Assembly: GCF_009763255.1 (NCBI RefSeq)
Contig: NZ_WSJB01000022.1
Location: forward strand, 186,001 to 250,000
Source: Bordetella sp. 02P26C-1
GTDB taxonomy: Bacteria; Pseudomonadota; Gammaproteobacteria; Burkholderiales; Burkholderiaceae_B
Reading direction: 5' to 3'
DNA length: 64,000 bases
Shown: positions 1-64,000 of the stretch, piece by piece
Position numbering within the stretch: position 1 is the stretch's first letter
How the letters are laid out: every line of letters begins with the position of its first letter
Program-made: the position numbers and the translations under genes
The notes under the pieces: generated by a model
What the model saw: the letters and a program-made list of their open reading frames with translations, nothing else
Databases searched by the model: none
Told to the model about the DNA's origin: nothing

Positions 1-25
1 ATTTGCGGATTTCTGCGACGCTCAT
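1..25 (-). CDS. frr: ribosome recycling factor, N-terminal codons only
   Basis: Only the first eight codons lie in the window, reading MSVAEIRK on the minus strand from an ATG at 25-23. An AAAGGA ribosome-binding site sits about 8 bases upstream. The product would release ribosomes from mRNA after termination. The call rests on the N-terminus resembling betaproteobacterial Frr and on its position 14 bp downstream of pyrH, the usual rpsB-tsf-pyrH-frr order. The rest of the gene is off the left edge. Confidence 0.75.
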
Positions 26-39
26 GGAAATATCCTTTG

Positions 40-756
40 TTAAACGTGTACCAACGTGCCTTCGTCTTCGCCCATGACAACACGTTTGAGTGCGCCGGAC
101 TTATTGATCGAAAACACTTTCAGAGGCATTTTTTGATCGCGGCAGAGCGCGAATGCCGTGGCATCCATCACCTCGAGACGACGCACGATGGCTTCGTCGA
201 AGCTGATGCGGGTATAGCGCGTAGCCGTCGGATCTTTGTTGGGATCGGCGCTGTAGATGCCATCCACCTTGGTGGCCTTCAGCACGATCTCCGCACCGAT
301 TTCAGCGCCACGCAGCGCGGCAGCCGTATCGGTGGTGAAAAATGGGTTACCCGTACCCGCCGCGAAAATCACGACCTTGCCCTCTTCGAGGTAACGCAAG
401 GCTTTGGGGCGGATGTAAGGCTCGACCACCTGGTCGATATTCAAGGCGGACTGCACGCGGGCATCCACGCCTTTGTTCTTTAGCGCATCCTGCAGCGCCA
501 GGGCATTCATGATGGTGGCCATCATGCCCATATAGTCGGCGGTCGCGCGGTCCATTCCTTGAGCACCCGGCGCCACGCCACGGAAAATGTTGCCGCCGCC
601 AATGACGATGGCCAACTCGACGCCCAGCGCCGCTACTTCTGCAATTTCATCGGTCATGCGCACGATGGTCGCGCGATTGATGCCAAAGGCATCGTCGCCC
701 ATCAGCGCCTCGCCGGAAAGTTTGAGAAGAACCCGTTTGTATGATCTGCTGCTCAT
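40..756 (-). CDS. pyrH: UMP kinase
   Basis: Bacterial UMP kinase phosphorylates UMP to UDP in the cytoplasm, feeding pyrimidine nucleotide synthesis. The 238-residue product has the usual length of the hexameric amino-acid-kinase-fold enzyme. Lys12 in KLSGEAL and the glycine-rich GGGNIFRG at residues 53-60 form the phosphate-binding region, and a DATAF segment near residue 200 belongs to the nucleotide site. The ATG at 756 is a natural start at the beginning of the conserved N-terminus. It lies downstream of tsf, separated by a strong RNA hairpin, and just before frr, so it is probably cotranscribed with the translation genes. Confidence 0.97.
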
Positions 757-800
757 AGGTGATGTCCCCGAGGAACAATCCGACGAAAATGTAAGACGAG

Positions 801-840
801 AATAGGGCCGGACTAGATAATAATCTAGCCGGCCCAGAGT
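801..840 (-). terminator. strong hairpin between tsf and pyrH (attenuator, processing site or partial terminator)
   Basis: Bases 805-811 (GGGCCGG) plus 813-818 (CTAGAT) pair with 823-828 (ATCTAG) plus 829-835 (CCGGCCC), leaving a 4-base loop and one bulged base. That is a 13-bp stem in the tsf-pyrH transcript. On the minus strand the hairpin is followed by TATTCTCG, not a clean uridine run, so full termination is doubtful. Partial termination or an RNA processing site would fit different levels of tsf and pyrH. The fold is seen directly; the function is inferred. Confidence 0.55.
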
Positions 841-851
841 ACTACGATAAC

Positions 852-1730
852 TTAAGCTTGACCCGCGGCGGCGGCGGCGACTTCAGCGGCGAAGTCGGTG
901 GTCTTTTTCTCGATGCCTTCACCCACGACGAACAGGGCGAACTGGCTGATCGAGGCGCCTTTTTCCTTGAGCATTTGCTCAACGGATTGCTTGTCGTTCT
1001 TGACGAAGGGCTGAGACATCAGCGTGACTTCCTTCAGGAACTTCTGCACCGAACCTTCGACCATCTTGGCGACGATTTCGGCGGGCTTGCCCGATTCGGC
1101 GGCCTTTTGCTCGGCAACCGAGCGCTCGGCGGCGATGTCTTCGGCGGCAACGCCGTCAGCGTTCAGGGCCTTGGGCTTGGTCGCAGCGATGTGCATGGCC
1201 AGGTCCTTGCCGACTTCTTCGGCGCCGGCGAATTCAACCAGCACGCCGATCTTGCCGCTGTGCACGTAGCTGGCCAGCGAGTTGGGCGTTTCGATGCGCT
1301 GGAAGCGGCGCACGGACACGTTTTCACCGATCTTGCCAACCAGGGCGGTACGGGTCGTCTCGACCGTGCCTTCGCCCATCGGCAGCGCCGACAGCGCGGC
1401 CACATCGGCGGGCTTCTGGGTGGTGACGAGCTTGGCCAGGTCGTTGACGAAAGCAACGAAGTCGTCGTTCTTGGCGACGAAGTCGGTTTCGCAGTTGACT
1501 TCGATAACGGCGCCTTGCTTTGCGTCGTCCGAGATGTACAGACCGATCAGGCCTTCGGCGGTCACGCGCGAAGCGGCCTTGCTGGCCTTGTTACCCAACT
1601 TGACGCGCAGGATTTCCTCGGCGCGAGCCAGATCGCCTTCGGCTTCGGTCAGGGCCTTCTTGCACTCCATCATGGGCGCGTCGGTTTTCTCGCGCAGTTC
1701 CTTAACGAGGGCGGCGGTAATTTCAGCCAT
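852..1730 (-). CDS. tsf: elongation factor Ts
   Basis: EF-Ts is the guanine nucleotide exchange factor for EF-Tu. The 292-residue protein opens with the UBA-like N-domain carrying [12 protein letters not shown] at residues 16-27. The signature TDFVAKN at residues 82-88 lies in the core that contacts EF-Tu. I start it at the ATG at 1730, preceded by a GGAG site at 6-8 bases. The frame stays open upstream to 1775, but that extension has no family similarity. It follows rpsB on the same strand across a 160-bp intergenic region containing three inverted repeats. Confidence 0.97.
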
Positions 1731-1795
1731 GATTGCTCCAATTTCGCTTAGATATGCCCCGACTGACCGGGACACATGATTTGATTCGACAAGAC

Positions 1796-1868
1796 GCCCG
1801 CATTGAGCGGGCCAGAGACGGGAGCCCGTCTCGAACGGGTCGGCCCGGCCGCGTCGCCATGCGGCGAC
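1796..1868 (-). other. three consecutive inverted repeats in the rpsB-tsf intergenic region
   Basis: Reading the rpsB-tsf transcript 5' to 3', three self-complementary elements occur in a row. They are 1868-1853 (GTCGCCGC/ATGGCGAC, imperfect at the tip), 1832-1815 (GAGACGGG/CTCCCGTCTC) and 1812-1796 (GCCCGC, loop TCAAT, GCGGGC). The first sits inside a further GC-rich complementarity (GGCCCGG-type arms). None is followed by a uridine run, so they are more likely stability, processing or attenuation elements than full terminators. Confidence 0.5.
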
Positions 1869-1890
1869 AGGGCCCGGGCCGGGTCAGGCA

Positions 1891-2640
1891 TTAGGCCTGG
1901 TTGTCCTGCACTTCGACGAACTCTTCCGAACCTTCGGTGGCTTCTTCGACCAGACCGTTCAGGTTTTGCTCGCGGCCTTCCAGCACGGCGTCGGCGATGC
2001 CCTTGGCGTACAGCGCGATGGCCTTGGCCGAGTCGTCGTTACCGGGGATCACGTAGTCCACGCCGTCGGGCGAGTGGTTGGTATCAACCACGGCAACCAC
2101 CGGGATACCCAGGGTGCGGGCTTCGGCGATGGCGATTTTGTGGTAACCCACGTCGATCACGAACAGCGCGTCGGGCAGACCGTTCATGTCCTTGATGCCG
2201 CCGATCGACTTGTTCAGCTTTTCCAGTTCGCGTTGGAACAGGAGGCCTTCTTTCTTGATCATGCGCTCAGCGCCGCCTTCGGCGACGACAGCTTCCATGT
2301 CCTTCAGACGCTTGACCGAGGTCTTGACCGTCTTGAAATTGGTCAGCATGCCGCCCAACCAGCGGGCGTCAACGAAGGGCATGCCGCAACGGGCGGCTTC
2401 GGCTGCGACCAGTTCACGGGCAGCGCGCTTGGTGCCGACGAACAGGATGTTGCCGCCACGGGCAGCCAATTGCTTCACGAACTTGGTGGCTTCTTGGTAC
2501 TTCGCCACGGTTTGTTCGAGGTTGATGATGTGAATCTTGTTACGGTGACCGAAGATGTACGGAGCCATCTTGGGATTCCAGTAACGGGTCTGGTGGCCAA
2601 AGTGGACGCCAGCTTCGAGCATTTCGCGCATGAGGGACAT
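1891..2640 (-). CDS. rpsB: 30S ribosomal protein S2
   Basis: The 249-residue product is a complete S2 of the small ribosomal subunit. It begins [16 protein letters not shown] and contains the [12 protein letters not shown] segment and the WLGGMLTNF motif. The C-terminal tail is acidic, as in other betaproteobacterial S2 proteins. The start at 2640 follows a CGGAGAATGTT context with a GGAG site. It is the first gene of the leftward translation operon rpsB-tsf-pyrH-frr and has a leader of over 100 bases, where S2 autoregulation acts in other bacteria. No specific S2-binding fold was identified here. Confidence 0.98.
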
Positions 2641-3012
2641 AACATTCTCCGAGGGTTGTTTCTTGCATTACGTCTGTACCGGCCCGTGCATGGCACGGCT
2701 AGCACCCTGGGTGACGTAACGCGCGATTTTTCGTGTGACCACCATGGCCACAGAAATGTCTGACCTTAGAACCGGACGATCGATCTCTTGCCGCGGGCCA
2801 CCCACTACGGTAACCCCACTACAAAGAGCAAACCCAGACGATCGTACTAGCGAAAGGCCTACAATGCTTTATACATAGTAAGCCTGAGCCAAAGCCAATG
2901 TGACGCGTGTTTGTGATCCAAGCCGCCACCGACATTGCCCCGGTTTTTTAGGCAAGCCTATAATTCTACTATCTTTCCGTCTTCTTACTCAAGCCAAGAG
3001 AATCCTTCATTC
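2641..3012. other. divergent rpsB/map intergenic region
   Basis: This 372-bp gap separates rpsB (leftward) from map (rightward). On the map side a clear sigma70-type promoter is present and listed separately. On the rpsB side, TATAAA at 2873-2868 on the minus strand is a plausible -10 with weak TTGGCT-type -35 candidates upstream at a long spacing. That gives an rpsB leader of roughly 220 bases. I see no convincing ORF or structured RNA family in the gap. Confidence 0.5.
2935..2964 (+). promoter_or_regulatory. sigma70-type promoter of map-glnD
   Basis: TTGCCC at 2935-2940 and a perfect TATAAT at 2959-2964 are separated by 18 bp, about 50 bp upstream of the map ATG at 3013. Spacing and the consensus -10 make this a good housekeeping promoter. 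It is predicted from sequence only. Confidence 0.65.
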
Positions 3013-3837
3013 ATGGCCCTCGTTACCGACCCCGCCGACCTCGACAAGATGCGTGCTGCTTGTCAGGCCGCCGCGCAAATTCTTGATTTCATTACTCCTT
3101 ATGTCAAACCCGGTGTGACAACCGGAGAGCTGGACCGGCTGTGTCTGGAATACATGACGGACGTTCTGCACGTAAAGTCCGCCACCATCGGCTACGCGCC
3201 GCCGGGATATCCGCCCTTCCCTGGCGCTATTTGCACGTCCGTCAATCATCAAATCTGCCACGGCATTCCCGGCGACAAGGTTCTGAAGAACGGCGATTCG
3301 CTCAATATCGACGTGACCATCATCAAGGATGGCTGGTTCGGCGACACGAGCCGCATGTATCACGTGGGTGAGCCCAGCATTCAGTCGCGCCGGTTGGCCG
3401 AAGTGACGTTCGAATGCATGTGGAAAGGCATCCAGCAAGTGCGCAATGGCGCGACCCTGGGCGATATCGGTCATGCGATTCAAAAGCACGCTGAGGCCAA
3501 CGGCTATTCAGTGGTGCGCGAATACTGCGGCCACGGTGTGGGCCGTCAGTTCCACCAAGACCCGCAAGTGTTGCATTACGGCAAGCCCGGTACGGGCGTG
3601 CGTCTGCAAACGGGCATGATTTTCACCATCGAGCCGATGATCAACGCCGGCCGCCGCGAAATCCGTCAGCTGGCCGATGGCTGGACGGTGGTGACGCGCG
3701 ACCATAGCCTGTCCGCGCAATGGGAGCACGCCGTGCTCGTAACCGACACGGGATACGAAGTGCTGACGCTGTCGCCCGGTGTGCGCCAGCCGCCTGAGTT
3801 CGTCGCCGAACGCCTCGTGTTGCCGGCTGCCGCCTGA
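3013..3837 (+). CDS. map: methionine aminopeptidase, type I
   Basis: Removes the N-terminal methionine from nascent proteins and is an essential cytosolic metalloenzyme. The five expected metal ligands can be placed in the 274-residue protein: Asp100 (NIDVT), Asp111 (DTSRM), His174 (CGHGVGRQFH), Glu207 (TIEPM) and Glu238 (WEHAV). His79 and His181 fit the substrate-binding positions. I use the ATG at 3013, giving MALVTDPADL. An in-frame ATG at 2935 would fall within the promoter. The gene diverges from rpsB and leads into glnD 31 bp downstream. Confidence 0.96.
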   Translation: MALVTDPADLDKMRAACQAAAQILDFITPYVKPGVTTGELDRLCLEYMTDVLHVKSATIGYAPPGYPPFPGAICTSVNHQICHGIPGDKVLKNGDSLNIDVTIIKDGWFGDTSRMYHVGEPSIQSRRLAEVTFECMWKGIQQVRNGATLGDIGHAIQKHAEANGYSVVREYCGHGVGRQFHQDPQVLHYGKPGTGVRLQTGMIFTIEPMINAGRREIRQLADGWTVVTRDHSLSAQWEHAVLVTDTGYEVLTLSPGVRQPPEFVAERLVLPAAA

Positions 3838-3868
3838 ACCCCCTCGCCACACTGACGCCCAACGCGCC

Positions 3869-6478
3869 ATGAACGCCACTTTGTCATCGCTCTCGGATCT
3901 GCGCGAGGAGCTCAAGCGCGCCCGCGGGGCCGCTATCGAGCAGTTTCGCCAACATCGGCGGCCCGATATTCTCCTCAACGATTTGCGCAGGCTGGTGGAT
4001 CAGGCGCTGCGGGATTTGCTCAAGCTCTATCCCCTGCCGGCGGGCGCCACACTGGCGGCAGTGGGGGGTTATGGACGCGGCGAGCTGTATCCCCATTCGG
4101 ATGTCGACCTGCTGATTTTGTTGCCGGCGGCGCCCTCCGACACGGAAGCAGAGGCGATTCAGGCCCTCGTGGCGGCGCTTTGGGATCTGGGCCTGGAGCC
4201 CGGCCATAGCGTGCGCACGCTGGATGACTGCATGCGCGAGGCCGAAGCCGATATCACCGTGCAGACCGCGCTGTTGGAATCGCGCTGGCTCGCAGGCAGC
4301 CGCTCGCTAATGAAGCAGTTCGAGACGACCATGCGCGAACAGATGGACGCGCCGGCATTTTTCCTCGCCAAGCGCGTGGAAATGCAGCAGCGCCATGCTC
4401 GCTATCACGAGACGCCGTATGCACTGGAGCCGAACTGCAAAGAATCGCCGGGCGGCCTGCGCGATTTGCAGGTGATTCTGTGGATGGCGCGCGCGGCAGG
4501 GTTCGGCCGTACGTGGCGCGAGGTTGCGCAGGCCGGGTTATTGACACCCTCTGAAGCCCGCGATTTGCGTCGTGCGGAGCAGGCTTTCAAGCGGCTGCGT
4601 ATTGAGCTGCATCTGCTGAGCCGACGTCGCGAGGATCGCGTGCTGTTCGATCTGCAACCGGCGCTGGCCGAGGTGTACGGCATTCAATCGACCGCCACGC
4701 GCCGCAGCAGCGAGTTGTTGATGCAGCGGTATTACTGGGCAGCCCGTCTGGTGACGCAGCTCAATGCGATTCTGGTTCCGAGCATCGAGGAACGGTTGTT
4801 CCCCGGCCCGGAGACAGAAGCCACGGAAATCGACGAAGATTTCCGCAAGGTCCGCAATCGGCTGGACATCGTGCGCGACGATGGTTTCGAACGGAAGCCG
4901 CCTTTATTGCTACGCGCGTTCTTGACCATGCAGCAACATCCCGAGCTGACCGGGATGACGCCGCGCACGTTGCGCGCGATCTGGCATTCCCGCCATCGTA
5001 TTGACGCGCAATTCCGGCGCAATCCGGTCAATCGCAAGCTGTTTCTGCAAATCCTGCAGCAGCCGCGCGGCATCGTTCATGAGCTGCGCCGGATGACGAT
5101 GCTGAATATTCTGCCGCGCTATTTGCCGGCATTCCGGCGCATCGTGGGCCAGATGCAGCATGACTTGTTCCATGCTTACACGGTGGATCAGCATACGCTG
5201 GCGGTGGTGCGCAATCTGCGTCGTTTCACGATGCCGGAACACGCCCAGGAATATCCGTTGGCGAGTCAGCTGGTCGCGGAGCTGGACCGGCACTGGCTAC
5301 TGTATGTCGCCGCGCTGTTTCACGATATCGCCAAGGGCCGCGGCGGTGATCATTCCGAGTTGGGCGCGCGCGAAGTACGCAAGTTCGCGCTCGATCATGG
5401 CCTGGACCGGGAGGACGCGAAGCTCGTTGAATTCCTGGTTCGCAACCATCTGCTCATGTCGGCGGTAGCGCAAAAGCGCGATCTGTCCGACCCGGCCGTC
5501 ATTGCCGAATTTGCCCAGAAAGTGGGCGACGAGCGTCATTTGACCGCGCTGTATTTGCTGACCGTGGCCGATATACGCGGCACCAGCCCCAAGGTCTGGA
5601 ATGCATGGAAAGGCAAGCTGCTGGAGGATCTGTATCATCTGACGCTGGCCGCTCTGGGCGGGTCGTTTGTTGATACGCATACCGTACTTGCCGAGCGCAA
5701 GGCTGAAGCCGCACGGTTGACCCGTCTGGCAGGCTTGCGTGACGATGCGCGCGAAGCGTTTTGGAAGCAGCTCGATGTGGCGTACTTCCTGCGCCACGAT
5801 GCTTCCGACATCGCCTGGCATACGCGTCATCTTTACTATCAAGTCACGCCCGAGGAGCCCATCGTGCGTGCGCGCCCCACTGAACGCAACGAAGGTCTGC
5901 AGATCATGGTTTATACGCGTGATGTGATTGACCTCGTGGTGGCGATCTGCGCGTATTTCGATGCCAAATCTTTGGGCATTCAGGATGCGCGGATTCATAC
6001 CACGCGTCATGGCTGGGCGCTTGACAGCTTTATCGTGCTGCCGCCGGAAGGCGCGTCCGATTTGCGTGCGCAGGCAACGCTGGTGGAACACGAGCTAACG
6101 CAGCGGCTCAAGCAACTGCAAGACGGCGTGCCGCTGGACGAGATCTATGCTGTCGCGCCGATGCGCCGCCAGTCTCGCCTGTCCAAGGCTTTCCCGGTAT
6201 TGCCGCAAGCCGAATTGCAACCGGACGAACGCAGCCAGTCGTGGCGTCTGTCGGTGACGGCCACCGACCGTCCGGGGCTGTTGTATGCCCTCACTCGTGT
6301 GTTTGCGCGGCATAAAGTCGGGGTCTTGATGGCCAAGATCATGACGCTGGGCGACCGGGTCGAGGACGTGTTCATTGTCACCGGTTCGACGCTGGAGCAT
6401 CCGCGTACGCAGATGCAATTCGAGCGCGCCGTATTGGACGCGCTCGCGGGCGAGACCGCGCAGAAACGCGCGGCTTGA
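3869..6478 (+). CDS. glnD: bifunctional [protein-PII] uridylyltransferase / uridylyl-removing enzyme
   Basis: GlnD senses glutamine and adds or removes UMP on PII proteins, controlling glutamine synthetase and nitrogen gene expression. The 869-residue product has the expected order. A nucleotidyltransferase domain carries GGYGRGELYPHSDVDLL near residues 66-82. An HD hydrolase domain carries LFHDIAKGRGGDHSE near 482-496. Two C-terminal ACT domains begin near residues 685 and 795, the second with TDRPGLLYALTRVF. The start is the ATG at 3869, matching the family N-terminus; an upstream in-frame ATG at 3779 lies within map. It is probably cotranscribed with map and ends 10 bp from a convergent flavoprotein gene. 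Confidence 0.97.
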   Translation: MNATLSSLSDLREELKRARGAAIEQFRQHRRPDILLNDLRRLVDQALRDLLKLYPLPAGATLAAVGGYGRGELYPHSDVDLLILLPAAPSDTEAEAIQALVAALWDLGLEPGHSVRTLDDCMREAEADITVQTALLESRWLAGSRSLMKQFETTMREQMDAPAFFLAKRVEMQQRHARYHETPYALEPNCKESPGGLRDLQVILWMARAAGFGRTWREVAQAGLLTPSEARDLRRAEQAFKRLRIELHLLSRRREDRVLFDLQPALAEVYGIQSTATRRSSELLMQRYYWAARLVTQLNAILVPSIEERLFPGPETEATEIDEDFRKVRNRLDIVRDDGFERKPPLLLRAFLTMQQHPELTGMTPRTLRAIWHSRHRIDAQFRRNPVNRKLFLQILQQPRGIVHELRRMTMLNILPRYLPAFRRIVGQMQHDLFHAYTVDQHTLAVVRNLRRFTMPEHAQEYPLASQLVAELDRHWLLYVAALFHDIAKGRGGDHSELGAREVRKFALDHGLDREDAKLVEFLVRNHLLMSAVAQKRDLSDPAVIAEFAQKVGDERHLTALYLLTVADIRGTSPKVWNAWKGKLLEDLYHLTLAALGGSFVDTHTVLAERKAEAARLTRLAGLRDDAREAFWKQLDVAYFLRHDASDIAWHTRHLYYQVTPEEPIVRARPTERNEGLQIMVYTRDVIDLVVAICAYFDAKSLGIQDARIHTTRHGWALDSFIVLPPEGASDLRAQATLVEHELTQRLKQLQDGVPLDEIYAVAPMRRQSRLSKAFPVLPQAELQPDERSQSWRLSVTATDRPGLLYALTRVFARHKVGVLMAKIMTLGDRVEDVFIVTGSTLEHPRTQMQFERAVLDALAGETAQKRAA

Positions 6479-6488
6479 TCGATTAACG

Positions 6489-7913
6489 TCAGGCGGCCGT
6501 GCGCAGCGCGGCCTGACTGCCGTGGCGCTCGAGTTGCGCCGCGGCGTCGCGCAAGGCGGTGCGCAGGCCCTCTTCCACCACGGGGTGATAGAAAGGCATA
6601 TCGAGCATTTGCGCGATGGTCAGGTCCTGCTGCACGGCCCAGGCAAGCAGATGGCCGATATGCTCGGCGGCCGGTCCGATCATCTCGGCGCCAAGGAACC
6701 GCCCTGTACCGATCTCGGCGTAAACGTGCAGCATGCCCTTATTTTTCAGCATGACACGCGAGCGCCCTTGATCGCCAAAGTCCACCTCGCCGGTCACGTA
6801 GCCGTTTTTCGGCAAGCGTGCGTACGAAGCGCCAACCAACGCGATTTGCGGATCGGAAAACACCACGCCTAACTGCGCGCGGCGCAGGCCGGGCTCGATT
6901 TGCGGAAACAGCGCGGCATTGCGGCCTGCGATGCGGCCTTCGTCGGCGGCCTCATGCAACAACGGCACATCGGCGTTGGCGTCGCCCGCGATAAAGATCG
7001 ACGACGCGCCCGACTGCATCGTATGGCGGTCGAATTCCGGCACGCCACGCGCATCACGAACCACGCTGGTGTTTTCCAAGCCCAGCTGATCGACATTCGG
7101 GCGGCGGCCTGTCGCGACCAGCGCATAGTCAAAGACTTCCGTGCGTTCGGTATTGTCGAGGGCAACATAGCGGACTTCGACCTGATCTCCGACGCGGGTC
7201 GTGGACAAGACGCGTGCGTCCGGGTCCAGATAGAACTCTTCCTGGAACGTGCGGCGCGCGCGTTGACGCACGGCGGGATCGCTCAAACCGCCCAGGCTGC
7301 CACTGACACCGAATACGCGGACCGTGACGCCCAGACGCGCCAAGGCCTGACCGAGCTCCAGTCCGATGACGCCGGGACCAAACACCGCGACGCTCTTGGG
7401 CAGATCCTCCCAGTTAAAGACATCGTCATTGACGACTAAACGGTCTCCCAACGCAAGGAACGGCGGCGGCACGGACGGACGCGAGCCGGTGGCGATCACA
7501 ATGCTGGATGCCTGTATCTCGTAGGCGTCATCCACGCGCAATACGGTGTCCGAGACGAACTTGGCGTAGCCGGGGATCTTGTCCTCTGCCGGGATATTCT
7601 CCACGCCTTCCAGTACGAAACCAACGAAGCGATCACGCTCGCGACGAACGCGGTCCATGACCTCTCGGCCGTTTACGCGTATGGTGCCGTCTACATGCAC
7701 GCCAAACGGCGCGGTGTGCGCGGCGCTATGCGCGGCCTCGGCAGCGGCGATCAATAATTTCGAGGGCATGCAGCCCACGCGAGCGCAGGTGGTGCCAAAG
7801 GGCCCGCCCTCGATCATCAAGGCACGTTTTCCGGCGGCGCGTGCCGCACGATAAGCCGCCAGGCCGGCGGTGCCAGCGCCGATCACGGCGACGTCGGTAT
7901 GCAAAGTCTTCAT
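6489..7913 (-). CDS. dihydrolipoamide dehydrogenase-type pyridine nucleotide-disulfide oxidoreductase
   Basis: A 474-residue class I flavoprotein of the lipoamide dehydrogenase/mercuric reductase family. The FAD motif GAGTAG is at residues 12-17. The redox-active pair is Cys43/Cys48 in TTCARVGCMPSK, the NAD site near 180 reads GPGVIGLELG, and the C-terminal His-Glu dyad is in YHPVVEEG near 443-448. TTCARVGC differs from the TCLNVGCIPSK of complex-associated Lpd, and no pyruvate or oxoglutarate dehydrogenase genes are adjacent. It is therefore probably a stand-alone Lpd paralogue whose electron acceptor cannot be read from sequence. The start at 7913 opens the Rossmann fold; 28 further in-frame upstream codons look non-coding. 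Confidence 0.85.
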   Translation of the reverse strand: MKTLHTDVAVIGAGTAGLAAYRAARAAGKRALMIEGGPFGTTCARVGCMPSKLLIAAAEAAHSAAHTAPFGVHVDGTIRVNGREVMDRVRRERDRFVGFVLEGVENIPAEDKIPGYAKFVSDTVLRVDDAYEIQASSIVIATGSRPSVPPPFLALGDRLVVNDDVFNWEDLPKSVAVFGPGVIGLELGQALARLGVTVRVFGVSGSLGGLSDPAVRQRARRTFQEEFYLDPDARVLSTTRVGDQVEVRYVALDNTERTEVFDYALVATGRRPNVDQLGLENTSVVRDARGVPEFDRHTMQSGASSIFIAGDANADVPLLHEAADEGRIAGRNAALFPQIEPGLRRAQLGVVFSDPQIALVGASYARLPKNGYVTGEVDFGDQGRSRVMLKNKGMLHVYAEIGTGRFLGAEMIGPAAEHIGHLLAWAVQQDLTIAQMLDMPFYHPVVEEGLRTALRDAAAQLERHGSQAALRTAA

Positions 7914-8024
7914 GGTGTTTCCTACTAGACCGGCGCCTTCACTGCAGCAATCAGGCGCGCCGAAAAAGAAACGCCCGCGCAGCCGTCTTGACGACAAGCG
8001 CGAGCGTGAGGCTTACAGGGGGTG

Positions 8025-8043
8025 GCCGGAGCCTGGCTCCGGC
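8025..8043 (-). terminator. GC-rich inverted repeat downstream of the peroxiredoxin gene
   Basis: A 19-bp perfect inverted repeat, GCCGGAGCC-N-GGCTCCGGC, lies 17 bases past the stop codon of the peroxiredoxin-glutaredoxin gene. It would form a compact hairpin in that transcript. No uridine run follows, so it may be a weak terminator or a 3'-end stabiliser ahead of the flavoprotein gene. Confidence 0.4.
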
Positions 8044-8059
8044 GGTGTGGCGTTAGGCC

Positions 8060-8791
8060 TTAGGCGCCAACATGCGCCTTCAGGTCTTCCAGGCCGCCAA
8101 TCAACTGGCCGTTGATGAAGATCTGAGGGGCCGTCGATTTACCCGTCAACGCGCCGATGACTCGGCCGCGGACCTTGTTATCCAACGGAATCTCGACCGC
8201 GTCATAGCCCTTGTCGGCCAGCAACGCCTTGGCTTCAACGCAGAAGGGACATCCCGGCTTGGAGAACACAACAACTTGGTCCGGCTTTTTGCACTTCGGT
8301 GCAAAGTAGGCGAGCATGGTGTCGGCGTCGGAGACTTCAAACGGGTCACCGTCTTTCTCAGGCTCGATAAACATCTTTTCGATCACGCCGTCTTTCACCA
8401 GCATCGAGTAGCGCCAGCTGCGCTTGCCGAAGCCCAGATTGCGCTTATCGACCAACATGCCCATGCCTTCGGTGAAGTCGCCGTTGCCATCGGGCAGCAG
8501 CGTGATGTTGGACGACTCCTGATCCTTCGCCCATTCGTTCATGACGAACGTGTCGTTGACCGACACGCAGACGATGCTGTCCACGCCTTCAGCGAAGAAA
8601 GCGGGCGCCAGTTCGTTATAGCGCGGCAGGTGCGTCGACGAGCAGGTCGGCGTGAAAGCGCCAGGCAGCGAGAAGACGACTACGGTCTTGTTCTTGAAGA
8701 TGTCGTCGCTTGTCACTTGCTTCCATTCGTTGCCTTCGCGGACGGGGAAAGTGACGTTGGGGACTCGTTGGCCTTCGCGGTTTTGCAGCAT
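8060..8791 (-). CDS. hybrid peroxiredoxin-glutaredoxin (Prx5 type)
   Basis: A fused thiol peroxidase that reduces hydrogen and alkyl hydroperoxides using glutathione through its own glutaredoxin domain. The N-terminal Prx5-type domain covers about residues 1-165, with peroxidatic Cys50 in [11 protein letters not shown]. The C-terminal glutaredoxin domain has Cys181-Pro-Phe-Cys184 and the [14 protein letters not shown] glutathione-binding segment. At 243 residues it matches the known fusion family, as in Haemophilus and Neisseria. It starts at the ATG at 8791 after an AT-rich upstream region. It is a single-gene unit and the flavoprotein gene downstream could be cotranscribed. Confidence 0.94.
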
Positions 8792-8978
8792 TAAATTCTC
8801 TCCAGTTGGTGGGTAGGTCAGTTGCGACCATGAAGAGATATTAAACTACGGCTATCGATCGGTCTAATTTAATTATTTTACTTAATCAATAGCTAAACTC
8901 AATAGTCACGTAAGATTCGATAAGGCAGAAATTATCGCGCATGCGGGCGACTCGGCGGCCAGCATGCGATCTATCAAG

Positions 8979-9176
8979 TCACGCCGCGACCTCATAACCC
9001 GCATCAACAATCGCGCGACGCACCGTATCAGCATCGTTGGTGCCCTCCACGGTCACCCGGTGGCTGCTGAGCTCGGTTGTGACGGTGGCTTGGGGTGCTA
9101 CGCCCTGCACGGCTTTGGTGATAGTCGCGACGCAGTGGCCGCAGGTCATATCCGGGACGGTGAATTCGATGGACAT
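8979..9176 (-). CDS. copZ: copper chaperone, heavy-metal-associated domain
   Basis: A 65-residue single HMA domain with the metal site MTCGHC (Cys12, Cys15), typical of CopZ-type Cu(I) chaperones that pass copper to CopA. I start it at the ATG at 9176; the frame extends upstream but would run through the promoter. It is divergent from copA and has its own copy of the CueR-type promoter, so the two should be induced together. Its position beside copA and cueR supports copper over other soft metals. Confidence 0.92.
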   Translation of the reverse strand: MSIEFTVPDMTCGHCVATITKAVQGVAPQATVTTELSSHRVTVEGTNDADTVRRAIVDAGYEVAA

Positions 9177-9237
9177 TGCATACCTCGCTGAGTTTGGGGC
9201 CGACACGGGCGGCGAAAATCGATTTGGAAACAGAAAC

Positions 9238-9268
9238 AGCATAAACCTTCCCATATTGGTAAGGTCAA
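9238..9268 (-). promoter_or_regulatory. CueR-type copper-responsive promoter of copZ
   Basis: On the minus strand, TTGACC (9268-9263) and TATGCT (9243-9238) are separated by 19 bp, the long spacer characteristic of MerR-family promoters. A dyad, ACCTTCCC-N5-GGTAAGGT, fills the spacer at 9245-9265. This matches the architecture of copA promoters activated by CueR. The cueR gene itself is about 2.5 kb away. Confidence 0.8.
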
Positions 9269-9283
9269 GTCCTACAATGGCAC

Positions 9284-9314
9284 TTGACCTTACCAACGTG
9301 GGAAGGATCAAACT
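9284..9314 (+). promoter_or_regulatory. CueR-type copper-responsive promoter of copA-cueR
   Basis: TTGACC at 9284-9289, a 19-bp spacer carrying the dyad ACCTTACC-N5-GGGAAGGA (9287-9307), and a weak -10, CAAACT, at 9309-9314. This is almost the reverse complement of the copZ promoter, with the dyad half-sites conserved. The weak -10 and over-long spacer are what CueR corrects by twisting the DNA when Cu(I) binds. Confidence 0.78.
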
Positions 9315-9350
9315 CGGGCAATCGAAGTGTAGTCCCCGACGGAACCCGCT

Positions 9351-11747
9351 ATGAATCCATCAACGACTCAAACTGAGCTTGCCATCACCGGCATGAGTTG
9401 CGCCTCCTGCGTCAAGCGCGTTGAGAAGGCGCTGACTGGCGTAACCGGCGTGCAGCAGGCCAGCGTCAATCTGGCCACCGAAAAGGCGCTGGTGGCCTAC
9501 GACCCCGCTGCTACGAAGCCTGCAGATCTGGTCGCCGCGGTCGCACGCATGGGCTATGAGGCCGAGCCCATCGTCGCTCACGACGACCATGAAGTGCGAC
9601 ATGCGCAGGCACAAGAAGCCGAAGCTGCCGCGCTGCGCCGCTCGTTCATCATCGCGCTGGTGTTGACGCTACCAGTGTTTGTGCTCGAAATGGGATCCCA
9701 CCTCTTCCCGGCCATGCACCATTGGGTGCAAGCGTCGGTCGGCCAACAAAACAGCTGGTTCATCCAGTTCGTGCTGACAACGGCGGTATTGGCGTGGCCG
9801 GGGCGCATTTTCTTTACCAAAGGCTTGCTGGCTCTGTGGCGCCGCGCGCCGGAGATGAATTCACTCGTCGCGCTGGGCGCTGGCGCGGCGTGGACGTATT
9901 CGACGGTCGCGACGTTTATGCCGCATTGGCTGCCGGGGAATGCGCGCCATGTGTATTACGAGGCAGCGGCGGTCATTGTCACGTTGATCCTGCTAGGCCG
10001 GATGCTGGAGGCTCGCGCCAAGGGCCGCACCGGCGCGGCGATCCAACGCTTACTGACACTGCAATCCCGTACCGCGCGTGTGCGCCGCGATGGGCAGTTG
10101 CGCGATGTGCCGATCGAAGAGGTCCGTGTGGGCGACATGGTTGTGGTGCGCCCTGGGGAAAAGATCCCTATCGATGGCGAGATCATCGAAGGCAGTTCTT
10201 ATGTCGATGAGTCCATGCTGACGGGCGAACCCGTCCCGGTTGAGAAGACTGTCGGCATGCATGCGACGGGCGGCACGATGAACACCGCTGGCAGTTTTAC
10301 CCTGCGGGTGACGCAGACTGGCGCTGACACCATGCTGGCACGCATCATTGCCATGGTGCAAGCCGCGCAAGGCGCCCGCTTACCCATTCAAGCCGTGGTC
10401 GATCAAGTGACTGCGTGGTTTGTACCAGCGGTCATGGCGGCCGCCTGCGTGACGTTCGTTTTATGGATGTGGCTGGCGCCGGCACCCGCACTGCCCGTGG
10501 CATTGGTGCACGCGGTGGCCGTGCTCATTATTGCTTGCCCGTGTGCGATGGGTCTGGCGACGCCGACCTCGATCATGGTCGGCACCGGACGCGCGGCGGA
10601 TCTCGGCATTCTGTTCCGGCAAGGCGATGCCTTGCAGGGACTGCGCGACGTGAATGTGGTCGCTTTCGATAAAACGGGCACTTTGACCCTGGGCAAGCCC
10701 ACGCTGACCGACATGGAAGTCGCCAAAGGGTATGACCACGACGACGTGCTGACATGGTTGGCGTCGGTACAGCAACGGTCCGAGCATCCTATCGCGCATG
10801 CGATAGTCGATGCTGCGAATCAACGTGGTCTGGCACTGCCCGAGGCGCAAGACTTCACCGCGATCACCGGCGCGGGTGTACGCGCCGTCGTCAACGGTCG
10901 TCATGTCATTGCGGGAAACCGCCGCTTGCTTGATGAACAAGGTGTATTGCTTGAGGAGGACGTTTCCGCGAGGCATGTGTGCGACGCAGGCGCTTCATTG
11001 CCTACGACTGACGCGTCTGCTGGCCAACTTGGCGCAAGGTCGTCACGCAGCATGCTGTCCTCGCATGTCACCGCATGGGCCGAATCCGGTAAAACGCCGA
11101 TCTATGTTGCTGTGGATGGGCAGCTGGCCGCAGTGGCGGCAGTTAGCGATCCGATTAAACCTACGGCTGCGCAGGCGATACGGGATCTGCATGCACTGGG
11201 CATCCAAACCGCGATGATCACGGGCGACAACACTCGTACCGCGCGCGGGGTCGCAAGCCAGCTTGGCATCCAGGACGTGCATGCCGAAATCCTGCCAGAT
11301 GGCAAGGTCGCCGCCATCGAGGCGTTGCGTGGCGATGGACGCCGCGTCGCATTCGTTGGCGATGGCATCAACGATGCTCCGGCGTTGGCGGCCGCCGATG
11401 TGGGCATCGCCATCGGTACCGGTACGGACGTGGCCATCGAAGCCGCCTCCGTGGTGCTGATGTCGGGCGATTTGGACGCCGTAGCCAACGCCGTGGCGAT
11501 CAGTCGCGCCACGCTGGCCAACATCCGGCAGAACTTGTTCTGGGCATTCGCTTATAACGTTGCGCTGATTCCGTTGGCCGCGGGTGCGCTATATCCGGCA
11601 TGGGGGATTTCGCTTTCGCCCATGTTCGCTGCCGCGGCCATGGCGATGTCCAGCGTGTTCGTGGTGGGAAATGCGCTGCGCTTGCGTGGATTTGGGGGTT
11701 CAACGCGTGCCGTGCATCAAACGGCTGCGGATTTAGCGAAGGCGTGA
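9351..11747 (+). CDS. copA: Cu(I)-exporting P1B-type ATPase
   Basis: An inner-membrane ATPase that pumps Cu(I) out of the cytoplasm. The 798-residue product has one N-terminal HMA domain (GMSCASC, Cys17/Cys20), a TGEP actuator motif, the CPC transport motif at 396-398, the phosphorylation site DKTGT at 440-444, SEHPIAHAI in the nucleotide domain, and GDGINDAP at 670-677. The MSS motif in the last helix (AMAMSSVF) together with AYN is typical of the Cu(I) subgroup. Around residues 541-573 the nucleotide domain holds an extra Ser/Ala-rich stretch absent from most relatives. It is followed 4 bp later by cueR. Confidence 0.95.
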
Positions 11748-11751
11748 TTGC

Positions 11752-12162
11752 ATGAATATTGGACAAGCCGCCGCGATGACCGGCATTTCGGCCAAGATGA
11801 TTCGCTATTACGAGAGCATTGGCCTGTTGGAGCCGGCCGCGCGCAATGCATCGGGTTATCGCAGTTATGGCGATAAAGAACTGCATACCTTGCGATTCAT
11901 CCGTCGCGCTCGCGACCTGGGATTTTCCGTCGCTCAGATGCAGGAGCTGCTTGCTCTCTGGCGTGACCGAGATCGCGCCAGTGCCGAGGTCAAGCGCATC
12001 GCGTTGCAGCACGTTGAAGGCCTGGAGCGCAAAGCCGCCGAGCTGCAGCAAATGGCCGATACGCTGCGGCATCTCGCCGATCACTGCAAGGGGAACAACC
12101 GCCCGGAATGCCCGATTATTGACGAGTTGGGCGGTAGCGTAGACACGGGCAAAGCGCCATAG
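11752..12162 (+). CDS. cueR: Cu(I)-responsive MerR-family activator
   Basis: CueR binds Cu(I), Ag(I) or Au(I) and activates copper efflux genes. The 136-residue protein has the MerR winged helix at the N-terminus (MNIGQAAAMTG, IRYYESIGLL), a dimerisation helix, and Cys112 and Cys120 in CKGNNRPEC. This is the two-cysteine loop that gives CueR its monovalent-ion specificity. It sits 4 bp after copA, so it is produced from the copper-induced operon. The two CueR-type dyads between copZ and copA are its likely targets. Confidence 0.93.
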   Translation: MNIGQAAAMTGISAKMIRYYESIGLLEPAARNASGYRSYGDKELHTLRFIRRARDLGFSVAQMQELLALWRDRDRASAEVKRIALQHVEGLERKAAELQQMADTLRHLADHCKGNNRPECPIIDELGGSVDTGKAP

Positions 12163-12172
12163 ACGACGCTTA

Positions 12173-13015
12173 TTAAGCCTCAGCTTTCCTGCGCCCTGCC
12201 CTGCGCGCGTTGCGTGCGACGGTACGCCGCGAGATTTCCGAATCGAGGATCAGGCGGCCTTTGAGCTTGCCATGCATGCGCGTGACCGATCGCATGCAGT
12301 CATGCATGTGTTCACTCATCAATTCGCGCACGCGCTGCGCATCGCGAGCGCGAGCCGCTTGCAGAATCTGTTTATGGAATTGGGTGTTGGAAACGCCAAA
12401 CCTGGCTTGTTCCTCTAATGGCATCTCATTGTCGAAGACGGTCAGCTGTCGGATCATTTGATTGATCATTTCACAGCTGAAGCGCAAGAATGAATTTGGA
12501 CATGCGTCGGCGAAGATGTCGTGGAAGTTCATTTCCTCTTGGCGCTGCGCCAACGGGTCTTCGACATGCTCGGCCATGGGATCACAGCATTGGATGTTGT
12601 GTTCCAGCGCGGCGAAATGCGCATCGGTCAGATGGGGCACGGCGCTGGCCGCCAGCTCGGGTTCCAGCAGCTTGCGCACCTGATAAATGTCCTCGATGCG
12701 CACTTCCTTGAAGAACAGGTAGTTCTGCATCAACTGAAATGTGCGATCCAGCGGCACCTCGACCACCATGCCGCCGCCGCCCGGGCCGGTACTGACTTTC
12801 AACAACCCCTGCACTTCCAGCGACTTCAGGGCTTCACGAATGGTGCTTTTGCTCACGGCGAACATGCTTTGCAGTTCGCTTTCGCGAGGCAGCTTGTCGC
12901 CGGGCAAAAGGTTCTTGGCGGTGATCAGTCGCTTGATTTCTTCGGCCACGAGATCGCTGCGCTTCGGTTGGCTCGCGGCGGCCATCAGCGGTGTGCCCTG
13001 ACTGTCAAATTCCAT
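12173..13015 (-). CDS. GntR-family (FadR/FCD subfamily) transcriptional regulator
   Basis: A 280-residue regulator with a winged helix-turn-helix at about residues 20-92 (LPGDKLPRESELQ, SKSTIREALKSLEVQGLL) and an all-helical FCD ligand domain at about 105-250. FCD domains usually bind organic acids or amino-acid-like ligands, often with a metal ion. The ATG at 13015 is preferred because it has a GAGG site 6-7 bases upstream; ATG 13027 has poorer spacing. It is divergent from the ABC importer/hydrolase operon, and a perfect 24-bp palindrome in the shared intergenic region is its likely operator. The ligand is probably the imported substrate or a product. Confidence 0.88.
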   Translation of the reverse strand: MEFDSQGTPLMAAASQPKRSDLVAEEIKRLITAKNLLPGDKLPRESELQSMFAVSKSTIREALKSLEVQGLLKVSTGPGGGGMVVEVPLDRTFQLMQNYLFFKEVRIEDIYQVRKLLEPELAASAVPHLTDAHFAALEHNIQCCDPMAEHVEDPLAQRQEEMNFHDIFADACPNSFLRFSCEMINQMIRQLTVFDNEMPLEEQARFGVSNTQFHKQILQAARARDAQRVRELMSEHMHDCMRSVTRMHGKLKGRLILDSEISRRTVARNARRAGRRKAEA

Positions 13016-13107
13016 AACGATCCTCATCCCCTCTTATGTCTTCGTCCTCGTTCGCATCGTCATCGGTGCCGCTCGCTGACCCAGGGTTAAACCTGATATC
13101 TGCATTC

Positions 13108-13137
13108 TTGACACTGATTGCCGCTCTCCACGATGAT
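13108..13137 (+). promoter_or_regulatory. candidate promoter of the importer/hydrolase operon
   Basis: A consensus TTGACA at 13108-13113 is followed after 18 bp by a weak -10, GATGAT, at 13132-13137. Initiation would fall close to the 24-bp palindrome at 13146-13169, so a bound repressor could block the start site. The -10 is a guess; the -35 is clear. Confidence 0.45.
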
Positions 13138-13145
13138 GATATTAA

Positions 13146-13169
13146 TCCTATTTATCATGATAAATAGGA
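13146..13169. promoter_or_regulatory. perfect 24-bp palindrome, probable operator of the GntR-family regulator
   Basis: The half-site TCCTATTTATCA (13146-13157) is followed directly by its exact reverse complement (13158-13169). It is AT-rich in a G+C-rich genome and lies between the regulator gene and the divergent operon. FadR-type regulators bind as dimers to such palindromes. The palindrome is seen directly; the pairing with the adjacent regulator is inferred. Confidence 0.75.
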
Positions 13170-13300
13170 GCGTAGGTGCAGCACCAGTGGAAATAGTCCT
13201 TCCACAGCGAGTCAGAGTTAGCCGTACACGGAATGCGCGCGTGACGCGCATATAACGCTAAATGCCGCTGCCCACGCGCGCCGCGGCCAAGGAGAAAATC

Positions 13301-14503
13301 TTGAATCGCCGTAACCTCTTGAAGATGGCCGCATTAGGTGCAGTGCCGGGTTCTTTGTGGGCTGCTCGTTCCGCGCTCGCGCAATCCTCCGGCCCCATCC
13401 AGTTCGCGTGTCCGGTGCCTATGTCGGGCGCATTCGCCGCCAACGGTAAGTTCGCCGACCTGGGGATGAAGCTCGCCTTGGAACAATACGGCAAGGTGCT
13501 CGATCGCCCCTTGGCCTATACCGTGTTGGACACTGAGGGCAAGCCCGCCACGGCGGTACGCAAGGTTCAAGAAATTGCTCAGCAGAAAGGCGCCAAGTTC
13601 TGGGCCGGCGGCATTCTGTCGTCCGAAGCCCTGGCCATGGGTAAAGAAGCCGAGAAAGCGGACGCCGTGTTCATCACCACTGCGGGCGCCGATGAAATCA
13701 CCGGCAAGGACTGCAACCGCGCCACTTTCCGCTGGTCGGTGCCGACCTTTGGCGCGGTCGAGGAAACCCTGCGTCCGCTGCTGGCCGAGAAGCCCGAGGC
13801 CAAGCGCGTCTACACCATCACGCCGCAGTACGTGTTCGGCGAAGGCCTGCTCAGCGCGGCCAAGGCGATCATGAAGGAAAAAGGCATCGAGCACGTAGGC
13901 AATAGCTATCACTCGTTGACCGAGAAAGAATTCAGCGGCTATTTGACCAACGCCATGGCGGCCAAGCCCGACATCTTGCTGATTCTGAACTTTGGCTCGC
14001 AATCGTCCGACACGCTGCGTCAAGCGGCAAGCTTTGGCATGAAGCAGAATTGCACGATTCTGATCGCCTGGGCGTCGGGCCTGGAGCAATTCGAAGCCCT
14101 GGGCGCGGATCTATGCGAGGGCGTGTATTTTGGCGCGCAATATTGGCACGAAATCGATTCTCCGCTGAATAAAGAGCTGGTCGAACTGACGCAGTCCAAG
14201 CTGAAGATGACTCCCAACTACAGCTTGGCGGGATCGTATATCTGCACGCGCATCATGCTGGACGCCATTGCCAAGGCCAACAGTGCTGAGCCGCAGAAAG
14301 TCATCGCGCAGATGGAGGGCATGCGCTACGAAGGCTTGACAGGCACTGAAGAGATCCGCAAGGAAGACCATCAGGTGCTCAAGAACTACTACCTGCTAAA
14401 AGGCAAGAAGAAATCCGAGATGAAGAACAAGGACGATTACGCGACCATTGTTCATTCCGGACAATCTTTCCTGCCACCGGCCGAGACCGGCTGCAAGATG
14501 TGA
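13301..14503 (+). CDS. ABC transporter substrate-binding protein, branched-chain amino acid/amide type
   Basis: A periplasmic binding protein of the Leu/Ile/Val-binding (Peripla_BP_6) family that delivers a small amide or amino-acid-like solute to the transporter encoded downstream. I choose the TTG at 13301, which has a GGAG site 7 bases upstream and gives MNRRNLLKMAALGAV, a twin-arginine-like signal peptide with cleavage near SALAQ. An ATG at 13262 would add 13 residues but lacks a ribosome-binding site. The 400-residue length is normal for the family. It is the first gene of the operon and faces the divergent GntR regulator. Substrate is unknown. Confidence 0.9.
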   Translation: MNRRNLLKMAALGAVPGSLWAARSALAQSSGPIQFACPVPMSGAFAANGKFADLGMKLALEQYGKVLDRPLAYTVLDTEGKPATAVRKVQEIAQQKGAKFWAGGILSSEALAMGKEAEKADAVFITTAGADEITGKDCNRATFRWSVPTFGAVEETLRPLLAEKPEAKRVYTITPQYVFGEGLLSAAKAIMKEKGIEHVGNSYHSLTEKEFSGYLTNAMAAKPDILLILNFGSQSSDTLRQAASFGMKQNCTILIAWASGLEQFEALGADLCEGVYFGAQYWHEIDSPLNKELVELTQSKLKMTPNYSLAGSYICTRIMLDAIAKANSAEPQKVIAQMEGMRYEGLTGTEEIRKEDHQVLKNYYLLKGKKKSEMKNKDDYATIVHSGQSFLPPAETGCKM

Positions 14504-14576
14504 TGTGCGCACGCCGCGCCCTGCTGGGCGCGGCACATCCTGTCCTCGGACACTCCTCTCTCAACGCACATTCCGC

Positions 14577-15434
14577 ATGAACGTTTATCTGCTTCAGATC
14601 ATCAATGGGATCGGAGTGGGCATGCTGTACTTCCTGCTGGCAGTCGGCTTGTCCATCATTTTCGGTCTCTTGCGCTTTGTGAACTTCGCGCATGGCGCGT
14701 TCTACTTGCTGGGCGCTTACTTCTGTTTCCAGGCCATTCAATGGGGCGTCAATTTCTGGATAGCCCTGGCGATCGTACCGCTGATCGTGGGCGCATGCGC
14801 CTGGTTGGTGGAAAAGCTCGTGCTGCGGCACGTATATGCGCAGCCGCATGAATTCCATATCCTCATCACCGTGGGTCTGGCGCTTGTGCTGCAGGAAGCC
14901 GTGATCATCATTTGGGGGCCATTGGGCGATAACGTCGCCGCGCCCGCTTCGCTGCAAGGCGTCGTGATGTGGGGCAGTTTTATCTATCCTAAATATCGCT
15001 TGTTCGTGATCGGCTTTACGGCTGTGTTCGCCTTGCTGCTTTGGTATGTACTTGAGGGCACACGTCTGGGCAGCGCGGTACGCGCCGGTAGTGAATCGAC
15101 CGAGATGGTGTCCTTGCTCGGCATCAATGTGTTTCGCGTGTTTAGTCTGGTGTTCGCACTGGGCGCGGCGACCGCCGCGCTGGCGGGCGTGCTCGCCGCG
15201 CCCATACGTGGCGTGGAACCTTTTATGGGGATTGAGGCGCTGGGCATTGCGTTCGTCATCGTGGTCGTGGGCGGCATGGGCAGTTTTTCAGGCGCGCTGG
15301 TGGGCGGATTGCTGATTGGCATCGTGCAAAGTGTCATGAGTACGCTTTGGCCGGAAGGCGCACGCCTGATGATTTATATCGCCATGGCCGCGGTGTTGCT
15401 GTTGCGCCCGCACGGTCTGCTAGGGAGAGGCTGA
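14577..15434 (+). CDS. branched-chain-type ABC transporter permease (LivH family)
   Basis: A 285-residue inner-membrane permease with about eight hydrophobic segments, beginning MNVYLLQIINGIG and containing the LivH-typical GLRFVNFAHG-like stretch (GLLRFVNFAHGAFYLLGAY). It forms half of the membrane channel with the LivM-type protein that follows. The ATG at 14577 opens the conserved region; no strong ribosome-binding site is visible. Its stop overlaps the next start (TGATG), indicating translational coupling. Confidence 0.93.
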   Translation: MNVYLLQIINGIGVGMLYFLLAVGLSIIFGLLRFVNFAHGAFYLLGAYFCFQAIQWGVNFWIALAIVPLIVGACAWLVEKLVLRHVYAQPHEFHILITVGLALVLQEAVIIIWGPLGDNVAAPASLQGVVMWGSFIYPKYRLFVIGFTAVFALLLWYVLEGTRLGSAVRAGSESTEMVSLLGINVFRVFSLVFALGAATAALAGVLAAPIRGVEPFMGIEALGIAFVIVVVGGMGSFSGALVGGLLIGIVQSVMSTLWPEGARLMIYIAMAAVLLLRPHGLLGRG

Positions 15435-16420
15435 TGACCCATTTGAAATCCCATATGCAGTTGGTGCTGGCCTTGCTGGTCGCGCTGATACTGCCTCTGT
15501 GCATGCAGTCCGGCTCGCTCGCCACCGAAGTGCTGATATATGCGCTGGCGGTGCTTGGCTGCAATCTGCTGCTCGGCTTTACCGGCCTGTTGTCATTCGG
15601 CCAGGGCATTTTCTTTGGCCTGGGCAGTTATACCGTCGGGATTCTGTTGACGCGGTTCGCGCTGCCTATGCCGCTGGCCTTGTTGGCCGCCGTGGGGGTG
15701 GGCGCATTGGCGGCGGCCTTTGTCGGGTGGTTCGCGATCCGGCAGCGTGGCACGTATTTCGTCATGCTGACGCTAGCCTTTGCGCAGATGTTTTATTTCC
15801 TGGCCTATAGCCTGCCTGATGTGACCGGCGGCGATAACGGATTGCTGGACGTACCTCGTCCCGCTGTGTCCGTGGCCGGCACGGAACTGCTGTCGCTAAC
15901 CACGCCCTGGCAGTTTTATACCTTTGTGGCAGTCTGCTTTTTGATTGTGTTCTGGATATTGCTGCGCATCACGAATTCAGTATTCGGACGCACGTTACTG
16001 GCCATCCGCGACAACGAAGCGCGCGCGGCGGCGGTGGGCTACAACGTGCGCATGTTCAAGCTGGCGGCGTTCGCGATATCGGGTGCGGTCACCGCGCTGG
16101 CCGGTGCATTCCTGGCCATGATGACGGGCATCGCACCGCTATCGAGCATCGAGTACCACACCAGCGAGATGATCCTTGTCATGACGGTCATTGGCGGCAC
16201 CGGCAATCTGTTCGCCTCCGTACTGGGCGCCGCGTTCTACGTCCTGTTTGCGGATTGGCTGTCGACGCTATGGCCGCGTTGGCTCATGCTCCTAGGCTTT
16301 CTGCTGATAGCGGTCAGCCTGTTTATGCAAAAAGGGCTCTGGGGCCTGGGCGAGCGCGTGTGGCTAGCACTAAAGCGCAGTCCGGCTACGACCCCTGCCA
16401 CCGAGGAGAAACGCACATGA
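15434..16420 (+). CDS. branched-chain-type ABC transporter permease (LivM family)
   Basis: A 328-residue integral membrane protein, the second permease subunit. It carries the LivM-type signature LGCNLLLGFTGLLSFGQG near residues 37-54 and a GRTLLAIRDNEARAAAVGYN loop near 185-204 that contacts the ATPase. The start at 15434 overlaps the LivH-type stop by one base, and its own stop overlaps the next ATG (ATGA). The C-terminal basic tail is short. Confidence 0.93.
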   Translation: MTHLKSHMQLVLALLVALILPLCMQSGSLATEVLIYALAVLGCNLLLGFTGLLSFGQGIFFGLGSYTVGILLTRFALPMPLALLAAVGVGALAAAFVGWFAIRQRGTYFVMLTLAFAQMFYFLAYSLPDVTGGDNGLLDVPRPAVSVAGTELLSLTTPWQFYTFVAVCFLIVFWILLRITNSVFGRTLLAIRDNEARAAAVGYNVRMFKLAAFAISGAVTALAGAFLAMMTGIAPLSSIEYHTSEMILVMTVIGGTGNLFASVLGAAFYVLFADWLSTLWPRWLMLLGFLLIAVSLFMQKGLWGLGERVWLALKRSPATTPATEEKRT

Positions 16421-17232
16421 CCACGCATGATGGCAATATGGCTCAAAGCGTCTCCGCCACCACGTCGGAACAACCGCTCTTGCAAGCTCGCGGCATCATC
16501 AAGCGATTCGGCAAGTTTGTCGCGTTGCATGGTGTGGACCTGCAAGTCTATCCCCGCACCGTTCATTCCGTGATCGGTCCAAATGGTGCGGGCAAGACCA
16601 CGCTGTTTCACACCCTGACCGGCACGCTCATGGCCAGCGAGGGCAGCATCCTGTTCGACGGGCAGGAGGTAACTCAGGAAGCCGATCACCAACGCGTCCA
16701 GCGGGGTATCGCGCGCTCCTTCCAGGTCACCAGTCTGTTTACCAATCTGTCGGTCCGCGAGAACCTGCGGTTAGCGGCCCAAGGGGTGCATCGTTCGGGC
16801 GCTTTCGATTGCTGGCACGCACCAACCGGTGCTCGCTCTCATGCCGAGGTCGTGGATACCGCGATGGAACGCATGGGACTGACGCGTCTGGCAGGTGTCG
16901 CCGCCGGGGCCTTGTCACACGGTCAGCAACGGCGACTTGAGGTCGGCATGGCCCTCGCCGCCCGGCCGCGCGCCATTTTCCTGGACGAACCCACCTCCGG
17001 CATGGGTGTGGACGACCTGGACGAGATGAAGCACCTGATTCGGGGCCTGCGCGACGATCACACGGTAGTTTTGATCGAACACAACATGAACATCGTGATG
17101 GACATCTCTGACACGATCACGGTGATGCAGCAAGGCCGGGTCTTGGTCGAAGGCCGCCCGAACGATATCCGCAATGATGAGCGTGTGCGTGCGGCTTACC
17201 TGGGCAACATGATCACGGGGGGCCGGGCATGA
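16417..17232 (+). CDS. branched-chain-type ABC transporter ATP-binding protein (LivG family)
   Basis: A 271-residue cytoplasmic ATPase subunit. Walker A is GPNGAGKT at 54-61, the signature region reads LSHGQQRRLEVGMAL, Walker B is IFLDEPTSGM, and an H-loop LIEHNM follows. LivG proteins usually read LAGLNP before DE; here GMGVDD follows, a mild variation. The ATG at 16417 has a GAGGAG site upstream. The first 20 residues are a non-conserved extension. It overlaps livM-type and livF-type genes by 4 bp at each end. Confidence 0.93.
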   Translation: MTTHDGNMAQSVSATTSEQPLLQARGIIKRFGKFVALHGVDLQVYPRTVHSVIGPNGAGKTTLFHTLTGTLMASEGSILFDGQEVTQEADHQRVQRGIARSFQVTSLFTNLSVRENLRLAAQGVHRSGAFDCWHAPTGARSHAEVVDTAMERMGLTRLAGVAAGALSHGQQRRLEVGMALAARPRAIFLDEPTSGMGVDDLDEMKHLIRGLRDDHTVVLIEHNMNIVMDISDTITVMQQGRVLVEGRPNDIRNDERVRAAYLGNMITGGRA

Positions 17233-17927
17233 GCTTGCAAGTCGACAATATTCACAGCTATTACGGCAAAAGCCATATTCTGCAAGGGGTATCGCTCAAT
17301 GTACCGGAGGGCTCGGTGGTCACGCTGTTGGGCCGTAACGGCGCGGGTAAATCCACCACGCTCAAATCGATCGCTGGCGTGATTGCACCCAAGGCGGGCA
17401 GCATCCGCCTCCAGTCCCGCGACATAACCGGCCAGCCCGCGCATAAAATTGCTGCCATGGGCGTTTGCCTGGTGCCGGAGCATCGCGGCATTTTCAAGCT
17501 GCTCACGGTCGAGGAGAACCTAAAACTCGGCGCACGCCGTCAATCTCCATGGCAACTGGAAGATATCTACCGCATCTTTCCGCGCCTGAAAGAACGTCGG
17601 CGCAATGGCGGCGGCCAATTATCGGGCGGCGAACAACAGATGCTGGCCATCGGTCGGGCATTGATGAACCACCCCCGGGTGCTGATGCTGGACGAGCCGG
17701 TCGAGGGTTTAGCGCCCGTGATCGTCGAAGAAATCGTGGCGCAGATCAAACTGATCAAGCAGGCCGGCGTCACGATTTTGCTGGTCGAACAAAACCTGGA
17801 AGTCTGCACACAACTGGCGGATCATCACTTCATCATTGAACAAGGCGCCATTGTCTACGAAGGCACCAACGCTGCCTTTCTCGCCGATGACGCCATCAAG
17901 GATCGTTATCTGGGCGTGGGCGTATAG
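17229..17927 (+). CDS. branched-chain-type ABC transporter ATP-binding protein (LivF family)
   Basis: A 232-residue ATPase subunit that pairs with the LivG-type protein. Walker A is GRNGAGKST near residues 35-43, the signature is LSGGEQQMLAIGRAL, and Walker B is VLMLDEPVEGLAP, the LivF-typical form. It ends with a VEQNLEV H-loop-containing segment. The gene starts within the preceding stop codon and is followed 27 bp later by the M20 hydrolase gene, so transport and hydrolysis are one operon. Confidence 0.94.
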   Translation: MSLQVDNIHSYYGKSHILQGVSLNVPEGSVVTLLGRNGAGKSTTLKSIAGVIAPKAGSIRLQSRDITGQPAHKIAAMGVCLVPEHRGIFKLLTVEENLKLGARRQSPWQLEDIYRIFPRLKERRRNGGGQLSGGEQQMLAIGRALMNHPRVLMLDEPVEGLAPVIVEEIVAQIKLIKQAGVTILLVEQNLEVCTQLADHHFIIEQGAIVYEGTNAAFLADDAIKDRYLGVGV

Positions 17928-17954
17928 ACCGCCGCACGCCACAAGGAAATCATC

Positions 17955-19241
17955 ATGAAAATGGCAACTTTGGAATCCGTCAGCGCCTTGCGCGTCAATG
18001 GCGATCGTCTGTGGGAATCGCTGATGGAACTGGCGCAGATCGGCGCCACCGACAAAGGAGGCGTTTGCCGGCTGGCATTGACCGATCTGGATCGCCAGGC
18101 GCGCGACCGCGTCTCGACCTGGGCGCGTGAACTGGGATGCACCGTGCGGGTGGACGCTATCGGCAATATCTTCATGCGGCGCGCTGGATTGCGCGACGAT
18201 CTGCCGCCGGTCATGACAGGCAGTCACATCGATACGCAACCCACAGGTGGGAAATTCGACGGGAATTATGGCGTGCTCTCTGGCATTGAGGTGTTGCGTA
18301 CGCTGCATGACCATGGCATCGAGACGGAGGCCCCCATCGAAGTGGTCGTATGGACCAACGAAGAGGGATCGCGGTTCGTTCCGGTCATGATGGGCTCGGG
18401 CGTCTATGCCGGCGCGTTCACGCTGGACCATGCCTTAAACGCCACGGACCGTGAAGGCATATCGGTGCGGCAGGCATTGAATGACATCGGCTACAGCGGC
18501 CCGGAACCCATAGGCGGGCGCGATGTCGCTGCCTATTTCGAGGCCCACATCGAGCAAGGCCCTATTCTCGAGGCCAAAAACATCACCATCGGCGCGGTCG
18601 CGGGCGCGTTGGGTCAACGGTGGTACGACGTCGTCATCACCGGCCAGGAGGCGCATGCAGGCCCGACACCAATGGAGCTACGCCGCGATGCATTGTTGGT
18701 GGCGGCCGATGTGATCCGCGCGGTGAACCGTATTGCGCTCGATCATGCCCCTCATGGTCGGGGCACCGTGGGATGCATCGACAACTTTCCCAATTCGCGC
18801 AACGTCATCCCTGGACGAGTCAGCCTGACGGTCGACCTGCGCGCGGCCGATGACGCGACGCTAGACAGCATGGCCGCCGCATTGGAGCAGACCGTAAAGG
18901 ACTTGAGCGAACCCGGCAAGATAAACATCCAGTCGAAAGAAGTTGTCTACTTCCCCCCACAACCGTTCGAGCCACGCCTGATCCAGGCGATCCGCGATGG
19001 CGCAACCACACTGGGCCTGGACCACCTGGATGTAATCAGCGGCGCGGGGCATGATGCCGTATACATGGCGCGTGTGACGCCGACGGCCATGATCTTTGTG
19101 CCCTGCAAAGATGGCATCAGTCATAACGAAATCGAAGACGCACAACCCGATCACCTGGAAGCGGGCTGCAACGTGTTGCTCCACGCCATGCTGCGCTGCT
19201 GCGGCGCGGTGCGTCGCCCAGCCGCAATCCCGGCCGATTAA
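17955..19241 (+). CDS. M20-family Zn-dependent amidase (N-carbamoyl-L-amino acid hydrolase / allantoate amidohydrolase type)
   Basis: A 428-residue binuclear metal amidohydrolase. Expected ligands are visible: His91 (GSHIDTQ), Asp102 (KFDGNYG), Glu136/Glu137 (NEEGSRF), His198 (AHIEQGP) and a late His in GISHNEIE. The family removes carbamoyl or ureido groups from N-carbamoyl amino acids, ureidopropionate or allantoate, releasing ammonia and CO2. No hydantoinase or allantoinase gene is adjacent, so the true substrate is open. It is encoded with an ABC importer and an M81 hydrolase, suggesting breakdown of an imported amide or short peptide. Confidence 0.88.
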   Translation: MKMATLESVSALRVNGDRLWESLMELAQIGATDKGGVCRLALTDLDRQARDRVSTWARELGCTVRVDAIGNIFMRRAGLRDDLPPVMTGSHIDTQPTGGKFDGNYGVLSGIEVLRTLHDHGIETEAPIEVVVWTNEEGSRFVPVMMGSGVYAGAFTLDHALNATDREGISVRQALNDIGYSGPEPIGGRDVAAYFEAHIEQGPILEAKNITIGAVAGALGQRWYDVVITGQEAHAGPTPMELRRDALLVAADVIRAVNRIALDHAPHGRGTVGCIDNFPNSRNVIPGRVSLTVDLRAADDATLDSMAAALEQTVKDLSEPGKINIQSKEVVYFPPQPFEPRLIQAIRDGATTLGLDHLDVISGAGHDAVYMARVTPTAMIFVPCKDGISHNEIEDAQPDHLEAGCNVLLHAMLRCCGAVRRPAAIPAD

Positions 19242-19293
19242 CTGCGCAGCGCCAGAATTGCAATCCCCGCCACACCGAACCGAGACGCCGTAA

Positions 19294-20808
19294 ATGAAAG
19301 TCCTGATCGCCCGCATGAACCACGAGACCAACACGTTCTCGCCGGTCCCCACGCCGCTATCGTCCTTCGGTAACGATGGCCCGACCTATGGCGCCGAGGC
19401 CTACGCAGAGAACAAGGGCAAGCGCACGGCGATGTCCGCGTTCATCGATCTGGCCGAGGCTCGTGGCGCGGAAATCGTCACGCCGGTATCGGCGACGGCC
19501 TACCCCAGTGGACGGGTAGACGCGCAGGCCTATCAACAGATCTGCAGCCGCATTGTTGCGGAGGCGCCAGGCTGCGACGCCATTCTGCTAGATCTGCATG
19601 GCGCAATGGCCGTCGAAACGACTGACGATGGCGAAGGCGATTTACTCGAACGCGTACGGGCCGCCGCGCCCGACGCACCCATCGCGGTCGCGCTGGATCT
19701 GCATGCGAACGTGACGCAAAAAATGATCGATCACGCCAACGTCATCATCAGCTTTAAAACCTATCCCCATATCGACATGTACGAAACCGGCGAGCATGCA
19801 GGCCGCCTGCTGTTCGATAGCATCGACGGCAAATGCCAGCCCGTGCTTGCCTGGCGCAGCCTGCCGCTGGTGTCGCACACCCTGCGCAGCAACACCGCCG
19901 AAGGCGCCATGCGCGACGCCGTGCGGGCCGCACGCGAGGCCGAAGCGGCCGGTACTCTGGGCGTGTCCATTCTGGCGGGCTTTGGTTTGGCCGACATTCC
20001 GAACCCTTGCGTCAGTGTGGTGGTAGTGGGTGACGGCGACATGGCCGCCGCGGACCATGTGGCGGCGGAGATCGCCCGCTCGATCTGGGACAACCGCGAA
20101 GGGTTCCTCTACAACAGCGAGCCACTGTCGCAATCGCTGGCACGCGCAAAAGCCCTGGCTGAAATCGCCGACAAGCCGGTATTACTGCTGGACCATGGCG
20201 ACAATTGCATGAGCGGCGGCACCTGCGACACGATGGACGTCCTGATGGCGGCCCTGGATGCAGGTTTGACAGGCATTCAGGCGGGACTGTATTGCGATCC
20301 CGAGGCCGTGCAGATCTTGGCCGATGCGGGCGTCGGCGCCACGGTGGAATTACCGGTAGGTAACAAGCGCCCTATTGCAGAGATCGGCCGCGATACGCCG
20401 CCTGTCACATTACGCGGCACCGTGCGCGCCGTGAGCAATGGCGAGTACGTGATTACTGGGCCGACCTACACGGGACAGTTGGCCTGCATGGGCCGCAGTG
20501 CAGTGCTGGATATCGGCGCCGCGCAGCTTGTGTTGACCGAACGCACCCATGAACCGTGGGACCTGGGCGTGTTTCGCAGCATGGGCCTGGAGCCCACCCA
20601 AGCCAAGTTCATCCTCGTGAAATCGCGCATGTATTGCCGACCGGTATTCGTGCCGATTTCCTCGGCACTGATCGAATGCGACAGCCCGGGCGTGACGAGC
20701 TCGGACTGGGCACTGTTCGACTTCAAGAAACGCGTAAAGCCCATGTTCCCGCTGGAGCCCCTGGACAAGGACGCCTACGATCCCGTCACAGGAAAGCTCT
20801 CAGCGTGA
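19294..20808 (+). CDS. M81-family metallopeptidase (MlrC-like)
   Basis: A 504-residue protein of the MlrC/DUF1485 family, named for the microcystin-degradation peptidase MlrC. Family motifs are present: MNHETNTFSP at 8-17, LLDLHGAM near 97-104, LDLHANVT, a TYPHIDMYETG segment, and DHGDNCMSGGTCD in the C-terminal domain. Few members are characterised and most do not act on microcystin. It is last in the importer-M20 operon, 52 bp after the M20 gene. Cytoplasmic, with no signal peptide. I infer it and the M20 enzyme act in sequence on the imported solute. Confidence 0.87.
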   Translation: MKVLIARMNHETNTFSPVPTPLSSFGNDGPTYGAEAYAENKGKRTAMSAFIDLAEARGAEIVTPVSATAYPSGRVDAQAYQQICSRIVAEAPGCDAILLDLHGAMAVETTDDGEGDLLERVRAAAPDAPIAVALDLHANVTQKMIDHANVIISFKTYPHIDMYETGEHAGRLLFDSIDGKCQPVLAWRSLPLVSHTLRSNTAEGAMRDAVRAAREAEAAGTLGVSILAGFGLADIPNPCVSVVVVGDGDMAAADHVAAEIARSIWDNREGFLYNSEPLSQSLARAKALAEIADKPVLLLDHGDNCMSGGTCDTMDVLMAALDAGLTGIQAGLYCDPEAVQILADAGVGATVELPVGNKRPIAEIGRDTPPVTLRGTVRAVSNGEYVITGPTYTGQLACMGRSAVLDIGAAQLVLTERTHEPWDLGVFRSMGLEPTQAKFILVKSRMYCRPVFVPISSALIECDSPGVTSSDWALFDFKKRVKPMFPLEPLDKDAYDPVTGKLSA

Positions 20809-20835
20809 TGTGGCCTGCGTAATCGACCGACGCTG

Positions 20836-22230
20836 TCAGGCCGCAGCCGCGGCGTCGGCGGCCTCTTTCGCCTTTCTCAATCGCGTCTGCTCTTGCACGG
20901 CCAATACTTCCTCGGCGGGCAGCGATTCGAACACCGCGATCGATTCTACGTGACCCGTATGCGGGAACATGTTGATCACGCCCGCGCTCTTGAGGACGTA
21001 GCCCCCTTCATGCGCCATGATCGCGGCATCGCGAGCAAGCGTAGCCGGGTTGCACGACACATACACGATACGGCGTGGCCGCTCTTCTGGCGTGAGCAAC
21101 GCCAGGGCCTGTGCCACGGCTTGCGCACCCTCGCGTGGCGGGTCGATAAGCATCCGATCGAAATAACCAAGCCCGCGCAGCCATTCGACATCCACCTCAA
21201 AGAGGTTCAGCGTTGCGAAGCTGGTACGTTCCGCGAGTCCGTGACGCGAGGCGGCATCGAGCGCACGATCGGTCAGGGCCTTGCTGCCCTCCACGCCCAC
21301 TGCCTCGCGGCACTGCGTGGCCAAGGGCAAGGTGAAGTTGCCCAGGCCACAGAACAAATCCGCGACACGGTCGGTGGGCTGCACCTCTAACAGCATCAAA
21401 GCACGCGCGACCATGGCGCGATTGATGGCGTGATTGACCTGTGTGAAATCCGTTGGCCGATATGGCATGCGCAAGCCGAACTGCGGCATCGTATAGGCCA
21501 GTGCGTCTTCATCGGCACGCTCGAGCGCATGCACCGTGTCCGGGCCTTTCGGTTGCAGCCACCATTGCACCTGATGCTTTGCCGCAAAGGCACGCAAGAT
21601 CGCGATGTCACCATCCGTTAGCGGCTCCAGATGGCGCAGCACCAGTGCCGTCACGCCCTCGCCCAACGCCACTTCGATCTGCGGCATACGATCGGGTTTG
21701 GACATGGAACCGATCATCGCGCGCAAGGGCAACAGCAGATCGCTGACATGCTTGGGCAACACGTGGCATTCACGGATATCGGCCACGTAGCTGCTCTTGC
21801 GCTCGTGAAACCCGACGAGCACCCCGCCCTTTTTAGGCACCACGCGCACCGACAGGCGCGCGCGATAACGGTAGCCCCAAGTCGGGCCATGCAGCGGCGG
21901 CAACATGCGCTGCGGCCGCAGTTTACCCACATGCCAGAATCCGTCTTCCAGCGCACGTTGTTTGATCGCGACTTGGGCGGTGGGCTCCAGGTGCTGCATG
22001 GCACAGCCACCGCACACTCCGAAATGTGGGCAGCGCGGCGCAACGCGCAACGCCGAGGGGCGCAGAATTTCCGCCACGCGGGCGATTTCATAAGACGGTT
22101 TACGCCGCACCGTATCGGCGGTGACGCGTTCATTGGGCAAGGCGCCTTCGACGAAAACCACCTTGCCGTCGCGGCGCGCGATTCCCCGGGCCTCGAGGTC
22201 CAGGGACTCGATATTCAGTACTTCGGCCAT
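20836..22230 (-). CDS. rlmD: 23S rRNA (uracil(1939)-C(5))-methyltransferase
   Basis: An SAM-dependent enzyme that makes m5U1939 in 23S rRNA. The 464-residue protein has an N-terminal TRAM domain and an Fe-S cluster site with Cys67, Cys73, Cys76 and Cys155 ([10 protein letters not shown] and RECHV). The methyltransferase core has [21 protein letters not shown] and [10 protein letters not shown], which includes the catalytic cysteine. I use the ATG at 22230; an upstream in-frame TTG lacks family support. It converges on the M81 gene with a 27-bp gap. Confidence 0.95.
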
Positions 22231-22335
22231 TTCTAGTGCAATCCAGGCTGATTTGGGCAACCGGGCATTGTAAAAGAGGAAGCCAAAGCCTGTCTGGCGC
22301 GTCCCCGTTAAACGCGCCCCGCGCTTAAACCCGGA

Positions 22336-23091
22336 TTAAAACTCGCGCGACAGCGAGGCGACGGCGCCCAGGCGTCCCGACGGGTGACCATTCTTGGTGG
22401 GCAGCCAGTTGTCCTTCGATGCCCCCACCGCGGCCAGACCCACGACCCAGCCATTCAGATCCTTGGTCACGCCGAGCTTGTAGTCCACATAATGGCCGAT
22501 GTCGTTGCCGTCCATGTCCACTTGCTTTTTCAGCTTTTGATAGCCGACGTGCGCGACCAGGCCCCAGCCATTGCCCAGATCGAACTCGGCCGTGCCGTCC
22601 AGATACCAGGTACCCTTGCTATCCGGGGTGCTGAAGAAATCGCTGGGCGTGTAGGAATACTTCAACGAATAGCCGCCGTGGCTCAAGCCGATATAAAGAT
22701 CGGTGTTGTTGTACGCATGGCCCTTGGGCGACTTCGAGCCCGGATAGTAGTAGTAGAGGACGCCGACATCCAGGTCCAGGCCGCTGTCACCCAACGCGCC
22801 CGTCCAGCCACCATAAAAGTCCATTTCCAGGTTGCCGTCTGGGAACACGTAATCGGACACGTTGGAGTTCCAGTTACCCAGATAGAAGCCCGAGGTGTGG
22901 CTCAGATCAAAACCCAGTTGTGCGGCGGGCCGGAAGTTCGTCTGCGAGTAGCCCCGGAAGCGGTAGTCACTGACAATCGCGGCGTTACCGCTCAGCGAGA
23001 AACCCGCTCCCAGGTCCGTAGATTCTGCATGGGAAATCGAGGCAAAACTGGCCGATAACACAAAGGGCAAGGCAAGCAGCGTGCGTTTCAT
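22336..23091 (-). CDS. TorF-family putative outer-membrane beta-barrel porin
   Basis: A 251-residue secreted protein with a clean signal peptide (MKRTLLALPFVLSASF, cleavage after SHA). It then shows alternating amphipathic strands typical of the Gcw_chp/TorF family, with SDYRFRGYSQT near residue 41. The C-terminal residue is Phe (SLSREF), the usual signal for outer-membrane insertion. Relatives are predicted porins of unknown specificity. It is a monocistronic gene followed by rlmD 105 bp downstream. Confidence 0.85.
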   Translation of the reverse strand: MKRTLLALPFVLSASFASISHAESTDLGAGFSLSGNAAIVSDYRFRGYSQTNFRPAAQLGFDLSHTSGFYLGNWNSNVSDYVFPDGNLEMDFYGGWTGALGDSGLDLDVGVLYYYYPGSKSPKGHAYNNTDLYIGLSHGGYSLKYSYTPSDFFSTPDSKGTWYLDGTAEFDLGNGWGLVAHVGYQKLKKQVDMDGNDIGHYVDYKLGVTKDLNGWVVGLAAVGASKDNWLPTKNGHPSGRLGAVASLSREF

Positions 23092-23365
23092 GGTGCGAAT
23101 CCTGTGCGCATTTAAAAGGGATGACGGCGCGATGCCGTTTTTCTAATCGCCGGGATGCGCATCGAATGCTGCATCCTGATGTATGCCTCTTAAAGCAGTA
23201 TCCGTGCCAACTTTTAAGCCATGCGCGTGGGGTGTCGGTCCTTGGGACAAGGTACCTCTCAAGCACCACAGCAGTGCAGCAGCGCACCGGCGGGCGCACG
23301 AAAACAATGCGCAGTTTGTGACCACGCCCTGCCTTGGGGCATCGGGCAAGCACGCCTGCGGCGCA
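23092..23365. other. intergenic region between the TorF-type and Spy-like genes
   Basis: Both flanking genes are leftward, so this gap holds the terminator of the Spy-like gene at its right end and the promoter of the TorF-type gene at its left. No protein with family similarity or credible start is visible. No conserved promoter pair could be assigned with confidence. Confidence 0.4.
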
Positions 23366-23400
23366 AAGAAAAACCACGCGGGCTCGCGCCTCGCGTGGTT
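23366..23400 (-). terminator. Rho-independent terminator of the Spy-like gene
   Basis: On the minus strand, a 9-bp perfect stem (AACCACGCG/CGCGTGGTT, 23400-23392 and 23380-23372) with an 11-base loop that can itself pair is followed by TTTCTTT. It lies 56 bases past the stop codon of the Spy-like gene. Confidence 0.8.
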
Positions 23401-23456
23401 GATCGAATCCGACGGCGGCGGGGCCTTGCACCCTGCCGCGCATCGCGACGTTGGCC

Positions 23457-24107
23457 TTAGTTAGCCGGGGTGGCGGGAGCAGTCTGCTTCGCGCTTTCCG
23501 CTTGACCGCTACGCGCGGCCTCACGTTTTGCCTGACGCTCTTGCTTCTTGGCCTTGAGCTCCTGCATCTTTTCCTGGCGAGCCTTGACCCACTCGGTTAC
23601 CTGCTTCTGCTGGTCGGCATTCAGGGTATCCCAAGCAGCCAACCACTTACCACGCACCGTTTCGGATTGCTTGTGGAATTCGGCCTTTTGAGAGTCTTGC
23701 TCGGCGACCAGGGCGCGCGGGTCGAGCTTGCCGCTCTTGATCTGGTTGTCCAGCAATTGGTGGCGTTGGCCACGGCTCTCGCGCATCGATTTGAACAGAT
23801 CGCCTTGGGCTTGCTTAGCTTCATCGAAGGCCGCTTGCTGCTTGGCATCGAGCTTCAGCGACTCGACTTGCTGCTTGGACAAGGGACCCACGCCCGGAAC
23901 CATGACCGCATCACGCATGGCGTGACCATGATGATGCTTGCCGTGATGCCCATGGCGATGTTGGCCAGCTTGCTTGCCATCATGGTGTTTGGCCTGTGCC
24001 GTGGTCGGCTGCGGATCGGGGGCCGCTATCGCCGTGCCGGATACACCGGCGGCGGCAACGATGAAACCCAGGGCAGCCAGAGAAGAACGGATCGCGATTC
24101 GGGACAT
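23457..24107 (-). CDS. Spy/CpxP-like periplasmic protein with a His-rich segment
   Basis: A 216-residue exported protein: signal peptide to about residue 28 (GTAIAAPD), then a His-rich stretch at about 41-63 (HHDGKQ, HRHGHHGKHHHGH). A long helical, Lys/Gln-rich region follows, with spacing like the LTxxQ repeats of Spy and CpxP (LSKQQVESLKL, LNADQQKQV). Spy-type proteins are stress-induced ATP-independent chaperones. The His-rich segment suggests Zn, Cu or Ni binding. It has its own terminator and a 102-bp upstream gap likely holding its promoter. Confidence 0.72.
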   Translation of the reverse strand: MSRIAIRSSLAALGFIVAAAGVSGTAIAAPDPQPTTAQAKHHDGKQAGQHRHGHHGKHHHGHAMRDAVMVPGVGPLSKQQVESLKLDAKQQAAFDEAKQAQGDLFKSMRESRGQRHQLLDNQIKSGKLDPRALVAEQDSQKAEFHKQSETVRGKWLAAWDTLNADQQKQVTEWVKARQEKMQELKAKKQERQAKREAARSGQAESAKQTAPATPAN

Positions 24108-24209
24108 ATTGGTCTCCTTAATGAGGTGAACGCGAAGCCATTGTCGGCTCAGACCCGTTACGCGCCGATTTCGAATCCGCCGCGAATATTTCAGTCGATT
24201 GCGTGCCGA

Positions 24210-24986
24210 TCAGGCGTCCCAGGCGGTCATGTATTCCCGCCAATGCGCGGCGTCACTCGCAGATAAGGTCTCGCGAACCAGATCCACCTCGGCCTGGTAG
24301 GAGACAGCGTCCAATTCGCCGCGCAGCAAGCGAAACCGGCAATACACCAACCAGGTGTTGACGACATCGGTCTCGCAATACGCGCGGATTTCGTCCGCGC
24401 GCCCTTGCTGCCATGCGGGCCAGACTTGGCTACCGTCCATCCCCAGTTTGCCCGGGAAACCGCAGAGCTTGGCCAATTCGTCCAAGGGTGCATTGGCCCG
24501 CCCGTTGTACTTGGCCAGCAAATCCATCAGATCGATATGTCGATTGTGATAGCGGCTGATGTAGTTGTTGTATTTGAAGTCGCGGTCTTCGTCACCGAGA
24601 TCCCAATATCGGGGCGCCGCGACACCATGAATCAGGCTGCGATAGTGCAACACGGGCAGATCAAAACCCGATCCATTCCAGCTGACCAGACGCGGTGTGT
24701 AGTGATCGATGATCTTGAAAAACTGGTGAATCAGCGTGGCTTCCGAATCGCCAGGCTGCCCCAAGGTTTTCACCCGAAAGCCTTTTTCATCCCGAAACAC
24801 GCAACCGATGACGGCAATGCGCTGAAGATGCAGCGGCAGAAAATCATGTCCGACGGCCTCGCGGCGCGCTTGAAACGCGCGTTCCGCGACCTCGACATCG
24901 GGCACGTCCGCGCCCCAGCCGTTGAGCTTGCGCAGCCCATCGACATCGGGGAGCGTTTCCAGGTCAAAGACCAGCGTCGGTGTCAT
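24210..24986 (-). CDS. predicted 3'-5' exonuclease, PolB-like exonuclease fold
   Basis: A 258-residue DEDD-superfamily exonuclease. Exo I is FDLETLPD with Asp8 and Glu10, Exo II is SWNGSGFDLPVL near residue 105, and Exo III is around YCETDVVNTWLVY near 205. It resembles the exonuclease domain of family-B polymerases without a polymerase. The in vivo substrate is unknown. Its ATG overlaps the nlpD stop by 4 bp, so the two are translationally coupled, which is curious for a nuclease and an envelope protein. Confidence 0.85.
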   Translation of the reverse strand: MTPTLVFDLETLPDVDGLRKLNGWGADVPDVEVAERAFQARREAVGHDFLPLHLQRIAVIGCVFRDEKGFRVKTLGQPGDSEATLIHQFFKIIDHYTPRLVSWNGSGFDLPVLHYRSLIHGVAAPRYWDLGDEDRDFKYNNYISRYHNRHIDLMDLLAKYNGRANAPLDELAKLCGFPGKLGMDGSQVWPAWQQGRADEIRAYCETDVVNTWLVYCRFRLLRGELDAVSYQAEVDLVRETLSASDAAHWREYMTAWDA

Positions 24987-25906
24987 CGCGCAGGCAGATA
25001 CTGCAGCGGGTCTACAGGCGTACCTTGGCGGCGGATCTCGAAATGCAGCCGTGGCGAGGTGGTGTCGCTTTGGCCGATCTCGGCGATCTTGGTGCCGCGC
25101 TTGACCGCTTCACCGGTTTTTACGAGCAAGGTCTGGTTATGCGCGTAGGCCGTGATAAAGCCGTTATCGTGATTCACGATGATCAGGTTGCCCAGGCCAC
25201 GCACGCCATTGCCGCTATACATGACTTTGCCATCGGCGGCGGCGACGACCGGAGCGCCCAGCGCCCCACCGATATCGATACCTTTGTTCGCCGTGGTGAA
25301 CGTCTGAATAATCGGGCCGTTGGCCGGCCAACCCCAGCTAATGAGATTGGCGTCGGCAGCGCGCGGCTTGGACGGTGTCGCGGGCGCCGGAATGGTCGCC
25401 GTGGGCGTCGTGGCGGTGTTGCCGGTCGGTGCGGTCGTGCCGCCAGCAGGAGGCGTCGTATCGGTCGCGGAGCCCGTGGACGGCGTAGTGGGCGGCACGA
25501 CAGGCGATGGCGTGGCCGCCGGGCCCGATGTCGACGCGCCGGAGGTCGCGCCGGCGACGGTGCCGGTGCTGGCGCCGGGTCCCAGCCGGAGCACTTGTCC
25601 CACGTTCAGCTGATTGGCGTCACTGATGTTGTTCCATTGGCGCAAGTTCTGAATGCTCACGCCATGGTTACGTGCGATCTGAAAAAGCGTATCCCCAGGC
25701 TTGACGACATACGTACCGCCAGGAGCGGCCGTACCGCTGGTCGGCGGCTGCTTGGACAAATCCACCACCGGCGCGCGGCTGTTGGGCGTCGACGAGCAAC
25801 CGGTGATCAGTGCCAGACCCAGGACACCGGACACCAACAAAACGCGTCGGGACGACGACATCCGGGGTATAGCAAACGTGGTCAGTGGCAACTGCCCGTT
25901 GAGCAT
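24983..25906 (-). CDS. nlpD: NlpD-type lipoprotein, LysM plus LytM/M23 domain
   Basis: An outer-membrane lipoprotein that activates septal amidases during cell separation. The 307-residue protein has a lipobox ending in Cys37 (LALITGCSS) and a LysM domain near 65-108 (YVVKPGDTLFQIARNHGVS). A Pro/Thr/Ala-rich linker leads to a C-terminal LytM domain. Catalytic metal ligands are degenerate: NKGIDIG replaces HxxxD, and RLHFE replaces HLHFE. This matches E. coli NlpD, a non-enzymatic activator. The ATG at 25906 has a GGAG site. It lies in the surE-pcm-nlpD order. Confidence 0.93.
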   Translation of the reverse strand: MLNGQLPLTTFAIPRMSSSRRVLLVSGVLGLALITGCSSTPNSRAPVVDLSKQPPTSGTAAPGGTYVVKPGDTLFQIARNHGVSIQNLRQWNNISDANQLNVGQVLRLGPGASTGTVAGATSGASTSGPAATPSPVVPPTTPSTGSATDTTPPAGGTTAPTGNTATTPTATIPAPATPSKPRAADANLISWGWPANGPIIQTFTTANKGIDIGGALGAPVVAAADGKVMYSGNGVRGLGNLIIVNHDNGFITAYAHNQTLLVKTGEAVKRGTKIAEIGQSDTTSPRLHFEIRRQGTPVDPLQYLPAR

Positions 25907-25922
25907 GTAATTCTCCTGTCGC

Positions 25923-26741
25923 TCAAGTTTGAATGCCGGCTCGCAAAGGCACGAACCGTACTGCTTCTAATTCGGTGCGCTTCCAACTGGAAGCGCCGGT
26001 GCGCTCGATCAATACCAGACGCTGATGCGTGTCGCCCTCGGGCGCGATCAAGCGTCCGCCGGGTGCTAACTGCGCCAGCAGTGCTTGCGGAATCGCCAGC
26101 CCAGCGGCAGCCACAACGATAGCATCGAACGGCGCCAAACTCGGCAAGCCTACCATGCCATCGCCATGGATGAGCCGTACTCGGGTCGCCAGACGTAAGG
26201 CGCGCAGGTTCGTGCGCGCCATTTCGAACAAACCGCGGATACGCTCGATGGCATGCACTTCGCGGATGAGTTGAGCTAACACGGCAGCCTGATAGCCGCA
26301 GCCCGCGCCGACTTCGAGCACGCGCGCAGGCGTGCGGTCTTCGCACACGGCGGCAATCATACGGGCCACGACCCAGGGCTGCGAGATCGTCTGCGAATGC
26401 CCAATAGGCAGGGCCGCATCTTCATAAGCGCGACTTGCCAGTGCCTCGTCCACAAACAAATGGCGCGGCACCGCCGCCATCGCGTCCAGTACTCGCTCGT
26501 CGCTGATGCCCTGCGTGCGCAGCCGCTGCACCATAGCCTGCCGCAGACGATCCGAACTCAAGCCTGGATTCGCGGCGGGGTTAGCCGGCATGCTGGTTGG
26601 CGCCGGCCGCGTGAGGACCGCGGGCGAAATGCGGGTATTGCTATTGGTGGGCGTAAAGCCTGCGACGGACGTCACGCCGCCCGAGGTTCGGCGGCGGTCC
26701 GGCGCAGGCACGGACCCAAAGGGATTTACGGGTTTGCGCAT
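25923..26741 (-). CDS. pcm: protein-L-isoaspartate O-methyltransferase
   Basis: Uses SAM to methylate L-isoaspartyl residues in damaged proteins so they can revert. The core at residues 60-272 has the [15 protein letters not shown] substrate motif and the SAM loop [12 protein letters not shown]. The first 60 residues are a Pro/Arg-rich non-conserved extension. I use the ATG at 26741 ([10 protein letters not shown]); an ATG at 26756 is also possible, and neither has a strong ribosome-binding site. Its 5' end overlaps the surE 3' end and nlpD follows 16 bp downstream. Confidence 0.92.
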
Positions 26742-27484
26742 AATGGATCCGCCCATTCGCGCAATTCATCCAGCTGGCTGTGCTGCGTCAAATCGAGACG
26801 CAACGGCGTAAGCGAGACTTTGCGCTGCGAGATGGCATGAAAGTCCGTGCCCGGCGAAGCGTCCGCGGCCAGCCCCACCGGCCCGATCCAATACACCGTG
26901 TCGCCATAGGGCGTGGTGGAGCGTACAACCGGCTCGGAAGGATGACGCTTACCCAGGCGTGTCACTTGCCACCCATCGATCTGCTCATAGGGCAGACAAG
27001 GGATATTGACGTTCAGCAAGACCGGGGGAGCCAGGGGCTGCGCGATCTGGCGTTCGACGACCTGCCGGGCGATACGCGCGGCGGCATCGATATGTTCCCA
27101 GCCCTTTTCGACCAGGGAAAACGCAATCGCGGGGATTCCAAACAAGTAAGCTTCGGCAGCCGCGGCCACCGTGCCGGAATACAGCGTGTCGTCGCCCATA
27201 TTGGCACCATTATTGATGCCAGACACGACCAAGTCGGGGCGGGATTCCATCAAGCCGGTGAGCGCCACGTGGACGCAGTCGGAGGGCGTGCCATTCACGC
27301 ACACAAAGCCGTTCGCGGCGGTTCTCACCGTCAGCGGCCGGTTCAGAGTCAACGAGTTCGACGCCCCACTATGATTCGTTTCTGGGGCCACGACGGTGAT
27401 GTCGCCCAGCCCTTGCAGGGCTTCTACCAGCGCTTCGAGGCCTGGAGCAGTGTAGCCATCGTCGTTCGACACCAGTATTCGCAT
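26726..27484 (-). CDS. surE: 5'/3'-nucleotidase SurE
   Basis: A metal-dependent nucleoside monophosphatase linked to stationary-phase survival. The 252-residue protein begins [10 protein letters not shown] with metal ligands Asp8 and Asp9. It also has [10 protein letters not shown] near residue 38 and [18 protein letters not shown] near 90-107. The start is the ATG at 27484; the upstream in-frame extension is not conserved. It heads the leftward surE-pcm-nlpD-exonuclease operon and diverges from plsY. Confidence 0.96.
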
Positions 27485-27637
27485 TGGGCACCCAGAATTA
27501 ACACAGCAAGGAAAACGCGGTCGATTGTACCGCCGATGATCCGAAATCCCGCGCCCCATGGATAACCCGGGACGCGTCCAGACGCCGCGCGCGGTAGAAT
27601 CCGCAGCCACGACACTCTATGCAACGGATGCTCTCTC

Positions 27638-28276
27638 ATGGTGCACACTGCCCCTTCCACCCTGCTCTGCGCCGCGTTGATTGGCCTGGCCTACCTGATC
27701 GGTTCGATTCCGTTCGCCGTGGTGGTAAGCAAAGTCATGGGACTGCAGGACCCCCGCAAGTACGGCTCGGGCAATCCGGGCGCGACCAATGTATTGCGCT
27801 CTGGCAACAAGGCAGCGGCGGCATTGACGTTAATCGGTGATGCGGCAAAGGGCTGGTTTGCGCTCTGGCTGGCGCAAACGCTCGCGCCGGGACTGTCGTG
27901 GACGGTGTACGCGCTGGTGGCCCTGGCCGTTTTCCTGGGGCACCTGTACCCGATCTTTTTAGGCTTTAAGGGGGGCAAGGGCGTCGCGACAGCGCTGGGT
28001 GTGCTGCTGGCGGTGCACCCGATGCTGGCATTGGCCACGGCGGCCACCTGGATCATCGTCGCGGTGTTCAGCCGCTATTCTTCGCTCGCGGCCCTGGTGG
28101 CGGCATTCTTTGCGCCGGTCTACTACGTGTTCGGCTCAGGCGTAGCCTGGTATGCGCAGGCGCCCGTAGGCGCTGCGTTGGTTCTGATTACCGTGTTGCT
28201 GTTCTATCGTCACCGCGCCAACATTGGCCGCTTGATGTCAGGCACGGAAAGCCGGATCGGGTCTAAAAAGAAATAA
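27638..28276 (+). CDS. plsY: acyl-phosphate:glycerol-3-phosphate acyltransferase
   Basis: An inner-membrane enzyme that transfers the acyl group from acyl-phosphate to glycerol-3-phosphate, the first step of phospholipid synthesis. The 212-residue protein has multiple membrane segments and the three family motifs: [12 protein letters not shown] near 22, [12 protein letters not shown] near 43-54, and [21 protein letters not shown] near 101. The ATG at 27638 follows a CTCTC context without a strong ribosome-binding site. It converges on tsaD with a 16-bp gap. Confidence 0.95.
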
Positions 28277-28292
28277 GCACCGTGGCGATCCG

Positions 28293-29336
28293 TCAGGATG
28301 GCACGCAGACGTCGGCCAGATCCCAGCGTGGGCGCACGGTAAACGCATGAACACCGGTTTTCAGATCCACCAGGCCCGCCTTGACGCGCTCGGCAGCGGC
28401 GAAGGCAATCATCGCACCATTGTCGGTGCATAAGGCCAATGGCGGGAAATACGCCTTGCCCCGCAACGGACGCAAGGCATCGGCCAACTGCGCACGCAAC
28501 AGCTGATTGGCGCCCACGCCACCGGCCACGACCAGACGCTTGAGCCCCGTTCTGCGCAATGCCTTGATCGCCTTCGCGACCAGCACGTCAACGATCGCGG
28601 CTTGCGTCGCGGCAGCCAAATCGGCGCGGGTTTGATCGTCGAGCGACTGCCCTGCCCGTTCGGCTTCCTTGACCTTGGTCAGCACAGCGGTTTTCAGGCC
28701 GCTAAAGCTGAAATCCAGATCTCCGCTATGCAGCATGGGGCGCGGCAAGGTAAACCGCCGCACATCGCCTTGCTCGGCCATGCGAGACAACGCTGGGCCG
28801 CCGGGGTATCCCAGACCCAACAGCTTGGCCGATTTATCGAAGGCCTCGCCCGCCGCGTCGTCGAGCGTCTCGCCCAATAATTCGTAGCGGCCCACGCCAT
28901 CGACGCGCATGAGCTGGGTATGCCCACCCGAAACCAGGAGCGCGACGAACGGGAACTCCGGCCGCGGCGTGTCCAGCAAGGGAGAGAGCAAATGCCCCTC
29001 CAGGTGATGAACCGGAATCGCTGGCAGTCCGCGCGACCACGCGAAAGCCTGGGCGACGCTCGCACCAACCAGCAGAGCGCCAGCCAAGCCCGGCCCTGCC
29101 GTATAGGCCACCGCGTCGATATCGTCGAGGGTCAGGCCGGCTTCTTCCAACACCTGGCGCGCCAATGGCACGGCGCGCCGTATGTGGTCCCGCGATGCGA
29201 GCTCGGGCACCACGCCCCCATACTCCTGGTGCATGGCGATTTGCGAATGCAGGGCGTGCGAAAGCAGTCCGCGCTCGGTGCATACGGCTGCAACCCCCGT
29301 TTCATCGCACGAGCTTTCAAAACCTAGAATGATCAT
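28293..29336 (-). CDS. tsaD: tRNA N6-adenosine threonylcarbamoyltransferase
   Basis: Part of the TsaBDE machinery that makes t6A37 on ANN-decoding tRNAs. The 347-residue protein begins [11 protein letters not shown], has the iron-binding His111 and His115 (HHLEGH), the ASKH-fold nucleotide motifs SGGHTQL and GGVGAN, and the usual length. The ATG at 29336 is at the conserved N-terminus. It diverges from the purine permease gene. Confidence 0.97.
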
Positions 29337-29410
29337 GGTCGCGAGTTTACATCTGGTGCGAAAATGTCGGATTGTTGATCCTACAAAAACCTTAACCGGG
29401 AACCCCTGCC

Positions 29411-30703
29411 ATGCTGGAGAAGCTATTCAACCTGCGCGAACACGGTACGAATGCGCGTACCGAGATCGTCGCTGGCCTGACGACGTTCTTGACGATGTCG
29501 TACATCATCTTCGTCAACCCCAATATTCTGTCCTCTACCGGGATGGATCGCGATGCGGTTTTCGTCGCGACGTGTCTGGCGGCGGCGCTGGGTTCGTTCA
29601 TCATGGCCTTCGTGGCGAACTGGCCCATCGGCATGGCGCCCGGCATGGGGTTAAACGCGTTCTTCGCGTTCACCGTCGTTCAGACCATGGGGTATACATG
29701 GCAGCAGGCGCTGGGCGCGGTATTTATCTCCGGCGTGATCTTCCTTGTGCTGACGATGACCGGTATCCGCGCATGGCTGATCAAGGGGATTCCGCATTCA
29801 TTACGTAGCGCGATCGCTGCCGGCATCGGCCTGTTCCTGGCCATCATCGCACTGTCCTCGGCCAAAATCGTGGTGCCGCATCCAGCGACGATGGTGACGC
29901 TGGGCGACCTGCGCGAGCCCGCGCCGCTCTTCGCCATCCTCGGGTTTTTCATTATCGCGGTGCTGGACGCTTTGCGCGTGCGTGGGGCGATTTTGATCGG
30001 CATCATCGCCGTTACCGTGCTGTCGATGCTGACGGGTCACAATTCCTTCCACGGCATTATTTCGCCCCCGCCGACCTTGGCGCCGACGTTCATGCAAATG
30101 GACATCGTGGGCGCGCTGCACACGGGTTTCGTGCATGTGATTCTGGTGTTTGTCCTGGTGGAGGTGTTCGATGCGACGGGGACCTTGATGGGTGTGGCCA
30201 AGCGCGCCGGACTTGTGCAGGAAAATCGCCCTAGCCGCCTGGGACGTGCGCTTTTCGCCGACAGCACGGCGATTGTGGCTGGCTCGATGTTGGGTACGAG
30301 CAGCACCACGGCGTATGTTGAAAGCGCCTCGGGCGTGCAGGCTGGCGGCCGTACCGGCATGACGGCCTTGGTGGTCGGTGTCCTCTTTCTTGCCGCTCTG
30401 TTTATTTCGCCCCTGGCGGGCTCGGTGCCGGCTTATGCGACTGCGCCTGCCCTGCTGTATGTCGCGGGCCTGATGATGCGCGAACTGATCGACATTAATT
30501 GGGACGACGTGTCCGAGGCGACGCCGGCCGCGCTGACCACGCTGGTCATGCCGTTTACGTACTCGATCGCCAATGGCCTGGCGTTCGGCTTTATCAGCTA
30601 CGTGGTGCTCAAGACCTTCACGGGCAAGTTCCGCATGATTCACGCGGCGACCTGGCTGGTGGCCGCGCTCTTCGTCATCCGTTACGCGTTTTTCCCGGGT
30701 TAA
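29411..30703 (+). CDS. NCS2-family AzgA-type purine permease (guanine/hypoxanthine/adenine)
   Basis: A 430-residue inner-membrane proton-coupled nucleobase importer of the AzgA subgroup, with about 12-14 membrane segments. Subgroup features include the N-terminal [25 protein letters not shown] near 38, [14 protein letters not shown] near 78, and [17 protein letters not shown] near 258. E. coli relatives (AdeP, GhxP) carry adenine or guanine/hypoxanthine; sequence alone does not separate these. The ATG at 29411 follows a CCTGCC context with no strong ribosome-binding site. Confidence 0.9.
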
Positions 30704-31105
30704 CGGCTCCTGGGCTGGGGCGCCCGCGACGCAATGTCGTGACGCCTCCCAGCCTCCGCCATGGAGGCTCGCCGTAGCTCTGAGCGCGCTTCGCCTCCAT
30801 TGGCTTTCCTCGTCTTCCTCAGCGCATGGGTCATAACGCCCCTCTTCCGCGCCGCGTTTTTCTTCCCCCACCCCCTCCATGATCGCTCACCGCTTCGAAA
30901 GCGGGCGTGGTGGGTTGTACCTTTTCAAAAATTTCGGGTTAACCCTTAGAATTTCGGGAACTTTTCCTTTTTGCGTCCGGTCAACGGTAGGTCCGCAATC
31001 ACGGCACCCAGACGTTGAAGCCGCGTCTCGCTTGGCCACGCAGGACAACCCTCGTACTTGCCCCTGCGTTTGCATGCGCATCATCACAGAAAAGGAGAAG
31101 AAAAA
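30704..31105. other. 402-bp gap upstream of mgtE
   Basis: No credible ORF lies here. It contains an inverted repeat (GCCTCC at 30752-30757 and GGAGGC at 30763-30768), a GGGTTAACCC palindrome at 30936-30945, and a direct repeat of AATTTCGGG at 30930-30938 and 30950-30958. The gap could hold both the permease terminator and the mgtE promoter with a long leader. No known Mg2+-sensing riboswitch was recognised. Confidence 0.4.
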
Positions 31106-32491
31106 ATGAACCGCGAAAAACTGCTGATGACCCTAAAGACTCTGGCCCAGTCTCTCGACGCGACGGCGCTGGTCGATACCATTCGGCACACTCACCCCAC
31201 GGATCTGGTCGAAGCGCTGGACGTGCTCCCCAACGAGGAAATCGTCGAACTGCTGATGAAGCTGCCCGCGCAAGATCGCGCCGAGCTGTTTTCGCATTTC
31301 CCAGATCACCGCCAGGATGTCCTGCTGCGCGCGATGCCCCGGGATTCGATCGTGCAGCTCTTCGAGCAGATGCCATCGGATGATCGCGCCGACCTATTTA
31401 ACCGCCTGAGCGAAGAAGCCAAGCAGAAACTCCTGCCGGCGCTGGCAAAGGTCGAACGCGACGACATTCTCAAGCTGGCGTCCTATCACGAAGGCACGGT
31501 GGGCTCGGTCACCAACTCGGACTATGTATACGTATCGCCAGACATGAGCGTGGCCGAAGCGCTCGCGCATGTGCGCGCCACTGCCCCGAATAAAGAGACG
31601 ATTTACGTCATCTACGTGGTCGACAGCGAGCAACGCCTATGCGGTACCGTGTCGCTGCGCGAATTAGTGCTGGCCGACGAAAAAGCCCTGATCAGCGCAA
31701 CGATGCGCGCCGAGCCGGTGTTCGCCCGTGCCGAATGGCCACGCGAGCAGGCCGCGGAGATGATCCGCGACTATGACCTGTTGGCATTGCCCGTCATCAA
31801 CGGCGGCGAAAGGATGATCGGTATCGTCACTGTGGACGATGCGATGGATATTGAACGCGAACAGGATGCCACGCAGCTCGCGCGCTTTGGCGGCACGTCG
31901 TCGCTAGGCGGTCCAGACCTGGACATGATCGCGTCGCCCTTCAAGCAAATGTTCAAGGTGCGTGTGTTCTGGCTGGCGATCCTGACGATCTTTGGCATCA
32001 TCACCAGTACCTTTGTGGCGGCGCAAGAGGAGATACTCTCGGAGGTCATCGTGCTTGCGGCTTTTATCGCCCCCATCATCGACATGGGCGGGAACACCGG
32101 AAGCCAGTCTGCCGCCCTGGTGATACGCGCCATGGCGCTGGGCGACTTGAAACTGCGCTGGCGCGACGTGTGGTTCGTCATCAAGCGTGAGCTGCCCGTG
32201 ACGGTGATGCTGGGCGTGTCCATCGCGATTCTCGAGGCAGTGCTGGCGTACTTTTCCAAAGGTGTCGGGATGGATGTGTTGCTGGTGGTGGGCCTGTCCA
32301 TGTTCACGTGTACGGCTGTCGGCGGCGTGATCGGGGCGCTCTTGCCCTTTATCGCGCGCCGTATCGGCACTGACCCCGCGACGCTGTCTTCGCCGCTGAT
32401 CACATCCATCATGGATTTGCTCGGCATGTTCATCTATTTCGGGTTCGCGTACGCGCTGCTTGGGGATCTGCTCAAGCCCGCGATGGGTTAA
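31106..32491 (+). CDS. mgtE: magnesium transporter MgtE
   Basis: A homodimeric Mg2+ channel of the inner membrane gated by cytosolic Mg2+. The 461-residue protein has an N-terminal helical MgtE_N domain ([17 protein letters not shown], residues 60-76), paired CBS domains at about 130-250, and five C-terminal membrane helices. The pore-region signature [18 protein letters not shown] is near 330-347. The ATG at 31106 has a strong AAAGGAG site. A longer in-frame reading from 31058 is not conserved. It follows a long upstream gap. Confidence 0.95.
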
Positions 32492-32671
32492 GGCAAGCCG
32501 TCAGGGCGATGGCCGCGACGACGGCGCCGCATCCGTCCCGGCCCTCGCCTTATGGCGATGGACAAAGTGCATGAACCGCAGCGGGCACGACGCTTGCGCG
32601 CCCATCGCCATTGATTCCGACTATCAACCTGATCGACGACACGGTTGCTCGCGCCCCCTTTTGATTTCGCC

Positions 32672-32720
32672 TATACACTTGGGCTATGGCGATCTATTTG
32701 TAGATCGCTTCCTTTTTAGC
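32672..32720 (+). promoter_or_regulatory. yhbW upstream element: -10-like TATACA and a perfect inverted repeat
   Basis: A -10-like TATACA at 32672-32677 is followed by a perfect inverted repeat, GCGATCTA (32689-32696), loop TTTG, TAGATCGC (32701-32708), then TTCCTTTTT. The repeat would sit just after the transcription start. It may be an operator for an unseen regulator, or a weak terminator of mgtE 200 bp upstream. Confidence 0.45.
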
Positions 32721-32744
32721 GCAGTGTTTTCCGGAGACCGCTGT

Positions 32745-33752
32745 ATGAGTGAACTGGCCCGCGTGCCGTTTTCCGTTCTGGATCTTGCCCCGATTGTTCA
32801 AGGGGGCGACGCCGCTGGTGCGTTTCGCAATACGGTGGATCTGGCCCAACATGTCGAGGGTTGGGGCTATAACCGGTTCTGGTTAGCGGAACACCACAAC
32901 ATCACTGGCATTGCCAGTAGCGCCACGGCGGTGCTGATAGGCCAAGTCGCCGCGCACACCAAAACGCTGCGCGTGGGTTCTGGCGGGGTGATGCTGCCTA
33001 ACCATGCGCCGTTAATTATTGCCGAACAGTTCGGCACGCTGGAAAGTCTGTTCCCCGGTCGTATCGATCTCGGTCTGGGACGCGCACCGGGCAGCGACGG
33101 CGCCACCCAGCGCGCGCTGGGCCGTGGCCCGCGCAGCGGCTATGATTTCCCGGAATTATTGGCCGAGCTGCGCGCATTCCTTGCTCCCGCGCGCCCGGAG
33201 CAAGCCGTTCGGGCGATCCCCGGCGCGGGGCTGGATATTCCAATCTGGTTGCTGGGATCGAGCGATTTCAGCGCTCGCCTCGCGGCAGAGCTGGGCCTGC
33301 CCTTCTCTTTTGCAGGGCATTTCTCGCCGGAGGGCATGGAAGCCATGCGCCTGTACCGGCACCTGTTCAAGCCTTCGGCCACGTTGTCGCGGCCGTATGC
33401 CATGATAGGCGTACCGATTATCGCGGCCGATACTGACGAACGGGCTCGCATGCTGGCGACGACCCAGCAAATGAAATTTCTATCGTTGATACGCGGCAAC
33501 CGCCTGCCCCTGCAGCCGCCCGTCGAAAGCATGGACGGTCTGTGGAACGAATGGGAGCGGCAGGCTGTGCACCAAAAACTGGCCGCGTCCATCGTCGGCG
33601 GTCCGGAGACCGTCAAACAGGGGCTGGAAACCTTAATTGCGCGTACTCAGGCTGACGAGGTCATGATCGTGTCCGATTTTTATCGGCATGAAGACCGTTT
33701 GCGCTCTTACGAAATACTGGCCTCACTGAAAACAGGTAGCGTCGCTTCCTGA
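32745..33752 (+). CDS. yhbW: luciferase-like flavin-dependent monooxygenase, YhbW family
   Basis: A 335-residue bacterial-luciferase-like (LLM) TIM-barrel protein. It closely follows the YhbW group: FSVLDLAPI at the N-terminus, [16 protein letters not shown] near 43-58, [22 protein letters not shown] near 75-95, and [15 protein letters not shown] near 103-117. The family uses reduced flavin and oxygen; the physiological substrate is unknown. I use the ATG at 32745 with a CCGGAG site. It precedes a thioredoxin gene by 24 bp, suggesting a two-gene operon. Confidence 0.92.
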
Positions 33753-33776
33753 AACCCTACTGTAAAGGATACCGAT

Positions 33777-34169
33777 ATGAGCAATATCGTCGAACTCACC
33801 CAAGCCACGTTCCAGGAATCGATCAAGGCCGACAACACCGTCATCATCGATTTTTGGGCACCCTGGTGCGGCCCCTGCAAGGGCTTCGCTCCCGTGTTCG
33901 AGCAAGTCGCAGCCGAGCATCCGGATGTGACGTTTGCCAAGGTCAACACCGACGTCGAGCAGGAGCTGGCCGGCGCGTTGGGCATTCGTTCCATTCCCAC
34001 CATCATGGTGTTCCGCGAACAAGTGCTGCTCTTTTCCCAACCGGGCGCGCTGTCGGCTGGCCAGCTGTCCGAGCTGATGGAAAAGGTAAAAGGCCTGGAT
34101 ATGGAAAAGGTTCACCAGGAAATCGCCGCCGCGCAAGGCGCTGGCAATGGCGGCGCCGAGGCACAGTAA
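33777..34169 (+). CDS. thioredoxin-family protein
   Basis: A 130-residue cytosolic thioredoxin with the active site FWAPWCGPCK (Cys31, Cys34) and the cis-Pro in IRSIPTIMVF near residue 77. A helical C-terminal extension of about 25 residues (KGLDMEKVHQEIAAAQG) is longer than in TrxA and ends in a Gly/Ala-rich tail. It follows yhbW with a ribosome-binding site (AAAGGA) and is followed by a strong terminator, so the two form an operon. Target unknown. Confidence 0.9.
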   Translation: MSNIVELTQATFQESIKADNTVIIDFWAPWCGPCKGFAPVFEQVAAEHPDVTFAKVNTDVEQELAGALGIRSIPTIMVFREQVLLFSQPGALSAGQLSELMEKVKGLDMEKVHQEIAAAQGAGNGGAEAQ

Positions 34170-34221
34170 GCCCGGCGAGACCGTGACGCGCTGAGTGTTA
34201 CGGCAGTCTGGAGTCGCATCG

Positions 34222-34271
34222 ATCCCCGCTGCATGAGCACTAAGGTGCTTTGATGTAGCGGGGATTTTGTT
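34222..34271 (+). terminator. Rho-independent terminator of yhbW-thioredoxin
   Basis: Arms ATCCCCGCT (34222-34230) and AGCGGGGAT (34257-34265) form a 9-bp stem, with further pairing of AGCAC/GTGCT inside the loop, followed by TTTTGTTTG. It starts 52 bases after the thioredoxin stop. Confidence 0.85.
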
Positions 34272-34362
34272 TGCCTCGCCGAATCGGACGTAACGACCCT
34301 GTTTTACAGGAACGCTCTCCTCTCCCCCGGTACTTACCAGGCACTGGATGCGAGGAGCAAAC

Positions 34363-37300
34363 ATGCACCATAAGACTCACACCGCTTGCGCGCGACGTGG
34401 CGCGAGAACGGTCGACCGCAGAGGCGCGGGCCGTCGCGCGCCATTGACAATATCCGTCTTGATCAGCGCGCTTGCGCCTCTTTCGTTCCCGCCGAACGCA
34501 ATGGGCGGGAATCCCGAAAAAGAGGAAGAAATCGAACAGCTATCCAAGCCTGCTGACTCTCCTGCGGCTCATACCTCGTCCGCACCGCTGCACTGGCGCT
34601 TGCGTGAAGTACGCGGAGGCCTGAATAGAGACTGGGGCCTCCTCGATCCTGAGCCAGAAGGCGAGACAACACCCTCTCCCCGGGGTAACTTGACGTCCGA
34701 TCCACTTCCCGAGGCAAAGCGGCAACGCCATGCGGGACGAAGCTTGCCTTCATTGTCGGACGTAGCGGAAAGGCGGGACGATGCCCAGCCGCTGCCGCGT
34801 TACTTGAGTGTTCAGCAACCAGCCGCTGATGATCCCGCGCTCAACGCGATAGCGCACGACCACGGACTTTTCTCTACGCTGCAAAGCCTCATCGCTACGC
34901 CTTCCACATCTGGGTCCTCACCATCGGAACCCGATACAGCCGATGCGGCGCACGTGTCTCCGCAAACTCCCCCCGCGGCTCGGCCTCACCAGGTCTCTAC
35001 ACCGTCAAGCACCCATACCACTAAAACGCACGGGCAGCTGCCGAAGACATTTGACGCGCTGATTCGTGAGGCGGAGCGTAGCACACGCCACCTTGCCATG
35101 CCTTACTCCCCGGCCGCCTTGCCGAATACTACGAATGACGAACAGAGAATCGACGCACACGTGAAGTACGCGATGGCGCGAGAGCACCACATGTTTGCCA
35201 AGCTGGGCCAACTCTTAAGCCCCCCGCCGCAACCTCCGACCTTGACACAGGAGCAGTTGGCCTACCAAGCAAAGCGCCGAGCAGAACTGCAGGAGCGAAT
35301 AGACCGGATACTCGCGTCTAATAACATACTCGACCCCGACGCCTCGCCGCCCGACGCCGAAGCGTCAATACGTGCGACGGTCGCTGCCCAACGCCCCACC
35401 ATTGAAGTCACAACCTCTGCCTCCGGACCCGATGACGCTGGACCCGGGCCGGCGCTGACGGGCGCGGGCCCATTCGGACCCAACCGTGGCGCCGACGGCC
35501 CGGATGACGACGCTGACGATGCCGGTGTTGCCGATAACTCTCCACTCCCGGCACAAGCCCCGCCCTATGTCGAACCCAGCATGGTCAACGATCAGCAAAC
35601 TCACGCCATGGACTCTGTCGATAACGGCGCGGGAGGCGCGGCCGGCGCCTTGAATGGCCGGATACTGGGAAGCCTGGGTGCGTTGGCAGCAGCGCATGGT
35701 AATCAAGAGCGATGGCTCGTTTATGGCGCGGCCTTGACCACGGCTTATGTGGTGGCAACCGAAACGTCCATGGGCGGTTATATCGCCCAAGGCGCCTCGG
35801 ACGCCTGGTCCAGAGCCCGGGGCTTATGGGACAGTCCGTTGGCACCCTCCGTAAATTCACCGGCGACCGGGGGAATCAAGGACACGACGCCGCAGGATAC
35901 GCCATCCGCCGCCGAATCGGACGGGGCACCGCAGAGCATCGAACCGTTGGAGTCGCAAGCGCAGGCCCAAGATAATGCGCCCGACCCTTCAATGTCACCC
36001 AGTACCCATATCAGGCTTGCGGAATCCAGGCATCTGTCCCAGTTCCTTGATCAGGGCAATGACACTTGTCCCGCTGGCCCATCGGACGCGCCATCGCCGA
36101 ATGCTTCGCAGAATCCATCCCCGCCGTCCCCGCCATCCATGCCGCCGGGGCACGACGACATAAGTCCTTCGGAAGACGATGGCAGTCTGCCCGAGGACGG
36201 CTCCGAGGCTGGCTCAGAGCCGGATCCGGATGCTGGTGCAGGCACGACATCGGATCAGGCTGGCCAACCCAATCAGCAGGCGTACCCTCATGTCACAGAA
36301 AACCTGAAGCCGTCTGAAAACGAAGAGGACCCGGATACGTCCAAAGACCTTGCCGAGCAAAGCGAACCAGTCCCCCCAAGCGAAGAAACCGAACAAACCG
36401 CGCAATACGAGGCCGAGCCAACCCACGCGTCGTTGCTGGCCAATGAGCCGCCGGTCGCTTCGCGGCCCGTTGTCGTCTACCCGCAGGCCGGGACGTATGT
36501 TTCCAACGCCTGGGCCGCGAACACCATGTTCCAAATGACGTTGCTCGGCCGCTCTGAAGCCGCACGTGTGGGCAGCTTGGGCGGGCAATCGAACGGCGCG
36601 TGGGCGATGTATGCGGGCTCACGTGGGCGTCTTCGAGACGATTCCGGCAAGTTGGCGACCCAAGGCGACAAAAAGTCGGTGTTAATGGGGTTTGATCTGA
36701 TGACGCGCAACACGCCGGGCGGCCAGTTCAAGGCGGGTTTATTCGGTGGGTACGGTCATTATTACGGTCTGACGCGCTCAAGCGATGTCGCATACACCAG
36801 TCGGGGACGTGTAGACGGTCACGGTGTGGGTGCATATGCAGCCTACGTCAATAATCCTGCGTCCCATCACGGACTGTATCTGGACAATTGGGTCCTGTGG
36901 AACCGGTTCGACAATCGGGTGCGCGGTGGCGACGCGATCTCGGATCGCTATCATTCGAAAGGATTCACCGCCTCGACCGAGCTAGGCTGGCGGATCAAGC
37001 TGGCAGAGCGCAACAACGTGAGCTTTATGCTGCAGCCCCGTGCGCAATTGATTTATCAAAACGTGCGCGCGCCGGGGACGCACGGCACAGACGGCACCCC
37101 CGTAGAGATCGACAATGACTCGCGCTGGCAAACCCTGATCGCCGTTCGTGCCGCCGCACGAGTCCATACTGGATATGCGATCGCCGTGACCCCTCACGTC
37201 GAGGCGAGCTTTTGGCACACCACCAAAGGCTACCGGGTGCGTATGGAAGACGCAACGACTCAGATGAACAGCGGCCGCAATATCGCTCAGTTAAAGCTCG

Positions 37301-37416
37301 GCGTCCAAGGTCAACTCACACGCAACTTGTCGGTGGACCTCGGGGCGTTCCATATGATCGGTCAGCGCGGGTTCAAGGAAACCGGCGGAAATATCGTTGC
37401 GACGTATCGATACTGA
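34363..37416 (+). CDS. type Va autotransporter with a low-complexity acidic, proline-rich passenger
   Basis: A 1017-residue surface or secreted protein. The last ~310 residues (from about 706, QAGTYVSNAWAANTMF, to the terminal aromatic TYRY) match the autotransporter beta-barrel. The N-terminus has a basic region then a hydrophobic segment (LTISVLISALAPLSF), a Sec-type signal. The ~660-residue passenger lacks the beta-helix repeats usual in pertactin-like proteins. It is rich in Pro, Ser, Asp and Glu, with an acidic stretch at about 570-700 and a hydrophobic patch near 450-476. The ATG at 34363 is chosen for its AGGAG site at 5 bases; ATG 34348 is less likely. Function unknown; adhesion is a family-based guess. 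Confidence 0.87.
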   Translation: MHHKTHTACARRGARTVDRRGAGRRAPLTISVLISALAPLSFPPNAMGGNPEKEEEIEQLSKPADSPAAHTSSAPLHWRLREVRGGLNRDWGLLDPEPEGETTPSPRGNLTSDPLPEAKRQRHAGRSLPSLSDVAERRDDAQPLPRYLSVQQPAADDPALNAIAHDHGLFSTLQSLIATPSTSGSSPSEPDTADAAHVSPQTPPAARPHQVSTPSSTHTTKTHGQLPKTFDALIREAERSTRHLAMPYSPAALPNTTNDEQRIDAHVKYAMAREHHMFAKLGQLLSPPPQPPTLTQEQLAYQAKRRAELQERIDRILASNNILDPDASPPDAEASIRATVAAQRPTIEVTTSASGPDDAGPGPALTGAGPFGPNRGADGPDDDADDAGVADNSPLPAQAPPYVEPSMVNDQQTHAMDSVDNGAGGAAGALNGRILGSLGALAAAHGNQERWLVYGAALTTAYVVATETSMGGYIAQGASDAWSRARGLWDSPLAPSVNSPATGGIKDTTPQDTPSAAESDGAPQSIEPLESQAQAQDNAPDPSMSPSTHIRLAESRHLSQFLDQGNDTCPAGPSDAPSPNASQNPSPPSPPSMPPGHDDISPSEDDGSLPEDGSEAGSEPDPDAGAGTTSDQAGQPNQQAYPHVTENLKPSENEEDPDTSKDLAEQSEPVPPSEETEQTAQYEAEPTHASLLANEPPVASRPVVVYPQAGTYVSNAWAANTMFQMTLLGRSEAARVGSLGGQSNGAWAMYAGSRGRLRDDSGKLATQGDKKSVLMGFDLMTRNTPGGQFKAGLFGGYGHYYGLTRSSDVAYTSRGRVDGHGVGAYAAYVNNPASHHGLYLDNWVLWNRFDNRVRGGDAISDRYHSKGFTASTELGWRIKLAERNNVSFMLQPRAQLIYQNVRAPGTHGTDGTPVEIDNDSRWQTLIAVRAAARVHTGYAIAVTPHVEASFWHTTKGYRVRMEDATTQMNSGRNIAQLKLGVQGQLTRNLSVDLGAFHMIGQRGFKETGGNIVATYRY

Positions 37417-37499
37417 CCGATGGCACACTGCAGTGTAAGCGCAAGAATGATGTCCGGATGGCAGGGGTAGATGCGCCGCTGAAGCTCCTGCCAAACACC

Positions 37500-38084
37500 C
37501 TAACTCACGTCCCAGGGTGAGCGGCCGCGCGTGATATCCGCCACCGTGCGCTCAAGGGATTTCAACGCCGCGCACGGTACACGTAACTGCAAACATGCTC
37601 CGTCCCCGTCGAATGTCTCGGCTTCGACGGACGCTCCAGCTTGCTGAATACGCGACTTGAGGAGGGGCAACTCGCTATACGCGCATCGGCATATTACCTG
37701 CCTCGTCTCGATAATGGGCATACGTGGGCCCAGACGCAGACACTGAGCGGCGCAGCCGCCATAGGCGCGGACCAAGCCGCCCGCGCCGAGCTTGACCCCA
37801 CCAAACCAACGCACCACCAGGACCGCCACGCGATCCAGATCCTGGCCCTCAATGGCCTGTAGTATTGGCCTGCCCGCAGTCCCGCCGGGCTCGCCATCGT
37901 CATTGAAGCGATACAGCTGGCCGATACGATAAGCCCAGCAATTGTGAGTCGCCGTGGGATCACTATGCCGGGCGAAAAACGCCATGGCTTCCTCGATAGT
38001 CGCCACGGGGGCCGCATAGGCTGCAAAGCGGCTTTTCTTGATCTCTTCTTCGTAGGCGCACGGGGCGCTCAATGTGTCGCTCAT
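37500..38084 (-). CDS. YigZ/IMPACT-family protein
   Basis: A 194-residue protein of the YigZ (UPF0029, IMPACT N-terminal) family, with HNCWAYRIG near residue 47, FNDDGEPGGTAGRPIL near 60-75, and VVRWFGGVKLGAGGLVRAYG near 90-109. It ends with a ferredoxin-like C-terminal domain. Relatives are implicated in translation regulation but the bacterial role is unsettled. Its upstream gap of about 100 bp to the ABC operon gives no obvious promoter. Confidence 0.92.
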   Translation of the reverse strand: MSDTLSAPCAYEEEIKKSRFAAYAAPVATIEEAMAFFARHSDPTATHNCWAYRIGQLYRFNDDGEPGGTAGRPILQAIEGQDLDRVAVLVVRWFGGVKLGAGGLVRAYGGCAAQCLRLGPRMPIIETRQVICRCAYSELPLLKSRIQQAGASVEAETFDGDGACLQLRVPCAALKSLERTVADITRGRSPWDVS

Positions 38085-38188
38085 GGCCGTGATTGTAGGC
38101 GAGCGCGGTAATTGGTGTCTGTGTATCGCCTCGCGCTGGCATCATCGGCTGCACTCACTTGGCCGCATTGTCGTGCCCTACGCGCGTT

Positions 38189-39085
38189 TTAACCGCCGTG
38201 GCAGTCGGGGACTTCTTGATCCAGATAAACGTCGAACGCGACATCGCGCGCCCATTGATCGATCATGGCCGGCACCACTTTGGCCCGACGCCATTGCTGC
38301 ATGGCAGAGTCCAGCCATGCCTGGGTAGCCGAGTTTTCCGCTAAGAGCCACACGCGTTCGCTATGCGCGCCTTCGGGTGCCAAGGTGGAAGAAAATTTCT
38401 TCCATTCGGGGAATTCCATCAAAGGCTGCCAGGTTACGTCGTCGATCACGCCGACGTCGCAATCGCCTTCGCGCACCGCCACCAGTGCGTCCGAGGGCAC
38501 GCGGTAGGTGCGTACCTCCGCTCCCCATTGTCGAGCCAGCGCCTGCGCCTGAAACGCCGCCGTGGACATGCAAACAGTCTTGCCTTGAACATCGCGCCAA
38601 TGGCGCAGCGTGGTGTCGCTGCGGATCACTGCCTTGGGACGCGCGCGATAACCGGTAGCGACTGCCACCGTCCCCGGAACCGCTGCGGTTAACACCTGCT
38701 CATGAACCAAGGCATTTGCCGGCGGTGCGGCCAACCGATCGGCAAGCACGAGATCAACGCGTCCGCTGGCGAGCGCCGCGGCGCGGCCTGTCGGATCAAC
38801 CTGCACCAACTTCACCGGCAGATTCAACTGCTGTCCAAGCCGCCGTGCCATGGCCTCGTCGAGGCGTTCGGGCGACCGAATCTTGGCTCCTGCACCGGGC
38901 TCGGGAGGCAAATACGGGATTCCCACAATGAGCTCACCACGCGCTTGCGCTTGCGCAAAAACGCCAGTCGGCGCGCCGCTGTCCTGCGCTGCGGGCGCAG
39001 CGTTGACCGACATGCCGGCAGACAGCGCAACACATAGCGCAATGCGTAGAACGGCGAGCCAGGACTGGGGGAACATAGCAATCAT
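38189..39085 (-). CDS. periplasmic solute-binding protein, SBP_bac_3 family
   Basis: A 298-residue exported protein with an N-terminal signal (LAVLRIALCVALSAG, cleavage near NAAPA). A family-3 binding domain begins RGELIVGIPYLPPEP. The middle holds ASGRVDLVLAD near 110-120 and the late lobe DCDVGVIDDV, both typical of type-II periplasmic fold proteins. Start is uncertain: I take ATG 39085, with ATG 39076 equally possible, and neither has a clear ribosome-binding site. It is the last gene of the ABC operon, 50 bp after the permease gene, and belongs to a different family from the operon's first binding protein. Confidence 0.78.
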   Translation of the reverse strand: MIAMFPQSWLAVLRIALCVALSAGMSVNAAPAAQDSGAPTGVFAQAQARGELIVGIPYLPPEPGAGAKIRSPERLDEAMARRLGQQLNLPVKLVQVDPTGRAAALASGRVDLVLADRLAAPPANALVHEQVLTAAVPGTVAVATGYRARPKAVIRSDTTLRHWRDVQGKTVCMSTAAFQAQALARQWGAEVRTYRVPSDALVAVREGDCDVGVIDDVTWQPLMEFPEWKKFSSTLAPEGAHSERVWLLAENSATQAWLDSAMQQWRRAKVVPAMIDQWARDVAFDVYLDQEVPDCHGG

Positions 39086-39135
39086 GAACGCAAGGTTAGC
39101 GGCAAGCAACGCACCACGCGCCGCTCGCCTGGGAC

Positions 39136-39909
39136 TCACACGTATTGATAACGCAATAACCGATGCTTGAGATTCTCTAGAATCAGTTGATCGATCAGCG
39201 CAGCCAGGATAGCGATGACCAGAATATTCGCCATGACCCCGGTCATATCCGCGATCTCGCCCGAATAGGCGAGCGAGCGACCAAGGCCTTTGCCAAACCC
39301 GATCAACATCTCCGCCGAAATCAAAGCACGCCACGCGTTGCCAAAGGCCAGCTGCGCGCCGGTGATGAGTTCGGGCATGACGGCCGGCAGATAAACGCGT
39401 TTGATCAAGCCCCAACGCGTGGCGCCCATCACCCGCGCCGCCGACACATGCACCCGCTGCACCGATTCCGTCGCGTTCATGACGCTCAGCGCTGCCGGGA
39501 AAAACGCCGAGAGCGCAACGACCACGATGATGGGCGTACTACCAAAGCCCATCAGGATCAGAAACAACGGCACCCAGGCGATCGACGGAATCGACTGCAG
39601 AATCACGATCGCGCTGCGCAACACTTCTCGGAAGAAGGTCAACACCGCCGCGACCAGGCCAAATCCCACACCGGCCAGCAATGCAAGGCCATACCCTGCG
39701 CCCAGCCGGCTCAGCGTACCGAATAGCGCCTGGTGAAACGAGGTCTCGCCAATCTCGCTATACAAGCGTTCTAAAACTGCCGGCACGCCCGGCATAAGAA
39801 AGTCTGGCAATACCCAGGCTGCCGTCTGCCACAACAACAGGATGAACACCACGCCAAGCACACCGGCGAGGTGCTTGCGCATCCCTGTAACACGCGTTGA
39901 GTTACTCAA
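39136..39909 (-). CDS. ABC transporter permease, SsuC/TauC/NrtB type
   Basis: A 257-residue inner-membrane permease with about six membrane helices and the EAA-type loop (RVMGATRWGLIKRVYLPAVM) near residues 159-178 that contacts the ATPase. The family moves sulfonates, taurine, nitrate, thiamine precursors or other small anions. Its start overlaps the binding-protein stop by 4 bp. The C-terminus ends LLRYQYV. No nitrate or sulfonate enzyme gene is adjacent, so the substrate is unknown. Confidence 0.92.
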   Translation of the reverse strand: MSNSTRVTGMRKHLAGVLGVVFILLLWQTAAWVLPDFLMPGVPAVLERLYSEIGETSFHQALFGTLSRLGAGYGLALLAGVGFGLVAAVLTFFREVLRSAIVILQSIPSIAWVPLFLILMGFGSTPIIVVVALSAFFPAALSVMNATESVQRVHVSAARVMGATRWGLIKRVYLPAVMPELITGAQLAFGNAWRALISAEMLIGFGKGLGRSLAYSGEIADMTGVMANILVIAILAALIDQLILENLKHRLLRYQYV

Positions 39910-40904
39910 AGTTGACGCGCCTCTTGCCAGGACAAATCAATGATGCCGGAAACATCGTATGGCTTACCATCGCGCGTCTTGAGCGAGCCTTGCGCTTGCA
40001 AGATGTCGGCGATTTCCTGCATGCGCGCCGCGTCTTTGTCGGTCAGCTTGGCGGTGAAGACCTGCGTCTTGATGGCGTCGGTAATGACTTGCTCGCGCGG
40101 CATCTCGCCATGCTTTAAGGTCTTGAGCGTCGGTTCCGCGATGAAGTAGGAGGCGATGAGCTTGGAGGCCTTCTCGGGATCGTTCTTGAGCAGATCGATG
40201 GCCTCTTTTTGTGCGTCCAGGGCGGCCCAGACATCATTCTTGCGCTTTTCCAGCACTTCGCCGGAGGTGATCACCACCATGCAGGGGAACGGCCAGGACT
40301 GACCCACCTCGTAGATCTGTTTAACCGGCGAGACCAGCTGAGCGATGCGATCGTACGGCTCAAACAGGAAAGCGGCGTCCGCACGCTTGCCCACCAGCGA
40401 CTGCACCGCCACGGCCGGGCTCACGCCCATGATGTTGACATCCGACGGCTGCAGGTTGCCTTCCTTGAGCACGACGCCCTTGAGCACCACATCGGCCGTG
40501 CTGCCCTCTTGCTGCGAGGCCAGCACCTTGCCTTTCAGATCGGCGATCGAGTTGATACCCGAGTCATCGCGCACGACGAGCGAGTGATAGCCCTGCTGCG
40601 CGCCGCCCACGACTTTCAGGTCCGCGCCCTTGGATGCCCAGGCCACCGCGTTGGTAAAGCCAAGCACGCCGATGTCGGCCTGACCGCCAACGATAGCCTT
40701 GATCAGGTCGGTGCCCGACTTGAATTCGATCAGCTCGGTGTCCAGGCCGGCATTCTTGTAGTAATCGCCTTCCTGCGCGACGATGGCCTGCGCGTCGTCC
40801 ATCACGCGCAGATAACCGACGCGGAATTTCTCCGCGGCCATGGCCGGCGCCGCGGCGATAAGCGCCGCTGCGAGCGGCAAAGACAGCCATTGCTTCAGTT
40901 TCAT
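39906..40904 (-). CDS. ABC transporter substrate-binding protein, SsuA/TauA/NrtA-like
   Basis: A 332-residue periplasmic protein with signal peptide (LPLAAALIAAAPAMA) and an NMT1/THI5-like fold. It has VGYLRVMDDAQAIVAQ at the mature N-terminus, GGQADIGVLGFTNAV near 75, and VGKRADAAFLFEPYDRIA near 172. It lies between the ATPase and permease genes on the minus strand. Its Walker-less fold and gene order fit an aliphatic sulfonate, nitrate or similar importer. The ligand is not predictable from these motifs. Confidence 0.9.
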   Translation of the reverse strand: MKLKQWLSLPLAAALIAAAPAMAAEKFRVGYLRVMDDAQAIVAQEGDYYKNAGLDTELIEFKSGTDLIKAIVGGQADIGVLGFTNAVAWASKGADLKVVGGAQQGYHSLVVRDDSGINSIADLKGKVLASQQEGSTADVVLKGVVLKEGNLQPSDVNIMGVSPAVAVQSLVGKRADAAFLFEPYDRIAQLVSPVKQIYEVGQSWPFPCMVVITSGEVLEKRKNDVWAALDAQKEAIDLLKNDPEKASKLIASYFIAEPTLKTLKHGEMPREQVITDAIKTQVFTAKLTDKDAARMQEIADILQAQGSLKTRDGKPYDVSGIIDLSWQEARQL

Positions 40905-41028
40905 GAAAGGCTCCTAGATTCGTTTTATATGAGTGATAGCGTTCGGTGTCGGGCGCGCGACGCTGCGGGTGAGAATGCTTTCGCAACCGCGACCGACGGT
41001 CTTCGGATTCAGGTGTAACGGCCCGATT

Positions 41029-41805
41029 TCAGGGCTGGCCCGTCACTTCAGTGGTGTCTTGGTCCGTGTGGGTTGCCACATTGATGCCCAACAAGCTCAG
41101 AATCTCGCGTTTTTCGGCCGCCAGATCTGACAGATCGTGAGACTTGCGCCTGTGCGTCAGGTTGAACTCGCGTAGCACCCGTGCCGGGCGAGCGCTAAAG
41201 ACGACGATCCGGTCGGCGAGGAACAATGCCTCGTCCACATCGTGCGTCACCAGCAGCACGGTCGGCCGTTCCTGCTTGATTAGCTGCAGCAAGACATCTT
41301 GCAGGCTGAGCCGGGTCAGCGCGTCCAGCGCGCCGAAGGGTTCATCCATCAACATCGTCTGGGGCTGCGCAATGAAGGCACGCGCCAGCGCGGCGCGTTG
41401 GCGCATGCCACCCGATACCTGCTGCGGAAAATAGTTTTCGAATCCCGCGAGACCCACGCGCGCCAGCCAAGCTACGGCTTTCTCGCGCGCCTGCGCCTTG
41501 GGAACGTTCTGAAATTCCAGGGCCAGCGATACGTTATCGCGTAAGGTCAACCATGGGTACAGCGCATGTTCCTGGAAAACCAGCGTGCGGCTGGGATGAG
41601 GCCCCTTCACCGGCTGACCATCGGCGAGGACGCGACCCTGTGTCGGAAACTCCAGGCCAGCGGCCATGTGCAATAGTGTCGATTTCCCGCAACCCGAGGG
41701 GCCTACCAGCGCGACCAGCTCGCCTGTGTCGAATTCGCTCGAAAACCCGTCCACCACGTTCAGGGCACCGAAAGTCTTGTGGACGTTTTCAAAGGTCAGC
41801 TTCAT
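41029..41805 (-). CDS. ABC transporter ATP-binding protein, SsuB/TauB type
   Basis: A 258-residue ATPase with Walker A GPSGCGKST near residues 35-43, signature VSGGMRQRAALARAF, Walker B TMLMDEPFGALDALTR and H-loop VTHDVDEALFLADR. It is the first gene of the leftward operon with two binding proteins and one permease, and 124 bp separate it from the next gene. The AT-rich region upstream (41806-41930) is a likely promoter region with a TATAAA at 41870-41865. Confidence 0.93.
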   Translation of the reverse strand: MKLTFENVHKTFGALNVVDGFSSEFDTGELVALVGPSGCGKSTLLHMAAGLEFPTQGRVLADGQPVKGPHPSRTLVFQEHALYPWLTLRDNVSLALEFQNVPKAQAREKAVAWLARVGLAGFENYFPQQVSGGMRQRAALARAFIAQPQTMLMDEPFGALDALTRLSLQDVLLQLIKQERPTVLLVTHDVDEALFLADRIVVFSARPARVLREFNLTHRRKSHDLSDLAAEKREILSLLGINVATHTDQDTTEVTGQP

Positions 41806-41927
41806 GATAGAGCGCGCAATCAGGCATGGGATTCAGGACAGAATCCAATCTACCAACGCTCTTTATAATCACCAACTATTATTTAATAATTCCAACATAA
41901 CTTTTAGAGATATAAAACGTGCGCTGG

Positions 41928-41964
41928 AAAATAAAACAGGCGACTGGGTTGCCCCGGTCGCCTG
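41928..41964 (-). terminator. Rho-independent terminator of ybiT
   Basis: On the minus strand, CAGGCGAC and GTCGCCTG (41964-41957 and 41944-41937) form a perfect 8-bp stem with a 12-base loop, followed by TTTTATTTT. It lies 66 bases past the ybiT stop codon and upstream of the ABC operon, so it insulates the two units. Confidence 0.85.
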
Positions 41965-42030
41965 TCTGCGCGCCTGGCGGGCCACCCCGCAGGGTGACCG
42001 CGCTGTGTGGTCGTTGTGCGCTATCTACTA

Positions 42031-43635
42031 TTAGCCCTCAATGCCGCGCGAAGCCAGATAGTCCTCATACCCACCGCGATAGTCAACCACCTCGCCGCCT
42101 GGCAGCACCTCGAGCACGCGCGTGGCCAGACCCGAAACGAATTCGCGGTCGTGCGACACGAAAATCAGCGTGCCCTGGTATTTTTCAAGCGCAAACTGCA
42201 GCGACTCGATCGATTCCATGTCCAAGTGGTTGGTCGGTTCGTCCAGCAGCAGTACGTTGTGCCGACCCAGCATCAAGCGACCGAAGGTCATGCGGTTTTT
42301 CTCGCCGCCCGACAGCACCTTCGGCGCCTTGGGCAGATCGTCCGCCGAGAACAGCAGGCGACCCAACACGGAACGAATCGATTGATCGTCGTCGCCCGGC
42401 TGACGATAGTTGCTCATCCAGTCGAACAGATTCACGTCGGTCTGCTGGAACTGATCGGAGACGTCCTGGGCCATGTAGCCCATATCGGCATTGTCCGACC
42501 ATTTCAGGCTGCCGGAATCCGGCGCCAGGTCGCCCGCCAACATGCGCAACAGCGTCGTCTTACCCACACCGTTCGCCCCGATGATGGCGATCTTCTCGCC
42601 CGCATCGATCATGGCCGAGAAATCGCGAATGACCGGCGCATCGTAGGACTTGGACAACTTCTCCGCCGTCATGGCCAGACGGTGCATGACCTTGTTCTGC
42701 TCGAAGCGGATAAAAGGGTTCTGGCGCGAGGAAGGCTTGACCACGACTTGCTCGGCCTTGATGCGATCGATCTGCTTCAGACGCGACGTTGCCTGACGCG
42801 ACTTGGATTTGTTCGCGGCAAAACGGCGCACAAAGTCCTGCAATTCGGCCACGCGTTCCTTGGCCTTGGCGTTATTGGCCACCAGACGCTCGCGGGCCTG
42901 CGTGGAGGCCAGCATGTAATCATCATAGTTGCCCGGATAAATACGGATCTCGCCGTAGTCCAGGTCAGCCATGTGGGTACACACCTCGTTCAAGAAGTGT
43001 CGATCGTGGCTGATGATGATCATCGTGCTCTGATAACCGTTGAGCACGGTCTCCAGCCAGCGGATGGTGTTGATGTCGAGGTTGTTCGTCGGTTCGTCCA
43101 GCAACAGCACATCGGGGTTCGAGAACAGGGCCTGCGCCAGCAGCACGCGCAGTTTCCAACCCGGCGCGATTTCGCGCATGGGCAGCTGGTGCTGATCCAC
43201 GGCGAATTCCAGGCCCAGCAGCAGTTCGCCAGCACGGGCTTCAGCGGTATAACCGTCGTACTCGGCGAATTTCGCCTCGAGTTCGGCGGCGCGCATGTAG
43301 TCGTCTTCGGTGGCTTCGGGGTTCGCGTAGATCGCGTCGCGCTCGGTCATCGCGGCCCACATTTCGGTGTGGCCCATCATGACCACGTCCAGCACGCGGT
43401 AGTCCTCGAACGCAAATTGGTCCTGACGCAACTTACCCAGGCGCACGCCGGGCTCGAGCGATACATTCCCGGCGGAGGCTTCGAGGTCGCCGCCGATGAT
43501 TTTCATGAAGGTCGATTTGCCCGAGCCGTTGGCCCCGATCAAACCATAGCGGTTGCCCTCTCCAAACTTGACGCTGACGTTTTCGAATAGAGGTTTGGGA
43601 CCGAACTGGATAGTGAGATTGGCGGTAGATATCAC
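42031..43635 (-). CDS. ybiT: ABC-F family ATPase YbiT
   Basis: A 534-residue soluble protein with two ABC ATPase domains and no membrane segments, the ABC-F arrangement acting on ribosomes. The first Walker A is GANGSGKST near residue 34 and the second GANGVGKTT near 350, with two [15 protein letters not shown] signatures and LLLDEPTN Walker B motifs. The [19 protein letters not shown] opening and the length match YbiT. No ATG lies at the homologous start, so I use the GTG at 43635. The 56 upstream in-frame codons have no similarity. A terminator follows the gene. Confidence 0.9.
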
Positions 43636-43876
43636 GGCGATGTATAGGCAGGGATCGCCCGCGAGAAGCGCGGGGCTAAACCGGATAGTGTACCAAGACC
43701 GGGCGCGACTGGCAGAGACGGTGTGCGCGAGCCGCGTGGACGGGTGTTTTCCTGCTATATATGAACACCGTGATCGTCGGCCGCGTCTGCGCGGGAACGC
43801 CAATTTCGGACGCTCCTGCTTGTCGGGCGTAGCGCCGCATCATGATCTTGCCCTGTAGACCTAAAGGAAGCCCCGC

Positions 43877-44674
43877 ATGCTGCAAACCCTGGAAGTCGGT
43901 TATGGATCGCAAACTGCCGTGGTCTGGCTGTCTCGTCCCGACGTGCGCAATGCCCTCGACGCGCGCTTGATCGATGAGTTGATGGAAACGTTCACAACAT
44001 TAGCGGCCGATGACAACGTGCGCGCTATCGTGCTGGCCGGGCGTGGCAAGGTCTTTTGCGCAGGGGCCGACCTGACCGCCATGCGCGCCAGCGCCCAAGC
44101 CAGCGAAGCGCAAAACCAAACCGATGCGATGCGTCTGGCCACCCTGCTCCATACGATCTATACCTGCCCCAAACCCACCATCGCGCGCCTGCATGGCGCC
44201 TGCATGGCGGGTGGCCTGGGGTTGGCGACTGCGTGCGACGTGGCTATCGCGAGCCGCGACACCCGATTCGCGCTGACGGAAACGCGACTAGGCCTGATTC
44301 CCTCGATGATTTCGCCGTATGTATTGCGCGCGATCGGGCCGCGTGAGGCGAGCAGATGGTTCTTGACTGCCGAAGTCTTCGACGCTGCCCAAGCATTGCG
44401 CATGGGTCTGATCCACGATGTGTGCGAGGTGGAGGATCTCGACACGCATATCAACGGCATCCTGGAAAATGTGCTGCTGGGATCTCCCAATGCATTGCGT
44501 GAATCCAAGCGCTTGATTCACGAGGTCGCCGGGCAGCCGATAGATGCCGCGCTGCTCGCCGACACCGCGCGGCGGCTCGCTCAACTACGAGCCAGCGCGG
44601 ATGGCAAGGAAGGTGTCGCGGCCTTCTTGGAAAAAAGAAAGCCTGCTTGGGTAGCGACCCCGACCGCCGAATAA
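43877..44674 (+). CDS. enoyl-CoA hydratase/isomerase family, methylglutaconyl-CoA hydratase-like
   Basis: A 265-residue crotonase-fold enzyme. The oxyanion-hole loops are CAGADL near 61-66 and GGLGLAT near 112-118, and the catalytic Glu135 lies in LTETRLGL. The AxAGADLxAM pattern resembles AtuE/LiuC methylglutaconyl-CoA hydratases of leucine or isoprenoid breakdown. No acyl-CoA carboxylase genes are next to it, so the substrate is uncertain. The ATG at 43877 follows AAAGGAAG. Confidence 0.85.
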   Translation: MLQTLEVGYGSQTAVVWLSRPDVRNALDARLIDELMETFTTLAADDNVRAIVLAGRGKVFCAGADLTAMRASAQASEAQNQTDAMRLATLLHTIYTCPKPTIARLHGACMAGGLGLATACDVAIASRDTRFALTETRLGLIPSMISPYVLRAIGPREASRWFLTAEVFDAAQALRMGLIHDVCEVEDLDTHINGILENVLLGSPNALRESKRLIHEVAGQPIDAALLADTARRLAQLRASADGKEGVAAFLEKRKPAWVATPTAE

Positions 44675-44768
44675 CAGCTGCGGATGCCCGGCCTTGCCCT
44701 CGCGCACCAAAATGGTCACGGCAAAGCCGCCAGACCCTCTCCCGCAAGACAGGCCCAGGCTCACTTCA

Positions 44769-47087
<2,319 letters not shown>

Positions 47088-47090
47088 GGA

Positions 47091-47134
47091 ATGACAAAAA
47101 GTCGGGAACAGGCGACATTTTGCCTGATCCCGAC
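47091..47134 (-). terminator. intrinsic terminator-like hairpin immediately upstream of the HAD gene
   Basis: On the minus strand, GTCGGGA-T-CAGGC and GCCTG-T-TCCCGAC (47134-47122 and 47113-47101) pair with one mismatch around an 8-base loop, followed by TTTTTGTC. It ends just 4-9 bases before the HAD ATG at 47087. It may end transcripts from the secreted-protein gene, or act as an attenuator in the HAD leader. Confidence 0.7.
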
Positions 47135-47208
47135 TGCGGCGTCTTTCGGTTAACGCTGGGGCTGGTCCCAGATGACCCAAATCCGGCCCCGGGTGAGCCC
47201 CCTGCGCC

Positions 47209-47235
47209 GAGCCGTTCACAGCCCGTGAACGGCTC
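47209..47235. repeat. perfect 11-bp inverted repeat
   Basis: GAGCCGTTCAC (47209-47219) and its exact reverse complement GTGAACGGCTC (47225-47235) surround a 5-base loop, 24 bases past the secreted-protein stop codon. There is no uridine run on either strand. It may be a 3'-end stabiliser or, with the hairpin at 47101-47134, a double terminator. Confidence 0.6.
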
Positions 47236-47258
47236 GCGCTAGGCGCTTGCCGACTTTA

Positions 47259-47849
47259 TCAACGCACTGGCACGGGGGCCGCGGGCGCCGGCATGGTTGA
47301 CGACGGCGCAGGCGTCACGGGAGAGACCGGCGTGCCGGGCGTGACGGCGGGTGCCACCGGCGCCACCGGAGGCGTCATTGGTGCAGCGGGCGTCGCAGCG
47401 CCCGGCACCGTTCCCGGTGTGGTGGTCGCGCCCGGCGTCCCCGGCGGGACCTGGATGACGGTCTCGCGCAACACGCCGCCGCCTTCGACGCTACCACTAA
47501 CTTGGGAAGGTTGCTGCATCTGAATCATGCAATCTTCGCGCTGCGCTTGAGGCAGCTTGTTGCAGCGATCCATGGCGTTATTGCCATAATTGCCCGCTTG
47601 GCCGTCATCCAGACGTTGGCGACGGGCTTCGTCCCGCGCGGCGCCAGCCTCTTGCAGGCATACGTCGCGACTTTGATGCGTTTGGCCGTTGTTGCAGCGC
47701 TGGACATCGCGCTCGTACTGTGCCTGGATATCGGCCGGCGTTTTGGTTTGGGCAGCGCTGACCGCAGAAACAGCTCCCAAGCCTGCGCAGGCGCTCAACG
47801 CGGCGAATGCCAGCGTGCAATACCGGTTTTGCATACGTCGTAGGTTCAT
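47259..47849 (-). CDS. small secreted protein with Pro/Ala/Thr-rich tail, function unknown
   Basis: A 196-residue exported protein. The signal sequence ends near VSAAQ (residue 33). A Cys-containing region follows with CNNGQTHQSRDVCLQEA and CNKLPQAQREDC, two similar Cys pairs. From about residue 125 it is repetitive, with Pro, Ala, Val and Thr in PGTPG- and PVAPVAP-type units. Relatives appear as hypothetical proteins in Alcaligenaceae, from memory and not checked. Start ATG 47849; ATG at codon 6 is also possible. Confidence 0.72.
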   Translation of the reverse strand: MNLRRMQNRYCTLAFAALSACAGLGAVSAVSAAQTKTPADIQAQYERDVQRCNNGQTHQSRDVCLQEAGAARDEARRQRLDDGQAGNYGNNAMDRCNKLPQAQREDCMIQMQQPSQVSGSVEGGGVLRETVIQVPPGTPGATTTPGTVPGAATPAAPMTPPVAPVAPAVTPGTPVSPVTPAPSSTMPAPAAPVPVR

Positions 47850-47968
47850 ATTCCGCTCCTTCAGCTATGCTGGGCGGTGGCATGCCCAGTCAGGGTTTTA
47901 CCTTATGCGAAAGGCTGGACCCCAGGCGCGACCCAAATGTTACAAACCCATCTGGCGGTTAATGAACC

Positions 47969-47988
47969 CGGGGTGACGTAGCACCCCG
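47969..47988 (-). terminator. weak hairpin downstream of phaG
   Basis: CGGGGTG (47969-47975) and CACCCCG (47982-47988) form a 7-bp stem 11 bases past the phaG stop codon, with a 6-base loop. No uridine run follows on the minus strand, so termination may need Rho. Confidence 0.35.
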
Positions 47989-47998
47989 ATACGATTCC

Positions 47999-48331
47999 TC
48001 AGTTCCGATCGAATTCGCCCTGTTCCCGGCGACGACGATAGATGGCGGCGCGCATCAGCAGCATCGCGGTGACGGGCGAGGACGTGAAAAGCAGCAAGGT
48101 AATCAGAATCTCGTGGATCACAAACCGATGCTGGCTAGCGGAAAACACCAGTATCGAGGCCACCAGCACACAAGCCGCCCCGAGCGTATTACCCAAGGTC
48201 GGCGCATGAATGCGCGATTTAAAGTCCTCGAACCGCAGCAGCCCGAATGATCCGATCAGCGAAATTGCCGCGCCAAATACCAGCAGCAAGCTGGCGGGGA
48301 CGGCGGCCCACAACGGGATTTCCGGCATCAT
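47999..48331 (-). CDS. phaG: multisubunit cation/proton antiporter subunit G (Mrp/Pha)
   Basis: A 110-residue membrane protein of the MnhG/MrpG/PhaG family with three hydrophobic segments and the family core GSFGLLRFEDFKSRIHAPTLGNTLG near residues 27-51. It is the last subunit of the six-gene antiporter operon, starting within the phaF stop (ATGA). Confidence 0.93.
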   Translation of the reverse strand: MMPEIPLWAAVPASLLLVFGAAISLIGSFGLLRFEDFKSRIHAPTLGNTLGAACVLVASILVFSASQHRFVIHEILITLLLFTSSPVTAMLLMRAAIYRRRREQGEFDRN

Positions 48332-48609
48332 GGCTCGATCACCTCCCCGCGCAGCAGGAATTTCGACATGGCCGTGGACCCGACAAAGCCGAACAAGGCA
48401 ATCAACAACGCGACGTCAAAGTACACCGAGGTGCCCGAACGTATGCCGAAAGCCAGCATGGTCAACATGCCATTGACATAAAAGGCATCCAGCGCAAGCA
48501 CACGATCCTGTGCCGTCGGCCCGCGTACCAGGCGCACCGTCGCGCAAGCCATTCCCAACACAAAGCACAGCAGCGCAAAGCTCGCCGCCCAATACAAAAC
48601 CTGGTTCAT
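48328..48609 (-). CDS. phaF: multisubunit cation/proton antiporter subunit F
   Basis: A 93-residue subunit with three membrane helices and the MrpF signature RLVRGPTAQDRVLALDA near residues 26-42. MrpF-type proteins are required for antiport and, in some species, bile salt resistance. It overlaps the E and G genes by 4 bp at each end. Confidence 0.93.
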   Translation of the reverse strand: MNQVLYWAASFALLCFVLGMACATVRLVRGPTAQDRVLALDAFYVNGMLTMLAFGIRSGTSVYFDVALLIALFGFVGSTAMSKFLLRGEVIEP

Positions 48610-49082
48610 TGGAAAACCTCCATCAGCGTGCGCTCGTACCGCGTCTTGACCAGCTCGATCCAGAATTCTTCATTTTCCAAATCCAGCACATGCAGCGTTA
48701 AAACGTTGTTCGAGACGTCCACCCACACCGTCCCGGGGGTGTAGGTCAAAATGCAGCCCAACAGGGCGCGGCCATGCGGGTCGTGTAAATCAAGCGGAAT
48801 GTGCACATAACCCGGCGTATACGGACGCCGACGCGCCAGTATCAGCCGAGCGACCTCGAAATTCGAGCGAATGATGTCGACCACCACCCGGCGCGCCAGA
48901 CCAAACAAGAGCCACAGCTTATGAGGCCGGCTGCGCAAGGGCCGGAGGCGGCTGGAGGCATAGCCCAGCCAGAGTGCCAACACCAGGCCCACCACGACTT
49001 GCCCGGCCGACATGGACTCGTTGAGCAATAGCCATAGGACGAACAATACGGTCGGCAGCAGAACCTTGTACCAACGTCGCAT
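48606..49082 (-). CDS. phaE: multisubunit cation/proton antiporter subunit E
   Basis: A 158-residue subunit with two N-terminal helices and a cytosolic C-terminal domain, containing TYTPGTVWVDVSNNVLTLHVLD near 112-133, the MrpE core. It begins MRRWYKVLLPT and its start overlaps the phaD stop by one base. Required for complex assembly in the Mrp family. Confidence 0.93.
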   Translation of the reverse strand: MRRWYKVLLPTVLFVLWLLLNESMSAGQVVVGLVLALWLGYASSRLRPLRSRPHKLWLLFGLARRVVVDIIRSNFEVARLILARRRPYTPGYVHIPLDLHDPHGRALLGCILTYTPGTVWVDVSNNVLTLHVLDLENEEFWIELVKTRYERTLMEVFQ

Positions 49083-50707
49083 CAGTGGCCTCCTACTGCG
49101 CGCGCCGGCTGGGCCGACATGACGGCGTCGATATAGAGCGAAGGCTCGTCCAGCGAGCGTGCCGCGTCATCCAGATAGTCCGACACCGGGTTAGCCGCCG
49201 CGACCAGCGCCACGCACAGCAGGATCAACAACGCCACGGGCCCAGCTTCCAAAACGCGCAGGCGCGGCGTCGTGCGCTCGTCGCTGCCCCAGAAAATCCG
49301 GATACCGGTGCGACCCAATGCCACGATCCCGGCCAGTCCGGCAGCGAGCACAGCCGCCACCAGTATCCAGGCATCCGCCGGTTGCGGCGAGCTATTGGCC
49401 TCGGCCACCGCGGCCGATAACAAGGAGAATTTCGCGACAAAGCCAGACAATGGCGGCAGCCCGGTCACAAGCAAGGAACAAGACACAAACGCCAGCCCCA
49501 GGAACGCCATCGCCGCGGGAATCGCCACACCGACCACGTCGTCCGAGCGATTCGGGGTCTCGGGATCATCCAGATCGAACAAGTCCAGCGTCACCGCCAA
49601 CACATTCGCCCCAAAAGTCTGAGTACGTTCGACCAGCTCCACCAGCATGAAGAACGCTCCGGTCGTCAGCACGGAGCTGATCAGATAAAAGAGCGCCGGC
49701 CCCGTCAACCGCACACCCGGCATGCCCAGCGCGGTCAGCAGCGTGCCCGCCGAGATGATGACGCAATAGCTGACCTGCTGATCCAAACGCTGCGTCGCCA
49801 CCAACCCGATCGAGCCAAAAATCAATGTTGCCAACCCCGCAGCAAACATCCAGTCCAGACTAAAGGCCGCCGGTGCCCCGGTAGGCAGCAGCAAGGAGCC
49901 GATGCGCAACAGCGCATAGATGCCCACCTTGGTCATGACGGAAAACACCGCTGCTACCGGCGCACTCGCAGCGCTATACCCGCGCACCAGCCAGAAGTTC
50001 AACGGCCATGCGCCGGCCTTGACCAGGAAAGCCAGACCCAGCACTGCCGCTCCGGCCTCGAACAACAGCCGGCCACTGCCCGTCAGCGTGCCTGCCCGGA
50101 CAGCCAGATCAGCAAGATTCAACGTCCCCGTCACACCGTAAATGAGCGCGATACTGATCAGCAACAGGAACGACGCCACGAGGTTAACGGCGATGTACTG
50201 CAGTCCCGCACTGACTCGCGCCACACCCGAACCGTGCAGTATCAGCCCGTAAGACGCGGCCAGCAGTACCTCGAAAAACACAAACAGGTTAAACAGATCA
50301 CCCGTCAAAAACGCGCCGTTCAGACCCATCAACAGGAACTGAAACAGTGAGTGAAAATGCACCCCGAGTCGATCCCAGCGGGCTAACGAGTAAATCAACG
50401 AGGCAAGCCCCAGCACCGCCGTCAGCGTCAGCATAATGGCCGACAGACGGTCGACCGCCAGCACGATGCCAAATGGCGCGGCCCAGTCGCCCGCCAGATA
50501 GACCCCCACTCCGTTGGGCCATACCCCCCAGGCACCGTCGGCCAACGCGAGCAGCAAAATGGCTGCCGCGAGTTGCGCGATATTTGAAACTAAAGCAATG
50601 CCCGCGCGCGTCCATCGACGCTTATCCGCCAATAACAACATCGCCGCCCCCGCGATAAGCGGGATGGCGATGGGATACATGGGCGCATGTTGCAACCAAT
50701 CGATCAA
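49082..50707 (-). CDS. phaD: multisubunit cation/proton antiporter subunit D
   Basis: A 541-residue polytopic protein homologous to NADH dehydrogenase proton-pumping subunits (NuoN/NuoM type), the second large transport subunit. It has about 14 helices, with FNLFVFFEVLLAASYGL near 135 and the broken-helix lysine regions typical of the family. MrpD takes part in ion translocation. Its start overlaps the phaC stop by 4 bp. Confidence 0.94.
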   Translation of the reverse strand: MIDWLQHAPMYPIAIPLIAGAAMLLLADKRRWTRAGIALVSNIAQLAAAILLLALADGAWGVWPNGVGVYLAGDWAAPFGIVLAVDRLSAIMLTLTAVLGLASLIYSLARWDRLGVHFHSLFQFLLMGLNGAFLTGDLFNLFVFFEVLLAASYGLILHGSGVARVSAGLQYIAVNLVASFLLLISIALIYGVTGTLNLADLAVRAGTLTGSGRLLFEAGAAVLGLAFLVKAGAWPLNFWLVRGYSAASAPVAAVFSVMTKVGIYALLRIGSLLLPTGAPAAFSLDWMFAAGLATLIFGSIGLVATQRLDQQVSYCVIISAGTLLTALGMPGVRLTGPALFYLISSVLTTGAFFMLVELVERTQTFGANVLAVTLDLFDLDDPETPNRSDDVVGVAIPAAMAFLGLAFVSCSLLVTGLPPLSGFVAKFSLLSAAVAEANSSPQPADAWILVAAVLAAGLAGIVALGRTGIRIFWGSDERTTPRLRVLEAGPVALLILLCVALVAAANPVSDYLDDAARSLDEPSLYIDAVMSAQPARAVGGH

Positions 50708-51048
50708 GATTCCGACTCCCTGCCATCAACGTGGTCGGTGCCAGTCAACCCGCGAGAAGCCAGCAATACGACAAGAAACAAAGCGGTGGTGGCAAAACCA
50801 ATCACAATGGCGGTCAACACCAGTGCCTGTGGCACGGGGTCTGCCATCGCGGCCGGGTCAGGCGTCACCGAGGGATCAATGACAGGCGGGCGTCCCACGG
50901 TCAGACGGCCCATGCCAAAGATGAAAAGGTTCACGGCATAAGACATCAAGGTCAGGCCCATGATGACCTGGAACGTGCGTGGGCGCAGGATCAGCCACAC
51001 GCCCGATCCGGCCAACACGCCGATGGCGATGGCGTAGATGACTTCCAT
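50704..51048 (-). CDS. phaC: multisubunit cation/proton antiporter subunit C
   Basis: A 114-residue NuoK-like membrane subunit with three helices and the VIMGLTLMSYAVNLFIFGMG core near residues 29-48. It ends with a charged tail. Start overlaps the phaAB stop by one base. Note that the name phaC is also used for an unrelated polyhydroxyalkanoate synthase. Confidence 0.93.
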   Translation of the reverse strand: MEVIYAIAIGVLAGSGVWLILRPRTFQVIMGLTLMSYAVNLFIFGMGRLTVGRPPVIDPSVTPDPAAMADPVPQALVLTAIVIGFATTALFLVVLLASRGLTGTDHVDGRESES

Positions 51049-53951
51049 TAAGCAGGACTCCCGGATTCGGCGGCTGCCTGTGCTTCGGCGGCCGCTTTAC
51101 GTTGCGCGCGCAAGGATTGGTGAGCCAGCGCGAGCAAGATGAGCACCGTGCCGCCAACCACCAACATATAGACCCCGAGATCGAAGAACAGCACACTGGA
51201 TAAGTGCACATGGCCCACGACGGGTAAATGAATGTCCCACGCGATCGCAGAGAGGAACGGACGCGCGAAAAACCAAGCCGACAAGGCCGTCAGCCCCGCA
51301 CACAATAGCCCGAGCGCGATCCAGTGCTGCGGGTTGAGGCGGCTGCGCGACTCGACCCAATACACGCCACCGACCATGTACTGCAAGATCACGGCGGTCG
51401 CCATCACCAGCCCGCCGACAAAGCCGCCGCCCGGAGAGTTATGCCCCCGCAATAACAAGTAAATCGAAATCAGCCCGGCGATCGGCAACAGGAACCGCAC
51501 CAACACCGCGGGCAAGGCCAAGGCGTTATCGGGCAACAGCGCGTGAACATCGGGCGAGGCGACGGCTTCGTCCTGGTCACGTTGCTGACGCGGCAAGGCA
51601 ATGCTCTCGGCTGGCGGACGGAATCGACGCAGCAAGGCATACACCGTCAGCGCCACGATACCCACGACCGTGATCTCACCCATCGTGTCAAAGCCCCGGA
51701 AATCCACCAAAATGACGTTAACAACGTTGGTGCCGCCGCCTTCGGGCAGCGCTTTTTCCACGAAGAATGATGCGACCGTTTCACCGGGGGGTCTAGTCAG
51801 GATCGCATATGCCAACGCCGCCAGCGCGGTGCCCGAGACAGCGGCAATCGCCAGATCTCGCACCCGCCGCGAGCGCGCGCGCAGACTGCCATCCTTGTCG
51901 CCACCTTCGATACGGCGCGGCAACCAGCGCAGGCCGAGCAACAGCAACACGACCGTGACGACCTCCACGGCGAGCTGCGTCAGCGCCAGGTCCGGCGCCG
52001 AAAACCATACGAACGTCAGACACGTCACCAGGCCGGCGCCACCGGACAAGATCAAGGCCGCCAGACGGTGGAATTTCGCCTGATACGCAGCGCCAACCGC
52101 GCAGATCGCGCCGACAATCCACAGCAACACAAACGCCGGGTCAATCGGCGTCAATGCCGAAGGCGCATCATTCCATTCCCCGCCATGTAACGGCAGCCAC
52201 GCTACGAACAGCGCGCCGAGCACGATCAGCACCATCTGCACCTGCATCCGCGGTGAGGACACGCGATCGAGGACCCAGCTGGCGACGACCGACGAATAAT
52301 CGATCAGGAATTCAAACGTGCGCCGGCCGTCAAAATGGTAGATAAACGGAACACGCCCGGGATGCCTGCGCTGACGCGCGCGCAGCGCCAGATACAGCAG
52401 TATCCCCGCCACCATCGCCACCACGCTCATCACCAACGGCAGATTCACGCCGTGCCAGACTGACAGGCTGTACTCGGGCATATCCGCGCCCAAAATACTG
52501 AAAGCAGCTGTATGCAGGAACGGGCCCACAGTCAGCCCGGGGATGATACCCACCAACAGGCACAGCAGCACCAACAACCCGCTAGGCACCAGCATGAAGA
52601 GCGGCGGCTCATGCGGCGCACGCGGCAAGTCTTCGGCCGGAGGTCCAAAAAATACCTGCAAGATAAAGCGCAAGGAATACGCCACGCTAAAGGCGCTGGC
52701 CACCACCGCCATCGCGGGCAGGCCGTATTGAATCATCGGATCGCCGCTCACGAATGTGGTTTCGGCAAAGAACATTTCCTTGGACAAGAAGCCATTGAGC
52801 AGGGGCACGCCCGCCATCGCCGCGGCCGCCACCACCGCCAGCGTCGCGGTGATCGGCATCGCGCGGCGCAAACCGCTCAAACGCCCCAGATCCCGTGTGC
52901 CGGTCTCGTGATCGACAATGCCCGCAGCCATGAACAGCGAGGCCTTGAACGTCGCGTGGTTGACCATATGAAAGATGGCCGCCACGAGACCGAGCGAGCT
53001 ATTCATCCCCAACAGCAGCGTGATCAGACCCAGGTGACTGATCGTCGAATACGCCAGCACGCCTTTCATGTCCTGCTGGAAGATCGCCGCATAAGCCCCC
53101 AGCACAAGCGAACACAGACCAAGGCCACCGACAATCCAGAACCATTCGTCCGTACCAGCCAGCACTGGCCAAAATCGCGCGAGCAAAAATACCCCGGCCT
53201 TGACCATCGTGGCCGAGTGCAAATACGCCGACACCGGCGTTGGCGCGGCCATCGCGTTGGGCAACCAGAATTGAAATGGGAACTGCGCGCTCTTGGTCAG
53301 CGCGCCCAATGCCACCAATATCAGGACCGCGGGATACCAAGGATTGGCGCGGACCACATCGCCCGCCGCGAGGACCTTGTCCATGTCGTAGCTGCCGACG
53401 ATATGCCCGAGGATCAGCACCCCGGCCAGCAAACAGAGACCGCCCGCGCCGGTGATCGTCAGCGCCATCCTCGCCCCGCGTCGCGCATCCTGACGGTGAT
53501 GCCAATAAGCAATCAACATAAAGGAAGCGAGGCTCGTCATTTCCCAGAAGAGCACGAGCTGGATCAGATTGCCCGACAGCACCACGCCCAGCATGGCGGC
53601 CATGAAGGCCTGGAAAAACGAGAAAAACCGCGGGACGGGGTCTTCCGGCGACATGTAATACCGGGCGTACAGCACCACCAACGCGCCCATGCCCGAAACG
53701 ATCAACGCGAACAGCCAAGCATAGCCGTCCATGCGCAACGCGAACTGCAATCCCAAGGCCGGCGCCCACGCCATATCCATACGCACCACGCCGCCATCGG
53801 CGACCTGAGGGTACAGGCTGGCGACCAAGAGGAATGAGGCTAACGCCGTGGCACCGGCGAGCCAGGCTTCGGCGTTGCGTGCGTTAGCAGGCAACAGCGC
53901 GGCACACAGGCTGCCTGCGAAAGGTAGCGCGAGAATCAGAATCAGCGACAT
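51048..53951 (-). CDS. phaAB: multisubunit cation/proton antiporter, fused A and B subunits
   Basis: A 967-residue membrane protein. Residues about 1-770 are the NuoL-like MrpA part, with the conserved FWEMTSLASFMLIAYWHH near 120 and the HSATMVKAGVFLLARFWP segment near 222. The C-terminal ~200 residues are an MrpB-like domain (GHNSPGGGFVGGLVMATAVILQY). Such A-B fusions are normal in proteobacterial Pha systems, giving the order AB-C-D-E-F-G. The complex exchanges Na+ or K+ for H+ across the inner membrane, helping pH and salt tolerance. Start is the ATG at 53951 at the family N-terminus. Confidence 0.94.
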   Translation of the reverse strand: MSLILILALPFAGSLCAALLPANARNAEAWLAGATALASFLLVASLYPQVADGGVVRMDMAWAPALGLQFALRMDGYAWLFALIVSGMGALVVLYARYYMSPEDPVPRFFSFFQAFMAAMLGVVLSGNLIQLVLFWEMTSLASFMLIAYWHHRQDARRGARMALTITGAGGLCLLAGVLILGHIVGSYDMDKVLAAGDVVRANPWYPAVLILVALGALTKSAQFPFQFWLPNAMAAPTPVSAYLHSATMVKAGVFLLARFWPVLAGTDEWFWIVGGLGLCSLVLGAYAAIFQQDMKGVLAYSTISHLGLITLLLGMNSSLGLVAAIFHMVNHATFKASLFMAAGIVDHETGTRDLGRLSGLRRAMPITATLAVVAAAAMAGVPLLNGFLSKEMFFAETTFVSGDPMIQYGLPAMAVVASAFSVAYSLRFILQVFFGPPAEDLPRAPHEPPLFMLVPSGLLVLLCLLVGIIPGLTVGPFLHTAAFSILGADMPEYSLSVWHGVNLPLVMSVVAMVAGILLYLALRARQRRHPGRVPFIYHFDGRRTFEFLIDYSSVVASWVLDRVSSPRMQVQMVLIVLGALFVAWLPLHGGEWNDAPSALTPIDPAFVLLWIVGAICAVGAAYQAKFHRLAALILSGGAGLVTCLTFVWFSAPDLALTQLAVEVVTVVLLLLGLRWLPRRIEGGDKDGSLRARSRRVRDLAIAAVSGTALAALAYAILTRPPGETVASFFVEKALPEGGGTNVVNVILVDFRGFDTMGEITVVGIVALTVYALLRRFRPPAESIALPRQQRDQDEAVASPDVHALLPDNALALPAVLVRFLLPIAGLISIYLLLRGHNSPGGGFVGGLVMATAVILQYMVGGVYWVESRSRLNPQHWIALGLLCAGLTALSAWFFARPFLSAIAWDIHLPVVGHVHLSSVLFFDLGVYMLVVGGTVLILLALAHQSLRAQRKAAAEAQAAAESGSPA

Positions 53952-54218
53952 GGTGTTCCGGGAGATCCGGCAGCCCGGTTCGCAATCGCGCACCAGATTT
54001 GTAGCCGGAGAGACAGTACGAAGATACAGGATCGGACGGGCATGGCAAGACACCTTGAGACGTGTCGAGGCCGCCTTCGCCGCACGACCGCGCATCCACC
54101 CGGAAAAATATCAGATTCTAGTAATCTGCGCATGACGACATAAGCGAATTTTGCTGAATTTGAGCGCCAAAGTGGAGATTTCGGCGGAATTTCGGACCAG
54201 TTTAGAGGTAACCGAACG
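53952..54218. other. intergenic region upstream of the antiporter operon
   Basis: This 267-bp gap lies between phaAB and the YhaN-like gene, both leftward. It holds a dyad CAGATT-N5-AATCTG at 54112-54128 and two close copies of an (A/G)ATTTCGG unit near 54178-54196. The antiporter promoter is probably here, but no convincing -35/-10 pair was found. No ORF of interest. Confidence 0.4.
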
Positions 54219-56861
54219 TCACGCCGTCCGTACCAACGGAACATCTCGTATCGCTACTCCCATGTCTTGCCATGCCTCGCGATGGCAGGTAAAGAGCAGC
54301 ACTTGGTGGCGAGACGCAACGTCGTACAGGGCTCGCTTCATCAGATCGCGCCGTTCAGAGTCCGCGTGGACCAAGGTGTCGTCCAACACCAATAAGGTCG
54401 GACGCCCGGCTTGCTGCAGCAGATCGGCATACGCGAATCGGGCCAGTACGCCCAACTGTTCGCGCGTGCCAAAGCTCAATGCGTCCAATGGTTGAGCAGC
54501 GTCGGCGTGTGCTGCGCGTACCAGCGCGTCTGGCCGCAGGCTGTCGTCCAGCCGCCACTGCGCACCCGGGAACAAGAGACCTACGTAATGGCGCAAACGT
54601 TGCGACAACGGCTCCAATAAACGGCGTGTCGCATCGTCGCGGCGCTCTCTCAATAATTGCCAGAGCAAGTCCAACGCTTGCGCCCGCGCAGCGAACTCAT
54701 CGCGCCGGCGCGTCAGGCGTTGCGCCTCGGCCTGTGCTTGCGCGAGCCGCTCCCCTACTCCGTGTGCTTGCGCCTGTTCGAGTTTTCCCTGCAGTTGCAG
54801 CAGTTCCCCATGGCGCCGCTGCTGCTCGTCGCGCAACAATCGGGCAGACTGCTCGAAGCGGCGGGCGTCCTGTTCGATCAAGTCCGGCTGCAAGGCCTGC
54901 AATGCTGCCTGCGCCGCCTCGCACCGATGCGCCAAGGTGTCGCGCGTCGCGAGCGCCTGGACCAGCCGCGCGCCGCGCTGGCCGCGCTGTTCGGCGCGTG
55001 CGGGCGCGTCGAAGTCCGCCTGGCGGGCCTCGTATTGCGACTGCAAAAGCTGCGCCTGTGCTTGCTGCGTATCGCGCGCTGTGCGCGCGGCCGTGACGGC
55101 GCGCGTGAGGTGTTCGGCTTCGGCCTGAGCGGCTTGCAGCTTACGCTGGGCTTCAGGCAAATCCAGATCCGCCTGATCCTCGGGCAAACTGACCAACCGT
55201 GCGCGCTGCTGAGCCAGTCGATCTTGGGTCTGCTCCAAGTCATCACGCAGGCTTTGCACACCATCCGGCGCCTGGACGCGCAATGCGCGGCGGGCCATGT
55301 CCAGATCGCGTAGCACTTGTTCGTAAGCCGCCGCGCGCACCTCCGCCTGCGCCAGCGATTCCACGCCCGCTTGTGCCAACAAGGCGTTGCGTTCGATCTC
55401 CGTGCCCTCGATCGCGGCCAGAATCCCCGGCAAATCACTACCGCCGGGCTCGATGCGCAGCGTCCCCACGCCTGGGATGGGTATGTCGGCGGGTTCGCTA
55501 ATCAGCACCTCGCCCTCGCCCGTGCGTTCCTGCCCCGCCAGCTGCAATGCTTGACCCGGCGCCAGTCGATGAACGACCCGGGTTGCACCCGCGTTACGTT
55601 GGATATGCAGTTGCGCAAGACGCTGTTCGACGGCTCGCAGCGCACGCACGACTTTGTCGTCGATATGAACCTGCGTGGCCTGCGCCTGTAGCGCTTGTAC
55701 CTGCTCCGTCAAGCGTTCGGCTTGCGCGATGGCCTCGCGGGCAGTGTTCGATTGCTTATCTAGAAAGGCGATCTGCGTCGCGCACTCTTGACGTTGCGCG
55801 ACCTGCTGGGCAGCGACCACGCGCGCCTGGGCCCGAGCTAGTTGTTCAGCCGCGACTTCTTGCTCGCGCAACGCCCGTTCCAGACGCTCTGCGGTCGGAG
55901 CCAGAGCGGCCGCCGCCGCTTCGGCCTCGACGCACAGTGCCTTCAAGGCAGCCTCATCCCGTTGATCGCGCTCGACCTGCTCGCGCAACAAGGTCAACGT
56001 ATCGTTGGCCTGGGCTAACTCGCGCTGCAATGTGGCCAACGCCTCGCGTTCCCGGCCGATTTCCGCCAATCGCGCGCGGGCCTCTGACGCCCGTCGCTCC
56101 AGCGCCAGCCAAGGCTGTTCTTGCTCGGCCTTGTCATAATCGCGCCGCAGCGCGGCCAGACGATCGACATCGGCATCGAGCGCCTGCTTGTCCGCCGTGA
56201 GCGTGAGCACCAATTGCTCGGCCCGCGCCAACGCGTCTTCCGCGTCCTTGTACGCGCCCTTGGGACGACCACTGCGCCCATCGCGCAGCGCGCCCCTCTC
56301 GGCCTCGACCCGCGCGAAAAGTGAATCGCCATCGACCGCGCTCAACTCGCCGGTCAACCGGGTGAGCGCTTCTCTGACATGCAGTTGTGCGTGAGCGACG
56401 GGATCCAGCAAGTTCTGCCCCTCGCCCTGCGAAATCCAGAGTAAACCGGGGATGCCGCCGTGCTCGGGCCGACTATTGCCTTTGGCGGAAAATTCAAATC
56501 CCAACAGCCCCGCCAACGCATTCTCGGCGGATTCTCCCTCGTGACGCTCGGCGCCACCATCGATCAGCAATTCGCAGCGCGCCCGGCTCAGGAACGTCTT
56601 GCGCAGCACATACTCACGCCCATCATGGGCGAATGCAATTTCCACGGAAGGACGCGCCCCGCTTGACCCCCACGGCGCCAGATCCGCAACCTTGGTGGTC
56701 TTATAACGTTCAAGAAAGGCGGCGCGGATGGCGGTGGCAAATGTGCTTTTGCCCGCCTCATTGGGACCCGCAATGACGTTCAGGCCTTCGGCCAGATCGT
56801 CCAGAACGACAGGCTCGCGAAACTTGCGGAATTCCTCGATAGCGATTCGGTGCAGCCTCAT
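54219..56861 (-). CDS. AAA ATPase, YhaN-like (Rad50/SbcC-like)
   Basis: An 880-residue ABC-type ATPase built like Rad50/SMC proteins. Walker A is GPNEAGKST at 32-40. Two long coiled-coil arms (about 175-400 and 570-770) flank a central beta-rich globule near 440-520 (HRLAPGQALQLAG, IPIPGVGTLRIEPGG). The C-terminal ATPase lobe has signature LSFGTREQLG, Walker B LLVLDDTLVHAD and a TCH H-loop. I see no CxxC zinc hook. It is translationally coupled to the YhaO-like nuclease and probably forms an SbcCD-like DNA-end processing complex. The start at 56861 is the conserved MRLHRIAIEEF. Confidence 0.88.
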   Translation of the reverse strand: MRLHRIAIEEFRKFREPVVLDDLAEGLNVIAGPNEAGKSTFATAIRAAFLERYKTTKVADLAPWGSSGARPSVEIAFAHDGREYVLRKTFLSRARCELLIDGGAERHEGESAENALAGLLGFEFSAKGNSRPEHGGIPGLLWISQGEGQNLLDPVAHAQLHVREALTRLTGELSAVDGDSLFARVEAERGALRDGRSGRPKGAYKDAEDALARAEQLVLTLTADKQALDADVDRLAALRRDYDKAEQEQPWLALERRASEARARLAEIGREREALATLQRELAQANDTLTLLREQVERDQRDEAALKALCVEAEAAAAALAPTAERLERALREQEVAAEQLARAQARVVAAQQVAQRQECATQIAFLDKQSNTAREAIAQAERLTEQVQALQAQATQVHIDDKVVRALRAVEQRLAQLHIQRNAGATRVVHRLAPGQALQLAGQERTGEGEVLISEPADIPIPGVGTLRIEPGGSDLPGILAAIEGTEIERNALLAQAGVESLAQAEVRAAAYEQVLRDLDMARRALRVQAPDGVQSLRDDLEQTQDRLAQQRARLVSLPEDQADLDLPEAQRKLQAAQAEAEHLTRAVTAARTARDTQQAQAQLLQSQYEARQADFDAPARAEQRGQRGARLVQALATRDTLAHRCEAAQAALQALQPDLIEQDARRFEQSARLLRDEQQRRHGELLQLQGKLEQAQAHGVGERLAQAQAEAQRLTRRRDEFAARAQALDLLWQLLRERRDDATRRLLEPLSQRLRHYVGLLFPGAQWRLDDSLRPDALVRAAHADAAQPLDALSFGTREQLGVLARFAYADLLQQAGRPTLLVLDDTLVHADSERRDLMKRALYDVASRHQVLLFTCHREAWQDMGVAIRDVPLVRTA

Positions 56862-57976
56862 GCGGCCTCCGAATGCTCGCGCTGGAACTGCACCAGCAGT
56901 CTTAACGCATGCCGCGCGGTGTGCGCCTGCACGGGATCTTCCTGTAGGGCTTGCAGCTGAGCCGCCACCTCGGCGACATAGCCGCTCGCGCCCAACGCCG
57001 ATAAATCCGCCTCGCCGGGCATCAACGACAGCTGTTCGCTGTCGAGCAGCACCGCACGACTGCGCGCGGCGGCGCGCTCGATGGCTTCTTGCAGCGCATC
57101 CCAGGCGTGCAGCGGCAAATGGCCGCTCAATTCCAAACGCAGGACGTCCTGAGCGCCGATCTCTTGCAATCGGTGCGCAAGCACTTCGGCATCCGAGTCC
57201 AAAGTCAACGCCTCGCTCCACAGCGACCACCGATAGCGCCCCACGGGCACAATCTGTACTTCGGGTGCGGCGCCGACACCGTGTATCCGCACATCCAGCA
57301 CATTGCCGTTATCGTTGGACCGGAATCGATCTGGCTCCGGCGTGCCGGCGTACCAGATACGGGCATCGATTTGCAGCGTGCCATGCCAATCGCCCAAGGC
57401 CAGATACTGCAGCTGCGCGCGGCTGGCGCGATCGGCGGCGATGGGGTTGGCGGAGTCAATACTGTCTGGCAGACGACCTGTCACGCTGCCATGCGCCAAG
57501 CCAACGCGAACGCGACCCGGCGGCGTTTCCATGCCATCAAAGACCGCCGTGGTGTCGTCATAGGTATGACGCTGCGTAAGGGGCGCGGCCAACACCGCGA
57601 GATTCTGTTGTGGCAGGTCGATCACCCCCGGACACATCGGGATATGAACGTTATGCCCGATGCACCCAAGCTGGTGGGCACGCGACCACACGCTATCGAT
57701 CAGCGCTGCGTCATGATTACCCGCGATCATGACCCATGGCCCCGCATACGCGGACATGGCATCGAACACACGCCGGATACTTCGATCCGACACGGCCTGC
57801 GTGTCGAACACATCGCCCGCGACCAGCACGGCATCCGCGCGTCGCTCGGCCGCCAGCGTCGCGATCCGGCCGACGACCTCGTAGCGCGCCTCGGCCAGCA
57901 TGGCCGCATCGTCCCCATCAAACTGGCCGTATTGCCGCCCGATCTGCCAGTCGGCGGTATGGATGATATGTGTCAC
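56858..57976 (-). CDS. YhaO-like metallophosphoesterase, Mre11/SbcD-type nuclease
   Basis: A 372-residue phosphoesterase. Motif I is HTADWQIG with Asp9; the canonical DxH His is Gln11, a change I recall from this YhaO-like subgroup. Motif II is GDVFD at 54-58, motif III GNHD at 86-89, and further motifs are LAHGSV and LGDWHG. I start it at the GTG at 57976, which has an AGGGA site 5 bases upstream; the in-frame extension to 58087 is not conserved. Its stop overlaps the ATPase start by 4 bp. It probably supplies the nuclease activity of a SbcCD-like pair. Confidence 0.87.
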   Translation of the reverse strand: MTHIIHTADWQIGRQYGQFDGDDAAMLAEARYEVVGRIATLAAERRADAVLVAGDVFDTQAVSDRSIRRVFDAMSAYAGPWVMIAGNHDAALIDSVWSRAHQLGCIGHNVHIPMCPGVIDLPQQNLAVLAAPLTQRHTYDDTTAVFDGMETPPGRVRVGLAHGSVTGRLPDSIDSANPIAADRASRAQLQYLALGDWHGTLQIDARIWYAGTPEPDRFRSNDNGNVLDVRIHGVGAAPEVQIVPVGRYRWSLWSEALTLDSDAEVLAHRLQEIGAQDVLRLELSGHLPLHAWDALQEAIERAAARSRAVLLDSEQLSLMPGEADLSALGASGYVAEVAAQLQALQEDPVQAHTARHALRLLVQFQREHSEAA

Positions 57977-58046
57977 GAGATCCCTGAGTGTGCCTGCATC
58001 ATGGCGGGATTGTGGCACAACATCAGGGATAACGAGGATACGTCTA

Positions 58047-59375
58047 TTAACTCGATGCGGGCTGGCCGGAGGTACGCTGCCCTTCACCTAGCCGGGTGCC
58101 TGATGCGGGCGAACGCGTCTTGGCATATCGCGATATGGCCAGATCGTCGGCCCGTATCGCCGGAGCCTGCCCGGTAATCAGATCGGCCAGCAGCTTGGCT
58201 GATCCGCAAGACATGGTCCAGCCAAGCGTGCCATGCCCCGTATTGAGATAAAGGTTCGAATAACGCGTCGCGCCGATAATCGGTGTACCGTCCGGCGTCA
58301 TCGGCCGCAGTCCGGTCCAAAATTCGGCGCTCGCCACATCACCCGAGCCGGGATACAGATCGTTGACCACGAATTCCAGCGTGCGGCGCCGCTCGGGATT
58401 CAGCCGCAAGTCAAACCCTGCCAGCTCGGCCATGCCGCCGACGCGGATACGATCATCGAATCGTGTGACGGCGACCTTGTAGGTTTCGTCCAATACGGTG
58501 GACACCGGGCCGGCCTGCTCGTTGGTCAACGGGATGGTCAACGAATAACCCTTGACCGGATACACGGGCAGATCCAGCCCCAGTGGCGCAAGGAAGTCGC
58601 GCGTATAGCTGCCAAAGGCCGCCACATACCGGTCAGCGGTCAACACCTCCTCGCCGACCCGCACGCCAGTGATCTGCCCGTGCGCAAAGTTGAGGCCAGA
58701 GACAACCTGCCCATAGCGGAACCGCACACCCTGAGAGGCGGCCAGTTGCGCAAGTCGTTCGGTAAACAGGCGGCAGTCGCCGGTTTCGTCATTAGGCAGG
58801 CGCAAGCCACCGGTCAGTTTATGCGCCACATTGGCCAGGGCCGGTTCGGCGCTGTGCAGGCTTGCGCTGTCGAGCAACTCGTAGGGAACGCCGCAGGACT
58901 CCAACACCTCGATATCGCGCTGGGCCGCTTCATATTGGTCGCGCGTGCGAAAAAGCTGCAGCGTCCCGCGCGTGCGCGCCTCGTACACGATGCCGGTGTC
59001 CTCGCGCAGGGCCTTCAGGCAATCGCGGCTGTATTCGGCCAGGCGCAACATGCGCGCCTTGTTAACGGCGTAGCGGCTGGCGGAGCAATTGGCCAGCATG
59101 GCAGCGAGCCAACGCCATTGATATAGCGTGCCATCGGGCCGGATCGCCAGGGGCGCGTGCTCTTTCTGAAACATCCACTTCAGTGCCTTGAACGGAATGC
59201 CCGGCGCAGCCCAGGGTGTAGAGTAGCCCGGTGACACTTGGCCCGCATTGCCGTAACTGGTTTCGCCGGCGCTGGTCGGCTGACGGTCAATCACGGTGAC
59301 TGTCGCGCCCTGTTGGGCGAGGTAATACGCCGTCGTGGTGCCAATGACGCCACTACCCAAGACGATGACGTGCAT
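58047..59375 (-). CDS. dadA: D-amino acid dehydrogenase
   Basis: A membrane-associated FAD enzyme that oxidises D-amino acids, mainly D-alanine, to 2-oxo acids and passes electrons to the respiratory chain. The 442-residue protein has the FAD motif [15 protein letters not shown] at residues 4-18, the family segment [20 protein letters not shown] near 40-59, and the C-terminal [14 protein letters not shown] and [12 protein letters not shown]. The ATG at 59375 fits family N-termini. It diverges from an Lrp-family regulator across a 138-bp intergenic region with a dyad that may bind it. No racemase gene is adjacent. Confidence 0.95.
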
Positions 59376-59442
59376 GTTTTCCCCTATATAACAGGTGTCA
59401 TATAAACAAACGCATAGTCTAGGCGTGCAGCGCTAGTGAAAA

Positions 59443-59471
59443 GCACTAAAATCCAGCGACCATTTTGGTGT
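59443..59471. promoter_or_regulatory. imperfect dyad between dadA and the Lrp-family gene
   Basis: GCACTAAAAT (59443-59452) and ATTTTGGTGT (59462-59471) form an inverted repeat with two mismatches in ten and a 9-base spacer. AT-rich palindromes of this kind are usual for Lrp/AsnC proteins. The arms are about two helical turns apart centre to centre. Binding is inferred. Confidence 0.55.
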
Positions 59472-59513
59472 TTTTGCTAAGGCAGGTAGGGAATTAAGCC
59501 CACCTAAAGTGAA

Positions 59514-59984
59514 ATGCGCGAGCTCGATCGTATTGACCTGAAAATCCTGGATATTCTGCAGCGCGAGGGCCGTATTTCCATCACGGAGCTTGCCGAGCGC
59601 ATCAGCCTGTCGGCCACGCCGTGTTCGGAACGCGTCAAGCGGTTAGAGCGCGAGGGTGTCATTACCGGCTATCATGCGCGCGTCAATCCCTCGGCGCTGG
59701 GCCTGAATCTGCTGGTGTTTCTCGAGATCAGGCTATCGGCCAAATCGGGCGATGTTTTCGACAAGGTCAAACAAGAGCTGCTTTATGTACCAGAGGTGAT
59801 GGAATGCCATCTGGTGTCGGGCGAGTTCGATTATCTGGTCAAGGCGCGTCTGACAGAGATGAACGAATATCGCCGCCTGCTCGGCGATATTCTGAAGCGA
59901 CTGCCTGCCTCGGCCGAGTCCCACAGCTATGTGGTCATGGAAGAGATCAAGGAAACCTTATCCCTGCCTGTGGCGGGTCACTAG
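59514..59984 (+). CDS. Lrp/AsnC-family transcriptional regulator, probable dadA regulator
   Basis: A 156-residue regulator with an N-terminal helix-turn-helix (LDRIDLKILDILQREGRIS, residues 4-22, and SLSATPCSERVKRLEREG) and a C-terminal RAM ligand domain (ECHLVSGEFDYLVKA near 97-111). Lrp/AsnC proteins form octamers and respond to amino acids. Its divergent position beside dadA, with a dyad between, points to control by D- or L-alanine, as with DadR. It starts at ATG 59514 with an AGTGAA context and no strong ribosome-binding site. Confidence 0.9.
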   Translation: MRELDRIDLKILDILQREGRISITELAERISLSATPCSERVKRLEREGVITGYHARVNPSALGLNLLVFLEIRLSAKSGDVFDKVKQELLYVPEVMECHLVSGEFDYLVKARLTEMNEYRRLLGDILKRLPASAESHSYVVMEEIKETLSLPVAGH

Positions 59985-59999
59985 AGGCCTCACCCCTGT

Positions 60000-60836
60000 A
60001 TGCAACCCAAAAAGTATCCCTTTATGGCACGGTTGTCGCGGTATTTTTTCCTCGGCCTGATCACGGCCCTGCCGATTGTCCTGACGCTGTATGTGCTGTT
60101 TATTTTCCTGGCCTGGACGGAGCGCGCGGCCTTGGCGTTCTTGGGTCCGTTCATTGGCGGGTTTTATATTCCGGGCATGGGGCTGGCGCTGGGAGTGCTC
60201 GGTATTCTGTTGATCGGATACTTGGTCTCTAAAGAGCGCGTTCAACGTATCTTTTACTTCCTGGAGATGCCTTTCACGAATATTCCCGTCGTGAAAAGCA
60301 TTTATTCCTCGCTCAAGAGCTTCGCCGATTACTTTACGCCCAATGCAAAATCGGACACGCAGCATGTGGTGGTGCTGCGTATTCCTGGCCAGCCGCTTGA
60401 ACTCGTCGGCCTGATCACGCGACGCAATACCGAAGGGCTACCCGAGGGGTTTATGCAAGGCGAACGAGTGGCCGTGTACCTGCCCATGGGTTACATGATT
60501 GGTGGATACACCGTCTTTGTGCCGGCCGAATGGGTGCAGCCCATCGATATGTCGGTGGAAGAAGCCATGCGGGCTTCGCTCATCGCGTGGATGGCGCGCG
60601 CCCCGGGAGAACCTTATACCCCTCCCCCGGCCCCTGCTCCGTCACCGGAACCCACTGAGACTGCGGCTCCTGCTTCCTCTCCGGATACGACGGAGACTCC
60701 GACGCCTGCTCCGGCGCCAGTATCGATTTCCACCTCCGCGGCGGCGGCGCCTTCCGCTTCAGTATCGGCCGCCGCGCCTGTATCGACCTCGGCACCTGCA
60801 ACCGGGGAACCGGCAGACGGCCACAAACCTTTATAA
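60000..60836 (+). CDS. DUF502-family membrane protein with Pro/Ala-rich C-terminus
   Basis: A 278-residue inner-membrane protein. Two hydrophobic helices near 16-40 and 48-74, with LITALPIVLTLYVLF, are followed by the DUF502 domain (PVVKSIYSSLKSFADYF near 96-112, AVYLPMGYMIGGY, VFVPAEWVQPIDMSVEEAM). From about residue 205 it is Pro/Ala/Ser/Thr-rich and probably disordered. The function of DUF502 is unknown. Start is the ATG at 60000; ATG 60024 would also give a complete domain. It lies 15 bp downstream of the Lrp-type gene and upstream of a membrane nuclease-like gene. Confidence 0.85.
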   Translation: MQPKKYPFMARLSRYFFLGLITALPIVLTLYVLFIFLAWTERAALAFLGPFIGGFYIPGMGLALGVLGILLIGYLVSKERVQRIFYFLEMPFTNIPVVKSIYSSLKSFADYFTPNAKSDTQHVVVLRIPGQPLELVGLITRRNTEGLPEGFMQGERVAVYLPMGYMIGGYTVFVPAEWVQPIDMSVEEAMRASLIAWMARAPGEPYTPPPAPAPSPEPTETAAPASSPDTTETPTPAPAPVSISTSAAAAPSASVSAAAPVSTSAPATGEPADGHKPL

Positions 60837-60851
60837 GTACCGGCGGATCGT

Positions 60852-61427
60852 ATGAAGTTGATGGCTCGGAATTCCCTTTTCGGCATCCTGCTGCGCTCGC
60901 GCTGGTGGGCGAGTCTGTTGGTGGCTGCCGCGCTGGTGTTCATTGGCATCGCGGTAACGCCCCCCGCGTATGCGCTATTTCCCCTCTTCGGCGCGGTGCC
61001 TTTTTTGGTGATCGCCGCGATCGCGGCATGGAAACAGCGCAATCGCCCCTCCGCCGCGCGCGTTGAACGGACCACGCAAACGCTGGCCGCGCTGTCCTGG
61101 TCTGAATTCGCCACTCGTTTACAAACGGCGCTAAAAGCGGATGGCTGTCAGGTCCAACCCATCACAGGCGGCGCGGCGGACTTTGACCTCGCCCGGCCGG
61201 GCGCCGGGCGCGCCGTGCTATCCGCTCGTCGTTGGAAGGCGGCCCATACCGGGGTCGAACCTCTGCAACGCTTGCAATCCGCGCGCACCGCGGCAGGAGC
61301 CACCGAGGCGGTTTATGTCACGCTCGGTGAACTGTCGCCAGCGGCACGCGCGTACGCCGAAGCGAACAAAATCGCTGTCATGGACGCCGAATCCCTGGCC
61401 CAGTTGTTCAGACGTCAGCCGTTATAA
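60852..61427 (+). CDS. membrane-anchored restriction-endonuclease-like (Mrr_cat) protein, probably catalytically degenerate
   Basis: A 191-residue protein with two N-terminal membrane helices (about residues 18-34 and 43-60) and a cytosolic domain at about 80-190. The order GGAADFDLARPG then AVLSARRWK resembles the Mrr restriction-endonuclease core. Active Mrr-like enzymes have a D then QxK; here Asp112 is followed by Ser124-Ala-Arg126, so the catalytic QxK appears lost. It could be a DNA-binding or protein-interaction domain. It follows the DUF502 gene by 15 bp. Confidence 0.72.
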   Translation: MKLMARNSLFGILLRSRWWASLLVAAALVFIGIAVTPPAYALFPLFGAVPFLVIAAIAAWKQRNRPSAARVERTTQTLAALSWSEFATRLQTALKADGCQVQPITGGAADFDLARPGAGRAVLSARRWKAAHTGVEPLQRLQSARTAAGATEAVYVTLGELSPAARAYAEANKIAVMDAESLAQLFRRQPL

Positions 61428-61564
61428 GCAAGTTGCAGATGCCATCTGCCCGGGCGTAACCCGCACGGTATTACGCTACGGCCTTCTTCTCGGTTTCTAG
61501 CTCTGTCGCCATCGCGCCACCAGGCACGCAACGCTCTGGTGACGTCTCTTTGCGATTTTTAGTC

Positions 61565-61620
61565 AAAACGAAAACAAACAAACTTACGGCTATCCGTTCT
61601 TTTTTCGCTTTTGTTGTTTT
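61565..61620. promoter_or_regulatory. purine/pyrimidine-tract inverted repeat upstream of glpR, candidate operator
   Basis: AAAACGAAAACAAACAAAC (61565-61583) and a TTTTTTCGCTTTTGTTGTTTT tract (61600-61620) face each other with about 16 bp between, as a loose inverted repeat of A/C-rich arms. The second ends 11 bp before the glpR start. Many DeoR/GlpR-family regulators use AT-rich repeated sites and autoregulate. Confidence 0.45.
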
Positions 61621-61631
61621 AAACTACTAAT

Positions 61632-62486
61632 ATGATCCTGAACCCTCGTCAAAGCGCACTTGTGGAAATGGTCCGATCCCAGGGATCGGCCAGTATCGAG
61701 TCCTTGGCTCGCCACTTCGATGTCACGTTGCAGACCGTGCGACGCGACGTCAATTTGCTTGCCGACGCAGGATTGCTATCGCGTTTTCATGGCGGAGTAC
61801 GGATCGAATCCTCGACAATCGAGAACATCGCCTACCGCAAGCGCCAAGGTCTGCATGCCGAAGCCAAGCAGCGCATTGCCCAAGCCGTCGCCGACGCGGT
61901 TCCTGATGGCTGCTCTCTCATTCTCAATATTGGTACGACCACTGAAGCCATCGCGCGTGCGTTGATGCGCCACCGAGGGCTGCGCGTGATTACCAATAAT
62001 CTGCATGTCGCGGACATTTTGGCCGACAACCCTGATTGCGAGGTGATCCTGGCCGGTGGCGTCGTGCGTTCGCGCGATCGCGGCATTGTCGGGGAAGCGA
62101 CGATCGACTTTATCCGCCAATTCAAAGTCGACATCGGACTGATCGGTATTTCCGGCATCGAGACCGACGGCACCCTGCGCGATTACGATTTCCGCGAGGT
62201 GCGCGTCGCGCGCTGCATCATCGAACAATCGCGCGAGGTCTGGCTGGCCGCCGACAGCAGCAAATTCGAGCGCCAGGCGATGGTGGAACTCGCGCATATC
62301 TCGCAGATCAACCGCTTTTTTACCGACGCCCAGCCGCCGGCGCCCCTGGCACAAGCCTTGCAAGATGCAGGCGTGCGATGTGTGGTGGCCGAGCCCGCGG
62401 TGACGCCGGATGCTGACGACACGAGGCTGGAACCGCAAGCTGCGCACCAATCCGCGGCGGAATTTAACCCTTTCTCGCGACCGTAA
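61632..62486 (+). CDS. glpR: DeoR/GlpR-family repressor, probable regulator of glycerol-3-phosphate metabolism
   Basis: A 284-residue DeoR-family repressor. The N-terminal winged helix is at residues 5-58 (SIESLARHFDVTLQTVRRDV, GLLSRFHGGV). The C-terminal sugar-phosphate-sensing domain has LNIGTTTEAIARAL near 97-110, ITNNLHVADIL near 120, and GEATIDFIRQFKVDIGLIGISGI near 155-177. Ends of the protein add a ~30-residue nonconserved tail. It lies 54 bp upstream of glpD, so glycerol-3-phosphate is the likely inducer. ATG 61632 has no strong ribosome-binding site. Confidence 0.9.
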   Translation: MILNPRQSALVEMVRSQGSASIESLARHFDVTLQTVRRDVNLLADAGLLSRFHGGVRIESSTIENIAYRKRQGLHAEAKQRIAQAVADAVPDGCSLILNIGTTTEAIARALMRHRGLRVITNNLHVADILADNPDCEVILAGGVVRSRDRGIVGEATIDFIRQFKVDIGLIGISGIETDGTLRDYDFREVRVARCIIEQSREVWLAADSSKFERQAMVELAHISQINRFFTDAQPPAPLAQALQDAGVRCVVAEPAVTPDADDTRLEPQAAHQSAAEFNPFSRP

Positions 62487-62540
62487 TCGGGCTGGAACGA
62501 CTCTGCACCGATACGTCGAGGGATTTTTACCCCACTTGCC

Positions 62541-64000
62541 ATGACCTCAACTTCTACCGCCTCAGCGATCCCAACCCGCAGCGCGCTGCTCCACACGCTA
62601 AACGACAACACGACCTGGGATGTGATCGTGATCGGTGGCGGTGCCACCGGCTTGGGAACGGCGGTAGATGCGGCCGCTCGCGGCTATCGTACGCTGCTTG
62701 TGGAGGGCGAGGATTTCGCGAAAGGCACATCGAGTAAAGCCACCAAGCTCGTCCATGGTGGTGTGCGCTATCTGGCCCAAGGCAATATCAGTCTGGTGCG
62801 CGAGGCCCTGCACGAGCGTGGTGTGCTCAATCGCAACGCCCCCCATCTGGTATGGCCGCTGGGGTTTGTGGTGCCGGCTTATGGCATGTTCGATCAGCCC
62901 TTCTATGGCGTGGGTCTGAAGATGTATGACATGCTGGCCGGCAAGCTGAACTTGTCGCCCAGCCGCTGGCTGTCTAAACGTGAAACGCTGGCCGAGGCCA
63001 GCACCGTGGCACCGTCGGTCGGCGGACGCAATCTGCGTGGCGGGATCTTGTACTACGACGGCCAGTTCGACGATGCGCGGCTGGCGGTGGCCTTGATGCG
63101 CACTTTGTTCGACCTGGGTGGCACGGCGATCAACTACGCGCGCGTCACGGGCCTGCTGCGCGGCACCACCATGCACAATGGCAAAGACGCGATCGAAGGC
63201 GTGGTCATGCAGGACGTGCTGAGCGGCGCCGAAATCCCCGTGCGGGGTCGCTGCGTGGTCAATGCCACGGGGGTATGGGTCGACAGCGTACGACGCATGG
63301 AGGATGCGCAAGCACCCACCATGGTGGCGCCGAGTCAAGGCGTGCACCTGACCTTGCCACGCGAATTCCTGCCGGGCGACAAGGCCATCCTGATTCCAAA
63401 GACCGATGACGGACGCGTGCTGTTTGTCGTGCCATGGAATGGACATACCATCGTCGGCACCACCGACACACCGCGCGATGACCTCCCGATGGACCCACGC
63501 GCGGGCGACGCCGAAATCGACTTTATTCTGAAAACCGCTGGCCGTTATCTCAGCCGCAGACCGACGCGTGCCGATGTGACCAGCGTCTGGGCGGGGTTAC
63601 GCCCGCTCGTGAAAGCAACGGGCGCCGCGTCCACGAAATCGCTGTCGCGCGAGCATACGATTCTGGTGTCGCAACATGGCCTGGTTACGGTAACCGGCGG
63701 CAAGTGGACCACTTATCGCAAGATGGCTCAGGACGTGATCGACACGGCCATCCAGAACCAGCTACTGCCACAGGCGCATTGCCGCACGGCGGATCTGGCA
63801 TTGCATGGCGCACCCAAAGACGCTGCCAAAAGCGCGATCGCGCACGGCACGCCAGATAGTTACTACGGCACGGACCTGGAGACCTTGCGTGCCCTACCCG
63901 GCTTGGATCATGTGCTGGTCAAAGCCAGTTGCCTGACAGAAGCGCACGTGCGGTACGCTGCACGACATGAACTGGCCCACAGCGTCGAGGATGTGCTGGC
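62541..64000 (+). CDS. glpD: aerobic glycerol-3-phosphate dehydrogenase, 5' part (runs off the window)
   Basis: An FAD enzyme at the inner membrane oxidising glycerol-3-phosphate to dihydroxyacetone phosphate and feeding electrons to quinone. Translated from ATG 62541, 486 codons lie in the window with no stop. The FAD motif reads VIVIGGGATGLGTAVDAA near 29-46, followed by GTSSKATKLVHGGVRYLAQG near 62-81, the GlpD/GlpA signature. FYDGQFDDARL-like (YYDGQFDDARLAVALM) near 175 and VTGGKWTTYRKMAQD near 383 fit the family. The first 25 residues are unconserved. It is paired with glpR. Confidence 0.95.
   Translation, partial: MTSTSTASAIPTRSALLHTLNDNTTWDVIVIGGGATGLGTAVDAAARGYRTLLVEGEDFAKGTSSKATKLVHGGVRYLAQGNISLVREALHERGVLNRNAPHLVWPLGFVVPAYGMFDQPFYGVGLKMYDMLAGKLNLSPSRWLSKRETLAEASTVAPSVGGRNLRGGILYYDGQFDDARLAVALMRTLFDLGGTAINYARVTGLLRGTTMHNGKDAIEGVVMQDVLSGAEIPVRGRCVVNATGVWVDSVRRMEDAQAPTMVAPSQGVHLTLPREFLPGDKAILIPKTDDGRVLFVVPWNGHTIVGTTDTPRDDLPMDPRAGDAEIDFILKTAGRYLSRRPTRADVTSVWAGLRPLVKATGAASTKSLSREHTILVSQHGLVTVTGGKWTTYRKMAQDVIDTAIQNQLLPQAHCRTADLALHGAPKDAAKSAIAHGTPDSYYGTDLETLRALPGLDHVLVKASCLTEAHVRYAARHELAHSVEDVL

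Follow-up and report, generated by a model that had tools for sequence, protein, structure and literature searches.

The open reading frame at 34363..37416 (+ strand) of Bordetella sp. 02P26C-1 is an intact classical (type Va) autotransporter gene of 1017 codons, with its stop ending at 37416. Judging from the sequence, it seems reasonably likely that a Pro-rich, acidic and largely disordered chain replaces the beta-helix and the autochaperone in this protein, that its export is aided by charge, and that passenger heads have been exchanged in its family. The ATP-free driving force of autotransporter passenger export is a long-standing question, and the gene may serve as a natural test of autotransporter export without folding. 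Coordinates are those of the window, that is, the whole stretch of 64,000 nucleotides that was analyzed, in which the following features are found.

34352..34357, + strand: GAGGAG, a likely ribosome-binding site (from the sequence), 5 nt upstream of the ATG at 34363
34363..34506, + strand: signal peptide, approximately residues 1-48 (sequence and KD19 peak; cleavage point inferred)
34507..35046, + strand: passenger part 1, residues 49-228, rich in Pro, Ser, Thr and charged residues, with no secondary structure in a low-confidence model (composition, AlphaFold)
35047..35385, + strand: passenger part 2, residues 229-341, possibly a small helical element, with helices predicted weakly (AlphaFold, pLDDT 31-57 by ten-residue block)
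35650..35832, + strand: residues 430-490, two short Ala/Gly-rich hydrophobic stretches and then a possible amphipathic helix (hydropathy, AlphaFold; not above chance)
36031..36306, + strand: stretch of 92 residues (557-648) without Lys or Arg (sequence count)
36043..36480, + strand: acidic, Pro-rich barrel-proximal segment, residues 561-706 (sequence count)
36481..37416, + strand: translocator, residues 707-1017, with AANTMF helix, beta-barrel, C-terminal TYRY and stop (PF03797, TIGR01414 and PDB 4mee matches)

The protein begins with a predicted Sec signal peptide, as expected of type Va autotransporters, with a long Arg-rich n-region and a hydrophobic core at approximately residues 27-41 (KD19 peak 1.43 at residues 26-44). 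An earlier note on this DNA had claimed a C-terminal autotransporter beta-barrel, and this is confirmed by matches to PF03797 (E 9.8e-32, residues 746-994, equivalent to 751-999 in the 1022-aa reading) and NCBIfam TIGR01414 (E 2.7e-51). The N-side of the barrel starts QAGTYVSNAWAANTMF at about residue 707, and the C-terminus, TYRY, has the terminal aromatic residue of type Va barrels. The barrel is like that of the AIDA-I type (type Va, PF03797 plus AC_1, beta-helix): AIDA-I type models match it, and a PDB sequence search (E up to 0.1) returned a single match, the barrel of the diffuse adherence adhesin (4mee, E 4.9e-29). The passenger, however, is unlike the AIDA-I type, being acidic and linker-like, with neither an AC_1 match nor a beta-helix composition. 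Promoter and terminator scans gave site counts similar to those in shuffled sequence.

The passenger is acidic, appears to be non-beta-helical and is probably disordered. The comparison set comprised 44 PF03797 matches from nine congeneric genomes, made up of eight members of the family that shares this barrel and 36 others, some of them cut by contig ends. Over approximately residues 71-708, the passenger has 12.7% Pro, 10.3% Gly+Asn, 16.3% VILFYW, 14.1% D+E and 6.3% K+R, whereas the 36 non-family autotransporters have at most 5.1% Pro, 11.4-31.1% Gly+Asn and 21.0-27.6% VILFYW. Its mean disorder-scale value is 0.223, versus 0.112 or less in the same 36, and it falls outside the range of every one of them (36/36) on Pro, hydrophobics and the disorder scale. 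No protein-scale repeat is seen in the passenger DNA. The absence of Gly-rich strand repeats and the richness in Pro, Ser, Asp and Glu, both previously proposed, are thus borne out, and hydrophobics are few. TOP-IDP values above 0.2 cover 60% of the passenger, compared with 0% of the barrel. For FoldIndex, negative values extend over 66% and 23% of passenger and barrel, respectively; this test is weak and discriminates poorly, given that in one paralogue up to 64% of the barrel is flagged as well. The Kyte-Doolittle and Eisenberg scales were also applied.

Pfam matches only the barrel, and no known passenger or autochaperone domain. The passenger carries no RGD motif. Searches for passenger relatives gave none in eight other congeneric genomes (query residues 1-700, cut-off E 0.001), none in a further 398 genomes of the order (query residues 46-579, cut-off E 0.0001; in many of these, scoring covered only three of the first-look candidates) and none in plasmids. 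A genome contig scan returned three loci, all from Bordetella genomosp. 4 AU9919, which match from residue 578, 633 or 703 onward. The proposal of a disordered, non-beta-helical passenger is supported in part: composition, the lack of Pfam passenger and AC_1 matches, TOP-IDP and the comparison with 36 autotransporters argue for it, while FoldIndex discriminates too poorly and the structure model is too poor to contribute. In that model (AlphaFold, four-row alignment; mean pLDDT 31.9, pTM 0.22) the barrel is no more confident than the passenger, and the model therefore speaks neither for nor against disorder.

The acidic low-complexity zone described in the earlier note is found as claimed, with 27 D+E, 2 K+R and 22 Pro in residues 561-680. 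Over the 120 residues that precede the barrel, net charges of the eight family members are -31, -27, -25, -24, -15, -15, -12 and -4, versus -11 to +2 in the 36 non-family autotransporters (Mann-Whitney p 0.0003, although the p-values of this linker comparison are too small, as the compared sequences are related). Seven of the eight members are thus more acidic here than any of the 36. The same residues contain 6.7-16.7% Pro in the eight members versus 0.8-8.3% in the others, and 8.3-19.2% VILFYWM versus 18.3-32.5%. The exception, at a net charge of -4, is G5_787, the member matching AC_1, and counts against the main reading.

Eight genes carry this barrel: the window gene and three paralogues in the 4.1 Mb window genome, and four genes in G005 (Bordetella genomosp. 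4). Seven other congeneric genomes have no barrel match at E 1e-20 or better, and across 250 genomes of the taxonomic family a match at 1e-45 is found in three: the window genome, G005 and G108. In seven of these genes the frame stays open to the end of the barrel. The eighth, in G005 (L029 1975-4555), is broken into two open frames in its barrel region, perhaps as a pseudogene or through a sequencing error, and was left out of the barrel tree. In the tree of 44 barrels, the seven members group as one clade (support 96/92), and G108 adjoins this clade (94/95), its long branch being marked as unsure by the tree program. By eye, the paralogue G0_402 (window genome, C13; L030 4217-7930) has a head of several hundred residues that is duplicated, Ala-rich and helix-like and includes hydrophobic segments, which is unusual for an autotransporter.

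AC_1 is matched in G108 and in the member G5_787, with no match in the window protein at E up to 1. The profile catches only 4 of the 44 genus autotransporters, so a missing match is weak evidence that the autochaperone is absent. Nevertheless, the matches next to the clade and within it suggest that the absence of AC_1 from the window gene is probably a loss. The heads of G0_299 and G5_787 are alike (BLAST E 2e-28), G0_299 itself falling below an AC_1 match. These two are nested inside the clade and are not basal, which counts against the main reading; the beta-type head would thus have disappeared on more than one occasion, or moved from one copy to another. Among the remaining passengers, E values from BLAST run without composition correction reach approximately 6e-9, mostly in low-complexity sequence, and phmmer gives none better than 0.006. 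The heads may have been exchanged, or may have diverged too far to be recognized, while the acidic Pro-rich linker and the barrel persisted.

The gene lies between trxA and yigZ (window 34169-37500), an interval that bears an autotransporter in two species and is short and without such a gene in six congeners. The survey covered the window genome, G005 and six other congeners, with G004 left out. The interval is 3330 bp in the window and approximately 2.0 kb between match ends in G005, each with one autotransporter; in the other six, where the gene is absent, 58-99 bp separate the tblastn match ends. The same-site proteins differ in length (1017 aa in the window, 581 aa in G005), and the similarity of their passengers is not significant, with 137 of 300 shuffles reaching the score. 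By score, the G005 passenger is the less disordered of the two (FoldIndex below 0 over 41%, TOP-IDP above 0.2 over 25%), which counts against the main reading. In the tree, the window barrel pairs with the paralogue G0_402 (88/58, weak) and not with the same-site G005 barrel. Thus, either there has been recombination between copies or the barrel tree lacks resolution.

Under the preferred reading, Sec would deliver the protein, Bam would assemble the barrel, and the passenger chain would cross outward with its C-terminus first. The acidic, K/R-poor and Pro-rich residues 561-706 would then be the first to emerge and, as this segment passes first, export would rely on its negative charge and on the lack of periplasmic folding, not on outward folding of a beta-helix. 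Different passenger heads could be swapped on the acidic linker and barrel. We infer both the disorder in vivo and the charge mechanism. In the folding model, which was later challenged, folding of a beta-helix outside the cell is the driver of export (PMC3419190); a disordered segment has been secreted efficiently, with acidic residues critical, and natural autotransporter passengers are mostly acidic (PMC4174580). Kang'ethe and Bernstein (2013, cited in PMC4174580) used autotransporter constructs with the disordered receptor domain of a B. pertussis RTX toxin. These are like the window protein, whose disorder is predicted from composition, in that an autotransporter barrel bears a passenger segment that is acidic and disordered; however, the disordered segment was engineered (an EspP chimera with more than 200 such residues is mentioned in PMC4174580), whereas the window gene is a candidate from nature, and its passenger has approximately 655 residues.

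Within Bordetella, TcfA of B. pertussis and TynE of B. parapertussis have a common barrel and distinct passengers, and the passengers of TynE and its B. bronchiseptica homologue are described as short and Pro-rich (PMC3419190). The present family resembles these in combining a Bordetella barrel with passengers that differ between species, and the window passenger, with 12.7% Pro, is Pro-rich in the manner of TynE and the B. bronchiseptica homologue. TcfA, TynE and the homologue are, however, of 491-647 residues (PMC3419190), compared with 1017 in the window protein, whose passenger of approximately 655 residues is markedly acidic. Distinct and sometimes Pro-rich passengers on a shared Bordetella barrel (PMC3419190) and charge-dependent export (PMC4174580) are known in outline. 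In the literature covered, which has most subscription papers outside its scope, no description was found of a family of natural autotransporters that combines exchanged heads with a pre-barrel segment that is consistently acidic and Pro-rich, nor any paper on Bordetella genomosp. autotransporters. By analogy with TcfA and TynE passengers, the passenger may act as a flexible surface chain, adhesive or shielding, that varies between species. It is possible, though we put it forward tentatively, that these genes represent a natural autotransporter lineage without fold-driven export, in which an acidic, K/R-poor disordered segment substitutes for the autochaperone and beta-helix, leaving the head open to replacement by modules of disordered, helical or beta type, including at one and the same chromosomal site. 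Passengers seemingly unable to fold outward, together with an AC_1-matching relative on a similar barrel, would offer a matched natural test of charge-driven versus folding-driven export.

An alternative that we regard as rather unlikely is that a small folded helical head (approximately residues 229-490) is the working part, with the long acidic Pro-rich stalk as a spacer. The low-confidence AlphaFold model has its first strand not before residue 744 and places helices within 229-341 and 430-478 (229-242, 259-284, 296-319, 332-341, 430-442 and 457-471), so that helices within 229-341 and 430-471 and no strand before the barrel would agree with such a head, but pLDDT over these helices is 26-57 by ten-residue block, FoldIndex is approximately 0 across residues 241-360, and Pfam gives no match. 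Helical passengers have a precedent in EstA, whose passenger is alpha-helical, solved and folded (PMC6555100 and PMC3419190), and within the family by eye in the duplicated Ala-rich head of G0_402 and a similar-looking one in G5_075. EstA and the window protein are alike as autotransporters without a beta-helix (by composition in the window protein); however, the EstA passenger has a solved fold, and none was found for the window passenger. The likeness between the hydrophobic region and the same-site gene is not significant, which counts against such a head. This region has two hydrophobic stretches, at about residues 426-444 and 451-470, with 19-residue peaks of 1.15 and 1.01, both lower than the usual membrane-span threshold of KD19 1.6; residues 430-445 and 451-471 may each form a short helix. 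The earlier note called the patch unexpected, which does not hold statistically: hydrophobicity within the passenger peaks at a mean of 1.49 over 15 residues, and 334 of 2000 shuffles equal this. Conservation of the patch, convincing by eye, was dropped, as its score against the similar-looking stretch of the same-site G005 gene is reached in 441 of 2000 shuffles. Against the whole same-site G005 passenger the score is reached in 167 of 500 shuffles, and the best of the seven family members is G0_C24 (28 of 500). The patch is not counted as a feature of the window protein. We accordingly consider it very improbable that this is a membrane-active surface protein whose residues 430-471 enter the membrane of a target; the two short Ala/Gly-rich stretches, and stronger KD19 peaks elsewhere (up to 1.71 in G0_402, and up to 1.49 past the signal peptide in G5_075), are what suggest it, but the window peaks reach only 1.01-1.15 and are matched by shuffling as above, and strongly hydrophobic inserts were incompatible with one autotransporter display system, reported as data not shown (PMC4252983).

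We give equally little credence to a degraded or frameshifted beta-helical autotransporter, that is, a decaying gene and not a functional design. The passenger is an orphan in the genomes and plasmids searched, one G005 member is split, the passenger, with a GC3 of 0.64, lies below the barrel (0.69) and trxA (0.75), and codon position 3 is the most GC-rich in only 3 of 10 passenger chunks, all of which could indicate decay. However, across 700 codons the coding frame contains 0 stops, versus 11-27 in each of the other five frames, seven of the eight members are open to the barrel end, and all eight linkers are Pro-rich and hydrophobic-poor. A search with nine of 32 alternate-frame fragments, namely the longest reverse fragment and eight fragments of the other two forward frames, yielded a single weak match (E 0.082) below its own cut-off. 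A frameshifted version of a normal autotransporter, which the earlier note had named as fatal to its claim, was thus rejected, with the frame intact.

PF03797 matches at E 1e-8 or better number 14 in the window genome, versus 1-6 in each of eight congeners.
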